Below are positions 1 to 64,000 of a stretch of 64,000 bases of DNA, in pieces. Each line of letters begins with the position of its first letter. Position 1 is the stretch's first letter. The position numbers were made by a program, and so were the translations under genes. The notes below the pieces were generated by a model. The model was not told where the DNA came from. It worked only from the letters and a program-made list of their open reading frames with translations, and did no database searches. Origin of the DNA: Nitrosophilus alvini (lineage in GTDB: Bacteria > Campylobacterota > Campylobacteria > Campylobacterales > Nitratiruptoraceae); the NCBI RefSeq assembly GCF_015100395.1, contig NZ_AP022847.1, positions 372,001 to 436,000 on the forward strand, read 5' to 3'.

Positions 1-3000
1 AGATATGCTGGCCGTACCGCTTTTAAAAACGCTCTGTGATGTATTGTAGTCTGCTTTTTCATTATTCGTATTTATCAGGGTTGCAGTTGAGTTGTTGTCA
101 AAGTAAACTATTCTATCTTGGGATGTGGACCAGGTAAGATTTTTGTCATTAATCAGGGTTACCGTATAGTTTATATCTTTTGAAAAACAGTTTGCTGTGT
201 AGTTTGTGGCTGTAGAGTTGTCGTCTAGAATAGCCTTTATGTCAATTTTAATCTCTGCACTCATAGCTGAATCGTTTGATATATATGTAAAATTCTGATC
301 GTTATTGTTGCTTAGATCTAGACTGTTCCTAAACTCTTTAGGATTAAACTTGAAAATTTTACTTCCCTCTATAAGACAACCTACTTTTCCTAAAGAATCC
401 GGTGTATTTGATGAGCTAGCCTCTATACAGTCCCAAGTGCCGTCGCTTTTCGTGACCTGATCAACTTCCGTCCAATCTTTATCGTGAACTGAAAGGTTCA
501 CATCTCCAACATTCATGTATCTAAAGAGAGTGTTTGTTGTCTGACCATTCGTAAAAGCTATAGTGGTACTCACAAGCTCTTTGTCTGTTGGCAAGGAGCA
601 ACCTGTTGGAACTACAAGTTGTGTGGTAGCGTTTTTATCCGCTGAACCGTCAATGGTCTGAGAATATCCGGTTGTATTGGTATCAAGATTGTAAAGGGTT
701 GCGTTGATATCCAAGGTGTACCATTTTGCGCCTATAAGATTTGTTTCATTCATATCCATGGAATATGTTTCGGGCCTTATCGAAAAGTTGTCTCTGGCGC
801 AGACTGAACCTGCTATTTCGCTTCCGAAAACACAATCTATACACTCTTTGCTGGCCTGATTTTCTGATGCGCCTCCTACACCCGGATTACATACGTCGGC
901 ACAAGGGCAATATGCCGGATCATATACCCCTGTACATTGACCGATATATTGAGGCTGGGTATATACTCTGCTGGTTAACATTCCCCAGATACAATTATAG
1001 GTTTTATCGGTACAATACCAGTCAATGGGCTTGTCATACTGGTTTTTTAAAAAGTTTATTCTAAAAGTCAAGTTTTTTGATGCAGCGTCGTATGTGATAT
1101 TTGTATCAACATACTCGTCATCATCAAATATAAGATCTTTTTCAAACAGTGAGGTTGCTGCCTTGCATATCTGGTTTTTCTCATCATCGGTAGCGGCTGT
1201 GGAAAAATCCGGAGTGTTGATAAGAGAGAGTCTGACTATTCCATCATACTCTTCCGGAGTTACAAGGTCGTCTTTCAGTTTTACAGCTTTTACATGAAAC
1301 TCTTTCCCTGATATTTGTGTATAGAGTGAATTGACACTGTCTTGATAGTCGAGAGGAACCGTTTCGCCGCTGTAGTTTTTATTGACAACATTGAATGTTC
1401 CCGCTGCCGGATAATAAGGACTTATAGTGTTGTTGAAATCGACACATTTAGGAAGTGGACCGTCAAAGGTGAATTGCTGACCGGCAATATTGAAAATATA
1501 TGATGTCTGGTATGAAAAACTGAAAGGCTGATCAGTATTTACCGTTGTATTGAAATCTATATAGGCTGTATCGTTTGGATTGAAAGTACCGCCGTTGACA
1601 CTATTGGCTCCGGTTCCGATTCTTATTGTAAGAGTTTTGCCAGTGGTGTTGTAATCAACAAGATCGTCGCCTATGGTATCTGTCTGCAGTATAGGAGAGG
1701 TTTCTCCAATATTTTGTACTAAAGTCGTATTTTCGTTGTAAGATGTGATATTTTGATCGAATATTTTCATAATTTTAACATCTTCGGCTATTTCGTTGTC
1801 ATCGTTTCTTATAGTGAGTCTGGCATGGATAGTATCGCCGACGCTTATGGTGCTTTCGGAAGTTATTTCGTTTCCATTGGAGTCATAGAGTGTTTCAAGA
1901 TAACATATTTTTGGCTGATACAGTTCAGTAGAAAATGTCAAAACATTTGGATAAAAAGCATCCCCTTCTGAAATAATTTTTACTACCGTACTTTGTTGAC
2001 CATTTGTCATAAAACTGCTGGTATCGAATATATCAATATCTATACCGTTGTTGTTTTGCAATGAAGGGTCATGTGTAAAACCTGAAATGGTCGAATTAAA
2101 TACATTATCATAAGGAGAATCATCATTAGAAACATAGTTCCCGTCTACGGTGACATAATCCGGTTTGTAAAGATTTTCACCTTCGCCGGCAAATGTAATA
2201 AGTTTTGAATCGATGGGACCTGAAGTGGGCGTATAGAATCCTGATATATTGATCGTTTCAGTTTCGTTATGAGTTACTTTAAAACCGTCAAAAACAGAGA
2301 TGTTCCTGAATTTTTCACCGTTATATGTATAAATTACAAATAGTGCCCAGGCACCGTAATTCCCATATCCCCTCATACCTTCCATACTTTGAATGTTTGC
2401 GGCTGTATAGACTCCGTTTGGATTTGTTGTATTGAGCTCGTTTGTAACATCTGCAAAAGCGGAGTATATTGTTCCGTATGCACTAGAGTAATAGGAAAAA
2501 TCCAGATGATCAGCAACTATCTCTTTATAACCGGAAGTTTGAATATTAGGAATAGAGAAAAGTATCTTGTTTGCATCCAGAGTTTGAGTGGAAAGGTCGA
2601 TATTATCGCTGGTTACAACAATGGTATCTCCGTCTCTGTATCTACAATAGTCGTTGGTATAGGTGTTGCAACTATGTAAAAATCCTTGCCAATAAAGTCC
2701 TGCCCAAACTATTTCAGAGCCTGCAGGAATGTTCAAAGTAGCGCTTGTTGAATTGAAGGTGGTAGCATTATTATCTATATCGAGATATTTTGTAAAATAG
2801 TTATTGGCTGTGGCATCCGGGTTTGTTGTACATTCGGCATCAAAACTGTTAGAGCTTACAGTAACACATTGAACAGTGTTTCCTATGGGAGTGATATTTC
2901 CGACAATATTTCTTGTATCGACTGGATTTCTAAGTTCAAAGTCTCTTTCTCCGTTATTGTAATCTGTCCCATCGTCATCAAGAATTGTTCCTGTTGCCTG

Positions 3001-3762
3001 GGAGTCAGCTATAACGCCTTCACCTGTTACATTTGAGAGGTTTATATAGAACAGTTCATCGTTTTCAATAACTGTATCTCCGTTTATTGTGATATCTATT
3101 GTGCGGCTAGTGTTTGTGTTGTCAAAAGTCAAAGTGCCGGATTTTGCTACATAATCGTTATCTGCAACTGTAGCTGTTCCGTCTTGTGTGCTATAGTCGA
3201 CTGTGACTGTTCCTGTAGGAGCCGGGTCTATTGTAACATTGAAAGAGATAGTTGTCTGTCCACTATCTCCTTCTGGCTGTGCAGCATCATAAATAGTAAT
3301 TGAGGGTTCTGGTGTTTTTATTGATATATTATCAATATATGCAACTTCTGAATTAGCTGTAGAATCGACCCTGAGTTCAAGTTTCAGTTCGGCATTTGCA
3401 TCGGTGTACAAAGAGACAGTTATATGATATGTGCCGTCGGTATAGCTATAAGTTCCTACAAGAGTGTTATTTGCATAAATATAAAAAAAATCCTGAAATA
3501 TCCACCCGTTTTCCCAGCCCCCTTCTGTTCTTATATCCAAATCAAGTATAACTTGAGTGTTTTTATAAGCAGATGAAAAACTGTAGGTTTTTGTAGCTGT
3601 ACTGTCTCTTTCTATCAGCATCTCTTCATTTACGACAGATACGCCTGTACCGGACCAGCCGTTTAGTCCTGATGAAAAGTCGTCAAATGCCAGTTGAGCG
3701 GCAAAGGAATAGATACCGGATACAAGTAGAGTAAGTATAATTTTAAGTAAAGTATATCTCAT
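1..3762 (-). CDS. Large secreted surface protein with Calx-beta domain, partial (C-terminus outside window)
   Basis: The minus-strand frame is open from an ATG at 3762 to the window edge (1254 codons), preceded by an AAGGAAC ribosome binding site. The N-terminus is a clear signal peptide (basic start, hydrophobic core, cleavage near SFAA). Residues about 20-140 look like a beta-sandwich of the LamG/carbohydrate-binding type. Residues about 145-240 carry a Calx-beta pattern: VDYSTQDGTA, then SGTLTF, then an acidic ENDELFYINLSN stretch. From about residue 300 comes a region with AGLYWQG, typical of large bacterial extracellular proteins, followed by Asn/Thr-rich beta repeats and, after residue 900, a Cys-rich stretch. 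Calx-beta domains commonly bind Ca2+ in secreted adhesins. An adhesin or surface-layer role is inference; the end and any anchor or secretion signal are not visible. Confidence 0.8.
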   Translation of the reverse strand, partial: MRYTLLKIILTLLVSGIYSFAAQLAFDDFSSGLNGWSGTGVSVVNEEMLIERDSTATKTYSFSSAYKNTQVILDLDIRTEGGWENGWIFQDFFYIYANNTLVGTYSYTDGTYHITVSLYTDANAELKLELRVDSTANSEVAYIDNISIKTPEPSITIYDAAQPEGDSGQTTISFNVTIDPAPTGTVTVDYSTQDGTATVADNDYVAKSGTLTFDNTNTSRTIDITINGDTVIENDELFYINLSNVTGEGVIADSQATGTILDDDGTDYNNGERDFELRNPVDTRNIVGNITPIGNTVQCVTVSSNSFDAECTTNPDATANNYFTKYLDIDNNATTFNSTSATLNIPAGSEIVWAGLYWQGFLHSCNTYTNDYCRYRDGDTIVVTSDNIDLSTQTLDANKILFSIPNIQTSGYKEIVADHLDFSYYSSAYGTIYSAFADVTNELNTTNPNGVYTAANIQSMEGMRGYGNYGAWALFVIYTYNGEKFRNISVFDGFKVTHNETETINISGFYTPTSGPIDSKLITFAGEGENLYKPDYVTVDGNYVSNDDSPYDNVFNSTISGFTHDPSLQNNNGIDIDIFDTSSFMTNGQQSTVVKIISEGDAFYPNVLTFSTELYQPKICYLETLYDSNGNEITSESTISVGDTIHARLTIRNDDNEIAEDVKIMKIFDQNITSYNENTTLVQNIGETSPILQTDTIGDDLVDYNTTGKTLTIRIGTGANSVNGGTFNPNDTAYIDFNTTVNTDQPFSFSYQTSYIFNIAGQQFTFDGPLPKCVDFNNTISPYYPAAGTFNVVNKNYSGETVPLDYQDSVNSLYTQISGKEFHVKAVKLKDDLVTPEEYDGIVRLSLINTPDFSTAATDDEKNQICKAATSLFEKDLIFDDDEYVDTNITYDAASKNLTFRINFLKNQYDKPIDWYCTDKTYNCIWGMLTSRVYTQPQYIGQCTGVYDPAYCPCADVCNPGVGGASENQASKECIDCVFGSEIAGSVCARDNFSIRPETYSMDMNETNLIGAKWYTLDINATLYNLDTNTTGYSQTIDGSADKNATTQLVVPTGCSLPTDKELVSTTIAFTNGQTTNTLFRYMNVGDVNLSVHDKDWTEVDQVTKSDGTWDCIEASSSNTPDSLGKVGCLIEGSKIFKFNPKEFRNSLDLSNNNDQNFTYISNDSAMSAEIKIDIKAILDDNSTATNYTANCFSKDINYTVTLINDKNLTWSTSQDRIVYFDNNSTATLINTNNEKADYNTSQSVFKSGTASIS

Positions 3763-3830
3763 ATTTTTGTTCCTTCAAGAACTATAAAAAAGAGTGGGAA
3801 AGCAAATATCAGAGAATACTGAAGATTTGC

Positions 3831-3846
3831 AACCCAACCACCCACC
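3831..3846 (-). promoter_or_regulatory. G-rich leader element (possible two-tetrad G-quadruplex)
   Basis: Read on the minus strand this is GGTGGGTGGTTGGGTT: four G-runs of 2-3 separated by 1-2 T, in an otherwise AT-rich intergenic stretch. It lies about 70 nt upstream of the ATG of the surface-protein gene, downstream of a possible -10 (TATACT, 3876-3881). Formation of a quadruplex is inference. Confidence 0.35.
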
Positions 3847-3911
3847 TTAATTGTTGACATATGCTGTATATCTAAAGTATAAAACTATTTTCTTTTAATA
3901 ATCCTTAATAT

Positions 3912-4658
3912 CTATTTCTGTGTCTTCTCAAAGGCTTTTTGAACCGCTTTTATGAAAGCATTTCTTGCCCCCTCTTCTTCAAGTACGGCATATCCTGCGG
4001 CGGTTGTTCCGCCAGGACTCATTACTTCATCTTTTATCATAGAAGGGACTCTGTTTTTCAAAAGCGGTACGAATCCCTCAAAAAGACCTTCGACCAGTTT
4101 TTTTGCATCTTCTCTTTTTAATCCCTCTTTTACGCCGCCGTCTGCGAGAGCTTCAGCTATTACGGCCAAAAATGCAGGACCGCTGCCCGCTATAGCTGTA
4201 GCTATATCAAGCTCCTTTTCGGAAGAGACCCATAAAACATCGCCAATTTTATCAAATATTTTAATTGCATCCAGTTTTGTACTGTCGTCGCCCGTTAGTG
4301 TTGTCATAGACTTTTTGAAAACTGCCGAAAGGTTGGGCATGGCTCTGACATATTTTTTTGCTTTTATCTCTTTTTTCAATTTTTCGATTTTAGTTCCCGC
4401 CAGTACCGATATGAGAGTATTGGCTTCACTTTTGAAATAGTCCGAGACATCTTCTATGGCATGTGGCTTTACGCATAGAATGACTGTTTTGTCTGAAGAG
4501 TCGAATTCTTCGTAGGTTTTAACGCAAATATCCATCTTTTTGAGATTTTCCAGTTTTTCGCTATCTCTTCCTATCACTTCCAGTTCAAAATCATCTTTTA
4601 ATCCGTCTATCAGGGCGAATGCCATTTTTCCTGTACCTATGATTGTTATCCGATTCAT
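3912..4658 (-). CDS. proC: Pyrroline-5-carboxylate reductase
   Basis: A 248-residue NAD(P)H-dependent reductase making proline from 1-pyrroline-5-carboxylate, the last step of proline synthesis. The N-terminal Rossmann motif is IGTGKMAFALIDGL. Further family signatures are CVKPH, SVLAG, VRAMPNLSA and, near the C-terminus, EVMSPGGTTAAGYAVLEE, which matches the conserved proline-binding region. Length is slightly shorter than the usual 260-270 because C-terminal helices are trimmed. It is transcribed divergently from bamD, with about 110 bp between the starts. ATG is preceded by AAAGGCAG. Confidence 0.95.
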   Translation of the reverse strand: MNRITIIGTGKMAFALIDGLKDDFELEVIGRDSEKLENLKKMDICVKTYEEFDSSDKTVILCVKPHAIEDVSDYFKSEANTLISVLAGTKIEKLKKEIKAKKYVRAMPNLSAVFKKSMTTLTGDDSTKLDAIKIFDKIGDVLWVSSEKELDIATAIAGSGPAFLAVIAEALADGGVKEGLKREDAKKLVEGLFEGFVPLLKNRVPSMIKDEVMSPGGTTAAGYAVLEEEGARNAFIKAVQKAFEKTQK

Positions 4659-4771
4659 ATTCTGCCTTTACTGGTAATTATGAGCCACATACTTCTTGAT
4701 TAATATTATAAAACAAATATTACCATATTTACGGTAAAATATCTGAAACAAAATCAAATCAAAGAGGGCAT

Positions 4772-5413
4772 ATGAAAAAAAGTTTTGCTGCATTATTGAC
4801 GGCTTTGGTATTTATAACCGGTTGTTCTACCAAGAAAGAGGTAGAATACAACAAACCGGCCATTTACTGGTATCAAAAAATTATAAAAAAAATAAGTGTC
4901 GGAGATCTTGACAAGGCTGACGAGTATTTTACGTCACTTCAGAGTGAACATATAGGTTCCCCTTTTTTAGCCGAAGCTATGCTTATGCTGGCCAAAGCGC
5001 ATATGGAAAATGAAGAATATCTTCTTGCACAGTTTTATCTGGATGAGTATATAAAAAGATATGCAACATACAGAAAAAGAGAGTTTGCAGAGTATCTAAA
5101 AATAAAAGCAAGTTTTTTGGGATTTAAAAATCTCTATCGTGACCAGAAACTTTTAATGGATACTATAAAAGATGCAAACGGATATCTTGAAAAATATCCC
5201 GATTCCGAGTTTGTTCCATTAGTTCAGACAATACTTACAAAACTCTATATGGCAGAGTTTATACTGAATAAGGAGATTGTATCTCTTTATAAAAGAAGAG
5301 GAAAGCCTGAAGCGGCAAAAATATATGAAGAGAGACTGAAGTCTTCGTGGATAAACGATAATGAGATATTGAGACCAGAGAGTGCATGGTATGAGAAGAT
5401 GCTTGATTGGTAG
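4772..5413 (+). CDS. bamD: Outer membrane assembly lipoprotein BamD
   Basis: A 213-residue lipoprotein with signal peptide and lipobox ITGC (Cys about residue 18). The mature part consists of TPR-like helical pairs, with AIYWYQKIIKK...GDLDKADEYFTSL and AEAMLMLAKAHMENEEYLLAQFYLDEYIKRY typical of the BamD/ComL family. BamD is the essential lipoprotein of the BAM complex that inserts beta-barrel proteins into the outer membrane. The start is an ATG with AGAGGGC just upstream. It lies 27 bp upstream of lon and is probably co-transcribed with it, a pairing of envelope assembly with quality control. Confidence 0.9.
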   Translation: MKKSFAALLTALVFITGCSTKKEVEYNKPAIYWYQKIIKKISVGDLDKADEYFTSLQSEHIGSPFLAEAMLMLAKAHMENEEYLLAQFYLDEYIKRYATYRKREFAEYLKIKASFLGFKNLYRDQKLLMDTIKDANGYLEKYPDSEFVPLVQTILTKLYMAEFILNKEIVSLYKRRGKPEAAKIYEERLKSSWINDNEILRPESAWYEKMLDW

Positions 5414-5440
5414 CAAGATGGTAAATACAAAAGGAGTTTT

Positions 5441-7858
5441 ATGAAACTGAGCGATTATAATGCTTTTCCAGCAACAATACCGATAATTGTGGAAGATGAG
5501 ATTTTTCTATATCCGTTTATGATATCCCCGATTTTTTTAAGTGATGACAAAAATATAAATGCGGCGGCAAAAGCTCTGGACGAGAACTCTTTGGTGATGG
5601 TTTGTCCGGCCAAAGAAGGAAAAGAAGGCGGAAGGGATTTTGATTCTATCTATCCTGCCGGTGTTATAGGTTCAATTATGAGAAAAGTCTCTTTGCCGGA
5701 TGGAAGAATCAAAATACTTTTCCAGGGATTGGCGCGTGGAAAAATAATTCAAAAAATAGGTGAAAATCCTTTAACTGCGCTTGTTGATGTGATTACATCA
5801 AAGCCGTATAATGAAATAAAACTGGAAGCTTTACTAGAAGTATTGAGAGAAAAAGTAAGAACACTGGCAAATGTAAGTAGCTATTTTCCTCCCGATCTTT
5901 TAAAAACAATAGAAGAAAATCACGAACCGAATAGAATAGCCGATCTTATCAGCAGTTCTATAAAACTTAAAAAGAGCGATGCATACGAACTTTTTACAGA
6001 AGAGGACGTTGAACAGCGCTTTATGATGCTTATAGACTATATAACAGAAGAGATTGAGGCAAGTAAGCTTCAGCGTGAGATAAAGACCAAAGTACACAGC
6101 AGAATAGAGAAGATCAATAAAGAGTATTTTCTCAAAGAGCAGTTAAAACAGATACAAAAAGAGTTAGGCGTCGATACTCAGCGGGAAGAGGAGATAGAAG
6201 AGTACAGAAGAAAGTTAGAATCAAAAAAACGTTACATGAGCGAAGAGGCTTACAAAGAGATAAAAAAACAGATAGACAGATATGCAAGAATGCATCCGGA
6301 AAGTGCCGATGCAAACGTTTTGCAAAACTACCTTGAGTGGGTGCTTGAGATTCCTTTCGGAAAATACTCAAAGAAAAAACTTGATATAAATGCTGTCAAA
6401 AAAGAGCTGGACAAAGACCATTACTCTTTGGAAAAGCCTAAAGAAAGAATTGTAGAGTATTTCGCCGTAAAAGAGCTTTTGGAGCTCAGAGGACTCAAAA
6501 AAAGCGAAGGAAAAGGGGCTATACTCTGTTTTGCAGGGCCTCCGGGTGTGGGTAAAACCTCTTTGGCTAACTCAATTGCGAAGGCTTTAAAAAGACCGCT
6601 TGTAAGGATAGCTCTTGGAGGACTTGAGGATGTAAGTGAACTCAGAGGCCATAGAAGAACATATATAGGCGCAATGCCGGGGCGTATAGTACAGGGTATT
6701 ATCGATGCCAAAGAGATGGATCCGGTTATGGTTCTTGACGAAATAGACAAAGTGGGAAGAAGTTTCAGAGGAGACCCTACTTCTGTTCTTCTGGAGATTT
6801 TAGATCCTGAACAAAATACGCACTTTAGGGACTATTATCTCAATTTCAGTATAGATTTGAGCAATATTATATTTATAGCGACGGCAAATGATATAAGCAC
6901 TATTCCGGCACCGCTTAGAGATAGAATGGAGTTTATTTTCGTTAGCAGTTATACTCCTCAGGAAAAGTTTGAAATAGCTAAAAGATATCTGATTCCACAG
7001 GAGTTGAAAAAACACGGGCTCAAAAGAAGTGAACTCTCCATATCAGATGCAGCCTTACAGGTTATTATAGAAAAATATACAAGAGAAGCAGGGGTTAGAA
7101 ATCTTAGAAGAAGGATAGCAGATATCGCAAGAAAAGCTGCAAAAGAGCTGCTTGAAAATCCGGAAATCAAAAAGATATCCGTTACACTCAAAAATCTGGA
7201 TAAATATCTGGAAAAACCTGTATTTGAGATTGAAACTGCCGATAAAGTTCCTCAAGTGGGGGTGGTAAACGGACTTGCTTGGACGGCTGTGGGTGGAGAT
7301 GTTCTGAAAATAGAGGCAATAAAGATAAAAGGCAAAGGAATGCTTCAGCTAACCGGTAGCCTTGGAGAGGTCATGAAAGAGTCTGCAAGGATAGCTTTGA
7401 GTGTAGTTAAAGTTATGATTGATCAGAGAAAATTGCCTATAGATGAGAGTGTCATACCCAAAACTTCAAAAGAGCGAGATGAGGGTATCAAAGTAGATCC
7501 TAGCGAAGTTTATAGAAGATACGATCTTCATCTGCATATTCCTGAAGGAGCGACACCGAAAGACGGGCCAAGCGCCGGTATAACAATGGCTACAGCAATA
7601 TCTTCAATTCTTTCAGAAAGAAAGGTAAGGTCAGATATAGCTATGACGGGAGAATTGACACTCACAGGAAGGGTATTGCCTATAGGAGGACTTAAAGAAA
7701 AGCTTATCGCAGCATATAAGGCAAAGATCAAAAAAGTTTTAATTCCCAAAAAAAATTATGACAGAGACTTAGATGATATACCCAAAGAGGTTGTTGATGC
7801 GCTGGAGATCATACCTGTAACAAGAGTAGAAGAGGTACTTAAAGAGAGCCTACTTTAG
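5441..7858 (+). CDS. lon: ATP-dependent protease Lon
   Basis: Full-length Lon (805 residues), a cytoplasmic AAA+ serine-lysine protease that degrades misfolded and regulatory proteins. Visible elements are the N-terminal LON substrate-binding domain, a coiled linker around residues 190-300, Walker [10 protein letters not shown] (366-374), Walker [10 protein letters not shown], an arginine-finger region DRMEFI, and the proteolytic domain with KDGPSAGIT (catalytic Ser711) and GGLKEK (catalytic Lys752). The start ATG follows AAAGGAG. The last codons lie in a terminator hairpin. All key residues are present, so the enzyme should be active. Confidence 0.97.
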
Positions 7859-7870
7859 AAGGCTCTCTTT
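7841..7870. terminator. Bidirectional rho-independent terminator overlapping the lon stop codon
   Basis: A perfect 11-bp stem (AAAGAGAGCCT / AGGCTCTCTTT) has an 8-nt loop that contains the lon stop codon TAG. A-tracts and T-tracts flank it, so it can serve both lon (+) and the response regulator gene ending at 7884 (-). Confidence 0.8.
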
Positions 7871-7883
7871 ATATAAAATGATA

Positions 7884-8258
7884 TCAGGTTGCGGTATATT
7901 GATTTATTTTCTCTTTAAGAATCTGTTCCCTGATAGGTTTGTTTATAAAGTCGTTTGCTCCACTGTCAAGTGCTTCGACTCTTTTTGTCTCATCGGTGCT
8001 GAGAACTATAACTGGTATCTGTTTTAAATTTGTGTCGCTTCTTAATATTTTTAACATTTCTATTCCGTTCATTACCGGCATTATAATATCAAGCAGTATT
8101 ATATCTATATCATTGTGCTCCTTGAGTACATTTAAAGCTTCTGCTCCATTTTTTGCTTCATAAACCTCTTCTATATTGTCAGATTTCATCAACATGGATT
8201 TTAATAGTTTTAGATTAATAAAATCGTCGTCAACTGCCAATACTTTTATTTTTTTCAT
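7884..8258 (-). CDS. Single-domain response regulator (CheY-like)
   Basis: A stand-alone receiver domain of 124 residues with no output domain. All catalytic positions are conserved: acidic triad VDDD near residue 9, phospho-acceptor Asp in LLDIIMP (about residue 56), Ser/Thr switch in VLST, and Lys in NKPI. It is the last gene of the signalling operon that begins at 13760 and follows the hybrid kinase by 38 bp. It is probably a soluble phospho-carrier or a motor/partner-binding regulator of that phosphorelay. RBS GAGAGGG precedes the ATG. Confidence 0.9.
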   Translation of the reverse strand: MKKIKVLAVDDDFINLKLLKSMLMKSDNIEEVYEAKNGAEALNVLKEHNDIDIILLDIIMPVMNGIEMLKILRSDTNLKQIPVIVLSTDETKRVEALDSGANDFINKPIREQILKEKINQYTAT

Positions 8259-8296
8259 TTTACCCTCTCATTTAATAATTTTTAAACTCATAATGT

Positions 8297-11200
8297 TCAG
8301 ATATATTTTTCTACAACAAGCCTCAGAAGATCTTTATTTACAACATTTTTTATCACGTCGCTAAATATAGACTTCTCTTCCTCTGTTGCCGTAGCTGAGG
8401 GATCAATAAAAAGAATAATCGGTGTTTTCATGTTTGATGCCTCTATTGTATTTTTGATTTCCTGTAGATCAAATCCGTCAAGCTCCCTGTCGACCAAAAT
8501 CAGTCTGTATCCACCTTCTTTTATTTTTTCAAGGAGTTCATTGAAGCTACCAGCTATATCGGAACTAAAATCAAGTTCGTCTATAAGTTTTTCAAATAGT
8601 TTTGATTCTACAGGAGTTTTTTTCGCAATAAGTATATCTTTTTTTATATTCTCATCAACTGTTTTTATCTCCTGAGTCTCTTTCTCGCTTGTTTTTTGAA
8701 TCTCTTTGTCTTCTTGTGTCGATTCTTTTAGCCGTTTTGTCAGCGGATGCTCAATCTCTTCTTCAACTATTTTATCAGAAAGGAATCTCTCCAATATTGC
8801 GGCAATCTCATCTCTGACAAGAGGTTTTGTGGCATATTCATCAAAACCTTCGCTTAGATATTTTTCCCTGTCTCCTTTCAGTGCATGAGCGGTTAAAGCG
8901 GCTATCGGAACATGAGGAACCTTATAATCCTCTTCATAGTCCAGAATTTCATGAAGAGCTTCTACACCGTCCATTATAGGCATCTGAATATCCATAAATA
9001 TAATATCGTAGTCGCCGTTTTTTCTCTTTTCAAAAGCTTCCAGACCGTTATTGGCTAGATCAACTTCCAATCCCATATCTTCCAGTGTTTTTTGTATGAG
9101 CTTCTGATTTATCATATTGTCTTCTGCTACAAGAGCTTTGGCTTTGAATTTAATTTTTGAAAAATCGAACTCTTTAACCGTTTTTCTTGAAGTTTTACTC
9201 TTCTGCTCATAATCGAGGAGCAACTGTTTCGTTTTAGTTACGTTAACGGGTTCGTAAATCAGTTTTATTAAATTTTTAGCGAATCCCTCTGTTGTTTTCT
9301 GATGACTGATTTTGGCTATCAATGAGGTGGGAATATTTCTGATGAAAAAGTCTTTCAGCCTGTTTTCATCCGTGTAGTCAAAATCCAGAAGAACAAAATT
9401 GTATCTTTTGTGCTCTTTTAGCAGTTCGTCCAGATCGTTAAAAATATTGAATTTGGCGCCGTAGAAATCGAGATATTCGCGGATATACCTGTTTTGGTCT
9501 TTTTCCATTCCAGGAATTTCCAGGAAAGCTACTTTTAGACCTTTGAATTTTCCCTCGAGTGTTTCGTCAAGGCTTGGAATCTCTTCTAATTCAAGAGTAA
9601 AGAAAAATTTTGAACCTTTTCCGATTTCGCTTTCAAGATCGAGTTTCCCGCCCATAAGTTTGACAAATTCGCTGGATATTGTAAGTCCTAGTCCGGTTCC
9701 TCCATATTTTCTTGTTACCGAAATATCGGCTTGGGAAAAAGCTTCAAAAATCTGGGCTTTTTTCTCCGCGGGTATTCCTATACCGGTATCTTTTACAACA
9801 AAATCTATTTTTGCTTTTCCGTTTTCTGAAGCATTTTTTCGTATTTCTACTGAAACGGAGCCGCCGTTATCGGTAAATTTGATAGCGTTACTGATAAGGT
9901 TTATAAGTACCTCTTTAATTTTTGTAGGATCGCCTTTTAGTAGATTGCTGAGTCTTGGATCTACAAAAAGGCCTAAATTTATATCTTTTTCTGCCGCTCT
10001 AGGTGCGTAAACTTCGACGGCACTTTCAAACTCTTCGATAGGATTAAATACGATATTTTCGATTTCGATTTTGTTACTTTCGATTTTTGAAAGGTCAAGA
10101 ATACTATTTATAATCTGAAGAAGATTTTCAGAGCTTTTTTCTATTATATTTACAAACTCTTTTTGCTCTTCATTTAGTTCCGTACTTTTGAGTAGCTCTG
10201 TAAATCCGACAATGCCGTTCAATGGTGTTCTAATTTCATGAGACATGTTGGCAAGGAACATACTCTTTGCTTTACTTGCCTCTTCGGCTGTCTCTTTTGC
10301 GCTTTCGGCTTTGATAAGGGCAGTTTCCAGAAGTTCATATGCTGTAGCGATACCTTCTGTTGTATCAAGATTGATATCTGCTGCCACATTTCCTTTTTCA
10401 TCACGAATCGTTTTGGACTCTGCAACCTTTTTAATGACAGCTTCGAGTCTTTTAATGTTGCCTGTAATGTCTCTGGCAAGAAAGTAGCCCCCTATCATCA
10501 ACAGTACTGAAAGAGAAAAGAGAACAGCAGAAGCGATCAAAACATATGTCTGTATTTGAGAAACCTGTTCGACTCTGCTTATTATCGCGTTACTTACAAC
10601 TTTTTCAGCATTTCTTATTACATCGATTTTTTCAGTCTGGAGGTTGAACCAAAGTGTTGGGTCAACAGGGTATAAACCGTCATTTACGGATCTTTGAATA
10701 CTTACTCTGGTCTGAAGTACTTCGTTTATAATATCTTTGGCGTCTTCGCTACCAAATATATCGTTAAGAGCTTTTTTTACATCAGACGAAGAGAGATTAT
10801 TATAGGATAGATTATCTGCTTTCCCTATAAGAGAGTTCCATAAAATAAGCTCTTTGTCAGATGCTGGCGTATATCTGGCAAGTATGAATGAGACGAAGCC
10901 TCTTTCGATACCGGTATACTCTTTTGCGGTAACAAACTGCACATATACGGAAGATATCGCCGTAATCTCTGGATTGATTGAGTAATATACAAGATTTGAC
11001 AGGTTGTTAAGGATTGGAGTATTTATCATATCCGTATAGAAACCGAAAAATACATTTTCAAAGCCGATTTTAAGTGTGTCGACTTTTTTTCTGATAAAGT
11101 TAAGCTCTTTTAGATTTGTTAAAACAGTTTTGACTCTTAGCGTTAATTCGGGATTTTTTTTCAGATAGTTTTTAAGGTCTTGAATAGCCTTGTCAACTAT

Positions 11201-11455
11201 GCTTCTCTGTTTTTTTAGTGAGTCTTTTATCATTTGACCCCGGCTTCCGATATAGATAGATGTCATCCCCCTCTCTTTAGCGACCTGTGTCATTAAATTG
11301 CTTAGTACTCTGTTGAATTCTATCTCTTTCTTCAAAGTCTGCGTTTTTTGATAAGTCTGATATGAGTCGTACAGGAAGTAGCCTGACAACGAGAAAAGAA
11401 GCAGCAGCGGCAGAAGACTTATTAGCTGCATTTTTCTTATTAGACTGAGTTGCAT
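8297..11455 (-). CDS. NIT-domain hybrid sensor histidine kinase with three receiver-like domains
   Basis: A 1052-residue membrane sensor kinase. TM1 is near residues 10-30 and TM2 near 300-325. The periplasmic part between them has the helical NIT pattern (nitrate/nitrite-sensing family), with VAKERGMTSIYIGSRG and a helical GFVSFILARY segment. A short linker leads to HisKA (SHEIRTPLNG, His406) and an HATPase domain with NLISNAIKF, DTGIGI and GGTGLGL. Three receiver-like domains follow. Only the middle one has the full acidic set, with Asp822 in FMDIQMPIMDG; the first and third lack the N-terminal acidic pair and the conserved Lys. NIT ligands are nitrate or nitrite in studied proteins, but the ligand here is not shown. 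RBS AAAAGGATAG. Confidence 0.88.
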   Translation of the reverse strand: MQLSLIRKMQLISLLPLLLLFSLSGYFLYDSYQTYQKTQTLKKEIEFNRVLSNLMTQVAKERGMTSIYIGSRGQMIKDSLKKQRSIVDKAIQDLKNYLKKNPELTLRVKTVLTNLKELNFIRKKVDTLKIGFENVFFGFYTDMINTPILNNLSNLVYYSINPEITAISSVYVQFVTAKEYTGIERGFVSFILARYTPASDKELILWNSLIGKADNLSYNNLSSSDVKKALNDIFGSEDAKDIINEVLQTRVSIQRSVNDGLYPVDPTLWFNLQTEKIDVIRNAEKVVSNAIISRVEQVSQIQTYVLIASAVLFSLSVLLMIGGYFLARDITGNIKRLEAVIKKVAESKTIRDEKGNVAADINLDTTEGIATAYELLETALIKAESAKETAEEASKAKSMFLANMSHEIRTPLNGIVGFTELLKSTELNEEQKEFVNIIEKSSENLLQIINSILDLSKIESNKIEIENIVFNPIEEFESAVEVYAPRAAEKDINLGLFVDPRLSNLLKGDPTKIKEVLINLISNAIKFTDNGGSVSVEIRKNASENGKAKIDFVVKDTGIGIPAEKKAQIFEAFSQADISVTRKYGGTGLGLTISSEFVKLMGGKLDLESEIGKGSKFFFTLELEEIPSLDETLEGKFKGLKVAFLEIPGMEKDQNRYIREYLDFYGAKFNIFNDLDELLKEHKRYNFVLLDFDYTDENRLKDFFIRNIPTSLIAKISHQKTTEGFAKNLIKLIYEPVNVTKTKQLLLDYEQKSKTSRKTVKEFDFSKIKFKAKALVAEDNMINQKLIQKTLEDMGLEVDLANNGLEAFEKRKNGDYDIIFMDIQMPIMDGVEALHEILDYEEDYKVPHVPIAALTAHALKGDREKYLSEGFDEYATKPLVRDEIAAILERFLSDKIVEEEIEHPLTKRLKESTQEDKEIQKTSEKETQEIKTVDENIKKDILIAKKTPVESKLFEKLIDELDFSSDIAGSFNELLEKIKEGGYRLILVDRELDGFDLQEIKNTIEASNMKTPIILFIDPSATATEEEKSIFSDVIKNVVNKDLLRLVVEKYI

Positions 11456-11465
11456 ATCTATCCTT

Positions 11466-11864
11466 TTAGTTTAGATTTATATTATATTTCTGAGCAATCG
11501 TGGAGCATTCGCGTGCACCGCTTTGTAAACCTTCTTTTAGAAGTTTCTTTATCTTTTTGATGTTTGCATTTCCTTTTTCGAGATAGATCTGGGCAAGATA
11601 GCAGTTAGCTCTTGCATTACCTATTTTTTTTGCCTCAAGAAAAAACTTTTCTGCTTTATCAAGATCTTTTTGAGTACCCATACCGTTAAGATAGAAAAGT
11701 CCTAAAAAATATTTTGCCTGAACTGATCCTTCTTCTACAGCCAATTCAAAAAACTCTTTTGCTTCTTTATAATTTTGGCTTTTATATGCCCTGATTGCGT
11801 TGCTGAAGTTTGAAGCGTATAGAGCTATTGCTGCGAAAGCGAGAGAAAAAAATATCTTCTTCAA
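11466..11864 (-). CDS. Secreted Sel1-repeat protein
   Basis: About 132 residues with a signal peptide (MKKIFFSLAFAAIALYA) and at least two Sel1-type repeats, recognisable from AKYFLGLFYLNGMGTQKDLDKAEKFFLEA and the following ARANCYLAQIY segment. Sel1 repeats form alpha-solenoids that bind proteins. An AAAGGA ribosome binding site sits against the first possible TTG (11870), so the second TTG at 11864 with 6-nt spacing is the more likely start. It is sandwiched between the Hpt protein and the NIT hybrid kinase with 10-15 bp gaps, which suggests a periplasmic accessory to that sensor. This role is inference. Confidence 0.75.
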   Translation of the reverse strand: MKKIFFSLAFAAIALYASNFSNAIRAYKSQNYKEAKEFFELAVEEGSVQAKYFLGLFYLNGMGTQKDLDKAEKFFLEAKKIGNARANCYLAQIYLEKGNANIKKIKKLLKEGLQSGARECSTIAQKYNINLN

Positions 11865-11885
11865 TGTCAATCCTTTGTTATCTGT

Positions 11886-13328
11886 TTAAATTTCAATAGT
11901 TTTACTCAGGTTTTCTAACATTTCAAAAAATTTATCGGCTGCGTCTGCTTTATTTTCGCTCTCATTGTTGTCACACAGCTTACTAAGCTGTGCACTGAAC
12001 TCTTCGAGTCGTAAATTGTCTGTAATTCCTTTGAGTTTTTTTGCCGTTTTTTGCAACTCTTCTTTTTTTTGATCGGAAATGAGGCTGTATATTGTCTCTT
12101 TTTGTTTTTTTGCTTCTTTTATGAAATCTTTTATCAGTTCGTGAATAAGCGTTTTTGGAAGACCTATTTCATTGGCTATTTTTTCCGTATCGTACTCTGT
12201 CTGCTCTTTTGGCTCCGTTTCTTTTATGATGTCGAAAGGATATATCTCTTCTTCATTTTGATTTGTATGGTCGCTGATATCTTTTTCAAAAACAGTATCG
12301 TTTTCCACAGGTAAAGAGATAGTTGTATCTACATCTTCTTCAATGTGCAGTTGCTCTTTCAGCTCTTTTATAAAATCGTAAAATTCCGAAAGTTTTTCTT
12401 CCAGAGTTTTTTTATCATTTGAACTATTGATAACAGAAAGTATTTCGACGGCTTTTTCGATACGCAGATTTGCTGCTGCACCTTTCAGTTTGTGTGAATA
12501 GTTTCGTATCTCTTCAATATTTTCGCTTGAAAGCAGTTCTTCGAATTTGGGCTTATACTCTATCGCCTGGTTAATAAACTCTTTGACAAATTCTGTTATA
12601 AGTTCCGGTGTTAGCCCTAGCTCTTTAGCAGCATCTTCCGGATCGAAAATAGGGGATTCGGATATTTTTGTAGTAGCCGGTTCCTCTTTTTCTTCAAAAA
12701 ACAGGGGAGCCTCCTCCTCTATAGAAGAAGGAGTGTCAAAATCTAGATTGATATCCAGTTTTTCATTTTCAAAAGTTTCCGCTTGTTCTGTTTTAAATAT
12801 TTCGGGAGTATCCGTGTTGTCCTGAGATATCAAAACTTCATCTGTTTGAGGTTGCATATCGGTCTGGAAAGCCGATATCTCAGGATTTTCTTCTATGTTT
12901 TGATCCGGTAATCGAAAATTATCTTCTTCTTGATCCTGATACTCTGTTGGAAGAATAAGATCAGGCTGTGGCGTATCATGATTTTGTGAAAGAGAGGATT
13001 CGTTACTTACGCCTTTTATGTTTTCGAGTCTTACTGAGTAAAATGTTTCACCGTTATCCATATAAAGCATGTCTACAGTGATTTTGCATTCAAATTCATG
13101 ATTATTTTTCGTGTGAATTATTGCTCTTGGAGTCTGAATATTGCTGTGTAGTACAAAATTGAGCCAGGAGAAATTTTCAAAATTGTAAACATATCCGGGT
13201 CTAACTTCAAAAAGTTCGGCTATATCTTTTATATCTTCTTTCAGTTCATCTAGGGAGGAGTATCCCAATAGTTGTAGACTGTAGTCTGAAATTCCTACAA
13301 GCTCTCTGTTCTTCGTATATAAAATCAA
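11886..13328 (-). CDS. PAS-like/double Hpt phosphotransfer protein
   Basis: A 480-residue soluble protein. Residues 1-105 resemble a PAS fold (GYSSLDELKED, then an EFECKITVDMLY strand). Residues 110-225 form a very acidic, low-complexity linker. The first Hpt domain (about 230-325) has SHKLKGAAANL with His279 as likely phospho-acceptor. After a second acidic linker, another Hpt-like domain (about 380-480) shows AKKLKGITDNL, where Lys430 replaces the His. The TTG start has AAAGGAC 6 nt upstream. It lies 15 bp after the PAS gene and precedes the Sel1 gene. It probably shuttles phosphoryl groups between the hybrid kinase receiver and the CheY-like protein. Confidence 0.8.
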   Translation of the reverse strand: MILYTKNRELVGISDYSLQLLGYSSLDELKEDIKDIAELFEVRPGYVYNFENFSWLNFVLHSNIQTPRAIIHTKNNHEFECKITVDMLYMDNGETFYSVRLENIKGVSNESSLSQNHDTPQPDLILPTEYQDQEEDNFRLPDQNIEENPEISAFQTDMQPQTDEVLISQDNTDTPEIFKTEQAETFENEKLDINLDFDTPSSIEEEAPLFFEEKEEPATTKISESPIFDPEDAAKELGLTPELITEFVKEFINQAIEYKPKFEELLSSENIEEIRNYSHKLKGAAANLRIEKAVEILSVINSSNDKKTLEEKLSEFYDFIKELKEQLHIEEDVDTTISLPVENDTVFEKDISDHTNQNEEEIYPFDIIKETEPKEQTEYDTEKIANEIGLPKTLIHELIKDFIKEAKKQKETIYSLISDQKKEELQKTAKKLKGITDNLRLEEFSAQLSKLCDNNESENKADAADKFFEMLENLSKTIEI

Positions 13329-13343
13329 TTTTTGTCCTTTTAA

Positions 13344-13760
13344 CTATTCTCTCTTCTCTTTTTCCAAAAGTGAGCGGTAAAGTTTTTCAGCCTCTTCTAT
13401 ATCTTTTCTGTTGGCAGGTTTTCGTGCCGCTATATATCCAACTTTTTGACCCTCTTTTATAATAGGTTTTATATGGGTTTCGACCCAGTAATATTTTCCA
13501 TCTTTTCTAAGATTTTTAACAAGCCCATGCCACTCTTTATTATTTTGAATTGTTTCCCACATCTGTTTGAATGCAGCTTTGGGCATATCTGGATGTCTGA
13601 TGATGTTGTGGGGTTTTCCTATAAGTTCTTTTTTTTCGTAGCCGGCGATTTCGCAAAATTTTCTGTTTGCAAAGGTAATGACACCTTTAAGATCGGTTTC
13701 GCTTATTATGACACCTTCAGAAAAAACAAACTCTTCATCTTTTGGTGTTGGTCTATTCAT
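13344..13760 (-). CDS. PAS-domain sensor protein (Aer/CetB-like)
   Basis: A 138-residue protein made almost entirely of one PAS domain of the Aer type: GVITFANRKFCEIAGYEKKELIGKPHNIIRHPDMPKAAF, then WHGLVKNLRKDGKYYWVETHIKPI. In Aer and CetB such domains bind FAD and report redox or energy state. No transmembrane or output domain is visible. It is first in the signalling operon, 15 bp upstream of the double-Hpt gene. The ATG follows GGAG inside a GC-rich leader block. FAD binding is inferred from family likeness. Confidence 0.85.
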   Translation of the reverse strand: MNRPTPKDEEFVFSEGVIISETDLKGVITFANRKFCEIAGYEKKELIGKPHNIIRHPDMPKAAFKQMWETIQNNKEWHGLVKNLRKDGKYYWVETHIKPIIKEGQKVGYIAARKPANRKDIEEAEKLYRSLLEKEKRE

Positions 13761-13761
13761 G

Positions 13762-13803
13762 ACAGTACTCCGGTAAAGCCGCTACAGACAGCCTGCTTGC
13801 CTT
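13762..13803 (-). promoter_or_regulatory. GC-rich structured leader of the PAS signalling operon
   Basis: On the minus strand a GC-rich block (from AAGGCAAGCAGG to ACCGGAGTACTGTC) sits between an A/T-only stretch and the ATG at 13760. AAGC/GCTT and GCT/AGC can pair as a short stacked hairpin, and the Shine-Dalgarno GGAG lies just 3' of it. It may control translation of the operon. No known riboswitch consensus is matched in full. Confidence 0.35.
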
Positions 13804-13871
13804 AAAATAAAAGTTAACATTTAATTTTAATACGATGGGATTAATATATCATATAATTATAAAACTTTTTC

Positions 13872-15692
13872 TTAAAAATCTGCGTTTTTTATGTTTTTTG
13901 CGCTTTTTTCATCGATGATACTGCAAAGATCAGAAAAGGAGGCCGATTTTATATTTTCAAATGATCCGAAATAGTCCAAAAGCTTTTTAAGCTTGGCTTC
14001 CCCAATACCTTTTGCTTTTAGAATAGAAATGCGACGATCGGCTTTTAGTTTCTGTTCTCTGTGAAACTTTATGGCGAATCTGTGGGCTTCATCCCGCAAT
14101 TTTTGTAAAAAGAGAAGTCTTTTGTCTGTCGGTTGTAATCTAAAGAGCTCATTTTTAGTATATATCAAATCTTTGGCTTTTCCTTTTGCTCTGTATGCTT
14201 TTGCATCTATTTTCTCTTTAGATATTGCAACTACATCAATATCTACGCCGAAACTTTGTAAAATATCCTGTGCCAGACGTCTTAGTGTCTCTCCGCCGTC
14301 TATAACCCAAAGATCGGGAGGTGGATTTTTCGAAAAACTGTTGCATCTTTTTGTAAGTATCTCTCTCATCTGGGAATATTCATCTTTTGAAGAGAGATTG
14401 TAATGTCTGTAATCATTTTTTTTGAACTTTCCGTTTTCGTATACAGCCATTGCGCCTACCGGAATTGACCCTTTAATATGGGAGTTGTCGAAAATTTCTA
14501 TTCTAAACGGATAATTTTCCAGCTTCAAAAGTTTCATAACCTGCAACAGGATATCATCTTTTTCTTTGGATTGCTTTTTCAAAAGCTCTTTTGCGTTAAG
14601 TATTGCAAGCTTTGCAAGATTTAACTTATTGCCTTTTTTTGGGGTGGAAATTGTTATTTTTTTCCCCAGTTTTTGCGAAAGAAAAGACTCTACAGTTTTT
14701 CTATCCGAAAAATCGTGTGCAGTGATGATTTTTTTGGAAGTTATAGGTGAATCGACAGAATAGAAATCAAGAATAGCTCTTTTGTAGGCCTCATCAACAT
14801 CGAATCCTTTTGTATCATCGTACCTGATTATATTTGAAGAGCTTGAAATCACTCTTCCTTCCCGCATAAACATTCTGACAATAGAAGCTTTGCCTTTTTC
14901 GCTGTATACAGCAAAAATATCGATGTCTTCTACTCGTGCAAGATCGATATTGCTCTGTATTTCGCTTTTTGAGATCCGTTCGATTCTGTCCCTGATTTCG
15001 GCAGCCTCTTCAAATCTCAACTCTGCCGATAACCGGGACATTTTAGCTTCAAGTTTTTTTATGAGTGTTTTTTTGTCCAGAATATACTTTTTTGCCTCAT
15101 CTACTATATTTTTATACTCTTTTGTGGAAATTTTTCCTTCGCACGGAGCAGAACATCTTTTTATCTGATAGAAAAGGCACGCTTTTTTTTGATTGAGGCA
15201 TCCTTTTTTCTGAACGAGCGGAAAAAGCTCGTATATGGAGTCGAGTATATCTTTTGCTGCGGTGGAAAGAGGCCCGAAGTATTTGATATTTTTCCCTTTT
15301 ATAACTTTTCTGGTTATCTCAAATCTGGGAAACTCTTCGCTCATATTTATGTAGATGTAGGGATATGTTTTATCGTCTCTTAAAAGAATATTGTATTTGG
15401 GTTTAAGTTGTTTTATGAGGGAGTTTTCAAGAATAAGTGCATCGTTTTCATTTTCAACGATTATATATTCTAGAGCATCCACTTCACTTGCCATTTTGAA
15501 AATTCTTGGGCTTAGATTTGGTGCGGGGCAGAAGTGCGGTGAAAATCTGAAATAGCTTTTGACTCTTTTTTTGAGACTTTTTGCTTTGCCGATATAAAGA
15601 AGTCTGCCCTCTTTATTGAAGTACTGATAGACTCCCGGTTTGTCAGGAAGGTTTTTGATATCGTTTTTCAATTTCTCATTTGCTTTCGACAT
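13872..15692 (-). CDS. uvrC: Excinuclease ABC subunit C
   Basis: UvrC (606 residues), the dual-incision nuclease of nucleotide excision repair. Domain order is as expected: GIY-YIG nuclease at the N-terminus (GVYQYF...LLYIGKAKSLKKRVKSYF), the Cys-containing segment CLFYQIKRCSAPCEG, a UVR motif around residues 200-235, the RNase H-like nuclease domain (EIFDNSHIKGSIPVGAMAVY and LWVIDGG), and a C-terminal helix-hairpin-helix (AKGIGEAKLKKLLDYFGS). Length is normal. The start overlaps the end of the upstream DciA-like gene by 17 bp, so the two are translationally coupled. Confidence 0.96.
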   Translation of the reverse strand: MSKANEKLKNDIKNLPDKPGVYQYFNKEGRLLYIGKAKSLKKRVKSYFRFSPHFCPAPNLSPRIFKMASEVDALEYIIVENENDALILENSLIKQLKPKYNILLRDDKTYPYIYINMSEEFPRFEITRKVIKGKNIKYFGPLSTAAKDILDSIYELFPLVQKKGCLNQKKACLFYQIKRCSAPCEGKISTKEYKNIVDEAKKYILDKKTLIKKLEAKMSRLSAELRFEEAAEIRDRIERISKSEIQSNIDLARVEDIDIFAVYSEKGKASIVRMFMREGRVISSSSNIIRYDDTKGFDVDEAYKRAILDFYSVDSPITSKKIITAHDFSDRKTVESFLSQKLGKKITISTPKKGNKLNLAKLAILNAKELLKKQSKEKDDILLQVMKLLKLENYPFRIEIFDNSHIKGSIPVGAMAVYENGKFKKNDYRHYNLSSKDEYSQMREILTKRCNSFSKNPPPDLWVIDGGETLRRLAQDILQSFGVDIDVVAISKEKIDAKAYRAKGKAKDLIYTKNELFRLQPTDKRLLFLQKLRDEAHRFAIKFHREQKLKADRRISILKAKGIGEAKLKKLLDYFGSFENIKSASFSDLCSIIDEKSAKNIKNADF

Positions 15693-16125
15693 TTTTTCTG
15701 ATGGTTTCTCTTATTTTTTCTATCATTTCGGAAACAGTGTCTGTTTTAGCCATATTTTCAAATTTTCCGCTTGATTTTTCAAGATATGTTGCCAGTTTTG
15801 TTTCTCTCTCTTCTCTAACAGGAAGTTTTTTGTTTGTTACAAATGTTTTTATCTGTTTTACATCAAAATTTTTGCACTCTTCTACAGATATTTTAAGTTT
15901 GTTTAATAGTTCATTTATGAGAGTTTGATTATAATTGAACTCCATTTTCATTCCAGGGTGTTTTAGTGCGATATAAAGGGTATTCTGTTTTTTGTATCCA
16001 AATATAACGGCATCTTTGAATCTTTTTGGAAGAAGATTCAGAAGTTTTCTAAAACACCTCTGTTCGTTCAATTTATCTTGATTTTTGGAAAAAAGATGAG
16101 ACACAACAGATTTTGCATTTTTCAT
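15676..16125 (-). CDS. DciA/DUF721-like protein
   Basis: A 149-residue basic protein. The region around residues 25-75 (LLPKRFKDAVIFGYKKQNTLYIALKHPGMKMEFNYN) resembles the DUF721/DciA fold, in which a small alpha/beta domain is followed by a charged tail. DciA proteins help load the replicative helicase DnaB. The match is by pattern only, and the C-terminal 70 residues are lysine/glutamate-rich and not diagnostic. It overlaps uvrC by 17 bp, and its own start overlaps the divergent lipoprotein gene at 16096 by 30 bp. Confidence 0.55.
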   Translation of the reverse strand: MKNAKSVVSHLFSKNQDKLNEQRCFRKLLNLLPKRFKDAVIFGYKKQNTLYIALKHPGMKMEFNYNQTLINELLNKLKISVEECKNFDVKQIKTFVTNKKLPVREERETKLATYLEKSSGKFENMAKTDTVSEMIEKIRETIRKNVESK

Positions 16126-16230
16126 ATTGTAATTATAGCACTAATACTCAGTTTTTCAGGCTGCGGATATAAAGCTGACCCGTATTACCCCGCTGACAAA
16201 GACAAAACCGAAACAGCAGGTAAAAAATGA
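16096..16230 (+). CDS. Small LptM-like lipoprotein
   Basis: A 44-residue open frame too short for standard calling. The ATG at 16096 follows GGAAAAAAG. The product has a hydrophobic signal peptide (IVIIALILSF), a lipobox FSGC, and directly after it GCGYKADPYYP, close to the GCGLKGPLYFP signature of LptM (YifL). A short charged tail follows. Its stop overlaps the nadB ATG in an ATGA junction. In E. coli LptM assists oxidative maturation of LptD, the LPS translocon. lptD lies about 7 kb downstream on the same strand. Function here is inferred from the signature. Confidence 0.7.
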   Translation: MRHNRFCIFHIVIIALILSFSGCGYKADPYYPADKDKTETAGKK

Positions 16231-17663
16231 TTTACGATTATATTATTGTAGGTGCGGGTATAGCCGGTCTTTATGCAGCACTGAATATTCCCGAAAATAA
16301 AAAAGTGGCAGTTCTCTCAAAAGAGCCTCTCTGGGAATGCAACACTTTTTATGCACAGGGTGGTGTGGCGACAGCCAGAGATGAAAAAGATATCAATGAC
16401 CATATAGAAGATACGCTTAAAGCAGGCTGCGGACTTTGTAATAAAGAAGCAGTCGAGATAATGAGCCAAAACAGTATCCTTGTCATAAATGACCTGATAA
16501 ACAGGGGCTTCGAGTTTGATACAGATGAAGAAGGAAATCTACTGTTTACCAGAGAAGCTGCACACTCCAGAAACAGGATACTGCATGCAGGAGGAGATGC
16601 AACTGGAAGACTACTACACAAATTTTTGATAGAGAACTGTTCCCATAAAGTTTTTGAAAGCGTTGAAGTTGCTGACCTGCTTGTAGAAGAGGGGGTGTGT
16701 TACGGAGTTACTGTAAAAAAAGAGGGAAAACTTAAGAATATCTACGGAAAAAATGTCTTTATTGCCAGCGGAGGAGTCGGGTCACTTTATGAATATCATA
16801 CCAATGCAAATACTATAAGTGCCGATCTGCAGGGAATCTGTCTTGAAAAAGGCATAGAGCTTGCAGATATGGAATTCTTGCAGTTTCATCCTACCGTTTT
16901 TATACTCAGCCACAGAGCAAGAAAGCTTCTTTTGACAGAAGCTCTCAGAGGTGAGGGTGCAACTGTTGTGGATGAAAAGGGAAGAAGGTTTCTTTTCGAT
17001 TATGACTCTAAAGGAGAGCTTGCTTCAAGAGATATTGTAAGCAGGGCAATATATGATTATAAACTGAAAGGTCACAAAGTCTATCTTTCGTTTGAAAATT
17101 TTGAAGAGGAGTTTTTCAGGTACAGATTTCCTACTATCTATAAAAACTTCAAAGAGCTTGGTTTTAATGTGCCCAGGCAGAAAGTGCCGGTTTCACCTGC
17201 TTTTCATTTTGCGATGGGAGGCATTAAGACGGATCTTTACGGAAAAGTTCCCGGTTTCGAGAATCTCTATGCTATAGGTGAAGTGGCATGTACAGGGGTG
17301 CACGGTGCAAACAGACTTGCGAGTAACTCTTTGCTTGAAGGATTAGTTTTCTCCAGAAGGGCTGTAGAAGTTGCTTTAATTAACAATTTTGAGCCGAAAA
17401 GCAAAAAATTTCCGGTTTTGAGAGAGAAGCTAATCAAAGAAAATGATAAAGATATAAAAAATGAACTCAGACGGGTTATGTGGGAGAAAGTAGGAATTAT
17501 AAGAAAAAGAGAGAAACTCCAAAGCGCTTTTGATTTTATATGTGAGAGTGAAAAAAAAGATATAGGAAGATTTTTGAAGCTGAGACTGCTTTGTGCCAAA
17601 GAGATAGTAAAAAGCGCACTTGCCAGAAAAGAATCGATCGGAGCTCATTATATCGAAGATTGA
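16227..17663 (+). CDS. nadB: L-aspartate oxidase
   Basis: A 478-residue flavoenzyme of de novo NAD synthesis, oxidising L-aspartate to iminoaspartate. The N-terminal FAD-binding motif is VGAGIAGLYAAL. Family landmarks follow: NTFYAQGGVA, the succinate dehydrogenase-like HSRNRILHAGGDATGR, DMEFLQFHPTVF, LLTEALRGEGATVV, the active-site region ASRDIVSRAI, and GIKTDLYGKVPGFENLYAIGEVACTGVHGANRLASNSLLEG. The C-terminal helical domain is present. It overlaps the LptM-like gene by 4 bp. Confidence 0.95.
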   Translation: MIYDYIIVGAGIAGLYAALNIPENKKVAVLSKEPLWECNTFYAQGGVATARDEKDINDHIEDTLKAGCGLCNKEAVEIMSQNSILVINDLINRGFEFDTDEEGNLLFTREAAHSRNRILHAGGDATGRLLHKFLIENCSHKVFESVEVADLLVEEGVCYGVTVKKEGKLKNIYGKNVFIASGGVGSLYEYHTNANTISADLQGICLEKGIELADMEFLQFHPTVFILSHRARKLLLTEALRGEGATVVDEKGRRFLFDYDSKGELASRDIVSRAIYDYKLKGHKVYLSFENFEEEFFRYRFPTIYKNFKELGFNVPRQKVPVSPAFHFAMGGIKTDLYGKVPGFENLYAIGEVACTGVHGANRLASNSLLEGLVFSRRAVEVALINNFEPKSKKFPVLREKLIKENDKDIKNELRRVMWEKVGIIRKREKLQSAFDFICESEKKDIGRFLKLRLLCAKEIVKSALARKESIGAHYIED

Positions 17664-17727
17664 AGATTAAAGAAAAAAGTGTTATTGTTTTGCTTAAAAT
17701 CAGAAACATTCATTGAAAGGAAACTCT

Positions 17728-19029
17728 ATGCATGAGTTGGCAATGTCCCATACCTGGGTGGGTTACGCTTCTTTAGTTATATTTGTGATAGGCTATTACT
17801 TTATAGCAGCGGAAGAGAAGTTTCACATGAATAAAGCCAAACCGGCTTTATTTATAGGTACGTTTATATTTATGCTGATTGGAATATATTTTACAATCAA
17901 CGGTCTTGATCCGGATCCTCTCCATGATGAGATGGAGAAACTGATACTGGAGATTGCCGAGATATTTTTCTTCCTCTTTGTAGCGATGACATATATTGAA
18001 ACTCTTATAGAAAGAAAAGTTTTTGATGTTTTGAAGTACAAACTTGTATCGAAAGGATACAGTTATAGAAAACTTTTCTGGATAACAGGTGTGTTGGCAT
18101 TTTTCATATCGCCGGTTGCGGACAACCTTACAACAGCTCTTATCTTATCTACAGTTCTTTTCACTATTGATAAAACAAATAACCAATTTCTGGTCCCTGG
18201 CGCTATAAATATAGTGGTGGCTGCAAACGCGGGAGGTGCATGGAGTCCTTTCGGCGACATTACCACACTTATGGCTTGGACCGCCGGTAAAGGCGAATTT
18301 GTAGATTTCCTTTTTCTATTTCCAGCTTCTATAGCAGGATGGCTTATTACTGCATGGCTTCTTGCCAGAGTTGTTCCAGACGGACAGCCGCATTTTGATG
18401 CATCTTTGCCTAAAGCGGAACTGAAACCCGGAGCCAAAGTTGTTATCTGGCTGGGAATCTTTACAATATTTACCGCCGTTATGGGACATCAGTTTTTCCA
18501 CTTTCCTGCTATGTGGGGAATGATGTTTGGACTTTCGCTTCTAAAACTCTACTCATATCAGCTGAAAAGAAAAAATAAAAATGGCGGATTTGATGTCTTT
18601 GTAAATATGAAACACGTAGAAAACGATACACTTCTTTTCTTTTTCGGTATTCTTTCTGCAGTCGGTGCTTTACACTTTTTGGGATATCTGGAGTATATTG
18701 TAAAACTTTATGATATTATTGGGCCAAGTATAGGAAATGTAGGTGTTGGTGTTATATCGGCGATTGTCGACAACGTTCCGGTTATGAGTGCAATTTTAAA
18801 AGCGGATCCTCAAATGGGTCTTGACCAGTGGCTTCTTGTAACTCTGACTGCAGGTATAGGCGGAAGTCTGATAAGTTTCGGAAGTGCAGCGGGTGTTGGA
18901 GTTATGGGAAGACTCAGAGGTATCTATACATTCGGTGCACATATGAGATATGCTTGGACTATAGCGATAGGATATATCGTATCCATAGCAATCTGGTATT
19001 TGCAGTTTGAAATACTGGGAATTTATTGA
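17728..19029 (+). CDS. nhaD: NhaD-type Na+/H+ antiporter
   Basis: A 433-residue polytopic membrane protein of the ion transporter superfamily, with about 12 hydrophobic segments. NhaD-type signatures include SPVADNLTTALILSTVL, AANAGGAWSPFGDITTLMAW (charged residues in a discontinuous helix), and a second half with ISAIVDNVPVMSAIL and GGSLISFGSAAGVGVMG. NhaD exports Na+ or Li+ in exchange for H+ and is common in marine and haloalkaliphilic bacteria. An in-frame TTG at 17713 overlaps the GAAAGGAAA ribosome binding site, so the ATG at 17728 is taken as start. Ion preference is not shown. Confidence 0.9.
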   Translation: MHELAMSHTWVGYASLVIFVIGYYFIAAEEKFHMNKAKPALFIGTFIFMLIGIYFTINGLDPDPLHDEMEKLILEIAEIFFFLFVAMTYIETLIERKVFDVLKYKLVSKGYSYRKLFWITGVLAFFISPVADNLTTALILSTVLFTIDKTNNQFLVPGAINIVVAANAGGAWSPFGDITTLMAWTAGKGEFVDFLFLFPASIAGWLITAWLLARVVPDGQPHFDASLPKAELKPGAKVVIWLGIFTIFTAVMGHQFFHFPAMWGMMFGLSLLKLYSYQLKRKNKNGGFDVFVNMKHVENDTLLFFFGILSAVGALHFLGYLEYIVKLYDIIGPSIGNVGVGVISAIVDNVPVMSAILKADPQMGLDQWLLVTLTAGIGGSLISFGSAAGVGVMGRLRGIYTFGAHMRYAWTIAIGYIVSIAIWYLQFEILGIY

Positions 19030-19065
19030 TAATATATGTGTAATTGATAGTAAGGAGAAAAATTA

Positions 19066-20616
19066 ATGCAGAATGTTCCCATTGTAATACTTGATTTCGG
19101 TTCTCAATACACTCAGCTGATAGCCAGAAGGCTCAGAGAAGAGAAAGTGTATTGTGAAATATATCCCTATTTTGAAGATATAGAAACAATAAAATCGAAA
19201 AATCCCAAAGGTATAATTCTAAGCGGAGGGCCTTCAAGCGTATATGAAAAAGATGCTCCCAAAATTGACAAAAAAATATATGAACTTGGTCTTCCTATAT
19301 TGGGTATCTGCTACGGTATGCAACTTATTACATACGATTTCGGCGGCAGTGTGGCAAGAGCCCTTTCACATGAGTACGGAAAGGCAAAACTCTATTTTGA
19401 TGAAGTGCACGGGCATATTTCGCCTCTTTTTAAAGATACGAAGAACGGTCAGACTGTATGGATGAGCCATGCTGACAAAGTTGAGGAACTGCCTGAAGGT
19501 TTTGTCAGAATTGCCCATACCGATAACTCCCCTTATGCGGCTATTGCAAACGAGGAAAGAAATATATATGCTTTGCAGTTTCATCCCGAGGTATCACACT
19601 CCGAAGAGGGAACCAAAATCCTCAGAAACTTTGCAAGAGAGATAGCAAAAGTAGAAGATGTATGGGATATGGGACACTTCGCCAAGGAGCAGATTGAAAA
19701 GATAAGAAAAAAAGTCGGTAAAGACAAAGTTTTGTGTGCACTCAGCGGAGGAGTTGACAGTTCAGTAGTTGCGGCACTGCTGCATGAAGCAATAGGAGAT
19801 CAGCTTGTTCCGGTGTTTGTAGATAATGGTCTTCTGAGGGCAGGGGAGAGGGAGAAGGTAGAGCATACTTTCAAAAATATTCTTCATGTTCCTCTTATTA
19901 CCGTTGATGGTAAAGAGAGATTTTTGGAAGCTTTGAAAGGGATAACAGATCCTGAAGAGAAAAGAAAAAGAATAGGTCATACTTTCATAGAACTTTTTGA
20001 AGAGGAAGCAAAAAAACACAAAGGAATAAAATATCTTGCGCAAGGAACCCTCTATCCGGATGTAATAGAGTCGGTTTCCGTCAAAGGTCCGAGCGAGACG
20101 ATAAAGTCTCACCACAACGTCGGCGGGCTACCTGACTGGATGCAGTTTGAACTTATAGAGCCTTTACGAGAGCTTTTCAAAGATGAGGTAAGAAAGCTGG
20201 GGCTTGAACTGGGCCTTCCCAGTGAAATGGTAAACCGTCATCCGTTTCCTGGACCCGGACTAGCTATAAGGATTATGGGAGAAGTTACAGAGGAGTCTTT
20301 GGAATTGCTAAGGCGTGCTGATACCATTTTGCTTGATGAGATAAAGGCAGCAGGATACTACAACAGACTCTGGCAGGCATTTGCGGTTTTACTCAATGTT
20401 AAAAGTGTAGGCGTTATGGGAGATAAGAGAACTTATGAAAATACCGTTGCAATCAGGTGTGTGGAGAGTACCGACGGAATGACTGCTACTTTTGCACATC
20501 TTCCGCATGATCTACTCGAAGATATCAGCGGCAGAATCATAAATGAAGTTGACGGAATAAACAGAGTCGTATTTGATATAACTTCTAAACCGCCGGGGAC
20601 TATAGAGTGGGAGTAG
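19066..20616 (+). CDS. guaA: GMP synthase (glutamine-hydrolysing)
   Basis: A 516-residue two-domain enzyme converting XMP to GMP with glutamine nitrogen. The N-terminal class I amidotransferase domain has GICYGMQ (Cys83) and [11 protein letters not shown] (His/Glu of the triad). The ATP pyrophosphatase domain has the P-loop [13 protein letters not shown]. The C-terminal dimerisation domain ends with the conserved [11 protein letters not shown]. The ATG follows AAGGAG. Its position ahead of purD matches guaA-purD neighbourhoods known from Campylobacter. Confidence 0.97.
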
Positions 20617-20641
20617 CCTCTTTTTGAGCAGCGAAAGAAAG

Positions 20642-21286
20642 ATGAGAGTTTATGTTTTGTCTAATACCGAGATAACGGGAGCTGTTAAGCTTCCCGTTAT
20701 CAAGATTGATTTTTTAAAAATCTCTGTAGACCTTCAAAAGTATGACTACCTTATTTTTACTTCAAAAAACGGTGTTTACGCCATTGACAAAATTTGTAAT
20801 GAATGGAAAAATATCCCCTCTTTAGCTATTGGAAACGCTACTGCCAGAAAGATAGAAGAGTTAGGTGGCCGGGTCGAATTTGTCGCTAAAAGATTTTACG
20901 GCGACGATTTTGCAAAAGAGATTGCAGAAAAATTTGATAAAAACAGAAAATTTCTCTATTTGAGAGCAAAAGAGGTGGTTTCGAATTTGACAGCCGTTTT
21001 AAGAGAACATGGATTTTATGTAGAGGAGGCGGTTGTTTATGAAACGAGATGCAGTGATTGTAAAAGCCTGAAAAAACCTGAAAAAAACTCCTATATTATC
21101 TTCTCTTCACCTTCAACGATAAGATGCTTTTTCAAATGTTTCAAATGGGATAAAAGCTACAAAGCGGTCGCAATCGGCAAAAAGACGGCCTCATTTATTC
21201 CCAAGGATATCGATTGTATCGTTTCTCCGGTTCAAACTCTGCAGGGAACCGTCGATTTTTTAAGAGAAGAAAAAGCCCTTCGTTGA
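20642..21286 (+). CDS. hemD: Uroporphyrinogen-III synthase
   Basis: A protein of about 214 residues with the two-lobed, weakly conserved HemD fold. Recognisable segments are YDYLIFTSKNGVYAI near the N-terminus, FLYLRAKEVV in the middle, VYETRCSD, and YIIFSSPSTIRCFF followed by AVAIGKKTA in the second lobe. It closes and inverts ring D of hydroxymethylbilane in haem synthesis. An upstream TTG at 20624 is possible, but the ATG at 20642 has the better GAAAG spacing. It starts 25 bp after guaA. Confidence 0.85.
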   Translation: MRVYVLSNTEITGAVKLPVIKIDFLKISVDLQKYDYLIFTSKNGVYAIDKICNEWKNIPSLAIGNATARKIEELGGRVEFVAKRFYGDDFAKEIAEKFDKNRKFLYLRAKEVVSNLTAVLREHGFYVEEAVVYETRCSDCKSLKKPEKNSYIIFSSPSTIRCFFKCFKWDKSYKAVAIGKKTASFIPKDIDCIVSPVQTLQGTVDFLREEKALR

Positions 21287-21293
21287 CTTCTTT

Positions 21294-21322
21294 TTGTCTT
21301 TTAAGCAAATATCTAATATAAT
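21294..21322 (+). promoter_or_regulatory. Promoter of the 6S-type RNA
   Basis: A -35-like TTGTCT (21294-21299), a 17-bp spacer and a perfect -10 TATAAT (21317-21322) place transcription start near 21330, exactly at the 5' end of the RNA stem. Confidence 0.7.
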
Positions 21323-21329
21323 ATATTTA

Positions 21330-21529
21330 AAACCTGAGCGGTGCGCTACCCGCGATATGGGGGTCCGACAATCGAACTTTTGAGGGAAGCGTAGCTCTGC
21401 GGTGTGTCGGTGACTTCGTTTGAGCCTGGGACGCCAGGCGAGAAGCTGCCGCCTAAAGCAGGGCTCATTCCTTCATCTTTGGTCATTTGGGACCATTGCA
21501 TAGCGTGAACGCCCGCTCGGGTTTTTTAT
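21330..21529 (+). ncRNA. ssrS: 6S RNA
   Basis: A GC-rich, highly structured stretch of about 200 nt sits in AT-rich DNA between hemD and purD. The ends pair: CCTGAGCGG with CCGCTCGGG, continued by TGCGCTA with TAGCGTG. Further stems are GGTCC/GGACC and a closed arm GAGCC...GGCTC carrying the hairpin GCCTGG-GACG-CCAGGC. This long closed rod interrupted by an internal bulge fits 6S RNA, which binds the sigma70 RNA polymerase in stationary phase. A location upstream of purD is known for epsilonproteobacterial 6S RNA. The final stem followed by TTTTTTATTTT also serves as terminator. The identification rests on structure and synteny, not on a covariance search. Confidence 0.75.
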
Positions 21530-21532
21530 TTT
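21511..21532 (+). terminator. Rho-independent end of the 6S RNA
   Basis: The 3' strand of the terminal 6S stem (CCCGCTCGGG) is followed directly by a T-rich run (TTTTTTATTTT), so the closing helix of the RNA doubles as a terminator. Confidence 0.7.
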
Positions 21533-21577
21533 GTCAAATAGTTAAGCGGTTTATAATGCACTGTTTAACTATTTGAC
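21533..21577 (+). promoter_or_regulatory. purD promoter region with perfect 13-bp inverted repeat
   Basis: GTCAAATAGTTAA (21533-21545) and TTAACTATTTGAC (21565-21577) form a perfect inverted repeat around 19 bp that contain a -10 TATAAT (21552-21557). A -35-like TTGTCA (21531-21536) overlaps the left arm. The half-site TTAACTA occurs again at 21598-21604. This is the layout of a repressor operator, but the regulator is unknown. Confidence 0.5.
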
Positions 21578-21592
21578 TTGGACTTTTTAAAG

Positions 21593-21614
21593 CCGGGTTA
21601 ACTACTAAACCCGG
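21593..21614 (+). promoter_or_regulatory. Hairpin in the purD leader
   Basis: CCGGGTT and AACCCGG form a perfect 7-bp stem with an 8-nt loop, about 28 nt upstream of the purD ATG. No T-run follows, so it is a leader structure rather than a terminator. Confidence 0.5.
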
Positions 21615-21642
21615 GTAATCAACTATAAAATCAAGGAACAAG

Positions 21643-22920
21643 ATGGACGTACTGGTAGTTGGAAGCGGCGGCAGGGAATACTCTATAGGACTTGCCCTCA
21701 AAAAAGACCCAAATGTAAATAATATCTATTTTTCACCGGGAAACGGGGCAACTTTTCAGCTTGGACAGAATGTAAAAACCGAAGATTACGAAACTTTGGC
21801 GGATTTTGCGGAAGAAAAAGGAATCGATCTGACGATAGTCGGTCCCGAAGCGCCTCTGGTAGAAGGGATTGTGGATATATTCAGAAAGAGAGGATTGACA
21901 ATATTTGGCCCTACACAAAAAGCAGCGCTTCTTGAGGGGTCCAAAATATACATGAAAAATTTTCTTGCACGTCACAATATTCCCACTGCAAGATATATAG
22001 AAACCGACAGTTTTGAAGAGGCATCCGCATTTATAGATTCACTTTCCGAGCCTGTCGTTGTAAAGGCAGATGGTCTTTGTGCCGGAAAAGGCGTAATAAT
22101 AGCACAGACAAAAGAGGAAGCCAAAAAAGCTGCCGAAGAGATGCTGAGCGGAAAAAGTTTTGGCGAAGCCGGCAAAAGAGTTGTAGTGGAAGAGTATCTT
22201 GACGGATTTGAGCTTTCTGTTTTTGCTATAAGTGACGGTGAAAATTATGTAATACTTCCTGCTGCTCAGGACCACAAAAGACTTCTTGACGGAGACAAAG
22301 GACCAAATACCGGCGGGATGGGGGCATATGCACCTACTCCTCTTATCAATGAAGAGCTTTCAAGAAAGATAGAAGAACGCATCATCGCACCGACAATCAA
22401 AGGTATGAAAGAGGACGGTACCCCTTTTGAAGGTGTCCTTTTTGCCGGACTTATGATAGTAGACAATGAACCTTATACACTGGAGTTTAATGTAAGATTC
22501 GGAGATCCGGAATGTGAAGTTCTTATGCCGCTTATGAAAACTCCTGCGAGTGAGCTTTTTATGAAAGCAGCTACCAAGAAGCTTGATGAGCTAAATATCG
22601 AGTTTTATGACAAATATGCCGTGGGCGTGGTTATGGCAAGTGAGAACTATCCGTACGGATCAAGCAAGCCGGCTGAAATTATTGTTGATGAAATAGTGCA
22701 TGAAGAACTTAAAGAGCATGCGCATATTTCATATGCGGGAGTCTCTTTAATAGAGGGGAAACTTTTCGCAACAGGAGGCAGAGTACTTGTTTGCGTAGGA
22801 ATAGGCGATAGTATCAAAGAGGCCAGGGATTACGCCTATATGCTTTGTGGACAGGTTCACTTTGCTGGCAAAAAATTCAGAACAGATATAGCATATCAGG
22901 CATTAAGAGACAAATCTTGA
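21643..22920 (+). CDS. purD: Phosphoribosylamine-glycine ligase
   Basis: A 425-residue ATP-grasp enzyme making glycinamide ribonucleotide in purine synthesis. The N-terminal motif is VVGSGGREYSIGLAL. The ATP-grasp core shows SKIYMKNFLARHNIPTARY, VVKADGLCAGKGVIIA, DHKRLLDGDKGPNTGGMGAYAPTP and EFNVRFGDPECEVLMPL. Full length. The ATG follows AAGGAAC. It is the first gene of a coupled run extending to pnp. Confidence 0.97.
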   Translation: MDVLVVGSGGREYSIGLALKKDPNVNNIYFSPGNGATFQLGQNVKTEDYETLADFAEEKGIDLTIVGPEAPLVEGIVDIFRKRGLTIFGPTQKAALLEGSKIYMKNFLARHNIPTARYIETDSFEEASAFIDSLSEPVVVKADGLCAGKGVIIAQTKEEAKKAAEEMLSGKSFGEAGKRVVVEEYLDGFELSVFAISDGENYVILPAAQDHKRLLDGDKGPNTGGMGAYAPTPLINEELSRKIEERIIAPTIKGMKEDGTPFEGVLFAGLMIVDNEPYTLEFNVRFGDPECEVLMPLMKTPASELFMKAATKKLDELNIEFYDKYAVGVVMASENYPYGSSKPAEIIVDEIVHEELKEHAHISYAGVSLIEGKLFATGGRVLVCVGIGDSIKEARDYAYMLCGQVHFAGKKFRTDIAYQALRDKS

Positions 22921-23363
22921 CGGATCTGCAAAGAAAGCTTGATAAGAGCGGTATTAGGCTAGGTTCGCTTACAAAACGCTCTTTGGCTTTTGCAATAGAT
23001 GAGATGATTGTCACTTTTCTATTTCTTGCGATTATATGGGATATGCTTCCCAAAAACGGGAATGTGGAAGAGATGATAAATTTGACAAATGCTTTTTTTT
23101 TAGAAATAGTAACGATAAAAATAGCATACCATACTTTTTTTGTATGGAAGTATTCCGCAACGCTTGGAAAATTTTTTATGAAACAAAGAGTTATTTCTGT
23201 CGGTGACTTGGAGACTCCCTCTTTTGTACAGGCATTCAATAGAGCAGTTTTCAGAATAGTCAGCGAGATGATTTTCTATCTCGGTTTTCTATTGGCGTTT
23301 TTTGACAGATTTTATCAGGCACTTCACGATAAAACAGCCGGAACGTTGGTGGTAGATGCGTAG
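22917..23363 (+). CDS. RDD family membrane protein
   Basis: About 148 residues with three hydrophobic segments. The RDD hallmark appears as KRSLAFAIDEMIV, with Arg and the Asp of the first membrane helix, and later as SATLGKFFMKQRVISV and FNRAVFRIVSEM...HDKTAGTLVV. RDD proteins are small integral membrane proteins of uncertain role; some are proposed ion antiporters. The frame extends upstream inside purD, but a TTG at 22917 overlapping the purD stop (TTGA) is the natural coupled start. The 3' end overlaps lptD by 8 bp. Confidence 0.75.
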   Translation: MTDLQRKLDKSGIRLGSLTKRSLAFAIDEMIVTFLFLAIIWDMLPKNGNVEEMINLTNAFFLEIVTIKIAYHTFFVWKYSATLGKFFMKQRVISVGDLETPSFVQAFNRAVFRIVSEMIFYLGFLLAFFDRFYQALHDKTAGTLVVDA

Positions 23364-25428
23364 TTTGCGATTTTTTGTACTTATATGTTTATCTTTTGTG
23401 GCTGTTTTTGCAAAAGATGTGCCTGTAGAGATTCTTGCTAAAGATATATCTGCTCTTGATGGGAAGATAATAGCCCAGGAAGATGTAGTGATATTTTATG
23501 AGGATTTCTACATCCAGGCCCAAAAGGCGATATACGATAAAAACAGTTCTACTATTGAACTCTTTGGTGATATAGACTTTATAAAAGGGTCACGCTATCA
23601 TGCAATCGCCGATTATGCTCTTTTTGACCTTGCGAATGAAAAGATATACACAAAACCTTTTTTTTATATGGAGCTTGATAGCAGGCTATGGATAAGCGCG
23701 GAGGAGTCTTGTGCTCAAAAAGGTATATATGAACTAGATAATAGTATAGTATCTAGTTGTGATCCGGCCGACCCTGACTGGAGACTGGAATTTAGCAGCG
23801 GAGAGTACGATACGAAGAAGAAATGGATCAATCTTTACAATGTGAGACTGTATGCCAGTAATATACCTCTTTTATATACTCCTTATCTGGGATTTTCTAC
23901 TTCCAAAGAAAGAAAAAGCGGACTTCTAAGACCCAGTATGGGAATGTCCGGCAGCGAAGGTTTTCTCTACTTTCAGCCGATATATTTTGCACCCGATCTG
24001 CAGTGGGATCTTGAAATTGTACCTCAGATAAGAACAACAAGAGGGAAAGGAGTCTATACAACGTTTAGATTTGTTGACTCTCCTGTTTCAAAAGGCTATT
24101 TCAGATTTGGTGGCTTTAGGGAAAATGACGATTATAAACAGGAGCACAACCTCATATATAAAAATCATGTAGGTTTTGAAGCAAACTATGAAAGAAGCGA
24201 ACTTTTTTCAAGAAAAAAAATGGGGGGGAAAGATGGTCTTTATATCGATATAAACTGGTTGAACGATATAGATTATCTCAATCTGCAGGAGAGCGACAGC
24301 TATAAAAATTTGGGTAATATAGTGATTTCCAGATTGAACTACTATTATAATAAGGCAGACCATTATCTAGGATTTTATAGCAAATATTTTATTGATACCT
24401 CAAAAACGGACAATGATTATACAATGCAGATGCTGCCCTCTTTGCAGTATCATAAATATCTAAACAGTTTTCTTTTCAAAAATCTTCTCTACTCTTTGGA
24501 TTATAAATATAAAAATCTTTACCGGGAAGAAGGAATAAATGCTCAGCAGCATGAGTTTGACATTCCTGTAGGATTTTATTTCTCTATTTTGGATGATTAT
24601 CTTGGATTTTCTGTTTCGGAAAATATCTATTTTACATATGTTGACTACTCAAATACAGACATATGGCGTGAAAATACCAGGATTTTCAGAAACTATCACA
24701 AATTTTCCATTTTTTCTGATCTGATAAAGCCGTATGACAACTTTTTGCATACTCTGCATCTGACATCTTCTCTATTTGTGCCGAGTTATGAAAAAGATAT
24801 TGGGTATAAGGCAGATTTCATAACGGTCAACAGTGAAGAAAAAAGGATGGAAGTCTCTTTAAAACAGTATTTCTACGATATAAAAGGAAACGAATTTCTT
24901 TATCACAGGATAATCCAACCGGTCTTCTATAGCAGAGATTACAAATATGGAGAGTTGGAAAATGAGATAGGATATAAGATCAACTCTTCACTAAGTCTTG
25001 TAAATGATCTATTCTATTCTCATGAGAATAGCAGAGTCTCTTCTATGACTACTACTATTAGATATAATGATAAAGATTATAGTGTTAGATTATCACATTT
25101 TTATAAAGACAATATCAATTCCGGAGATTCAAATTATGTTTCAGCCAATATTTCTAAGAATTTATCCCAAAAATATAAACTATTTGCTAAAATTGATTAC
25201 GACTTCAGCGAAAGTTATACAAAAGAGTGGAAAATCGGCTGGAGTATGTTTAAAAAATGCTGGAGTTATACATTCAGTTACGCAGAAGAGGTCAAGCCTG
25301 TTTTGACATCAGCAGGAAGCTCTTCTATTACCAACAGGGCAATATTTTTGAAAATAAATCTTATTCCTTTGGGTGGAGTAGAATATACATTTAAAGAGTC
25401 GACCCAGTATGATAAAGGAAATAATTAA
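23356..25428 (+). CDS. lptD: LPS-assembly protein LptD
   Basis: A 690-residue outer-membrane protein. The signal peptide ends near VAVFAK. Residues about 25-110 form the periplasmic OstA beta-jellyroll (IIAQEDVVIFYEDFYIQAQKAIYDK...IELFGDIDF). The rest is a beta-barrel with alternating aromatic strands. Family motifs include SSCDPADPDWRL and YTPYLGFSTSKERKSGLLRPS. Mature cysteines are few: two in the SCAQ/SCDP region and one in KKCW near the C-terminus. LptD receives LPS from the Lpt bridge and places it in the outer leaflet. It is slightly shorter than the E. coli protein (784). It overlaps RDD upstream and touches the MCE gene downstream. Confidence 0.93.
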   Translation: MRSLRFFVLICLSFVAVFAKDVPVEILAKDISALDGKIIAQEDVVIFYEDFYIQAQKAIYDKNSSTIELFGDIDFIKGSRYHAIADYALFDLANEKIYTKPFFYMELDSRLWISAEESCAQKGIYELDNSIVSSCDPADPDWRLEFSSGEYDTKKKWINLYNVRLYASNIPLLYTPYLGFSTSKERKSGLLRPSMGMSGSEGFLYFQPIYFAPDLQWDLEIVPQIRTTRGKGVYTTFRFVDSPVSKGYFRFGGFRENDDYKQEHNLIYKNHVGFEANYERSELFSRKKMGGKDGLYIDINWLNDIDYLNLQESDSYKNLGNIVISRLNYYYNKADHYLGFYSKYFIDTSKTDNDYTMQMLPSLQYHKYLNSFLFKNLLYSLDYKYKNLYREEGINAQQHEFDIPVGFYFSILDDYLGFSVSENIYFTYVDYSNTDIWRENTRIFRNYHKFSIFSDLIKPYDNFLHTLHLTSSLFVPSYEKDIGYKADFITVNSEEKRMEVSLKQYFYDIKGNEFLYHRIIQPVFYSRDYKYGELENEIGYKINSSLSLVNDLFYSHENSRVSSMTTTIRYNDKDYSVRLSHFYKDNINSGDSNYVSANISKNLSQKYKLFAKIDYDFSESYTKEWKIGWSMFKKCWSYTFSYAEEVKPVLTSAGSSSITNRAIFLKINLIPLGGVEYTFKESTQYDKGNN

Positions 25429-26894
25429 TGAAAACTGAAGCCAAAGTGGGAGTCTTTGTAGCGATAGGACTTCTTTTCCTTTTTTTATTGAGCACACAGG
25501 TTAACAAATTTGCCAATCTAGGCAAAAAAGGATATACGGTTTATGCATATCTAGAAGATGCTTCAGGCCTTGAAGTGAATTCAAAAGTCAGAATCAACGG
25601 TGTGGAAGTGGGATATGTAAAAGATATGTCTCTTGCGGGCAAAAAAGTGAAAGCCGACCTTTTTATCTATGAAAATGTAAAAATTCCGAAAGATTCAACA
25701 CTACAGCTGATGCAAGAAGGTATGTTAGGCAATAAATATCTCAATATAATTCCAGGAAATTCCCAAGAATATGTAAAGCCTGAAGAGAATCTGGTAAAAC
25801 AAAAAATCATGGCCTCCTTTGATGAGACAAGCAGCAGTATTGATGAGGCGGCAAAAGAGTTTAAAGAGTTTATAAAAGAGTTAAGAGCCGATATGAAAGG
25901 AGCCAACGGGGATGATTTGAAACAAAGTATTGCGAATTTAAGAGAGATTACCGATTCTATAAAAGCAATTATTGGTGAAAACAGGGAAAATTTGAAACTG
26001 TCGATTGGAAACCTTAAAATCATGGCAAAAGAACTCTCAGATGCGGGACGCAAATTTGGTGAGATGTCTGATAAGTTTGCTTTGACTGCTGATAACGTAA
26101 ATGAGAGATTGCCTCAAATAATGAAGAAAGTTGAAAATATCGCATCTTCTTTGGAAAATGTTGGAGAAAATCTAGAGAGAAAACTGCCGGATATTATGGA
26201 AAGATTTGCGAGTTTGGAAGAAGATCTTCAAGATATTATAAAAGAGAACAAAAAACCTCTTTCGAATGCAATTAAATCTGCAGATACTTTTTTCAGCAGC
26301 GGCGGGGAGACGTTCAAAAAACTTGATAAGTATTTTACTGCGATAGGTCAGAGCCAGCTTCAGGTTGCATTTAGGACCGAATATATGAATAGTGATGATT
26401 ATTATAAAAATTATGCCAGTATATACTATCTTCCGTCACCTACAAAGTATTATATGCTCGATATTGTATCTATGGATGACTATACGAGAAAAGATAGCAG
26501 CGGAAATATTATAGAACCGACTCTTCACGAAGATCAGAAAGTTCTTGTATCCGCTCAGTACGGGAGAAGGTTTGATGATGTTTTGATGCGTCTTGGTCTG
26601 ATTGAGAGTACGGGAGGAGTTGGAATCGATTATTTTATGTACAATGATAAGATGAAAATATCTTTTGATGCTTATGATTTCAATGCCGTTAATGATGTAA
26701 GGGGAGACAAGGCACATTTAAAACTTGGATTCAGATACAGATTTTTAAAGCATCTTGATGCGGTTTTAGGATATGATAATTTCTTGAATTCCAAAGCTGC
26801 CAACTTCTATTTCGGTATCGGAATAGGATTTATCGACAACGATCTCAAAGCCTTATTAGGAACTGCTGGCAGTGCCGGGACATATCTGAAATGA
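25428..26894 (+). CDS. MCE-domain (MlaD-like) protein with C-terminal beta-rich domain
   Basis: A 488-residue protein with one N-terminal TM helix (about 7-25) and one MCE domain (about 38-115: YLEDASGLEVNSKVRINGVEVGYVKDM, then LMQEGMLGNKYLNIIPG). A long helical, coiled-coil stretch spans about 120-305. The last 180 residues are beta-rich with alternating aromatics (YYKNYASIYYLPSPTKYYMLDIV, LKLGFRYRFLKHLDAVLGYD). MCE proteins carry phospholipids between membranes. The start ATG overlaps the lptD stop. The C-terminal part looks like outer-membrane strands, which would make this a candidate envelope-spanning lipid conduit; this is inference. Confidence 0.85.
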   Translation: MKTEAKVGVFVAIGLLFLFLLSTQVNKFANLGKKGYTVYAYLEDASGLEVNSKVRINGVEVGYVKDMSLAGKKVKADLFIYENVKIPKDSTLQLMQEGMLGNKYLNIIPGNSQEYVKPEENLVKQKIMASFDETSSSIDEAAKEFKEFIKELRADMKGANGDDLKQSIANLREITDSIKAIIGENRENLKLSIGNLKIMAKELSDAGRKFGEMSDKFALTADNVNERLPQIMKKVENIASSLENVGENLERKLPDIMERFASLEEDLQDIIKENKKPLSNAIKSADTFFSSGGETFKKLDKYFTAIGQSQLQVAFRTEYMNSDDYYKNYASIYYLPSPTKYYMLDIVSMDDYTRKDSSGNIIEPTLHEDQKVLVSAQYGRRFDDVLMRLGLIESTGGVGIDYFMYNDKMKISFDAYDFNAVNDVRGDKAHLKLGFRYRFLKHLDAVLGYDNFLNSKAANFYFGIGIGFIDNDLKALLGTAGSAGTYLK

Positions 26895-27157
26895 GCAAAA
26901 AAGAGGAGATAAAGAAAGCTCTTGAAACTCTTGAATTGCCTGTTATGGTCTCTTTACACGATATAAAAAAACGGTATCATACGCTTGCAAAAAGATATCA
27001 TCCTGACAGGGGCGGTAATAATAAAAAAATGGAAGAGATAAATATTGCGTATAAAATTTTGAAAGAGTATATAGAAAATTACAGGTTCTCATTTAGTGAC
27101 GAAGAGATAATGAAACAGTTTCCGAGAGAAAATCATGCAGACAAGTTTAGATTCTAG
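26891..27157 (+). CDS. Small J-domain protein
   Basis: An 88-residue protein that is essentially one J domain: IKKRYHTLAKRYHPDRGGNNKKMEEINIAYKILKEYI, with the HPD tripeptide needed to stimulate Hsp70 (DnaK) ATPase. There is no Gly/Phe or zinc-finger region, so it is a class C J protein. It overlaps the MCE gene by 4 bp (ATGA) and the phosphoribosyltransferase gene by 23 bp. Client unknown. Confidence 0.85.
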   Translation: MSKKEEIKKALETLELPVMVSLHDIKKRYHTLAKRYHPDRGGNNKKMEEINIAYKILKEYIENYRFSFSDEEIMKQFPRENHADKFRF

Positions 27158-27797
27158 GGTATTTTTCGAAGACAGAGAAGAGGCTCTTAAAAAGCTTATA
27201 GAGATATTGCCACTGGATGAGTTGAAAGAACGTAAATTCAAGCCTATCGCTGTCTCTCCCGGCGGAGTCTATTTTGCAAAATATATATCAAAAAGAGTCG
27301 GTATAAAGCCGGATTTTATCTTTACTGAGCCCATAAGTGCTCCGAATAATGAAGAGTGTGTTATAGCAATGGTGAGTGAAACGGAAGAGATAGTCATACA
27401 TGAGGCATTGAGAGATTCTTTTGATATAAAACTTGATTTTATATATGGAGAAGCAGGAAGAAAATATGAAGAAAACATCTTAAAATATATATACAAATAT
27501 AGAAAAGGAGAGATGATAAGTTCACTTAAAGAGCAAAATGTTTTACTATTAGACGAGGGATGTGAAACTGGTATGACGTTTATGACAGCTGTAAAAACAG
27601 CCATAGCCGCAGGCGCCAGAAATGTATATATCGCCACACCTCTAATTCCTGCAAGTGTGGAAGAGAGTTTGAAAGAGGTGGTCGATGAGATATATTCTCT
27701 TCATAAAATCGGTGCGTATATTGAAACTAGCCACTATTATAAAGAGCTGCCGCAACTTGATGCCGAGGCGGTAGAAAAGATTTTGAAAAACGATTGA
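27135..27797 (+). CDS. Phosphoribosyltransferase-like protein
   Basis: A 220-residue type I phosphoribosyltransferase fold. The PRPP-binding loop appears as [21 protein letters not shown], a variant of the usual hydrophobic-DD-xx-TG(K/M)T motif in which the second Asp is Glu and a Gly-Cys insert follows. The [12 protein letters not shown] helix after the first strand is also typical. Substrate is not predictable; the family includes purine salvage enzymes and regulatory proteins. ATG at 27135 lies within the end of the J-domain gene, and pnp follows after 10 bp. Confidence 0.75.
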
Positions 27798-27807
27798 AAG
27801 GAAAAAG

Positions 27808-30003
27808 ATGCATTGTGTTTATGAGTTTGAGATGAACAATCTCAAAGAGAGTTATGATATCGGAAAAGTTGCCAGACAGGCAAACGGTTCCGTTTTGCTT
27901 AAAAGCGGTAAAACCGTTCTGCTGGCAACAGTAGTTATGGATAAAAATCCTGTAGAGGAGGATTTTCTCCCTTTAACGGTTCAATATATAGAAAAATCGT
28001 ATGCAGCAGGAAAAATTCCGGGAGGATATGTAAAAAGAGAGCAAAAACCGGGAGATTTTGAGACACTTACATCAAGAATTGTAGACAGAGCTTTAAGACC
28101 CCTGTTTCCAAAAGGTTTTATGAATCCTGTTGTAATTACTGTCCTTGTTCTGAGTGCAGATGAAGAGTCCGACCTGCAGGTTCTTGCGCTGAATGCGGCT
28201 TCCGCCGCTCTTTATCTGTCAGATATTCCTATAAGAACGGCTGTAAGCGGTATAAGAGTTGCCGAAATTAACGGAGAACTGGTTTTAAATCCCAAACTCA
28301 GCGATTTGCAAAACAGTACACTTGATCTGTATCTTGCTGGAACAAAAGAGGATCTTTTGATGATAGAGATGAGATCTATCTCTTCGGAAGAGCCGCAGAT
28401 AATTCCTCCAAGTGCCGTTGACCCTATGCTTGATCCGACTCTTGCTGAAGAGGTGGTGGTAGTCAAAAAGGCGAACAGTTACAATGAGGATGAACTTTTA
28501 AAAGCTATTCTTTTCGGAAAAGAGGCTTTGAATGAGGCCTGCAAACTATATGAAACTACTTTTATAGAGTCTGCAAAAGAGATGATTGAAGTTCCTCTCA
28601 AAGATGAAAAGATAAATGAAAATATCTGGGTCTATATAGATGAGGTATATAAAGAGAGTATATATAATGCTATAAACTCGATGGCAAAAAGCGAAAGAAG
28701 CGAGGCCCTTCAGGATATTGCGAAAAAGATTGCCGAAGATGAGATAGCACTTGAACAGAACTGGGAATACGAGCTGATTTTAAAAGTAGTTGACAAATAT
28801 AAAAGAAGTGTCGTCAGAGAGATGATACTCAAAGAGAGAAAAAGAGCAGACGGAAGAGGGCTCAAAGATGTAAGACCTATAACTATAGAGACAAACATTC
28901 TTCCTTCGGCCCACGGCTCATGCCTCTTTACGAGAGGGCAGACACAGGCACTGGTTGCGGTTACCATAGGCGAAAGAACAGATGCACAGATGTATGAACT
29001 GCTTACCGGAAAGGGGCCGAAATACGAACATTTTATGGTTCATTACAACTTTCCTTCGTTCAGTGTAGGAGAAGCCAGACCGATTGGACCTCCGGGAAGA
29101 AGAGAGCTAGGTCACGGAAATCTTGCAAAAAGAGCGCTCGAGCCTGTTGTGGATGTGGAGGAAGATAAAACCATAAGACTGGTTTCAGAGATACTCGAAT
29201 CAAACGGATCATCTTCCATGGCAACGGTCTGCGGCGGAGCTTTGGCTTTGAAGGCTGCAAACATTCCTTTAATCGATCTTGTAGCAGGTGTTGCAATGGG
29301 GCTGGTCATAGAGGGCGGCGAATACGCAATATTGACAGATATTATGGGGTTGGAAGACCATGACGGAGATATGGACTTTAAAGTTGCAGGCACAAAAGAG
29401 GGGATTACTGCCATGCAGATGGATATAAAACTAGGTGGCATAGAGGCCGGGATTTTGAAAGAGGCCCTCTATCAGGCAAAAGAGGCCAGGATCCATATAC
29501 TGGAAATTATGGAAAAAGCCGCGCAGGAGATTGTTGTAAATGAGGAAAATCTTCCGAGCAGCGAAACTTTGACTGTACATCCGAGTAAAATTGCCGAGAT
29601 TATCGGACAGGCGGGCAAAACCATAAAAGAGATAATAGAAAAATTTGAAGTGAGTATTGATATAGAAAAAGAGAAAGGAAAAGTCAAAGTTACAGGGAAA
29701 AGCAAACCCAAAGTGGTTGCTGCCTGTGAACATATAAAAACTATTGCCGAAAAACCGGCACGTGAAATTCCTAAATTCAAAGAAGGCGATGTGTTTACAG
29801 GAAAAGTAAAAAGAGTTGTAGACTTTGGCGCATTTGTCGAGCTTCCGGGTGGAATCGACGGCCTGATACATATCTCAAAGCTTGCCAAAGGACGAGTTAA
29901 TAGAGTTGAAGATATCGTCAAAGAGGGCGATGAAGTGGAGGTAGAAGTTCTTTCGCAAAAAGGACACAAGATAGAGCTTGCTCTAAAAGAGGTAATAAAG
30001 TAG
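27808..30003 (+). CDS. pnp: Polyribonucleotide nucleotidyltransferase
   Basis: PNPase (731 residues), the phosphorolytic 3'-5' exoribonuclease of the RNA degradosome. Two RNase PH domains flank an all-helical linker: the first has [15 protein letters not shown] and [30 protein letters not shown], and the second has [25 protein letters not shown] and [21 protein letters not shown] ([17 protein letters not shown]) and S1 ([20 protein letters not shown]) domains follow. Full length. The ATG follows GAAAGGAAAA. It ends the purD-pnp run and is followed by a terminator. Confidence 0.97.
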
Positions 30004-30021
30004 TTATATAAAAATTATGAT

Positions 30022-30065
30022 AAAAAGGTGAAAACAGTTTAGCATTTTAATCTTTTCGCCTTTTT
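30022..30065 (+). terminator. Rho-independent terminator after pnp
   Basis: AAAAAGGTGAAAA and TTTTCGCCTTTTT form a 13-bp stem with one G-T pair around an 18-nt loop. The 3' arm itself ends in a T-run. Confidence 0.75.
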
Positions 30066-30103
30066 CTATAACCAAATTTATCTCTTTTTAACGAAAGTTT
30101 TTC

Positions 30104-30196
30104 TACAATTTCACCTGCAAAGTGATAAGTAGGGATACGCAAGCCGAACGGACTTTGCAAGGAAAGGGCTTTGCCCAAATTTTCAGGAGGTTTTTT
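30104..30196 (+). promoter_or_regulatory. atpE promoter and structured leader
   Basis: A -10-like TACAAT (30104-30109) predicts transcription start near 30116, exactly where TGCAAAGT (30116-30123) begins. This pairs with ACTTTGCA (30152-30159), enclosing 28 nt that include GGGATACGCAAGCCGAACGG. A second hairpin GGGC-TTT-GCCC (30167-30177) and a strong AGGAGG ribosome binding site follow. It may be an RNA element controlling atpE; no known class is matched in full. Confidence 0.45.
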
Positions 30197-30502
30197 ATGA
30201 AAAAGCTATTTTTGCTTATGGTAGCATTTGTTGGTTTTGCGTTTGCCGGTGAAGGCGAAAGCATGATTCAGGCGTACTCTGTTGTAGCAGCCGGTGTTGG
30301 TCTTGGTATCGCAGCAGCGGGCGGTGGTCTTGGTATGGGACATACTGCAGCGGCTACAATTGCAGGAACTGCAAGAAACCCTGGTCTTGGCGGAAAGCTG
30401 ATGACTACGATGTTTATTGCACTTGCGATGATCGAAGCACAGGTTATCTATACTCTTGTTATCGCTCTTATCGCTCTTTACGCTAATCCATTCCTCGGAT
30501 AA
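30197..30502 (+). CDS. atpE: F0F1 ATP synthase subunit c
   Basis: A 101-residue proteolipid. An N-terminal hydrophobic leader (MKKLFLLMVAFVGFAFA) is followed by two membrane helices: the first is Gly/Ala rich (GVGLGIAAAGGGLGMG) and the second carries the ion-binding carboxylate Glu80 in AMIEAQVIYTLVIALI. The polar loop has ARNPG. The residue after Glu is Ala rather than the Ser/Thr of Na+-type rings, suggesting proton coupling. The frame opens upstream at a GTG (30122), but the ATG at 30197 after AGGAGG is the clear start. As in other Campylobacterota, atpE stands apart from the other ATP synthase genes. Confidence 0.93.
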   Translation: MKKLFLLMVAFVGFAFAGEGESMIQAYSVVAAGVGLGIAAAGGGLGMGHTAAATIAGTARNPGLGGKLMTTMFIALAMIEAQVIYTLVIALIALYANPFLG

Positions 30503-30507
30503 TTTTC

Positions 30508-30540
30508 TGCCGAAGGCTCTTGCCTTTGGCAACCTTTTTT
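30508..30540 (+). terminator. Rho-independent terminator after atpE
   Basis: TGCCGAAGGC and GCCTTTGGCA form a 10-bp stem (one G-T pair) with a TCTT loop, followed by ACCTTTTTT. It overlaps the -35 element of the tRNA-Leu promoter. Confidence 0.85.
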
Positions 30541-30548
30541 GATATAAT
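30520..30548 (+). promoter_or_regulatory. Promoter of tRNA-Leu
   Basis: TTGCCT (30520-30525), a 17-bp spacer and a perfect TATAAT (30543-30548) lie about 33 bp upstream of the mature tRNA. Confidence 0.65.
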
Positions 30549-30581
30549 CCACAGAAAATTTCAGCTGTTTTAAATTTAAAC

Positions 30582-30667
30582 GCGACGGTGGTGGAACTGG
30601 TAGACACGCTATCTTGAGGGGGTAGTGGCTTCTGGCCGTGCGGGTTCAAGTCCCGCCCGTCGCACCA
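30582..30667 (+). tRNA. tRNA-Leu (anticodon GAG)
   Basis: An 86-nt class II tRNA with encoded CCA. The acceptor stem is GCGACGG paired with CCGTCGC. The D arm has the Leu-type TGGTGGAACTGGTAGACAC, the anticodon stem CTATC/GGTAG holds loop TTGAGGG (anticodon GAG), a variable arm (TGGCTTCTGGCC) follows, and the T arm is GCGGGTTCAAGTCCCGC. It decodes CUC and CUU leucine codons. Confidence 0.97.
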
Positions 30668-30744
30668 TTCTCCAACTGCCTGGACTGCAAATACTGCATG
30701 TTTTAAAGGGTTGAAAATAGTCCTTTGATTGAAAAGGAATTTGT

Positions 30745-32736
30745 TTGTATAATAGAACTTTTCCATATATTGTCGGGCTTCTGAAAAATCTTATACTGCT
30801 TCAGGCTATTTTTTTAGTTATTATGTCTCTTTTCAGGCTTTATCTGTTTTTCAAGTTTGCTCCCATCTCATCTTTTGACGCCAGCGCAGTAGAATATTTC
30901 AATGCCTTTTTACTTGGGCTGAGACTTGATCTGTCCATTTTAGGTTATGTTTTTGCCATACCTCTTTTGTTGATAATTTTTGCGTATATATTCAGAAAAT
31001 TTATATCATTTGAAGTGTTGAAAAAAGTTCTTTTTGTATATTTTTTGGTTTTTTATCTTTTTATTTCACTCATTTTGGCTGCCGATATAGGATTTTTTTC
31101 TTATTTTAACGACCATATAAATATCATGATATTCGGTATCATAGACGACGATACTGCAGCGCTTTGGGAGATAGCCAAGAAAAACTACAATCTGTGGCTT
31201 ATTTTTTCGGGTGCCGCTTTGTATACATATTTTATTTACAGGCTTGTAGCTTTTTTTGTTTTTAAAGTCTCTCCTCTGAATTTGAAAAATTTCGGTTTTA
31301 TCAAACAGACCATTCTCTTTTTCTCTTTTATACTTATTACCTTTCTTGCTATAAGAGGAACACTGGGGATGTTTCCTATATACCACTGGACAAAAGATAT
31401 AGCAGCTGACAATTTCTTAAATAAAGTATCGAAAAACAGCATATATCTTTTTGTACAGTCAGTCAAACAGTATAAAAAGAGTAAAACAAATGACAGAGAT
31501 TATATAAAAGAGGCCGGATTTGAGTCAAATATCGAAGATGCCTTTAAAATCCATTGCCGCAAAAGCGATATCAACAGTTCAGATCTGTTGCAAAATCTTG
31601 TCTACAAAACACCTTACAATGAAAAACTTCAGAAAAACCCTTTAAATGTGGTAGTCATAATGGTAGAGAGTTTTGGTATGCCCATTCTTAAATATCAAAA
31701 TACCCGGTTTGACATAATGAGAAGTCTGAAAAAACATTTCGATGAAGATATTCTGTTTACAAACTTTATATCTACGGCCAACGGTACAATAGTATCAATG
31801 GAACCTATGCTGCTGAACCTAATGGCCAGGCCAAAAAGCGTACCTTATGGGCAGAGTATGTATCAAAATGTCTCCTTTAGGCAGGCAGCGGCAAAAGTGT
31901 ATCAAAAAAAAGGATATGAAACTACATTTCTTTATGGCGGTGACTTGTCATGGAGAAATGTGGGAGCATTTTTTGCAAAACAGGGGTTTGACAATGTTGA
32001 AGGAAAAGCAAAAGTTTTAAAAGAGCTGCATCTTGACGCCAAAAAAGAGACACATGACTGGGGAGTATATGACGAACATCTCTACAGCTATATACTTAAA
32101 AAACTTCAAAACAGTAAAAAGCCCCAGTTTATATTTGCTATGACTACAAATAATCATCCTCCTTATACTGTTCCTTCTGATTACAAATCAAAAAAGCTTT
32201 ACTTCAGCGAAGAGCTTAAAAAACATCTAAGAGGCGATTTGGAACTTATTGAAAAGAGGCTGTATGACTATCAGTACGCTCTTGATATGGCCGGAAAGTT
32301 TCTTGATGCCATAAAATCCTCTCCTTTGGCTAAAAACAGTGTGGTTGTCATAACTGCAGACAACAATACGATAGAAGGGGCTATGAGTTACGACGACTAC
32401 CTTGCCGAATCCAAATTGATACCTTTCTATATCTATATGCCGGAAAATTTCAAACCTGAGCATATTGACACATCAGTACCCGGCTCCCACAAAGATATTA
32501 TGCCCACTCTTTACAATTTGACTCTATCAAATACCGAATATATGGCCGTAGGTACAAATCTGTTGGACAAAGAGTTTTTGCATTGCGGATTCAATGACAA
32601 AGGTATTGTTGTCTCCGAAGCAGGTGCTTTTAAGCTAGGAAAAGCTGTAAACGAAGTTCAAAAAGAGTGCGAAAAGCAGTACCGTGCCACACTTGCGGTA
32701 ACAGACTATCTTGTTAAATCTCACCTAAAACAATAA
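30745..32736 (+). CDS. LtaS-like sulfatase-fold membrane transferase
   Basis: A 663-residue protein with about five N-terminal membrane helices (to residue 210) and a large periplasmic sulfatase/alkaline-phosphatase domain. Landmarks are VVVIMVESFGMPILKYQ (metal ligand Glu), FISTANGT with the likely Thr nucleophile, GYETTFLYGGDLSWRN, HDWGVYDEHLYSYI, FAMTTNNHPPYTVP, VVVITADNN and PGSHKDIMPTLYNL. Relatives in the LtaS family transfer phosphoglycerol, and EptA-like cousins transfer phosphoethanolamine, to envelope glycans or lipids. The TTG start has AAAAGGAA 6 nt upstream. It sits 60 bp before csd6/csd4, which suggests an envelope role. Substrate unknown. Confidence 0.82.
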   Translation: MYNRTFPYIVGLLKNLILLQAIFLVIMSLFRLYLFFKFAPISSFDASAVEYFNAFLLGLRLDLSILGYVFAIPLLLIIFAYIFRKFISFEVLKKVLFVYFLVFYLFISLILAADIGFFSYFNDHINIMIFGIIDDDTAALWEIAKKNYNLWLIFSGAALYTYFIYRLVAFFVFKVSPLNLKNFGFIKQTILFFSFILITFLAIRGTLGMFPIYHWTKDIAADNFLNKVSKNSIYLFVQSVKQYKKSKTNDRDYIKEAGFESNIEDAFKIHCRKSDINSSDLLQNLVYKTPYNEKLQKNPLNVVVIMVESFGMPILKYQNTRFDIMRSLKKHFDEDILFTNFISTANGTIVSMEPMLLNLMARPKSVPYGQSMYQNVSFRQAAAKVYQKKGYETTFLYGGDLSWRNVGAFFAKQGFDNVEGKAKVLKELHLDAKKETHDWGVYDEHLYSYILKKLQNSKKPQFIFAMTTNNHPPYTVPSDYKSKKLYFSEELKKHLRGDLELIEKRLYDYQYALDMAGKFLDAIKSSPLAKNSVVVITADNNTIEGAMSYDDYLAESKLIPFYIYMPENFKPEHIDTSVPGSHKDIMPTLYNLTLSNTEYMAVGTNLLDKEFLHCGFNDKGIVVSEAGAFKLGKAVNEVQKECEKQYRATLAVTDYLVKSHLKQ

Positions 32737-32796
32737 ACATGCTTAAAAGTTTCCTTTGATATAATCTTTCCTACTTTCTGATTTTTCGGAGGTTTT

Positions 32797-33762
32797 ATGA
32801 GAAAAGTTTTTTTGTGGTCTATTGTATCTTTAACTTTTGTTTTTGCAAATATTATCGATATTTACAGGCAGGAAGGTATAGATGCTGTAGCGAGGGTACT
32901 CGATAAGGAACTTCAAAAAGAGAGTTATTGGAAAGGGGTAATAGGTGATAGAGATGTCCGTTTCGGATACTATAGCAATATAGAGTATATACTTGTCTGC
33001 AGTAAAAAAAGAAAGGAATTGGACATATACAAAATAGCCGGAAATGATCTTAAAAAGCTTAAAAGAATAAAAGTGATTGTAGGAAAGAACAGTGGCGATA
33101 AAATAAAAGAGGGTGACCTGAGAACACCTGTAGGGGTCTATAGACTTACAAGAAAGCTTACAGGTCTTGATGATTACTACGGTCCTTTTGCTTTTACAAC
33201 AACATATCCAAATCTTTTTGACAGAATAAGGGGTAAAAACGGCCACGGTATCTGGATACACGGAATGCCTCAAAATTGTGAAAGAGAGCCTGATACAAAA
33301 GGCTGTATAGCAATGGAGAACGATGAACTGCAAAGACTTGACGATATGCTCAATCTCAAGAAAACAATCCTTCTTATTAATGAAGATAAACCTGATACCG
33401 CTAACAAAGAGGAAATTGTACAGATTTTATCTATGCTTTACAAATGGAGATATGCCTGGAAAAACAGCGATATAAAAAATTACCTTCGATTTTATCATTC
33501 CAATTTTGTCAGGTTTGACGGAAAGAATCTCAAAGAGTTTTCTAAAATGAAACAAAGAATTTTTGCATCAAAAAAAGGAGATAAAATAGAAATAATTTTT
33601 GAGAATATAAATGTCATTCCTTATCAGATGCCCGGAGACGAAAGAGTATATAGAGTAAACTTTCATGAAAAATATCGTTCAAGAAGTTACAGGTTTGAAG
33701 GGGATAAAGAGCTTTATATCTCAAAGACGGCCGATGGATGGAAAATTTTGGTGGAGAGATAG
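32797..33762 (+). CDS. csd6: L,D-carboxypeptidase/transpeptidase (cell-shape protein Csd6/Pgp2)
   Basis: A 321-residue periplasmic protein: signal peptide, an N-terminal dimerisation region, a YkuD catalytic domain with HGIWIHGMP (His150, His155) and DTKGCIAM (Cys170 nucleophile), and an NTF2-like C-terminal domain from about 205. This three-part architecture is that of Helicobacter Csd6 and Campylobacter Pgp2, which trim tetrapeptides of peptidoglycan to tripeptides and set helical shape. The ATG follows GGAGG. csd4, acting next in the same trimming path, starts 3 bp after the stop. Confidence 0.88.
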   Translation: MRKVFLWSIVSLTFVFANIIDIYRQEGIDAVARVLDKELQKESYWKGVIGDRDVRFGYYSNIEYILVCSKKRKELDIYKIAGNDLKKLKRIKVIVGKNSGDKIKEGDLRTPVGVYRLTRKLTGLDDYYGPFAFTTTYPNLFDRIRGKNGHGIWIHGMPQNCEREPDTKGCIAMENDELQRLDDMLNLKKTILLINEDKPDTANKEEIVQILSMLYKWRYAWKNSDIKNYLRFYHSNFVRFDGKNLKEFSKMKQRIFASKKGDKIEIIFENINVIPYQMPGDERVYRVNFHEKYRSRSYRFEGDKELYISKTADGWKILVER

Positions 33763-33764
33763 CT

Positions 33765-35057
33765 TTGAGACTTCTTTTGCTGTCACTTTTTATCGTCTGC
33801 TCGGTTTGGGGTGCAGAGCTTCATTTTGATCTTTATAAAAAAGAGTCGTCAAATCCGTCACATACCCTTTTGGTTATCGGAGGAGTACACGGAGATGAGC
33901 CCGGAGGATATTTTGCGGCCTCTTTCCTCGTAAAATATTACGATATTAAAAAAGGAGCGCTATGGGTTGTACCAAATCTGAATTTTGATTCTATTATAAG
34001 ATTTAGACGTGGTATATACGGCGATATGAATAGAAAATTTGCTTCTATAAAAAAAAGCGATCCGGACTACACTATAGTAAACGATATAAAAAAAATCATT
34101 TTGAACGAACAAGTAGATCTTATTTTGAATCTGCATGACGGAAGAGGCTATTATAGAGAAAAGTGGGAAAATACTATATTTAATCCTTTTGCATGGGGAC
34201 AGGCATGTATAATAGACCAGGAAGAGATTGACGGCTGTAAATTCGGCGATCTTAATAAAATTGCCCAAAAAGTTAACAGTGCACTTAACAACAAAAAACT
34301 GAAAAAAAACCATCACGCTTTTCATATTAAAAATACAAAAACGAAGTTCAAAGATGAACAGATGAAGCTCTCTTTGACATATTTTGCAATTACACATAAC
34401 AAACCGGCTCTTGCTATCGAAACCAGCAAAAATATAAACGATCTTGCAACTAAGATATATTATCAGTTAAATGCGATAGAGGAGTTTATGAAGATTTTGG
34501 AAATTGAATTTGAAAGAGAGTTTGAGCTGAGTATCGAAACTATAAATAATCTTTTAAAAAATGATTTGGATTATATAGTAATAAACGACAATATAGTGCT
34601 TCCTTTAAAAAATATCAAAAAAAGTATAAGATTCTTCCCTTTAACCGAGAGAAAAATAAGTTTTATTTGCGACGATCCGTTGGTAACAGTAGTGGAGCGT
34701 GGCAAAAACTATGTGATTTACAGGGGTTATAAGAAACTGACAGCTCTCTATCCCCAATATTTCAAGTCAGGTTGTGAAAAGAGAGGCATGGAGTTTGTAA
34801 TCGACGGCAAAAAAGAATATGTACAGATCCCATCTGTTGTAAAAGTCAAAAAAAATTTTAAAGTTTTGGCATCCGATGATATAAGGGTAAATGTTATCGG
34901 TTTCAGTAAAAAAGGTGTTTTGAATGAGAACAATATTGAGATAGAGAAAAAAGAGTGTCAGGATAGATACTCTATTGATAGTTTTCATAAAATGTATAGA
35001 GTCGAATTTTATAAAGATAAAAGTTTTTGCGGTTCAGTTATAGTCTATTTTGATTAA
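33765..35057 (+). CDS. csd4: Peptidoglycan D,L-carboxypeptidase (cell-shape protein Csd4/Pgp1)
   Basis: A 430-residue secreted M14-type metallocarboxypeptidase. The signal peptide begins at a TTG (33765) with GGTGGAGAG upstream; an in-frame ATG at 33738 would put the hydrophobic core too far in. Zinc ligands are visible in GGVHGDEPGG (His42, Glu45) and LHDGRGYY (His124). The catalytic Glu is probably Glu219 in LAIETSKN. C-terminal immunoglobulin-like beta domains follow. Csd4/Pgp1 cleave the tripeptide left by Csd6/Pgp2 to a dipeptide. H. pylori Csd4 is known for Gln at the first zinc position; here it is His, as in classical M14 enzymes. Confidence 0.87.
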   Translation: MRLLLLSLFIVCSVWGAELHFDLYKKESSNPSHTLLVIGGVHGDEPGGYFAASFLVKYYDIKKGALWVVPNLNFDSIIRFRRGIYGDMNRKFASIKKSDPDYTIVNDIKKIILNEQVDLILNLHDGRGYYREKWENTIFNPFAWGQACIIDQEEIDGCKFGDLNKIAQKVNSALNNKKLKKNHHAFHIKNTKTKFKDEQMKLSLTYFAITHNKPALAIETSKNINDLATKIYYQLNAIEEFMKILEIEFEREFELSIETINNLLKNDLDYIVINDNIVLPLKNIKKSIRFFPLTERKISFICDDPLVTVVERGKNYVIYRGYKKLTALYPQYFKSGCEKRGMEFVIDGKKEYVQIPSVVKVKKNFKVLASDDIRVNVIGFSKKGVLNENNIEIEKKECQDRYSIDSFHKMYRVEFYKDKSFCGSVIVYFD

Positions 35058-35092
35058 GGAACTCGTGATATTCGTGACAACTGAGGACATCT

Positions 35093-36814
35093 CTAAAAAA
35101 TATAAAAATAGTAAAGCAATGTTTTAACATAATCTTGTGCGGTTCCCTGAAAGTTTTGCGAATACCCGATACTGAAACTCAGGTTGTCTTTTCTAAAAAG
35201 CGGACCGCCCATTCCTGTCTCAATGGCAAATCCTGTATCTGTAACGCTGTTGAAAGATAAATAGGAACTCAAAAAGGGTCTCCATCTTCTTGTATATATG
35301 TACTTTTGGTCATATCCGAAAAGAAAACCGATGCCTGCTTCATGGTAAGACTCCGGCAGTGCTTTGAAATCTGAATAAGGAGAAAGAGGTTTCATTACAC
35401 CTTTTTCGCTTTTTTCGCTGAAACGGGCACTTGTTAAATATGAACGAAATGTGAAATCAGGATAAGAGTTTCTTAGCCTGTAAAGGCCTTCTATCTCTAT
35501 TTTTTTACCGCTGCCCGTCTTTTTGTCATCCTGAGAATAGTAATAGGCATTTTCCATATACACACTGATGTTGTGTCTATTTGAAACTCTATAAATAAAA
35601 TCGATTCCTATGAGATTTTTTTTGCCACCAAGCAGTGTAAAAAGAGTCTCATCAGCTTTACTGCCGATGGCAGCTTTTATGGAAGTATCTATCTTATCAG
35701 TACATTTTGAAAAATATTGTATTTTTGCAGTGCCGAAATTCTCAACAGATTTTCTATATCCGGCCTCTGCGTAGATATAGCCTCTGTGCAACAGTTTTTT
35801 TACTCTTATAAACGCCTCTTTTTCCGATGTGGGAATATTTTTTATCTCACTGGTATCCAGTGTTTTGTTTTTGGAAAAAATAAAACCAGAACTAACAAAA
35901 ATTGTCTGAGAAACTCTCTTTTTAACAAAAATTTTATCCGTTATCTGTTTCAAAGAGCCTCTCTTTGTATAATCCAAAGTATTTGATACTTTTGAAGAAT
36001 TTTCCGATAAAAGGTCATTATACTGTTTGTAAAGCAGATAATCATATCTGTATTTATCCATATAGCCGTAAGCTCTGCTCAATGCCTCATCATATCTTTT
36101 GAGTCTGTTAAGTGCTTCCACCTCGTCTCTGTGTGGCAGCATACCCATATAATTTTGTAAAATTTTATGCAGTTTTTCCTTATTATAATCGTGAAGAGCG
36201 ATATTTAGTTCCATCCATGGTTCCGGCAAAAAAGAGATTTCTTTTTTTTCAGCTCTTTTTTCAAATTTTTTGATATCTGTCTTTGCTTTTTTAACCGGCT
36301 CGTCATCCGGAAATTTTAAAGAGATTGTTTTCATACTTTTTTCTTTGCCAGATGCAACCTTTTGTGGTAATTTTTCTTTCTCTTTTTCTTCTTTCAAAAT
36401 ATCAATATCATTGAAAACATTTTTCAGAATCTTAAAAAGTTTTTTTGCTTTTTTCTCTTTGCCTTCTTTTTTAAGGTAAAAGAGCTTTTTCAAAAAGAGA
36501 TTTTTAGCCTTTTGCGGGTCTGTATTTACTATACTGTAGTCTCCTGGCAGTTTTTTAATTTTTTTAAAATCGATAGTTCGTACCAATCTTTTGAGGGGTG
36601 TTGTTTTTTTATCTATCATATATCTGATAGTTGACAGATTTCTCTCTGTTTTGTAGATGATACTAAAATCTTTTATGTTGTCCGGAAGATTTTCATATAT
36701 CTTTTTTACAGCTTCTTTGTCTGTTGAAGTTAAAAGCTGAATAGAGTAAACCCTGTTTTCCTGGGCATAAAGAGAAAAAACGGCTAAAAAAATTATAAAG
36801 AAAAATCTTACCAT
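35093..36814 (-). CDS. PelB-type outer-membrane porin module with SPOR-like N-terminus
   Basis: A 573-residue protein with a signal peptide (FFFIIFLAVFSLYA). Residues about 22-95 resemble a SPOR fold (VYSIQLLTSTDKEAVKKIYENLP, then LSTIRYMID). A Lys/Glu-rich stretch (110-190) and a few helical repeats follow. From about residue 255 to the end there is a beta-barrel with alternating aromatics, ending in LLYYFYIF with a terminal Phe as required for BAM recognition. The barrel corresponds to the C-terminal exporter domain of PelB. It is last in the pel operon and overlaps the TPR gene by 7 bp. Identity rests on position, barrel features and missing full-length PelB. Confidence 0.75.
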   Translation of the reverse strand: MVRFFFIIFLAVFSLYAQENRVYSIQLLTSTDKEAVKKIYENLPDNIKDFSIIYKTERNLSTIRYMIDKKTTPLKRLVRTIDFKKIKKLPGDYSIVNTDPQKAKNLFLKKLFYLKKEGKEKKAKKLFKILKNVFNDIDILKEEKEKEKLPQKVASGKEKSMKTISLKFPDDEPVKKAKTDIKKFEKRAEKKEISFLPEPWMELNIALHDYNKEKLHKILQNYMGMLPHRDEVEALNRLKRYDEALSRAYGYMDKYRYDYLLYKQYNDLLSENSSKVSNTLDYTKRGSLKQITDKIFVKKRVSQTIFVSSGFIFSKNKTLDTSEIKNIPTSEKEAFIRVKKLLHRGYIYAEAGYRKSVENFGTAKIQYFSKCTDKIDTSIKAAIGSKADETLFTLLGGKKNLIGIDFIYRVSNRHNISVYMENAYYYSQDDKKTGSGKKIEIEGLYRLRNSYPDFTFRSYLTSARFSEKSEKGVMKPLSPYSDFKALPESYHEAGIGFLFGYDQKYIYTRRWRPFLSSYLSFNSVTDTGFAIETGMGGPLFRKDNLSFSIGYSQNFQGTAQDYVKTLLYYFYIF

Positions 36815-38451
36815 TTTTTGACCCCATATCTTTCGATTATAAATTGTGCAGATTCATAACTGTTTCTCGACAGATGCAAAGATATTATGTATGGTAAAAC
36901 TGCTTCTTTTCCAAAACGATTTTCTCCTAGTTTTATAAGTTTTGATATTTTGTATGCCGGCTCAAAAAAGAAAGCTAGCCTGAGATGATTTTCAAAAAAT
37001 TCTCTATTGCCTAAGATATTCCTGTCTCTTTTCATTGCCGCCAAAGATAGTTTATACGCTTTGAATCTGACAAACTTAGCTTCATCAAACTTTCCATACA
37101 TCTGAAGAATATCCGAGTAGAGGATAAGTAAAGAGATATTATCCGGCTCTTTGGATAGTTCTTTTTTTATAATTTCCATCGCTTTTAGATGTTTTTTGAG
37201 TGCTATATATGCTGATAAAAGAGCGTTGGTATGACCATTTTTGGCAATACGTTCAAATTTTGAGATATAGTGTTTGAGCTCTTTTATCTCTTTTGTATCT
37301 ATCAAAAACCAGATAAAAGATGTGAAAAGATCATTTGAAAAATCTGTATATTTTAAACCTCTTTTATAGGTCTCTTTTGCATTTTCTATATCTTGGATTT
37401 CCTGATAAGCTTTCGATAAAACGATCCAAAAATACGGATTTTCTAATAGTCGTTCATTTTTTATATCCTGACAGGCAGATATGATTTTGTTCCATTTTTT
37501 TAGATTGGAAGCGATACGCACAAAATGAAAAAAGAGAGTTGGATTTTTGTATTTTATCCAGTTTTTATATGCAAGTTTCATTGCCTCTTTATTCTTCCCT
37601 TTTTTCTCATAAAAAACAATCAGTTTCGTAATATCATCTATATCGGCTTTTTTGCTTTTCTCTATTTTTTTTAACGCTTCATAGGCACTCTCAAACTCCT
37701 GTAAAACCAAAGATAGCTGCAAAAGAGTTTTCCAAAAAAGATAGTTATCATCTTTGGTATACGGTTTTGCTTGTAGCAATACTCTGTATGCTTCTTTGAT
37801 TTTTCTTTTTGAATAGAGTGTACGTGCTACTTTTAAAGCGGTACCAGTAGGAAAAAACCGCTGTTTTTTATATAAAAGTTCGGCTGTTTTCAACATTCCT
37901 TCCACATCTCCTTCAGACTCAAAAAGATGCAGAATCTCAAAAAGCACTTCTTGGGAGCCAGTTTTTTTATATATCTTTTTAAAGAAAGCTATTCCATCTT
38001 TACTGTGAGCGTTCATTTTGAATACGTATGTCAAATCTTTGATTTTTGATAAATCCCCCTTTTGTATCATACTCTTTAAAATCTCTTCTGCTATGTCATA
38101 TCTTTTTAGAGAAAGAGAGAGGTCGAGTATCTGTTTTTTTAGCTCTTTTTTGCCACTTTTTTTAAAAATATAGTAGTAGTTTTCAAGAGCTTCATTGCCT
38201 CTGTCGGTCCACAATGAGAGTTTTGCGAGCCACTCTCTGTAGTAGATATTGTTCGGTTCATATTTTTTGACAATTTTTTTCACAAGTCTGTAAGCGCTTT
38301 CCAGGTCGTTGCTGTCCAAAAATGCTCTTAACATTAGATTAAAGCTCTCATCTTTTTTCGATGCATTTGCCAAATTGATATTTTGTGCAGACAGATTCGG
38401 TAAAAAAAAGAGAAAAAAAGATAAAAAGAGTATTGCAAAAACGGACTTCAT
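36808..38451 (-). CDS. PelB-type secreted TPR module
   Basis: A 547-residue protein with a signal peptide (MKSVFAILFLSFFLFFLPNLSA) and a solenoid of about a dozen TPR-like helical pairs, for example NPYFWIVLSKAYQEIQDIENAKETYKRGLKY and ISLLILYSDILQMYGKFDEAKFVRFKAYKL. There is no membrane helix after the signal peptide and no barrel. In PelB of Pseudomonas such TPRs line the periplasm and bind PelA; here they are a separate protein. ATG at 38451 overlaps the previous stop by one base, with GGAGAAG upstream. It overlaps the barrel gene by 7 bp. Confidence 0.78.
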   Translation of the reverse strand: MKSVFAILFLSFFLFFLPNLSAQNINLANASKKDESFNLMLRAFLDSNDLESAYRLVKKIVKKYEPNNIYYREWLAKLSLWTDRGNEALENYYYIFKKSGKKELKKQILDLSLSLKRYDIAEEILKSMIQKGDLSKIKDLTYVFKMNAHSKDGIAFFKKIYKKTGSQEVLFEILHLFESEGDVEGMLKTAELLYKKQRFFPTGTALKVARTLYSKRKIKEAYRVLLQAKPYTKDDNYLFWKTLLQLSLVLQEFESAYEALKKIEKSKKADIDDITKLIVFYEKKGKNKEAMKLAYKNWIKYKNPTLFFHFVRIASNLKKWNKIISACQDIKNERLLENPYFWIVLSKAYQEIQDIENAKETYKRGLKYTDFSNDLFTSFIWFLIDTKEIKELKHYISKFERIAKNGHTNALLSAYIALKKHLKAMEIIKKELSKEPDNISLLILYSDILQMYGKFDEAKFVRFKAYKLSLAAMKRDRNILGNREFFENHLRLAFFFEPAYKISKLIKLGENRFGKEAVLPYIISLHLSRNSYESAQFIIERYGVKKW

Positions 38452-39506
38452 CAATACTTCTCCATCAATTTGACTGAAATTTTTCGTGCCAGTTTTGTTT
38501 CACCTGCGCCAAGAGCCGCTTTTATCATACTTTTTGCCGTCTCTTTGTCATTTGCAAATTCCATTCCGTACCGCTTTATAAGGTTTGCGGCCATTTTTGT
38601 TCTGTTTCCGGATAATAAAGAGTTTAAAGCCTTTAGAAAATATATTTTTCTGGCACCTTTTTTACTCTGTTTCATCGCTTCAATATATAGTTTTGACGCT
38701 TTTCCATAGAGCCCTCCGGCAAGAGCGGTTAATGCGCCTTTTTCATACCATAAGAGGCTTTTTTCTCTATCTAGTGCGGCCAGTTTCTCATAATATTCAG
38801 TTGCTCTTTTGTGTTTTGATGTCTGGACCATTAAAGAGGCAAGTCTCTTTAGATATTTTTTTCTGTTTTTCGGATCAATTTTTAGAAGCTCTTTGTAAAA
38901 CTCTTCGCTTTTATTGAAATCAGAATTTTGAAGTGCAATCGATGCAGCCTGATTGAGCCAGAAAATTTTGTTTCCAGACTCTATCAGTCTCTCAACGGCT
39001 TTCATTGCGATATCAAAAAAAGAGAAAGAGAGTGCTTCTTTGTAAACAAATCTGTAATCCTCTTTTTTTTCTGCATTTTTATAAAAGGTGTAAAGAATTT
39101 TTTTCAGATTTTTTCTTGTTTTGTCTCTATCTTTCCTGCTTGAGAAATATTTCGTTTTTTCGAGATTGTATTCAAGTAGGAGTATTTTTTTTGTTTCTGT
39201 ATCGAAATAGTTCTCTTTAAGGTCATCTATGACTTTTCGGGCTTTTTCTATTTCACCGGATTGCAGATATTTTTCAACAAGCAAAAAAAGAAAGCGATAA
39301 TCCGCTTTATAGAATTTTCTTATATTTTCTATATATTGTATAGTAAGAGTGTTGTTAGATGTCTCTTTTTTTAAAAGCTGCAAAATTTTATCTTCAGGAA
39401 ACAGCAGCAACAGCACAGCCATAACAATAACAAAAAAACCGGCTATCTCATACCACTCAAAAAGTTTCTGCTGTTTTACGCTGTTTTTATCTGCATTCGG
39501 TTTCAA
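38451..39506 (-). CDS. PelB-type membrane-anchored TPR module
   Basis: About 351 residues: a short basic N-terminus, one TM helix (WYEIAGFFVIVMAVLLLLF) and periplasmic TPR-like repeats (AASIALQNSDFNKSEEFYKELLKIDPKNRKKYLKRLASLM, then HKRATEYYEKLAALDREKSLLWYEKGALTALAGG). The frame opens at 39536, but a TTG at 39506 has a GAGG site 6-8 nt upstream and reduces overlap with pelA to 20 bp. It appears to be the N-terminal anchored portion of a split PelB scaffold that holds the periplasmic assembly to the inner membrane. Confidence 0.75.
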   Translation of the reverse strand: MKPNADKNSVKQQKLFEWYEIAGFFVIVMAVLLLLFPEDKILQLLKKETSNNTLTIQYIENIRKFYKADYRFLFLLVEKYLQSGEIEKARKVIDDLKENYFDTETKKILLLEYNLEKTKYFSSRKDRDKTRKNLKKILYTFYKNAEKKEDYRFVYKEALSFSFFDIAMKAVERLIESGNKIFWLNQAASIALQNSDFNKSEEFYKELLKIDPKNRKKYLKRLASLMVQTSKHKRATEYYEKLAALDREKSLLWYEKGALTALAGGLYGKASKLYIEAMKQSKKGARKIYFLKALNSLLSGNRTKMAANLIKRYGMEFANDKETAKSMIKAALGAGETKLARKISVKLMEKY

Positions 39507-42216
39507 TTGTCGCCTCTTTGCTTTTTTCAAATTCAAAAATAATCATATTCTCTTTTTCAGAAACTCTGTAGTCTTTTGGTCCAATCACTTTATAGGAACA
39601 CTCTTCTCTTTTCCTAATTTTGACTTTGATGGGAATATACCCTTTAAAAACAGCCTTGAAGCCTCTTTTGTTTCGTTTGAAATCTTTCAATAAAGAGTTT
39701 GCTTCTATGATGTAAGAAAAAGCGTTCTCTTCTTTGCCAAGTTTAAGTTCATAATCCCCGGAATCATTTAAATGTACGTAAGTAGAGCCTATATCATACT
39801 TTTCCCCGACAATATTTTTTGATGCAGCAAAATCGATGTTTTTGAAGCCTTCAAGTCTCAGAGTTTTTAGATGACCGTCACCTTTTATTATCCATTTGTC
39901 CTTTTTGATCGCAATGGCTATATTTTCAAAGTCCAATACTTTTTTTATCCATTCGGATGTATATATCGGAATCGTTTTCTGATTCATAGCCCATAGATAA
40001 ATCTCTTTCAGACTTTTAAGAGAAGATTGCTTTGAGGCAGAATAAAAATGGTAATAGATATTAATCGGTTTGATTCTTCTGGGATAGCCGGTAAGTCTGA
40101 ATGTTTGCAAAACTTTTTTAAAACCGGCGTAGTTTGTCCAGCCGTCGGTAAAAATGTTTTCGTTCTGTATCGGGGCATATATCTGGAAAAACTCTCCTCT
40201 ATATAGTCCAAGCGGCGATATATATATAAGCCAGGGATGTTCATCCGTTATGATCGTATCTCCTCCGTTTATATTCAAAATTTGGTTTTCATAGCATATT
40301 TTAAGTGCCTCTTTGTTTGGCAGACAGTCACCGGTCCAGAAAAAAAGGCGAGTTTTCTTGTTTTTTAAAAGTTGTCTGTTTATATAATCTATAGAACCAA
40401 GTATCTCTCTTTTAAGATTAAATCTATAATTTTTCAAAGAGAGAGTATATCCATCTTTTTCTGCTTGTGCAAATTCCCATATAAAAGGATGTGAAAAGCT
40501 GTGACTTGCCGCTTCAACATTAGGTAAAGAAAATATCTTGCGGGCAATTTTTTCAAGTTTTGGCGATATTTCGGGATAAAGCCCGTATGGGGCGATTTCT
40601 CCTTCAATAACCGATACAGAGTGAGGAATTTTGTACTTTTTTAAAATCTCTTCATATAGTATCTGAGATGCAAATTTTTTCTGATCCCAAACAGCCCTTT
40701 CCATAAAACCGTCACCATCTATATGGACAAACATTATTCTGCTGCCGTTTTCAGTTGTGGTATCGGGAGTTGGAATATCCGGCAGTCTTAGGGCTCTTTT
40801 GAAAAACTGGAACGGGTTTAAAACCCAAAGAGTATCACCGAAAAGCTCTACCGTACAACTCCCCTGAAGTGCATATCCTCCCCATGGCGTAATTGCGGCA
40901 GTTGCAAACTTCTGCCCCTTTGAATTTTCAGCTTCTATAAGAACCTCTCCTTTTTGTGGATATAGAAGATAGTAGGTATGCTCAATAAGAGGTTCGGTTT
41001 CAAAGTTTGCGATTTTGTCTTTATGTAAGATACGGTATTTTTCAAATGGAGTTGAAAGATTTTTTGAAACTTTTATATTAAGTTTTTTTAAATAGGAGTT
41101 ATCCGAAAATCCGAAATCGTTTAGAAAAAGTATCTTTATGCCCTCCTTTTTCTTTTGTAAAATCCAATTGAAAAATTCATCCTGATTTTCCGGTACCGTT
41201 CCTTCCAGTGCAACAATCACACCGGCATATCTGTCGGCCAAAAAAGTATCAGGCAGACCTTTTTCTTTAATATTCCAAAGTTCCGGAATGAAGCCGAGAT
41301 ACTCAAGAGGCATGGAAAAGAGTAGGTGTGCATCATATTTCCATTTTTCTTTTTCACTGCCGTAAAAGAGGATAAGTACTTTTCTTGGAATAGGCTCTAT
41401 AGTACTTATTCCTACGGTTGAAAGGTGTTTGTCTGTAACATAAGGAATGAAACCGTTATTTTCTATCTTTTTTGCTATCTCTTTTGCCTCTTTTCTGTTT
41501 TTTGGCTCCACATAATCTACAACTATAACCGGCAAGCCGAGTTTTTTTACTCTGTCTAGCCTTTTTTTTAGCCATTTTGTATCTTCGGCACCGATCTTTT
41601 TGACCTGCATATTTTTTGTATCAATTCCGCTGAAAAGAGACTCTGCCAAAACCGCGTCAATCTCTTCTTTGATATTTTCCAGTATTTCAAAACCTCTGTT
41701 TACTATAATCTTTTTTTCGGGGAATTTTGTTTTGACATCTTTTATAAAAATTTCAAGAGCTTTTTCATACTCTTTTCGCTCTTTTTTATCTTTTAGTACA
41801 AGCTGATATGAGTCAAGTGTATCGAACATAAATCCGTCATAATCATTAAGTTTTTTCAAAACAGTCTCTATTAGAAAATCTCTGTACTCTTTTTTTCTTA
41901 TATCTGTTATAAAACTTTTCCAGTCCCTGTTTTGGCCTATAATCCACTCTTTTTTTATTTTGCTGAAATATTTTCTCTCTTTTTCAACTTCTCCTATACT
42001 TACATATGCAAAAATTACGGCTTCTTTTCTATTTTTCTTTATAGCTGTTGCGTCTGGGTCGACAACTATCCAGTCAAAAAGTCTGAATATCTCTCTGGGC
42101 GGATTTTGATCATAATAGAGTGCAACAGACGAGGGAACAGCTCTTTGTGCTGCCAGTGCGTATGCTGCCAGGAGGAAAAAAGCAATAAATAGTTTACTGC
42201 AGCATAAACGTTTCAT
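39487..42216 (-). CDS. pelA: Pel polysaccharide hydrolase/deacetylase PelA
   Basis: A 909-residue periplasmic protein with a signal peptide. Residues about 25-275 form a GH114/TM1410-like glycosidase domain (VALYYDQNPPREIFRLFDWIVVDP, YDGFMFDTLDSYQL, and VLAESLFSG with probable catalytic Glu192). A Rossmann-like segment (270-420) follows. The CE4-type deacetylase domain has VHIDGDGF (Asp500, Asp502) and SHSFSHP (metal ligands His572, His576), then a beta-rich C-terminal region. PelA partly deacetylates Pel, giving it positive charge, and can cleave it. Both active sites look intact. It overlaps pelG by 23 bp. Confidence 0.92.
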   Translation of the reverse strand: MKRLCCSKLFIAFFLLAAYALAAQRAVPSSVALYYDQNPPREIFRLFDWIVVDPDATAIKKNRKEAVIFAYVSIGEVEKERKYFSKIKKEWIIGQNRDWKSFITDIRKKEYRDFLIETVLKKLNDYDGFMFDTLDSYQLVLKDKKERKEYEKALEIFIKDVKTKFPEKKIIVNRGFEILENIKEEIDAVLAESLFSGIDTKNMQVKKIGAEDTKWLKKRLDRVKKLGLPVIVVDYVEPKNRKEAKEIAKKIENNGFIPYVTDKHLSTVGISTIEPIPRKVLILFYGSEKEKWKYDAHLLFSMPLEYLGFIPELWNIKEKGLPDTFLADRYAGVIVALEGTVPENQDEFFNWILQKKKEGIKILFLNDFGFSDNSYLKKLNIKVSKNLSTPFEKYRILHKDKIANFETEPLIEHTYYLLYPQKGEVLIEAENSKGQKFATAAITPWGGYALQGSCTVELFGDTLWVLNPFQFFKRALRLPDIPTPDTTTENGSRIMFVHIDGDGFMERAVWDQKKFASQILYEEILKKYKIPHSVSVIEGEIAPYGLYPEISPKLEKIARKIFSLPNVEAASHSFSHPFIWEFAQAEKDGYTLSLKNYRFNLKREILGSIDYINRQLLKNKKTRLFFWTGDCLPNKEALKICYENQILNINGGDTIITDEHPWLIYISPLGLYRGEFFQIYAPIQNENIFTDGWTNYAGFKKVLQTFRLTGYPRRIKPINIYYHFYSASKQSSLKSLKEIYLWAMNQKTIPIYTSEWIKKVLDFENIAIAIKKDKWIIKGDGHLKTLRLEGFKNIDFAASKNIVGEKYDIGSTYVHLNDSGDYELKLGKEENAFSYIIEANSLLKDFKRNKRGFKAVFKGYIPIKVKIRKREECSYKVIGPKDYRVSEKENMIIFEFEKSKEATIETECR

Positions 42217-43561
42217 AATGAAGCCTTTCGAAATCTTTGTTTAAAAGGTACATGCCTGCAGTTGAGACGATAAGCAGTGATAGAGCAAATCCGTAACCGA
42301 AGAAATAGGGGCCAAGTTCTATGGAAAGAAAAGTCAACCCCACATTCAGAACCAAAAAGAAGAAAGTAAGAATAAAAACACTTCTTTTCCTATCAAGATA
42401 AAACATTATAGCAAGCAAAGACATAAAAAAGAGCTGTAGCTGCGTGGCAACAAGGTCTATATAAAAAAGCGGCAGATACAGAAGCGGCATATCGAGCATT
42501 TTAAAGATGGGTTCACTAAATATTATTAGCATAATTGTTATGATACTTTGTATTCTTATTATTTCGATTAGTGCCGTTCTTGCAGCTTCTATCATCTCAT
42601 TTCCGCTTTTATAGATATGAGCAAGTGTTGCACCTTCTCTTGCAGCAGAATAGTACTCTTCGTACTTTTGCGCAAAATCTGTCTCAACTCTAAGTAAAAA
42701 AACTGCCATTCCGGGCGCAATCGCCAGATATGCAAGAAAAATGGGCAGATCGTATATGGCAGAGTCTCTTAAAAAGCCTAAAACATGGCCGCTGGTTTGT
42801 GGATGAAACCAAAAGATGAATTTATCGGCCCAGACTGCTGCGTTATAAAAAAATCCGGTAAATATCAAAGAACGGAACATTTTGCCGTTCAGGAAATCGA
42901 ATTCTACAAGTTTATCGGAAGGGTATTTTTTTATAATAAGTCCCGCCAGAAGAAAAAAGAGCATAGCATGTCCGGCAAAAAAAGATGCCAAAAGTGCATT
43001 GAGCCCAAGTTTGCCGAAAGTAAAAACAAGTACCAAAATCAAAAAATAGGAGAGAAAAAAAGAAAGAATTATGAATTTATAGTTTTTAAGTCCGGAAAGT
43101 ACAACATTTGCTATCCAGATACCGCAAAGAACTGTAAATGAAAATGTAAAAAGAAGAGAGTAAAGAACCCCTGCGCTATTAATGAAAATCAGTGCAAAAG
43201 GAAAGATGAAAAAAAATCCGAAAACCATATTAAATCCGATTGCTCCGAGAAGATTGGGAAGGATTTTGTTTATCTTCTTCTCAAATATCCTGTCGGCTAT
43301 ATATCTTGTAAAAGAGAGTTGGAAAAAGCTTGTAAATATCAGACTGATAGCTATAAGATAGGTAATCGTTACCTGAAACTGTGTTACGATCTGCTGGTCT
43401 TTTAGATATATTTTTGCAATGAATCCAGCAATCAGAATGCTTATTATGGATATTAGCCAGGGACCGGAGCTGACCGCTGCGGAGTAGCCGTAAGCTTTCA
43501 GTATGGAGAAGAGTCTTTTTTCGCTTAAAATCTTTCTAAGTTCAAATCCTATACCTGCCAA
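42194..43561 (-). CDS. pelG: Pel polysaccharide exporter membrane protein PelG
   Basis: A 455-residue integral membrane protein with about 12 hydrophobic helices. The N-terminus MAGIGFELRKIL is the conserved PelG opening, followed by AYGYSAAVSSGPWLISI. PelG belongs to the MVF/MATE-like flippase superfamily and, with PelD, PelE and PelF, forms the inner-membrane synthase complex that moves the Pel polymer across the membrane. The TTG start overlaps the pelF 3' end by 13 bp, and the 3' end overlaps pelA. Full length for the family. Confidence 0.93.
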   Translation of the reverse strand: MAGIGFELRKILSEKRLFSILKAYGYSAAVSSGPWLISIISILIAGFIAKIYLKDQQIVTQFQVTITYLIAISLIFTSFFQLSFTRYIADRIFEKKINKILPNLLGAIGFNMVFGFFFIFPFALIFINSAGVLYSLLFTFSFTVLCGIWIANVVLSGLKNYKFIILSFFLSYFLILVLVFTFGKLGLNALLASFFAGHAMLFFLLAGLIIKKYPSDKLVEFDFLNGKMFRSLIFTGFFYNAAVWADKFIFWFHPQTSGHVLGFLRDSAIYDLPIFLAYLAIAPGMAVFLLRVETDFAQKYEEYYSAAREGATLAHIYKSGNEMIEAARTALIEIIRIQSIITIMLIIFSEPIFKMLDMPLLYLPLFYIDLVATQLQLFFMSLLAIMFYLDRKRSVFILTFFFLVLNVGLTFLSIELGPYFFGYGFALSLLIVSTAGMYLLNKDFERLHYETFMLQ

Positions 43562-45066
43562 TTTTGAATAGCCTCCGTGTATATGTTTTTGTAGTTATTT
43601 AGAAAAACCTCCATAGTGTAATATGTTTCGACTCTTTTTATTGCGTTACTTTGACATTTTTCCCAGAGATTTTCGTTTTCGAACAGTTTTATGTAGGCCT
43701 GAGCCAGTTTGGATGGGTTTGCAATGGGGACAACTTCGCCGGCACTGCCTATTTTTCTATCTTCTTCGTCTATTCCCCCGTAGATAAGCTGAGAGCATGA
43801 GCCTACATCGGTGGTAACTGCAGGAACACCCGCTCCAAAACCCTCTATTACCACAAGAGGCATACCTTCGCTGATGGAGCTCAGGGTTAAAATTCCGGTT
43901 TTGGGCAGTATATCTTCTACTCTTTGGAATCCCAAAAATTTGATATGGTTTTTTAGTCCCAGAGTCTCTACCAAAAGCCTGCACTCTTTTGCATAGTCGG
44001 GATCTTCGTTTTCGGGACCCACTATCCAGCCTTCTATATCTTTGATACGGTTTGCTGCTATACGCATCGCTTTTATAAATGTTTTGATATCTTTTATAGG
44101 AACGACCCTACCTATGAGGGTTATGACTTTTGGAATCTTCTCTTTTCGCAAGTGGCGCAGTTTTTTGAATTTTTCAATGTCTATTCCGTTTGGAACTACT
44201 TTTGTTTTTTCCGGTGCTGCCCCGTACGCTATCTGAATTTTTCTCGCATTTTCAAAAAGGGATATTATGGGGTTTGCGGCTTCATAGGAGATTTTTCCTA
44301 TACCTTCGAAAAATTTAATCCACATATTTTTTATATGGCTTATAGTTCCCAATTCTTTTTGAAAAATTGTTCTGTTGTCTATAAGCCAGTCGGCATTGAG
44401 CATATCGATTTTTCTCTCTCTGGTATATATACCGTGTTCGGTAAGAATAAAAGGTTTTTTGTAATTGAAACCAAGCAGTGCTCCCAGGAAACCTGCATAG
44501 CCCGTAGAGGGCGAATGGACTATTTTGAAACATTTTATTTTCGATGCAATGGATGCAACATTCCATATTGGAGAATGCATATTTCTAACCGTCCAGAAAT
44601 AGTCGATAAATGCGCTCTCTGGAGTAAACGAGAGGTATTCGGACTGTATAATGTCCCATGAATTTTTGCTGTACAAAAACTCTTTTTTAGTTATATGTTT
44701 CAAATAAAAATCTATATTTTTTATATTTTGCGGCATTGGGGATAGCTCTTTTTTTCTAAACCAGTTTTGAAGTTTTATTATATCTTCAAATTTTTTATTG
44801 CTGCCGTTCATAATTTCCGGCTCAAACCTGTGGCTATTGCCAAACAGATACTCTGTTTCAAGGTAAACCAGATTTTTGGGAAGATCGTATACAATATCAC
44901 CGTAATCCTCTTTTTTGCTTCCCAGAAAAACAATACCGAAATTAATATCCGGCATACCTGTTATAAGTTGATGTATCCATGTAGAAACACCTCCTCTGAT
45001 ATAAGGATATGTGCCTTCTGCCACTATAAGCACGTCTATCTCTTTTTTTTTGAAAAAATTTATCAA
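43549..45066 (-). CDS. pelF: Pel polysaccharide glycosyltransferase PelF
   Basis: A 505-residue cytosolic GT4-type glycosyltransferase. The donor-independent N-terminal half has the PelF signature VLIVAEGTYPYIRGGVSTWIHQLITGMP. The C-terminal half has IPKVITLIGRVVPIKDIKTFIKA and the ExxxxxE-type SSISEGMPLVVIEGFGAGVPAVTTDVGS, which binds UDP-sugar. PelF polymerises GalNAc/GlcNAc-type residues in Pel. The longer TTG at 45081 overlaps the GGGAGG binding site, so the TTG at 45066 (TTGA overlap with the pelE stop) is chosen. Confidence 0.94.
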   Translation of the reverse strand: MINFFKKKEIDVLIVAEGTYPYIRGGVSTWIHQLITGMPDINFGIVFLGSKKEDYGDIVYDLPKNLVYLETEYLFGNSHRFEPEIMNGSNKKFEDIIKLQNWFRKKELSPMPQNIKNIDFYLKHITKKEFLYSKNSWDIIQSEYLSFTPESAFIDYFWTVRNMHSPIWNVASIASKIKCFKIVHSPSTGYAGFLGALLGFNYKKPFILTEHGIYTRERKIDMLNADWLIDNRTIFQKELGTISHIKNMWIKFFEGIGKISYEAANPIISLFENARKIQIAYGAAPEKTKVVPNGIDIEKFKKLRHLRKEKIPKVITLIGRVVPIKDIKTFIKAMRIAANRIKDIEGWIVGPENEDPDYAKECRLLVETLGLKNHIKFLGFQRVEDILPKTGILTLSSISEGMPLVVIEGFGAGVPAVTTDVGSCSQLIYGGIDEEDRKIGSAGEVVPIANPSKLAQAYIKLFENENLWEKCQSNAIKRVETYYTMEVFLNNYKNIYTEAIQNWQV

Positions 45067-46064
45067 ACTTTTTCCTCCCAAAGTGCAATAATGGGATAAA
45101 GTTGCGGATCATAACGCATATGAGGATGATTTGAAAATATTTTTCTTACTTTTGCAAACTCTTTTCTATAAAAATGTATTTCGGCGAGAAACGGTACGGT
45201 TTTGTATTCCGGAGAGCCGATATATACAGCTTTTTTGAACAGTTCATATGCAGAATCTATATCTTTTTTTATAAGACACAGACGGCCCAGTGTTATGAGT
45301 ATGAATGGATCAGTTTTCAGTTCGTCAAGTGCACTCAGCGCATGTTTTTCGATTTCCTGCAAAATAAATTTTTTATATTCGCTGTCCGCAAGTCCGATAT
45401 AGATATACTCCCAGTATAATCTGGCCAGTTCCTTGTGGGCTTTTGCTTTTTGTCTTTTATCTTTTGTTTTTTCTATGAGAGAGATTTTGTCGTGTATCTG
45501 AGTGCTCAACTCCTTTTCAAGTCTGTTTATAACACTGAAAGATAGAAGTCTTATTTCGTCGTTCGGGTCTTTAAGTCCGCTTTTGATAAGCTGTATGCTT
45601 TCCGGGGTTTTGAGTTCTGTCAGTAGTAAAAAAGCTTTGAGTCTGAGTTCTGTTGGCAGCTCTTTTTTCAATGCAAAAACTTTTAAAGAACTCTCTCCGT
45701 AATTCCTTTTATGTACTACTATTTTTTCTGCGATTATATCGGAAAAATTCGCTTTATTTATTGGCAGAGGTTTAGTCTCTTTTTGTGTTCTTAGGATAAT
45801 GTTGTAAACAATAAATCCGATATAAGAAAATAGCGGCATAACAAAACATACGATAAATATAAGAGAGAAAGAGTAAAACTTTGGATTTTTATATTTTTTT
45901 GGCAACAAAATCCAGACTGCATATGCTATAAGAGCGCTTGCCAATGAATGAAATGTGAAAAAACCTGCCATCTGCGCCGCAGCACTTGTACTTTTAAGTG
46001 CACCCAATGCTCCTATTTCTAAGAAAATCGATGTTCCTGCAGCTTTGTATACAGATGCGCTCAT
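45063..46064 (-). CDS. pelE: Pel complex membrane protein PelE
   Basis: A 333-residue protein with two to three N-terminal hydrophobic helices (FFTFHSLASALIAYAVWILL, FYSFSLIFIVCFVMPLFSYIGFIVYNIIL) and a cytosolic helical-repeat region with HEAT-like (LLTELKTPESIQLIKSGLKDPNDEIRLLSFSVINRLE) and TPR-like segments. PelE sequences are poorly conserved; assignment rests on topology and its place between pelD and pelF, as in known loci. The start overlaps the pelD stop (ATGA). It is thought to help assemble PelD and PelF at the membrane. Confidence 0.85.
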   Translation of the reverse strand: MSASVYKAAGTSIFLEIGALGALKSTSAAAQMAGFFTFHSLASALIAYAVWILLPKKYKNPKFYSFSLIFIVCFVMPLFSYIGFIVYNIILRTQKETKPLPINKANFSDIIAEKIVVHKRNYGESSLKVFALKKELPTELRLKAFLLLTELKTPESIQLIKSGLKDPNDEIRLLSFSVINRLEKELSTQIHDKISLIEKTKDKRQKAKAHKELARLYWEYIYIGLADSEYKKFILQEIEKHALSALDELKTDPFILITLGRLCLIKKDIDSAYELFKKAVYIGSPEYKTVPFLAEIHFYRKEFAKVRKIFSNHPHMRYDPQLYPIIALWEEKV

Positions 46065-47326
46065 TTTACAGACTCCATTTTTGCCAAAATGTTTTCTATG
46101 TCCTTATCTATAAGTGTCAGCAGGGTAGATGAGATATTTTCTTCATACTCTTTTCCAAAGTCTGATGAGATGTTTCTTCTTATTCTTTTGATAAATTCCA
46201 TAGCACCAATATTGGGTGTAAGGGGAAGCAGTACGACTACTTTATATCTATTTGAGTTGATAGAGGTATAGAGTGTGTCTATTCCTCTGAGAGATTTCTC
46301 AATATTTGCCGCTATCAGTTCTCCCATGCTGTTGTTCTCATATGCGAATATCACGATACTGCTTTGAGTTTTAAACCTGTTTTTAAGTGCTACTATTTTG
46401 TCAAGTTCTTTTATAAAAACTTCCGGTATTGTGGGGAATTTTTTGTTTAGATAGGAGTAGTCTCTTGCTGTTTCGTATGTATTTATAAAATATGAAAGAA
46501 AAAGGCTTATTGTCAAAAGATTATCTTTGTTTAGATTTAAAAAAGGGATCTCTTTAACAAGAAGAATGCCTTTTACACTGTTTTGACTGGTTACAGCGGG
46601 AATAACTGCAATATATTCTGTATTTTTCATAGCATGTGCAACCGTAAAATATGCCGTTGACTTCTCTTCAAGTGCACTTTTTAGCAGAGGATCATTTATG
46701 TGAAATGGAATGTTCTCTTTGCCTAAAGTAGAAACCGGATTAAAATTCCCCTCTTTATCTTTTATATATAAAGATGCGGACTCTATACCGCAGACTCTTC
46801 CTGTGAGTTTTAAAAACTCTTCGAAATAGTTTTTTTCGTTTTCATAAAGCATCTCTTTTATCTCTTTGAGAGTCTCTCTGATACTCAGAGGTTTAAGTAT
46901 ATAGTTTTTTTCCAGCTGGTCGTGAGAAGTTTTGAGAATGAAAAGGTTTGTTGCGGTCTCTTCCAGTTTTTCTTTCAAATAATCATTTACTTCATCATAC
47001 TCCTGGAGTTTTCTTTTCCAGTAATAATGAAACTCGCTCAATATAAAAGCCATAAGCAGATACATGGAAAATATTTCATAAGGAAACGTCTCGTAAAAAA
47101 TTAAAAGAGATACAGCAAAAATCGTCATACATAGAATTGCCGTACCAAAACCGTAATAGAGTGAAATTATAGAAAGAAGCAGAAGATAGTATGAAAAATG
47201 TTTCTGGAGAAGCAGCGGATCTTCTCGGTTAATATACCATCCTATTGCTATCGATACAGTGCTGATAAGAAAAACTTCAAAATATGACCTAAGCTTCCCG
47301 TTCCCGAAAAAATTTATAAACTTCAT
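46061..47326 (-). CDS. pelD: c-di-GMP receptor PelD
   Basis: A 421-residue protein with four closely spaced N-terminal membrane helices (about 15-110), a coiled linker, a GAF domain (about 165-285: YFEEFLKLTGRVCGIESASLYIKDKEG) and a degenerate GGDEF domain (about 305-415) lacking the catalytic GGDEF loop. The inhibitory-site motif RxxD is kept as RGID (Arg347, Asp350) at the expected position. In P. aeruginosa this motif binds c-di-GMP and turns on Pel synthesis. The protein should therefore make the locus c-di-GMP-dependent. It ends in ATGA overlap with pelE and starts 27 bp after pelC. Confidence 0.92.
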   Translation of the reverse strand: MKFINFFGNGKLRSYFEVFLISTVSIAIGWYINREDPLLLQKHFSYYLLLLSIISLYYGFGTAILCMTIFAVSLLIFYETFPYEIFSMYLLMAFILSEFHYYWKRKLQEYDEVNDYLKEKLEETATNLFILKTSHDQLEKNYILKPLSIRETLKEIKEMLYENEKNYFEEFLKLTGRVCGIESASLYIKDKEGNFNPVSTLGKENIPFHINDPLLKSALEEKSTAYFTVAHAMKNTEYIAVIPAVTSQNSVKGILLVKEIPFLNLNKDNLLTISLFLSYFINTYETARDYSYLNKKFPTIPEVFIKELDKIVALKNRFKTQSSIVIFAYENNSMGELIAANIEKSLRGIDTLYTSINSNRYKVVVLLPLTPNIGAMEFIKRIRRNISSDFGKEYEENISSTLLTLIDKDIENILAKMESVK

Positions 47327-47353
47327 AAAAATTTTTCTTTTTGGTAAAAATAT

Positions 47354-47893
47354 TTAAAAAAAGAGGAAAGATAATTTTTTTCTCTCTTTGTCTCTTTTTA
47401 TCATATCATACGCCATCTCGTTTAGAAGTTCATGTGCTATTGTGCTTACAGACTGATAGCTCCAGCCGGTTTTTGAGGCCACACTTCCCCAGATATATTT
47501 TTTTTGTACAGTATCGTATATTTTAAGTGTTATACTTACTGCAGGTTCACCGTCTATACCGGTTTTGTACCTGTACTCATTTACATACCCAGTTATAATG
47601 TATGCTGTATCATTTTTCTCCATCTTTTTGATCATTTCTCTTATCTCTTTTAAAGTGTAGTCCCTCTCATCGATATCCCACAAACTTCCCTTTATAACAA
47701 GACCGTAGGATTTAAAAACTCCCTCTGCTATTCCGGCGACTCTGTACCCGGCCATGGGTGTCTGTGTAAAATTTGCAAATGGCAAGATTACGAATTTTTC
47801 AGTTTTAGTAATTTTTGGAGCTTCCGTGTTATATACAAGAGAGCAACCACTAAAAAAGAAGAGCATAAGAAAAAATGAAGTAATTCTGAGCAT
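47354..47893 (-). CDS. pelC: Pel outer-membrane lipoprotein PelC
   Basis: A 179-residue lipoprotein with lipobox FSGC (Cys17). PelC signatures are FVILPFANFTQTPMAGYRVAGIAE and EYRYKTGIDGEPAVSITLKIYD followed by WGSVASKTGWS. PelC forms a dodecameric ring with a charged pore at the periplasmic face of the outer membrane and funnels Pel to the PelB porin. The ATG at 47893 follows AAGGAG with 6-nt spacing; a GTG two codons upstream is too near. It is the first gene of the pel operon. Confidence 0.93.
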   Translation of the reverse strand: MLRITSFFLMLFFFSGCSLVYNTEAPKITKTEKFVILPFANFTQTPMAGYRVAGIAEGVFKSYGLVIKGSLWDIDERDYTLKEIREMIKKMEKNDTAYIITGYVNEYRYKTGIDGEPAVSITLKIYDTVQKKYIWGSVASKTGWSYQSVSTIAHELLNEMAYDMIKRDKERKKLSFLFF

Positions 47894-47925
47894 TGTCACT
47901 CCTTTTTGTATTTGTCAAGATTATA
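47893..47925 (-). promoter_or_regulatory. Putative pel operon promoter (-10 and RBS)
   Basis: On the minus strand TATAAT (47925-47920) lies about 27 nt upstream of the pelC ATG, with AAGGAG between. No clear -35 is seen, as is usual for Campylobacterota. The distance implies a leader of about 20 nt, too short for a riboswitch, so c-di-GMP control would act through PelD or on transcription. Confidence 0.5.
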
Positions 47926-47977
47926 TAACACTTATTCTTAATCTATATATCAAAAGAGTGACGACAAGAGTTTTTTT

Positions 47978-48613
47978 CTATTTTTTCAGTATTCTTTTTA
48001 CAGCTTCCGAGCAAAGAGCGAGACCAAAGGAGCCCGTGACGCCCACAAAACTTCCTTTTTCTTTGCATAGAGTAGGTTCAGGACTGAAAAGAGCAGTAAA
48101 ATCACCTTTGAATCCGGCTTTTTTCAGTTCATATCTTATCTTTTTCGCAAAAGGGTCACCGTATGTTTTCCATATAGAAGCGCTTTGAAGTTTTGTCGGG
48201 TCGCATTTTCTTGCAGAGCCTGTAGAGGAAATAAGTTTGTTTGAGACTTTTTTTGCAATTTCAACTTTCGCTTTTACATCGTCTATCGCATCCAAAACAA
48301 GGTCGTATTTTGAAAAATCGAAATTTTCTATCCACTCCTTATCTATTTTGGCATGAATCGCTTTTACACCGGGGTATAGTTTCGAAAGGACCTCCACTTT
48401 TATCTCTCCCACGTTTTCGCTTCCTATCTGTCTGTTCTGGTTAGTGATATCGTATATGTCAAAGTCTACTATGGTTATATCTTTTACGCCGCTTCTGTAA
48501 AGACAGTCAAGACAGAAACTGCCTACTCCTCCTACTCCCAAAAGAAGTATTTTGGCATTTTGAAGCTTTTCAAAGTCATCCTTGAAAAGCATTCTGCATC
48601 TTTGATATCTCAA
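47978..48613 (-). CDS. tcdA: ThiF/MoeB-family E1-like enzyme, probable tRNA t6A dehydratase TcdA
   Basis: About 211 residues. The Rossmann ATP-binding motif is ILLLGVGGVGSFCLDCLYRSGVKDITIVDFD, followed by TNQNRQIGSENVG and DLVLDAIDDVKAK, and near the C-terminus the conserved FVGVTGSFGLALCSEAV. This matches TcdA (CsdL), which cyclises t6A to ct6A at tRNA position 37. Other ThiF-like roles cannot be excluded. A GTG at 48619 is possible, but the TTG at 48613 overlaps the surE stop (TTGA) and has GAGGAG upstream. Confidence 0.82.
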   Translation of the reverse strand: MRYQRCRMLFKDDFEKLQNAKILLLGVGGVGSFCLDCLYRSGVKDITIVDFDIYDITNQNRQIGSENVGEIKVEVLSKLYPGVKAIHAKIDKEWIENFDFSKYDLVLDAIDDVKAKVEIAKKVSNKLISSTGSARKCDPTKLQSASIWKTYGDPFAKKIRYELKKAGFKGDFTALFSPEPTLCKEKGSFVGVTGSFGLALCSEAVKRILKK

Positions 48614-49389
48614 ATCCACTCCTCAAGTTTTTTTATCTCTTCATGTGCCGTAAGATCGGCTTTTATAGGAGTAATCGATACAAAGTTCTGGTTAATTGCC
48701 TCAAAGTCGCACATCCTGTCGTTTGAGGGCTTCCACTCCAAAGGATGAAGACCCAGCCAGTAGTACTCCTCTCCTCGTGGATTTCTGTGAAGATGCGCAT
48801 CGTTTCCGTAGAGTCTGTATCCGGCTTTTGTTATTTTATATCCTTTACACTCTTCAGGTCTTATCGGCGGTATATTGACATTCAAAAATCTTCTGTGCCC
48901 AATGGGAAAGCCTCCATTTAAAATTTTTTCGGCTAATTCTTTTGCAACTTTTTTTGCAAGTTCGTAACCCAACAGTTCGACATCCTGGCATCTGCTTTTG
49001 CATACCTGGCTTATGGCAAAAGAGGGTATGCCGTGCAAAGCAGCTTCCATTGCTGCACTGGCGGTTCCGGAATATGTGATATCTTCTCCCATATTGGCAC
49101 CCTTGTTTATTCCGCTGATAACAAGGTCCGGTTTGACTCCCTCTTTGTATAGCGCATTGAGAGCAAGATATACGCAGTCGCTGGGAGTTCCGTCGTCGAG
49201 TTTGTAGAAGTTGTCGTCAATTTCTATAAATCTAAGAGGTCTGGTAAGCGTCAGACTGTGTCCGCATGCAGATTTTTCTGTAGTCGGAGCGACAATAAGA
49301 ACTTCCCCCATATCTTTCACCGCATCAATCAAGGCTCTAAGTCCCAGAGATTCAAATCCGTCATCATTTGTTATAAATATTTTTTTCAA
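48610..49389 (-). CDS. surE: 5'/3'-nucleotidase SurE
   Basis: A 259-residue metal-dependent phosphatase of nucleoside monophosphates. It begins FITNDDGFESLGLRAL with the metal-binding DD pair. Further motifs are VAPTTEKSACGHSLTLTRPL, DGTPSDCVYLAL, LVISGINKGANMGEDITYSGTASAAMEA and FAISQ. The TTG start has AAAGGAAA 9 nt upstream. A small palindrome GAAACGTTTC lies between site and start. Confidence 0.95.
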   Translation of the reverse strand: MKKIFITNDDGFESLGLRALIDAVKDMGEVLIVAPTTEKSACGHSLTLTRPLRFIEIDDNFYKLDDGTPSDCVYLALNALYKEGVKPDLVISGINKGANMGEDITYSGTASAAMEAALHGIPSFAISQVCKSRCQDVELLGYELAKKVAKELAEKILNGGFPIGHRRFLNVNIPPIRPEECKGYKITKAGYRLYGNDAHLHRNPRGEEYYWLGLHPLEWKPSNDRMCDFEAINQNFVSITPIKADLTAHEEIKKLEEWI

Positions 49390-49452
49390 GAAACGTTTCC
49401 TTTATCGGTTGATGTAACAATTTGCAAGAAGATAAACTTTTTTGGAATTATA

Positions 49453-50376
49453 TCAAAAAGCGCTTCTGCCGAGGAGTGAATTGATGAGAGGAAAGTAGGC
49501 GAATATCAAAATCAAAAAAAGAATCGAAGTTATAAATACAAGAGCAGTGACCTCTTTTGGTTTTGAGTCGTAAAGAGCGGCTAGATTTACGTTTGTAACG
49601 GCAATAGGCATCATTATCTCCATAAACAGAACAGCTTTTGCCAAAGGTTCGATCGGCAGCAGAAAGATAACAAAATAGGCAAAAACGGGAAGGAAAATAA
49701 ACTTTACGCTATTGACTGATATTATAAGTTTTATATTTATCTCTTTTATTTTTACAGCATAGAGATATATGCCGAAAATAAGTAATTGAATGACTATACT
49801 CGCATACGCACCCATCAGAAGCATTTTCTCTATCTGTGGCAAAACTTCTATGTGAAGAACGTTAAAAATAATGGCAAGAATCGCAAACCATAAAATCGGA
49901 AGTCTGAAAATATTTTTGATAGACTCCTTTATGCTGAAATTTCCTCTCGAGTAGAAATATACACCGAATGTATAAACGATAAAAATGTTTGCCAGATTTA
50001 TCATGGTGGTAAATGGGACCGACTCTTCGCCGAAAAGTGCGATTCCCAAAGGGATACCCAAATTTCCGGTATTTCCGACTACGGAAGCTATGATAAAGAT
50101 GGATCGCTCTTTCGGGTCTGAAAAAAGTCTTTTTGAAGCGATCAATAGAAAAATCATTACAGTAATAGTAATCGTCGCAAATGCAGCAGGAGTTGCGATA
50201 AGCGAGAGGTCGATATCTCTTTTCAGGAGTCCCCAAAATGTCAAAAAAGGCTGCAGGATATAGACAGAAATTACAATAAGAGTCTTTTCGTCTATTTTAT
50301 TGCGCAGAAATTTTTTGCTAAAATAGCCAACTAAAATAAAGAAGTAGATTGAAAGCAAAGAGAGTATCGCAGACAA
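49453..50376 (-). CDS. AEC family permease
   Basis: A 307-residue integral membrane protein with about ten helices in two five-helix halves. The opening SIYFFILVGYFSKKFLRNKIDEKTLIVISVYILQPFLTFW and the mid-region VVGNTGNLGIPLGIALFGEESVPF are typical of the auxin efflux carrier/AEC family. Members export malate, other organic acids or amino acids. The substrate here is unknown. The TTG start follows AAAGGTG. It is separated from surE by about 60 bp and is divergent from the beta-propeller gene. Confidence 0.82.
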   Translation of the reverse strand: MSAILSLLSIYFFILVGYFSKKFLRNKIDEKTLIVISVYILQPFLTFWGLLKRDIDLSLIATPAAFATITITVMIFLLIASKRLFSDPKERSIFIIASVVGNTGNLGIPLGIALFGEESVPFTTMINLANIFIVYTFGVYFYSRGNFSIKESIKNIFRLPILWFAILAIIFNVLHIEVLPQIEKMLLMGAYASIVIQLLIFGIYLYAVKIKEINIKLIISVNSVKFIFLPVFAYFVIFLLPIEPLAKAVLFMEIMMPIAVTNVNLAALYDSKPKEVTALVFITSILFLILIFAYFPLINSLLGRSAF

Positions 50377-50460
50377 CTGTCACCTTTTGCTGTTTTGATA
50401 TGCTTATCGTGTGTTTTTTGACGTATATGTCTATTTTATCCAAAAGGATGTTTTAAAAAG

Positions 50461-51258
50461 ATGAAAAAACAAAAAAAGAATACAGCAGAGTTTTCTTCTG
50501 AAACTATTGCTGTAAACAGCAGATATATTGCCATTTCCGATAGGAGCAGATCAACGGTTTTGTTATCTGACTTCAATGGAAATGTGAAATATATAATAGC
50601 AGGATTTGGTACGATTGCATCGCTTCTGTTTGTTAACGAGGATCTTTATATAAGCGATATCAAAGAGGAGAGAGTCATAAGGATAAGTGACAGATTTTCA
50701 AAAAAATCGACGATAACGGATGGCATAAACCGTCCTTTCAATATGGCTTTCAAAGATGGTATTTTATATATAGCAACAGCCGACAATAAAATATTTTCGT
50801 TCAATACACAAAACAGAAAAACGGAGCTTTTCGCCGTTGTGGAAAGCAAAGGCAAAATCCTGATGGCTTTTTTGTCCGATGATCTCTATTTTGCCGATAC
50901 TGAAGGCAGATTGTGTCATATTGAAAACGAAAAGATTGTGATAGATACAGGCGATTTGAAAGCAGGTATCTTTGGCGGGATCGCAGCTGGGCAAGGGGGA
51001 TGCGGAGCCTACAGGGTTTTTATAACGGATATGAAAAAGGGTGAGCTGAAAGTTTTCGACCCCGTATCGAAAGATGTTCGAACAATTTTACAAAATCTCA
51101 AAAATCCAAGAGCGATTGCCAAAAAAGAGTGTGATATCTATATAGCAGAGGAAGGAACGATAGTTCATCTTGACCTAAAAAGCTTTGAAAGAGAAGAACT
51201 CTCTTTAAACTATATCGAAAACTGTAAAATCGTTGAAACAGAACAGGAACTTTTATGA
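50461..51258 (+). CDS. NHL/SMP30-like beta-propeller protein
   Basis: A 265-residue protein without signal peptide or membrane segment. It consists of repeated four-strand blades such as LLFVNEDLYISDIKEERVIRIS, MAFKDGILYIATADNKIFSFN and IAKKECDIYIAEEGTIVHLD, compatible with a six-bladed propeller. No catalytic motif is recognised. It overlaps lpxB by 4 bp (ATGA), which is a conserved-looking coupling, but no role in lipid A synthesis is known for it. Confidence 0.65.
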   Translation: MKKQKKNTAEFSSETIAVNSRYIAISDRSRSTVLLSDFNGNVKYIIAGFGTIASLLFVNEDLYISDIKEERVIRISDRFSKKSTITDGINRPFNMAFKDGILYIATADNKIFSFNTQNRKTELFAVVESKGKILMAFLSDDLYFADTEGRLCHIENEKIVIDTGDLKAGIFGGIAAGQGGCGAYRVFITDMKKGELKVFDPVSKDVRTILQNLKNPRAIAKKECDIYIAEEGTIVHLDLKSFEREELSLNYIENCKIVETEQELL

Positions 51259-52280
51259 AACTTCTTGTATCCGCGCTGGAACCATCTGCAAATATTCACC
51301 TCAAAGAGGTGCTAAAAGAGCTTGGAGACGTGGAGATTTCCGGGATATTTGACGATAGTCTGGGAGAGCCTCTATACTCTTCGAAAGAGTTCGGGGTGAT
51401 GGGTTTTTTGGATGTAATTCCAAAAATAATGAAAGCAAAAGAGGCTATCGATGAGATGGCTTTTTTGGCCGGTGACGTGGATAAAGTACTGCTTATGGAC
51501 TCCCCGGCGTTTAATATTCCTTTGGCAAAAGCGATAAAGAAAAAATATCCCGAAAAAGAGATAACATACTATATCCTTCCGCAGGTATGGGCATGGAAGC
51601 GAAAAAGGGTAAAAGTGGTTGAAGCAAACTGCAACAATCTCGCCTCTATTTTGCCTTTTGAGCCCAAATTTTACAACAAAGCAGTATATGTGGGAAATCC
51701 TCTTTTGGATGAGATAAAGGATGTCAAAAAAAGCGTATCTGAAGATAAAATAACGGCATTTCTGCCCGGAAGCAGAAAAAGCGAGATAAAAAAACTCATG
51801 CCTGTATTCAGAGAGGTTGCGGCAAAGTTGGATGGTGAAAAACTTATTGCCGTACCTTCATATTTTTCAAAAAAAGAGATTGATGAAATATATGGAGATT
51901 TGAGCGGTTTTGAAATTATCACAGATGCTAAAGAGGTACTTTTAAGGAGCAGTTTTGCATATGTGTGCAGCGGAACGGCAACATTGGAAGCTGCTATTAT
52001 AGGAACGCCTTTTGTACTTGTATACAAAGCAAAAGCTATAGATTATATGATTGCAAAAATGTTTGTGAAACTAAAACATGTAGGGCTTGCAAATATCATA
52101 ATGGATTTTTTGAACGAGGAGAGTGTGCATCCTGAACTTTTGCAAGAAGAGGTAAATGTGCAAAACCTACTGAAATATTATAAAGAGCTTGACCGCGAAA
52201 AGTTTCTCGAAAACTCTTTGAGGCTTAGAACTGTTTTGAAGCACGGAAGTGCGAAAAGAGTGGCGGATATGTTGCGGTAG
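51255..52280 (+). CDS. lpxB: Lipid-A-disaccharide synthase
   Basis: A 341-residue GT19 enzyme joining UDP-2,3-diacylglucosamine and lipid X. Family segments are VSALEPSANIHLKEVLKEL (variant of SGEASGD), VLLMDSPAFNIPLAKAIKK, YYILPQVWAWKRKRVK, LPFEPKFY, VGNPLLDEI, FLPGSRKSEIKKLMPVF and CSGTATLEAAIIGTPFVLVYKA. It is shorter than the E. coli enzyme (382) but comparable to other Campylobacterota. Coupled to the propeller gene by ATGA. Confidence 0.94.
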   Translation: MKLLVSALEPSANIHLKEVLKELGDVEISGIFDDSLGEPLYSSKEFGVMGFLDVIPKIMKAKEAIDEMAFLAGDVDKVLLMDSPAFNIPLAKAIKKKYPEKEITYYILPQVWAWKRKRVKVVEANCNNLASILPFEPKFYNKAVYVGNPLLDEIKDVKKSVSEDKITAFLPGSRKSEIKKLMPVFREVAAKLDGEKLIAVPSYFSKKEIDEIYGDLSGFEIITDAKEVLLRSSFAYVCSGTATLEAAIIGTPFVLVYKAKAIDYMIAKMFVKLKHVGLANIIMDFLNEESVHPELLQEEVNVQNLLKYYKELDREKFLENSLRLRTVLKHGSAKRVADMLR

Positions 52281-52301
52281 CAAAAGCCGCTTAAAGTTGG
52301 A

Positions 52302-52315
52302 TATAATTTTATAAT
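52302..52315 (+). promoter_or_regulatory. Putative greA promoter (tandem -10 elements)
   Basis: Two consecutive TATAAT hexamers (52302-52307 and 52310-52315) lie 32-45 bp upstream of the greA start, between the lpxB stop and greA. Confidence 0.5.
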
Positions 52316-52346
52316 GATTTGAAACTTTTTGACACAAGGAGTCAAA

Positions 52347-52835
52347 TTGCAAAAAGAGCCTATGACCGTATTCGGTTACGAAAAACTTCAAAATGAACTT
52401 GAAAGACTTAAAAACGAAAGACCTTTGATAGTAAAAGAGATAGAAAAAGCCAAAGAGCATGGAGATCTCAAAGAGAATGCAGAATATCATGCCGCAAGAG
52501 AAAAACTTGCCTTTACGGATGCAAGGATAGCAGAGATCAGCGACATATTGAGCCGTGCCCAGGTGATAGATCCTTCAAAACTTCCGCATGACAAAGTAAG
52601 TTTCGGTTCTACCGTAAAGCTTATAGATTTGGATGCGGACGAAGAGATAGAATATACGATAGTTGGAGCTAGCGAAAGCAATCCGCAAAAAGGGTTGATA
52701 TCATTCAACTCTCCCTTGGCAAGACAGCTTATAGGCAAAGAAGAGGGTGATGAGGTTACGGTAAAACTACCCAAAGGCGAGATGGACTTTGAAATAGAAG
52801 AGGTTTATTACAAGCCTATTGAGTTTGAAAAGTAA
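52347..52835 (+). CDS. greA: Transcription elongation factor GreA
   Basis: A 162-residue protein: an N-terminal antiparallel coiled coil with [24 protein letters not shown], whose acidic tip (Asp/Glu) activates RNA polymerase transcript cleavage, and a C-terminal FKBP-like domain ending [21 protein letters not shown]. The frame opens at 52329, but the TTG at 52347 follows AAGGAG with good spacing and gives the usual MQKEPMT opening. It rescues backtracked polymerase. Confidence 0.95.
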
Positions 52836-52870
52836 AAATTTTATCCATTTTTAACAGCGAAAGGATTTTC

Positions 52871-53878
52871 TTGATAAGGTGTGCAATAGTCGGGGCCAGC
52901 GGATATACTGGACTAGAACTTATAAAGATACTCTTAAATCATCCCAAATTTGAAATATCTTATCTCGCTACTAGCGAAGGGGGAGAAGATATCGAGACTA
53001 TGCATCCCGCTTTTAAAGAGGTATTTGCCAAAAGCGTTGAAAAAGCGGATGCCAAAGAGATAGCAAAGAGATGTGATCTGGCATTTTTAGCGCTTCCCCA
53101 TAAAACATCTATGGGATTTGCAAAAGAGTTGCTGGACCTTGGTGTTAGAGTGGTTGATCTTTCTGCTGACTACAGACTGAGCCTGGAAAATTATGAAAAA
53201 TACTACTGCCCCCATATCGATAAAAAGCATTTGAAAGATGCTGTTTACGGGCTTCCCGAGTTTTACAGGCAAAATATCGAGAGTGCGGATCTTGTAGCAA
53301 ATCCCGGATGTTACCCTACGGCTGCGCTTTTAGCGATAGTACCTTTTCTTCCATATCTTGAGAGCTCCCATCCTTTGATAATAGATGCAAAAAGCGGAGT
53401 ATCGGGAGCCGGCAAAAAGTGTACCCAAAAGACCCACTATGTAACGATAAACGAAAATATATTTGCTTACAATCCTATAAAGCATAGACACTCGATAGAG
53501 ATAAAAGAAAAAGCCGCTCTTTTGGCCCAGGAAGACTTTGACGTTACTTTTGTTCCACATCTGCTTCCTATTACAAGGGGTATGCTGGTAAGCTGTTATG
53601 CCACCTTGAAAAAAGAGATAGATGCAAATGAGATTTTGGAAGAGTTTTATGCCGATGAGATATTTGTAAGAGTAAGAGAAACTCTTCCCGATGTAAAATC
53701 GGTATCTGGTACGAACTTTTGCGATATATTTTCAATGGCTAACGGAAAAACTCTTTTTGTATCTTCCGCTATAGACAATCTATTAAGAGGTGCAAGTGCG
53801 CAGGCGGTAGTCAATGCCAACATCATGCACTCATTTCCTGAAGATTTGGGGATACCGAAAATTGCCTATGTCCCTTGA
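52871..53878 (+). CDS. argC: N-acetyl-gamma-glutamyl-phosphate reductase
   Basis: A 335-residue NADPH-dependent enzyme of arginine synthesis. The N-terminus CAIVGASGYTGLELIKIL is the nucleotide-binding motif. LALPHKTSM, DLSADYRL, YGLPEFYR and VANPGCYPTAALLA (catalytic Cys) follow, then KSGVSGAGKK, HRHSIEI and FVPHLLPITRGM. The TTG start (52871) has AAAGGA upstream. The 3' end overlaps the LpxH-like gene by 11 bp. Confidence 0.96.
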   Translation: MIRCAIVGASGYTGLELIKILLNHPKFEISYLATSEGGEDIETMHPAFKEVFAKSVEKADAKEIAKRCDLAFLALPHKTSMGFAKELLDLGVRVVDLSADYRLSLENYEKYYCPHIDKKHLKDAVYGLPEFYRQNIESADLVANPGCYPTAALLAIVPFLPYLESSHPLIIDAKSGVSGAGKKCTQKTHYVTINENIFAYNPIKHRHSIEIKEKAALLAQEDFDVTFVPHLLPITRGMLVSCYATLKKEIDANEILEEFYADEIFVRVRETLPDVKSVSGTNFCDIFSMANGKTLFVSSAIDNLLRGASAQAVVNANIMHSFPEDLGIPKIAYVP

Positions 53879-54578
53879 GTTAAAAGAAGGTGCGCTTTTT
53901 ATATCCGATGCGCATCTGCGCAACAACAATAAAGAGAGACTTAAAACTCTTCTTGAAAAAATAGAAAAAAAAGAGTTCAATCCTTCACAGATTTTCTGGA
54001 TGGGCGATATTTTCGATCTTCTTGTAGCTCCTGTCAGACAAACGGTTGATGAGAATTCAGATATACTCAGGCTGATGGATAAAATTGCTCTAAATATTCA
54101 GTCGTTTTATTTCGAAGGAAATCATGACTTTGCTTTGGAAAAGATTTTCAAAAATATAAAAGTTTTCAAAAGAAGAGAGCAGCCGCAGTATTTCTTTTCG
54201 CAAAAAAAGAGAGTTGCCATCTCTCATGGAGACAGATGGACAACAAAAAGATATGAATTATATATAAACACTATTCAAAATCCATTGGTGCTCAATTTTC
54301 TTTCATTTTTAAACAGAATTTCAAACAATGCTATTGTCAGGAGGATAGAGTGTTACAACAATTCCAAAAATCTCTGCAGAAAAATCGAAAGGTTTGAGAA
54401 AATAATAGAAAAAAGAGCCGTAAACTATAAAGGAGCGGATATTATAATAGAGGGGCATTTTCACCAAAACCGAAGTTTTAAAATTCAAAACAGTCTTTAT
54501 TATAATCTTCCCGCTTTTGTATGCAAAGGGGAGTATGCTGTTTTTGAAAAAGGCGTTTTAAGAATATACAGGCTTTAA
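53868..54578 (+). CDS. lpxH: LpxH-like metallophosphoesterase
   Basis: A 236-residue calcineurin-type phosphoesterase: SDAHL (metal ligands), WMGDIFDLLV, GNHDFAL, ISHGDRW and EGHFHQN in the expected order. The spacing fits UDP-2,3-diacylglucosamine diphosphatase, which makes lipid X for LpxB; lpxB lies 1.6 kb upstream, which agrees with this. An upstream ATG (53814) lies far inside argC, so ATG 53868 is preferred. Another phosphoesterase role is possible. Confidence 0.8.
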   Translation: MSLELKEGALFISDAHLRNNNKERLKTLLEKIEKKEFNPSQIFWMGDIFDLLVAPVRQTVDENSDILRLMDKIALNIQSFYFEGNHDFALEKIFKNIKVFKRREQPQYFFSQKKRVAISHGDRWTTKRYELYINTIQNPLVLNFLSFLNRISNNAIVRRIECYNNSKNLCRKIERFEKIIEKRAVNYKGADIIIEGHFHQNRSFKIQNSLYYNLPAFVCKGEYAVFEKGVLRIYRL

Positions 54579-54588
54579 AGCTATAAAA

Positions 54589-57096
54589 TCAGCTGAACTC
54601 TTCTTTTCTTTTCGCTATCTTTTCAAATTCGATATCAAAAAACGGTAAAAGTATAAAGATCTCCTCACTATCATGTTTTTTGAATGCGCTTTCCAGTTTT
54701 TTGCATATGATGGTCAGTTCATGTGCGCCGATATTTGCACATACCCCTTTTATTTCATGCGAAAGTCTTTCTCCTTCCTCAAATCTGCCGCTCTTTGCAA
54801 AATGTTGCAGGTCGGTTTTTGCATCCTTGAACATTTCAATAAAATCGTTCAAAATATTTTTGAAAAACTCTCCCTCTTCGCCTTCAAGAGAGAGCCTGTC
54901 GTCCAAAAAGAGAGTTTTTTGGATATTTTCGTTAACTCTTTTTTTAGACGATATATCTTTGTTGTTGAGATATTTCGAGAGTGTTTGAAAAAAAGTGGTA
55001 ACATCTATGGGTTTGCCTAGATATGCCTGCATACCCGCATCACTGATTTTTTGGATTTCATCTTCAGCCGTATTTGCAGAGAGTGCGATAATGGGAAAAT
55101 CCTCACTTTTAAAACTACGTATGGCTCTGGCCGCTTCGTAGCCGTCCATAACGGGCATATTTAAATCCATCAGAACAAGTCTTATCTCATCATCTTCTCT
55201 TACCGCTTCAACTGCTTCTTTTCCGTTTTTTGCAAAATATATTTTTAAACCGCTGTTTCTAAGCAGGCCTTTTATAAGTTCCCTGTTTATTTCATTATCT
55301 TCAGCCACAACTATCTTTTCTCCTGTAAAATTCACTCTTTCGGTTTCGAATCTTCTTTCCGCATTTTTGTTTTCTTGCAGAATTTTTACCAGAATATCAA
55401 AAACCGATTTATGGGTAAAAGGTTTTTCCAAAAATGCATCGAAAAATTTTTTATAATCTTCATCTCTGTTTTTGCAGTAAGGGTTTTTTATCAGTACTGT
55501 TTTTATACCTCTCTCTTTTTTTACTATACCAAGTTCATTAAGTACGTTTTCATCGATCATATCTTCATCGACAAAAACTATATCAAAATCGGTTTGAGAT
55601 ATGAGATGTTTCGCCTTTTCAAAAGTCGATGCAGGCTGTAAGTGAAAATGGAAATATTCAAGAATATTTGAAATTGCATGTATATTTGTCTCATTGTCGA
55701 TTACCAGAATTTTTTTGTTAAGCATGGTGCTGGAAGGAAGTCTGTAGATTCTTCTATCTATATTCTCCTGAACTTTGAGTTTAATATCAAATATAAAAGA
55801 GCTGCCTTTGAGATATTCACTTTTTACGTCGATTTTCCCTTCCATAATTTCAACAAGCTCTTTTGTTATCACAAGCCCGAGTCCTGTTCCCGAATATCTG
55901 CCCGGCAGACTGTTTCCGGCCTGCGAAAAAGATTTGAAAAGTTTTTTTATCTGATCTGGCGTCATTCCTATGCCGGTATCTTTTACTTCAAACTCCAGGA
56001 TAATATTTTTGCCTGTATTCTCCAGCTTTCGAATTTTTAAGACCACTTCCCCTTTTTCTGTAAATTTAACCGCATTACTGAGAAGATTTATCAAAATCTG
56101 TTTTATACGCAAAGGGTCACCTACAAGGTGAGGGGGTATCCCTTTTTCTATATCGTAAACAAATTCGAGACCCTTCTCTTTTGCTATGATGGATATAATA
56201 TCGGCAACATTCTCAAGAAGGTCGTTAAGATTGAAATCTCTATTTTCCAGATTCAGTTTTCCGGCTCTTATTTTCGAAAAATCAAGAATATCGTTTATAA
56301 GATTTAAAAGAAGTTCCGCAGAATTTTCTATCTTTTTTATATTGTCGTGAAGTTCGCGGTCGCGGTTGTTTTTCAAAACGATATGGGTAAATCCTATAAT
56401 TGCATTTAGAGGTGTTCGAAGTTCATGGCTAAATCTTGCCAGAAACTCTTCTTTGTTTTTAAGAGTCTCTTTTAACTCTCTATTCTCTTTTGAAAGAATT
56501 TTATTCTTTTTTCTTGTTTCGAGGATAATAAGTAGAAATATGAATATTATGAGAGCTGAAAATATAAATCCCCATAAAGCGGCTTTGTCATTTTCGGTGT
56601 TTGCTTTTGTTTGTGTTTGTGTTTGTGTTTGTAGCGGGGGTATCTTTTTGGTTTCTACAGATATCGGTTTTTTTTCAGTTTCTGTTTTATCTGTTTTTGC
56701 AGGCTGTTTTTGTTCTATTTTTGTTTTAGGTGTTTTTGAGGGAACTTTGTTGTTTGCCGTTGTCGTCAACGATGGAGTATATCTGTTCCAAAAAGCGTCC
56801 GGGAAAAGCTTTTTTACAACTCCAAGGACCGAAAGCATAGCATCTTTTTCTATGAAAGGCTCAATCGAGACAATGTAATATTTTCCGGAGGCGCGGCTAA
56901 GTATCTTAAAGTTTTGTTTTTTTTTCAGATTTGAAACACTACTGTTTTGCTCCAGAAATTTTTTCACTTTTTGCAAAGCTCTGTCTGCATCCTCTTTTTT
57001 CAGATATGATGCGACTATTATTTTATATTTGCCTGGACTTGAAAAAGCGGGTATAAAAAGAAGTGCTGCTGCTATTGTCAGACGAAAAAGAAGCAT
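54589..57096 (-). CDS. SPOR-domain hybrid sensor histidine kinase with Hpt
   Basis: An 835-residue protein. A signal peptide or first TM is followed by a SPOR-like periplasmic domain (about 22-105: YKIIVASYLKKEDADRALQKVKKFLEQ, then ASGKYYIVSIEPF), a low-complexity Pro/Lys/Thr linker with a QTQTQTQT run, and a TM at about 172-192. HisKA (SHELRTPLNA, His224), HATPase (NLLSNAVKFTEKG, GTGLGL), a degenerate receiver, a complete receiver (Asp644 in VLMDLNMPVMDG) and an Hpt domain (SHEIKGVCANIG, His780) follow. SPOR domains bind septal, denuded peptidoglycan, so the stimulus may be a cell-wall state. That is inference. No DNA-binding partner is adjacent. Confidence 0.85.
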   Translation of the reverse strand: MLLFRLTIAAALLFIPAFSSPGKYKIIVASYLKKEDADRALQKVKKFLEQNSSVSNLKKKQNFKILSRASGKYYIVSIEPFIEKDAMLSVLGVVKKLFPDAFWNRYTPSLTTTANNKVPSKTPKTKIEQKQPAKTDKTETEKKPISVETKKIPPLQTQTQTQTKANTENDKAALWGFIFSALIIFIFLLIILETRKKNKILSKENRELKETLKNKEEFLARFSHELRTPLNAIIGFTHIVLKNNRDRELHDNIKKIENSAELLLNLINDILDFSKIRAGKLNLENRDFNLNDLLENVADIISIIAKEKGLEFVYDIEKGIPPHLVGDPLRIKQILINLLSNAVKFTEKGEVVLKIRKLENTGKNIILEFEVKDTGIGMTPDQIKKLFKSFSQAGNSLPGRYSGTGLGLVITKELVEIMEGKIDVKSEYLKGSSFIFDIKLKVQENIDRRIYRLPSSTMLNKKILVIDNETNIHAISNILEYFHFHLQPASTFEKAKHLISQTDFDIVFVDEDMIDENVLNELGIVKKERGIKTVLIKNPYCKNRDEDYKKFFDAFLEKPFTHKSVFDILVKILQENKNAERRFETERVNFTGEKIVVAEDNEINRELIKGLLRNSGLKIYFAKNGKEAVEAVREDDEIRLVLMDLNMPVMDGYEAARAIRSFKSEDFPIIALSANTAEDEIQKISDAGMQAYLGKPIDVTTFFQTLSKYLNNKDISSKKRVNENIQKTLFLDDRLSLEGEEGEFFKNILNDFIEMFKDAKTDLQHFAKSGRFEEGERLSHEIKGVCANIGAHELTIICKKLESAFKKHDSEEIFILLPFFDIEFEKIAKRKEEFS
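56605..56632 (-). repeat. In-frame hexanucleotide repeat in the SPOR kinase gene
   Basis: About four copies of TTTGTG (plus strand), read on the minus strand as CAA ACA codons, encode a Gln-Thr run in the periplasmic linker. Unit gain or loss would change linker length by two residues without frameshift. Confidence 0.75.
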
Positions 57097-57187
57097 CTAT
57101 GACCTTGCTAACAATAATTTACTATAGGAAAATAGGTTAAACTAAGCGATTATACCTAAAATATATAAAAAAAATTTTTACAAAAAC

Positions 57188-58102
57188 TTACTCTTCAAGA
57201 ATCTTTTTTGCAAGATCGAATCTGTTTGCAGTCATTATATGTATTTTGGGGTGCAGTTCCAAAATTTCTTTAAAAAGATTTTTACTCATTTCCAACCCCA
57301 CTCTGTTCTCTTCCTCTTCCGAAATTTTATTCGCTTTGTAAAGATGGTCTATCCACTCTTTCGGAACATTTATACCTGGTACATGGGAAGAGAGAAACTG
57401 TGCGGTGCGAAGTTTTGTGATCGGGAAAAATCCCAAAATAAGTTCGGACTTTGCCTTTTCGTTATTGAACTCTTCTCTTGCATCATAAAAAAGTTCTATA
57501 AGCATTCTTGCATTATCTTTGGCGAACACCGGTTGTGTTATTATTCCTACTGCTCCGTAGTCGATCTTTTTTTGAAATTTTTTGAAAAGAGTTTTTGGAT
57601 TTTTGGCATATGCATTGCTCACAGCAAACGGATAAATTTTTTTTGGTTTTATTTTAAATGGTTTGCCGCTGTAGTCGATTCCGGCGTTGAAACATTTTAT
57701 GATATCGAGCAGAAGGGTACTGTCCCCTTCAAAAACCCCTTTTGTATTCGGTTGGTCGCTTATCTTTGCACTGTCGCCGGTAAGGGCGAGGATAGCTCTT
57801 ATATCAAAATCGTTTGCCCCAAGAAGGTCGGATTGTAGAGCAAGTTTATTTCTGTCTCTCATACTTATTGTGGCAATGGCTGGTTTTTTAAATTCGTTCT
57901 GCAGTTTTATAGCTGCAAGGATAGAGTTGTATTTGAGTCTTGCCAAAGGGTTGTCTGTAGTAGTAAATCCGTCTATTTGATTTGCGATTTTCAGATTTTT
58001 TATTTTTTCAATAATAGGGTTGAACGTAGGCAGGTGTGCAGGAGTGGTTTCAAGCGTTATATACTTGCCCTCTCTAAGTTTTTTCACGAGCGTATCAAAC
58101 AT
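57188..58102 (-). CDS. Methylenetetrahydrofolate reductase family protein
   Basis: A 304-residue TIM-barrel protein of the MetF family. Recognisable elements are YITLETTPAHLPTFNPIIEKI at the first strand, IDGFTTTDNP, a central ILALTGDSAK (NADH/FAD region), PFAVSNAY and VGIITQPVFAKDNARMLIE. Typical MetF has ExxPP at the start, replaced here by ETTPA, so this is a divergent paralogue and may not be the principal MetF. ATG follows GAGGA. It is divergent from serB. Confidence 0.75.
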   Translation of the reverse strand: MFDTLVKKLREGKYITLETTPAHLPTFNPIIEKIKNLKIANQIDGFTTTDNPLARLKYNSILAAIKLQNEFKKPAIATISMRDRNKLALQSDLLGANDFDIRAILALTGDSAKISDQPNTKGVFEGDSTLLLDIIKCFNAGIDYSGKPFKIKPKKIYPFAVSNAYAKNPKTLFKKFQKKIDYGAVGIITQPVFAKDNARMLIELFYDAREEFNNEKAKSELILGFFPITKLRTAQFLSSHVPGINVPKEWIDHLYKANKISEEEENRVGLEMSKNLFKEILELHPKIHIMTANRFDLAKKILEE

Positions 58103-58228
58103 TTTATCCTCATATTACGAAATTTTTTGTATTATACCAAATCAGATTGAGGGTTGGTGTCAGTTTCGGCAAATATCGGAACTATTAGAGTACAAAAATA
58201 AACGCAAAAAGAAATACCAAGGAACAAA

Positions 58229-58849
58229 ATGAAACTATGCGTATTTGATTTTGACTCCACTTTAATGGATGGGGAAACTATAGATTTTTTGGCAGATGCT
58301 TTGGGATTAAAAGAAAAAGTGGCTGCTATTACTGAAATGGCTATGAAAGGAGAGCTCGATTTTTTTGAGAGTTTGACAACGAGAGTGAGACTTTTGGAAG
58401 GGTTGGAACTGAGTAAAGTGGATGAGATTTGTCATAACCTTCCATATATGCCGGGAGCTAAAGAGACAATAAAAGAGCTTAAAAAGAGAGGGTATAAAGT
58501 AGTGGTTTTCAGTGGCGGATTTAGAAACGCCACCACATATGCAAAAGAGATTCTAGAATTTGATGCAGATTTTTCAAATATACTTCACTCGAAAGATGGA
58601 ATACTTACGGGGCTTGTCGGTGGCGATATGATGTTTGATTTCAGCAAAGGAGATATGCTTGCAAGACTTCAGGGTCTTCTTGGTATATCCGAAGAGAACA
58701 CTATAGCTGTAGGTGACGGTGCCAATGACAGAAGCATGTTCAAACATGCTAAAACGCGTGTGGCATTTTGTGCGAAAGAGATACTTAAAAAAGAGGCAAA
58801 TGTAAAAATAGAGAAAAAAGACCTTACATTATTGCTCGATTATGCGTAA
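58229..58849 (+). CDS. serB: Phosphoserine phosphatase
   Basis: A 206-residue HAD-family phosphatase catalysing the last step of serine synthesis. Motif I is VFDFDSTLMDGETIDFLAD (nucleophile Asp and acid Asp), motif II VVFSGGF, motif III Lys in FSKGDMLARL, and motif IV VGDGANDRSMF. It lacks the N-terminal ACT domain of some homologues. ATG follows CAAGGAAC. The 3' end overlaps the convergent GGDEF-EAL gene by 10 bp. Confidence 0.93.
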   Translation: MKLCVFDFDSTLMDGETIDFLADALGLKEKVAAITEMAMKGELDFFESLTTRVRLLEGLELSKVDEICHNLPYMPGAKETIKELKKRGYKVVVFSGGFRNATTYAKEILEFDADFSNILHSKDGILTGLVGGDMMFDFSKGDMLARLQGLLGISEENTIAVGDGANDRSMFKHAKTRVAFCAKEILKKEANVKIEKKDLTLLLDYA

Positions 58850-60753
58850 AGAAGAAAATCTTTAAATTTTTCAGCCGGCATAGGGCGACCGAAATAAAAG
58901 CCCTGTCCCGTATCGCACCCAAGCTTTTTGATAAAACTGTATTGCTCTTTTGTCTCGATTCCTTCTGCAACAAGAGTAAAGCCGAGTGTACGGGCTATCT
59001 GTGAAATGGAACTGATTATCGTCATATCTTCATGGCTCTGTGGCAGACCTTTTACGAAAGCTTTATCGATTTTTAAAGTGTCGATAGGGAGTTTTTTCAG
59101 ATAGAACAGAGATGAATATCCGGTTCCGAAATCATCTAGCGAGATCTCCAGACCAAGCTCTTTGAGTTCATGAATCTTTTTTATAGTGAGGCTTTCGTTC
59201 TCCATAGCTATGCTTTCGGTTATCTCTATTTTGAGCAGGTTGGGACTGACCTCATACTTTCTTAAGATATCGTCAATATTTTTTGCGATATTCTGATTTT
59301 GAAATTGTTTAAAAGAGACATTCACGCCCAGTTTTACGGGAACAAGTCCCTCTTTTTGCCATTTTTTTATCTGTTCGCAACTCTTTTTCAGAACATATTC
59401 GCCCAGACTTAGAATTGTTCCCATATTTTCAGCTATGGGTATAAATCTTTCCGGAGAAATAAAGCCTAGTTTGGGATGCATCCATCTTAGAAGAACTTCC
59501 GCTCCTACTATCTTTTTGTTTTCAAGATTTATTTGAGGCTGATAATAGAGCATAAAATCTTCATTTTCTATACTTTTTCTTATGGCGTTTTTTATGAGAA
59601 TATCTTCGTTTATCTCTTTGTTCAACTCTTCGGTGTAAAAACTGAAAGTGCTTTTTCCACTCTCTTTTGCCCTGTACATGGCAATATCAGCATTGGTTAT
59701 AAGAGACTGCGGGTCTTTTGCCGCTATGGGGAAAATGCTTATTCCTATACTGGAAGATAGATGAAATTCATGTCCTTCTATATTGAACGGTTTGCATATA
59801 CTTTCGATGATTTTTCTGCAGATAGATGATATCTGTGCTATGTTTTTATATTCCGGTATAAGTGCTGTAAACTCATCTCCGCCCCATCTTGCAAGTATTG
59901 CGTTTGAAGGAAGTGAGAGTCGAATTCTTGTTGCCACCTCTTTTAATACCTTATCGCCGAAATGGTGCCCAAGGGTGTCGTTTATCAGTTTAAAAAAATC
60001 CAGATCTATAAAAAGAACAGCAAAATTTGCCTCTTTTAATTTTGCTGTTATGACCGCGTGTTGTAAATGATTCAGAAAATTGGTACGATTAGGAAGTGAG
60101 GTTAAAGGATCATAAAAAGGACTGTTTGCTGAAAGGTTTACAAGATTTGAGTCTTTTTTGATTATTAGACAATACTTCTCTTTGCTTTCAAATTTTATTA
60201 AAACAAAGTCGCATGTAATCTTTTTGCCGTATATATCAAGTGTGCCTTTAAACTCTTTTCTAATTTGATCTGTTTTATCGTACTCTTTCAATAGAAATTT
60301 AACGAAAGGTTCTTTTATCTTTTTTTCAGAAACTATCTTTACAGTTTTATTTAGGCAGTGGGGATGTTTTGGATTTTTGTCAAGAGTGAGAATTTTTTCT
60401 GCGGCACTGTTTATCTCTTTTATATTTCCATCTTTGTCAAAAAAAAGAATACCTTCGGAAATATTATTTGAAGCTTCTTTCAGTTTAAGATATTTGGTTT
60501 TGGCATCTTTATATTTTCTTTTGTAAAAAACTGATGTTGTAAAAAGAAAGAATATGCAAATAGAGATATAAATATAGTCATGTTTCATTGAAAAATATAA
60601 ATCTTTTGTATTTGAAAATAGATTTATTAAAAAAGCTGTTGCCAGTGAATGAATGTATATAAATTTTTCAAAAAGAGAGTCGCTGTCAAAGGGTTTTTCA
60701 AAAAATAGAAGAGTAGCAGTAAAAATAAGTATAAAAAATAATAAAAATCTCAT
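58840..60753 (-). CDS. Membrane GGDEF-EAL c-di-GMP enzyme
   Basis: A 637-residue protein with two or three N-terminal membrane helices (to about residue 75) and a PAS-like domain (about 90-205). The GGDEF domain has an intact ARWGGDEFTALIP active site but no RxxD inhibitory site (the position reads LPSN). The EAL domain has AEVLLRW, the Asn of GVNVSFKQF, EITES, DDFGTGYSS, KIDKAF and AEGIE, so all metal and catalytic ligands are present. It could both make and break c-di-GMP. It is divergently arranged with the second GGDEF-EAL gene. Confidence 0.92.
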   Translation of the reverse strand: MRFLLFFILIFTATLLFFEKPFDSDSLFEKFIYIHSLATAFLINLFSNTKDLYFSMKHDYIYISICIFFLFTTSVFYKRKYKDAKTKYLKLKEASNNISEGILFFDKDGNIKEINSAAEKILTLDKNPKHPHCLNKTVKIVSEKKIKEPFVKFLLKEYDKTDQIRKEFKGTLDIYGKKITCDFVLIKFESKEKYCLIIKKDSNLVNLSANSPFYDPLTSLPNRTNFLNHLQHAVITAKLKEANFAVLFIDLDFFKLINDTLGHHFGDKVLKEVATRIRLSLPSNAILARWGGDEFTALIPEYKNIAQISSICRKIIESICKPFNIEGHEFHLSSSIGISIFPIAAKDPQSLITNADIAMYRAKESGKSTFSFYTEELNKEINEDILIKNAIRKSIENEDFMLYYQPQINLENKKIVGAEVLLRWMHPKLGFISPERFIPIAENMGTILSLGEYVLKKSCEQIKKWQKEGLVPVKLGVNVSFKQFQNQNIAKNIDDILRKYEVSPNLLKIEITESIAMENESLTIKKIHELKELGLEISLDDFGTGYSSLFYLKKLPIDTLKIDKAFVKGLPQSHEDMTIISSISQIARTLGFTLVAEGIETKEQYSFIKKLGCDTGQGFYFGRPMPAEKFKDFLLYA

Positions 60754-60961
60754 TATTTACCTTAGAGCGCTTTTGTTGCTGAGTATTATTTTATAAAAAT
60801 TATCCTTTAGGGTTTTTTAAAAAAACTGCGGCTTTCTTAAACAAACAGGTTTTATGACAATTTAAAACTTTTTTTTATATGATACTGTTATTTTAAGTAT
60901 GACATTTTAGTGAAAAATAAAAAATTTCCTTTGACTTTTTAGCTTTTCAACAGGCAGGCTG
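60754..60961. other. Divergent intergenic region between two GGDEF-EAL genes
   Basis: About 208 bp, strongly A/T-rich with T-tracts. A possible plus-strand -10 (TATGAT, 60878-60883) was seen, but no convincing -35, operator or hairpin. Confidence 0.3.
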
Positions 60962-63361
60962 ATGAATCGACATTCCATTTTTTTCAAACTCTCTTTTATT
61001 ATTATTCTAATGTCATCTATATATATTATCTATCTTAATGTTTCAAACATAAAAATTGCTCAGAAAAATTTTATAAATGCAGAACAGGACAAAATTGAGC
61101 AGATACTTAAATCCCACTCTACATCTTTAGCTATGAATGTAAGTCTCGGTTTTTGGGACGGGGCAAGAGAGATACTCAAAAAGATGCAGGAACTGAATGG
61201 GAATATCCTATCATTTAGCATACTTGACAGATTTGAAAAAGAGATGATTCGTATAAGTTCAAATGAGGGCGTAAAATCGGATAATGAAAATTTGGACGGC
61301 TTTAGCAAAAGGATAAAGCTGACAGATCCTCTTACAAACAAGCATCTTGGTTATCTTGAGATAGTTTATTCAAACAAACACTATAAAGAAATGATAAACG
61401 ATTATTATAAATTTATAGCGGTTTCTATTCTATTTTTTGTTTTGATTGTGGTTTTGATACTCTCTATTCTGGCAAAACTTCTTAAACCGTTAAAATCGCT
61501 TGCTCGTAAACTTGAACAGTTCGATCCGGAAAATCCGAAAAATGTTTTTACAGAAATTGAGGGGTCCGATGAGATAGTAATAATAAACAACGCCTCCAAG
61601 CATCTTGTTGACAAGATTATTAACTACACAAAGAGGCTTAAGCAACTCAATGAGACACTTCAAAGAAGCAGAAAACATCTTCTAAACGCACAGAGAATCG
61701 CACATATCGGTAGTTGGGAGTATGATATAAAAAGTAAAAATATCTATTGGAGTGAGGAACTTTTCAATATAACAGGGCTCAAAATAGGTAAAAAAAGAGT
61801 AACTGTCAAGGAGATGCTCGGCTATATCGATATAAGTAGCAGAAAAACTTTTGTCAAAGCACTCAAAAATGCGATCACCAAGGGTGAATATTTTGATATT
61901 GTATGTAAAATCAAAGTGGGGGATAAAATAAAGTATCTTAACATACACGGCAAAAGGGAGTATGACAGAAAACCTCTTTTGATCGGAACTGCTCTCGATA
62001 TAACAGCACAGATAAAAGCGGAAGAAACCATCAGGTTTCAGGCTTTTCATGATGCTTTGACAGGACTTCCCAACAGATTTCTGCTCAAAGACCACCTCAA
62101 TCTCGCCATATCTATGGCAAAAAGACACGGGTATAGATTGGCTGTTCTTTTTATGGATCTTGACCATTTTAAACTTATAAACGATACGCTGGGGCATGAG
62201 ATTGGCGATAAATTTTTAAAATCTGTAAGCAGCGAGCTTTTGAAATGCATAAGAGATGGTGATACACTGGCAAGAGTGGGGGGAGATGAGTTTATTCTTC
62301 TGCTTCCGGAGATAGATAAAATTGACGATGCGGTAAATGTGGCAGAAAAAATCATCGAAACCATAAACAGAAAATGGATTATCGAAAACAAAGAGTTTTA
62401 TACCTCTGCAAGTATAGGAATAAGTATATTTCCGGATGATTCTGTAAGTGCTGATGAACTTATAAAAAATGCGGATACGGCAATGTATCATGCAAAAGAG
62501 CAGGGAAGAAACAATTATCAGCTTTATACCTCCGAACTGAATAAAAAAATAAGAGAACAGTTAAGACTCGAGAGCGATCTTCATCAAGCTCTCAGCAATA
62601 ATGAATTTGTTCTATACTATCAACCGCAAATCAGTCTTGCAACGGGTGAAGTTACAGGTGCAGAAGTACTTTTGAGATGGAAGCATCCTGTTCTGGGTAT
62701 TATAAGCCCGGGAAAATTTATAAAACTGGCTGAAAATACCGGAACAATTATAAAAATAGGTGAGTGGATATTGCATGAAGCCTGTAGGCAGAATATAGAG
62801 TGGCAGAAGAAAGGATTGACAAAGATAAAAGTTTCAGTAAATCTTTCCGGTAGACAGTTCCAGCATGCGAATCTGGCAAAAACCATTGAAAAGGTTTTGG
62901 AACAGACCAAAATAGAGCCTTGCTGTCTAGATCTTGAGATTACTGAAAACATCTCGATGAAATATGAAACGAAAAGTATAGAAATAATAAAAAAATTGAA
63001 AAAAATGGGAGTGAGTATTTCTATTGATGATTTTGGAACAGGATACTCTTCTCTTTCTATATTGAAACAGTTTCCGATAGATACAATCAAAGTAGACCGC
63101 TCTTTTGTTAAGGATACACCCAATGATCTTGATGATGCGATGCTTGTGCAGACTATCATAGCTATGGGGCATGGACTCGGTTTCAAAGTTGTCGCCGAAG
63201 GTGTCGAAACTGCCGCTCAGCTTGAATTTTTAAAGAAATATGGATGCGATATAGCCCAGGGTAACTATATTGGAGAGCCGATGTGTGCGAAAGATTTTGA
63301 AGAGTTTCTTAAGGAGAGTGAAAAAAGTAGCAAAATAACGCTTTTTAGAGTCTATTCATGA
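60962..63361 (+). CDS. Membrane GGDEF-EAL c-di-GMP enzyme with periplasmic sensor and PAS domain
   Basis: A 799-residue protein. TM1 (about 8-30) and TM2 (about 145-170) bracket a periplasmic sensor domain. A HAMP-like linker (about 172-225), a PAS domain (about 235-345) and GGDEF (about 360-520) follow, with RDGDTLARVGGDEF retaining both the RxxD inhibitory site and the active site. The EAL domain has AEVLLRW, VNLSGRQF, EITENIS, DDFGTGYSS, KVDRSF and AEGVE, all intact. It is followed after 12 bp by a TonB-dependent receptor gene, suggesting a shared transcript. Confidence 0.93.
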   Translation: MNRHSIFFKLSFIIILMSSIYIIYLNVSNIKIAQKNFINAEQDKIEQILKSHSTSLAMNVSLGFWDGAREILKKMQELNGNILSFSILDRFEKEMIRISSNEGVKSDNENLDGFSKRIKLTDPLTNKHLGYLEIVYSNKHYKEMINDYYKFIAVSILFFVLIVVLILSILAKLLKPLKSLARKLEQFDPENPKNVFTEIEGSDEIVIINNASKHLVDKIINYTKRLKQLNETLQRSRKHLLNAQRIAHIGSWEYDIKSKNIYWSEELFNITGLKIGKKRVTVKEMLGYIDISSRKTFVKALKNAITKGEYFDIVCKIKVGDKIKYLNIHGKREYDRKPLLIGTALDITAQIKAEETIRFQAFHDALTGLPNRFLLKDHLNLAISMAKRHGYRLAVLFMDLDHFKLINDTLGHEIGDKFLKSVSSELLKCIRDGDTLARVGGDEFILLLPEIDKIDDAVNVAEKIIETINRKWIIENKEFYTSASIGISIFPDDSVSADELIKNADTAMYHAKEQGRNNYQLYTSELNKKIREQLRLESDLHQALSNNEFVLYYQPQISLATGEVTGAEVLLRWKHPVLGIISPGKFIKLAENTGTIIKIGEWILHEACRQNIEWQKKGLTKIKVSVNLSGRQFQHANLAKTIEKVLEQTKIEPCCLDLEITENISMKYETKSIEIIKKLKKMGVSISIDDFGTGYSSLSILKQFPIDTIKVDRSFVKDTPNDLDDAMLVQTIIAMGHGLGFKVVAEGVETAAQLEFLKKYGCDIAQGNYIGEPMCAKDFEEFLKESEKSSKITLFRVYS

Positions 63362-63373
63362 TAAGGAGTCCGG

Positions 63374-64000
63374 TTGGGAGAGATAGTTAAAAAGGTAATA
63401 TGTCTGGGCTTAATATATACTTCAGTTTTTTCGCAAAATATTGAAAACTTTCTACAAGATCTGGAAGAGGCAACTACTCTTGCTACTAGAACAAAAATAA
63501 ATCTTAGTGATGTACCCTCTGTAATGAGTGTTTATACCTATGAAGAGATAAAAGAGCTCGGAGCGAGAAATCTGCTTGATCTTCTCAGTTTCGTTCCCGG
63601 TATAGAGATATCCATAGGCTCTGGGGGAGCAGATATCGTTATCATCAGAGGAACTAGAGTCGAAACAAAAGAGAAGATAAAACTTATGATCGACGGTGTA
63701 GAGGTGACAGATACATTTTACGGGCTTATCTATTACTATCTTGATTTTCCCGCAGAGCTTATAGAGAGAGTAGAGATCATCAGAGGGCCCGGCTCCGCCC
63801 TTTACGGAACGAACGCCTATATGGGTGTAATAAATGTAGTTACGAAAGCGAGCCGTCATGATAAAGGAGCATTGTTTTTTCTTCAGACCGGCTCTTATAA
63901 AAACAGATCTACCGGTTTTGTTAAAAGATATATAAAAGATGATTTTTCTGCAGGACTCGATTTTTATTTTACAAGAGAGAAAAAGGGTCTTGATAGCGGA
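63374..64000 (+). CDS. TonB-dependent outer-membrane receptor, partial (3' end outside window)
   Basis: The open frame starts at a TTG (63374) with AAGGAG 5-7 nt upstream and continues for 209 codons to the window edge. A signal peptide (VICLGLIYTSVFS) is followed by a plug domain: LSDVPSVMSVYTYEEIKELGARNLLDLLSFVPGIEI, IRGTRV, LMIDGVEVTD and RVEIIRGPGSALYGTNAYMGVINVVTK. The barrel begins after that. Ligand cannot be told from the plug. Its coupling to a c-di-GMP enzyme gene is notable. Confidence 0.9.
   Translation, partial: MGEIVKKVICLGLIYTSVFSQNIENFLQDLEEATTLATRTKINLSDVPSVMSVYTYEEIKELGARNLLDLLSFVPGIEISIGSGGADIVIIRGTRVETKEKIKLMIDGVEVTDTFYGLIYYYLDFPAELIERVEIIRGPGSALYGTNAYMGVINVVTKASRHDKGALFFLQTGSYKNRSTGFVKRYIKDDFSAGLDFYFTREKKGLDSG

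Follow-up and report, generated by a model that had tools for sequence, protein, structure and literature searches.

PelB of Pseudomonas aeruginosa is a single chain of 1193 residues in which an inner-membrane helix, a TPR scaffold, PelA-binding repeats, a PelC-docking stalk and a 16-strand barrel are joined (PDB 9h80, 5wft). In the pel locus of Nitrosophilus alvini the same parts are spread over three consecutive genes, which raises the question of whether these genes encode one exporter and how its pieces would be held in place. A sequence-only reading of the locus had claimed that PelB is split here into an inner-membrane-anchored TPR protein, a secreted TPR protein and a barrel protein, an architecture unlike that of Pseudomonas.

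The splitting of PelB as such is not new, since "pelB fission" in aquatic thermophilic species is already named in the legend of Fig 5 iii of Bundalovic-Torma 2020 (PMC7112194), where as in the present locus pelB occupies more than one gene in thermophiles. The main text of that paper does not say where pelB breaks, into how many parts, with which domains or in which taxa, and mentions neither SPOR nor a three-way form. No account of PelB break points, of the three-way form or of SPOR on PelB was found in the open-licence literature, which likewise yielded nothing relevant on pel in Campylobacterota; the three-way form and its wall-binding-type domain appear to be undescribed. New here are the break points, the parting of the PelA-binding from the PelC-binding region and the finding of SPOR(-like) domains only on detached barrel chains.

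The pel operon and its three pelB genes

The window, the whole stretch of 64,000 nucleotides that was analysed, corresponds to C1:372001-436000 of the closed 1.81 Mb N. alvini genome. On its minus strand pelC, pelD, pelE, pelF, pelG and pelA run in this order from 47893 to 39487 as one operon and are followed directly, with no gaps, by the genes for PelBn, PelBm and PelBc (Table 1). PelC matched the solved PelC chains 5t0z, 9h80_C and 5t11 at E about 1e-21 (phmmer), PelD keeps its RxxD motif as RGID at residue 347 and PelA retains the motifs DGFMFD, AESL, DGDG and SHSFSH. The PelE-like gene, with a counterpart 61% identical in genome G386 and others in further pel loci, is assigned by synteny and orthology only. 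To judge by its sequence the operon looks complete, intact and functional.

Table 1. Features of the N. alvini pel locus (positions in the window)
Feature	Position	Strand	Basis or detail
PelC lipoprotein, ring around PelB at outer membrane	47354..47893	(-)	lipobox LFFFSGC
PelD, c-di-GMP receptor	46061..47326	(-)	PF16963 PelD_GGDEF, 46.5 bits
PelE-like membrane/TPR protein	45063..46064	(-)	placed between pelD and pelF
PelF glycosyltransferase	43549..45081	(-)	NF038011 PelF, 654 bits
PelG inner-membrane transporter	42194..43561	(-)	PF16933 PelG, 471 bits
PelA hydrolase/deacetylase	39487..42216	(-)	GH114-type domain
PelBn, inner-membrane-anchored TPR protein, N-terminal third of PelB	38451..39506	(-)	351 aa, TTG start
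PelBn transmembrane helix, residues 19-36	39399..39452	(-)	read from sequence
PelBm, secreted TPR protein, middle of PelB	36808..38451	(-)	547 aa, ATG start
PelBm signal peptide, residues 1-23	38383..38451	(-)	MKSVFAILFLSFFLFFLPNLSAQ, by eye
PelBc, outer-membrane barrel protein, C-terminal part of PelB	35093..36814	(-)	573 aa, ATG start
PelBc signal peptide, residues 1-18	36761..36814	(-)	MVRFFFIIFLAVFSLYAQ, by eye
PelBc SPOR-like domain, residues 19-103	36506..36760	(-)	Aquificota SPOR profile, AF2
PelBc last TPR-like helices and stalk, residues 197-272	35999..36226	(-)	AF2 helices 199-272
PelBc 16-strand barrel, residues 273-573	35096..35998	(-)	PF24604, AF2, Foldseek

PelBn, PelBm and PelBc lie in consecutive open frames with overlaps of a few bases between neighbours; the mechanical ORF of PelBn begins at 39536, upstream of the TTG start adopted here. 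The parts of PelB are thus carried by three genes in the window and not by one polypeptide. The split would have lost its meaning had a full-length PelB gene been present elsewhere, and a search of the closed 1.81 Mb genome revealed no second or fused PelB. A weak own-genome match of PelBc at C1:1490003 is a PAS/histidine-kinase-like frame and was set aside as a chance hit.

On the plus strand at 30745-35057, convergent with the PelBc gene, lie genes for a sulfatase/LTA-synthase-like protein, a YkuD protein with a Cds6_C domain (Csd6-like) and an M99 carboxypeptidase (Csd4-like). The same sulfatase/YkuD/M99 trio adjoins pel in G386 (locus L034), and YkuD and M99 genes lie near pelC in G039 (locus L123), linking pel with peptidoglycan shape enzymes by gene neighbourhood.

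Correspondence of the three proteins to PelB

Signal peptides and cleavage sites of the three proteins were judged by eye. PelBn has a short charged start, a single hydrophobic helix (IAGFFVIVMAVLLLLFP) for which no cleavage site was seen, and then TPRs recognised by TPR family matches, the same order of inner-membrane helix and repeats with which PelB begins. The helix and the following P37 are conserved among 15 orthologues (alignment A3), and many fused PelBs likewise begin with a transmembrane helix and an [FY]P motif. Directly against P. aeruginosa PelB (PaPelB), PelBn gives a weak match at E 3e-4 that does not exceed its match to designed TPRs; its orthology rests on the fused homologues and on gene position. 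PelBm, with a signal-peptide-like start that contains no lipobox, matches TPR_15 at 155 bits, and its residues 47-492 align with PaPelB 299-742 (446 residues, E 8.2e-13), identifying it as a TPR scaffold homologous to the PelB repeats; by this alignment it spans the counterpart of the PelA-binding repeats.

In PelBc the signal peptide is followed by a SPOR-like domain and, after a linker, by TPR-like helices that precede a 16-strand barrel, which is recognised by the Pfam PelB barrel family PF24604 (124.8 bits against a cut-off of 31). In the AF2 model of PelBc, with a mean pLDDT of 81, helices lead into 16 strands, and a Foldseek search with this model gave as top match the PelB cryo-EM chain 9h80_M (396 columns at E 1.4e-21; TM 0.81 relative to the target), whereas phmmer with PelBc alone against the PDB found no PelB. 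Residues 197-272, the equivalent of the PelC-docking part of PaPelB, fall inside the match; as PelB is the best solved structure over these 396 columns, PelBc takes in the segment that in PaPelB sits inside the PelC ring. The PelB-like fold that the sequence-only reading had asked of predicted structures is therefore present in PelBc as the C-terminal barrel with its preceding helical stalk.

The three parts also occur fused, in loci L025, L061 and L039. Profiles of the N-terminal (N), middle (M) and C-terminal (C) parts tile the fused 1213-residue PelB of L025 without gaps, N covering 1-310 (as 1-242 with 201 bits, and 251-310), M 313-834 and C 837-1213. Together with the TPR matches and PF24604 this tiling bears out the proposed division into an inner-membrane TPR protein, a secreted TPR protein and a barrel protein.

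On PaPelB the first break lies before residue 299, ahead of the PelA-binding region, of which 332-436 has been crystallised and for which TPR9-14 are needed (PMC12022489). It matches only approximately the kink after TPR8 in an AF3 model (PMC12022489), and no link is claimed. When PelBc and its fused relatives are combined in one profile, PaPelB is matched over 303-728 and, in its C part, from about 808. The second break falls between about 742 and 808, a range that contains the flexible stretch 762-802 not resolved in the PelBC cryo-EM map (PMC12141448). With breaks at these positions the split would separate a synthase-side, a PelA-side and a PelC/pore part, functional labels that we infer from the sequence correspondence.

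The three chains are strongly basic, with charges of +29, +35 and +37 (6-8 per 100 residues, where the mean for the window is near 0 with a wide spread), in contrast to the PelBs of Pseudomonas, measured as acidic (-37 to -39). The electronegative route published as guiding the cationic Pel polymer may consequently not carry over. Charge is not conserved across PelBs. The N. alvini exporter thus departs from that of P. aeruginosa, a single chain without SPOR, in having three basic chains of which the last bears a SPOR-like domain.

Distribution and origin of split PelB forms

PelB forms are written here with a stroke at each break, NMC being fused, N/MC and NM/C encoded by two genes and N/M/C by three. 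Strong PelG was detected in 21 of 397 Campylobacterota genomes, where PelB is fused in two (G073, G392), N/MC in 15, N/M/C in two (the window and G386) and NM/C in two (G039, G085), the barrels of the last pair both being too diverged for PF24604. The survey of Campylobacterota pel loci that had been proposed thus uncovered split forms of all three kinds, with the three-gene form rare beside N/MC. Within the window's own family a PelB barrel is present in two of 22 genomes. G386 (locus L034) has the same three genes, whose products are 35-41% identical to those of the window and each have their own secretion or membrane start, so the split is conserved; a metagenome-assembled genome of the same clade (L043, genome G411) carries N/M/C on contig L128, whose end truncates the last gene.

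In a PelG scan of named genomes, fused PelB was found in most proteobacteria and in Nitrospirales, and N/MC in Geobacteraceae, Aquificota and single other lineages. PelG occurs in 49 of the 136 genomes of the Aquificota set, and the loci with a readable pelB are N/MC except for L153 (G476), which is N/M/C, and two with pelBn only. Loci L162 and L163 of this set hold pelBn without an adjacent middle or barrel gene. At L141 (7694-11550) the barrel of a two-gene pelB is interrupted by an inserted frame in a pel operon otherwise intact, and in eight loci (L024, L026, L028, L031, L036, L069, L091 and L117) two copies of pelA, of about 850 and 890-920 residues, flank pelB. The architecture of the window does therefore differ from that of Pseudomonas in having three chains for one, as had been claimed, but is not unique as a split, two-gene PelB being usual in Campylobacterota and Aquificota.

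Each two-gene form shares one break with the window. The N/MC PelBs of Campylobacterota, Aquificota and Geobacteraceae have the same first break, and about a third of their MC chains carry a SPOR(-like) domain, but the middle TPR part is still joined to the barrel. The NM/C PelBs of Nautiliaceae (L123, L045) have the same second break and a barrel protein that starts with a SPOR-like domain, whereas their inner-membrane and middle TPR parts form one protein. In all, the three-gene form turned up at four loci, of which three belong to the window's clade and one, L153, to a separate branch; in G411 and L153 too each gene has its own secretion or membrane start. A tree of PelF and PelG groups the window with G386 and L043 as the sister of the NM/C operons of Nautiliaceae type (99% SH-aLRT), with L153 elsewhere on a long and poorly placed branch; given this separation the second break most likely had at least two origins.

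A SPOR-like domain on the detached barrel

The earlier description of the barrel protein was right as to its own signal peptide and its barrel but overlooked the SPOR-like domain between them. PelBc gave no direct match to Pfam SPOR (PF05036) up to E 1. The N-terminal domains of Aquificota PelBs exceed the Pfam SPOR cut-off in five chains (55, 40, 37, 35 and 28 bits), and a search of 1619 frames with a profile made from the Aquificota domains alone picked out the window domain with 49.7 bits (E 2.7e-14), establishing its homology to Pfam-confirmed SPOR domains; the same profile matches L034, L128, L123 and many Sulfurimonas-type chains. The AF2 model of the domain (pLDDT 86) has a beta-alpha-beta-beta-alpha-beta topology that fits SPOR. 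With Foldseek the isolated domain had no match below E 0.001, the SPOR domain of RlpA (6i09) being among the closest solved folds (TM 0.61/0.68, prob 0.99) but at E 0.075; because these E-values are not significant, the assignment rests on the Aquificota-only profile. SPOR profile A5 against the PDB returned nothing useful.

SPOR-like domains were counted in 20 of 59 MC chains and in all complete C-only chains (four by the C profile and two from Nautiliaceae). They were absent from the 35 fused PelBs, the 65 N chains and the M-only chains. As the counting profile included these domains among its seeds, the absences are the informative side. Among PelB chains a SPOR(-like) domain was thus seen only where the barrel is no longer joined to the inner-membrane part. 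It is not required for splitting, since about two thirds of two-gene PelBs are without it. A tandem pair of SPOR domains is present on the barrel chains of Aquificota-set loci L143, L144, L146 and L153, and the Sulfurimonas pel loci L069, L078, L091 and L113 encode an additional secreted protein of 550-597 residues with a PelB-type SPOR-like N-terminal domain.

A probable divided exporter

We read the three genes as one functional PelB exporter divided at two linkers, with its outer-membrane part held to the peptidoglycan, and give this reading a probability of roughly 0.78. PelBn in the inner membrane would take the polymer from the PelDEFG synthase, PelBm would serve as a soluble periplasmic TPR rail holding PelA during deacetylation of the polymer, and PelBc would form the outer-membrane pore with its helices docking in the PelC ring, the scaffold presumably being assembled by contacts between the proteins. 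The SPOR-like domain hints at attachment of PelBc to peptidoglycan, and such a tether, probable for the pore, would replace the fixing otherwise given by a continuous chain to the inner membrane.

SPOR domains are known to target proteins to denuded glycan at the septum, and the domain on PelBc might mainly localise Pel export to the division septum instead of acting as a mechanical anchor. The structure 6i09 is of an RlpA SPOR with denuded glycan, and the M99 and YkuD genes, whose products trim peptidoglycan and which adjoin pel in the window, in G386 and in G039/L123, would suit such a role. The neighbouring shape genes may be unrelated, however, and the window domain has diverged so far as to lack a direct Pfam match; we consider septal localisation as the main role unlikely.

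Another alternative to the divided exporter would be the lack of any continuous scaffold, with PelBn part of the synthase complex, PelBm a free PelA activator and PelBc with PelC a stand-alone pore, the polymer crossing the periplasm by diffusion and relay. In its favour, the proteins have secretion signals of their own and each step has its own domain, and SPOR would hold PelBc at the wall with no need of the inner membrane. Alginate export offers a precedent in the TPR lipoprotein AlgK, separate from the barrel AlgE (PMC9734138), although alginate export differs from the N. alvini system in that AlgK is a lipoprotein, its barrel and polymer are others and it has no inner-membrane TPR part. 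Set against this, the constant gene order, the overlaps, the gap-free tiling and the strict co-occurrence of the parts suggest equal amounts and contact, and we hold a scaffold-free export route to be quite improbable.

Decay or frameshifting of an ancestral PelB, which three frames in place of the one in Pseudomonas could bring to mind, is rejected, as each gene has its own signal or membrane start, the three frames hold no stops or frameshifts, the genome is closed and the orthologues in G386 keep the same breaks. Nor do we accept chance neighbourhood of unrelated TPR proteins and a porin, for although TPRs are common and cross-match many proteins, the long PelBm alignment, the PF24604 and 9h80 matches of the barrel and the fused counterparts all point to PelB.

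Implications for Pel export

Two natural break sites and four arrangements (NMC, N/MC, NM/C and N/M/C) suggest that PelB need not span the periplasm unbroken, with the breaks marking the borders of working units on the synthase side, the PelA side and the PelC/pore side. The smaller PelB pieces would be good material for reconstitution of the exporter. Tentatively, the Pel exporter of these Gram-negative bacteria may be seen as a modular relay in which SPOR pins the freed pore to (septal) peptidoglycan and so couples export to the wall or to division. If this is true, exopolysaccharide export would be physically coupled to the cell wall or to cell division. The SPOR(-like) domain offers a connection of polysaccharide export with peptidoglycan that can be tested.
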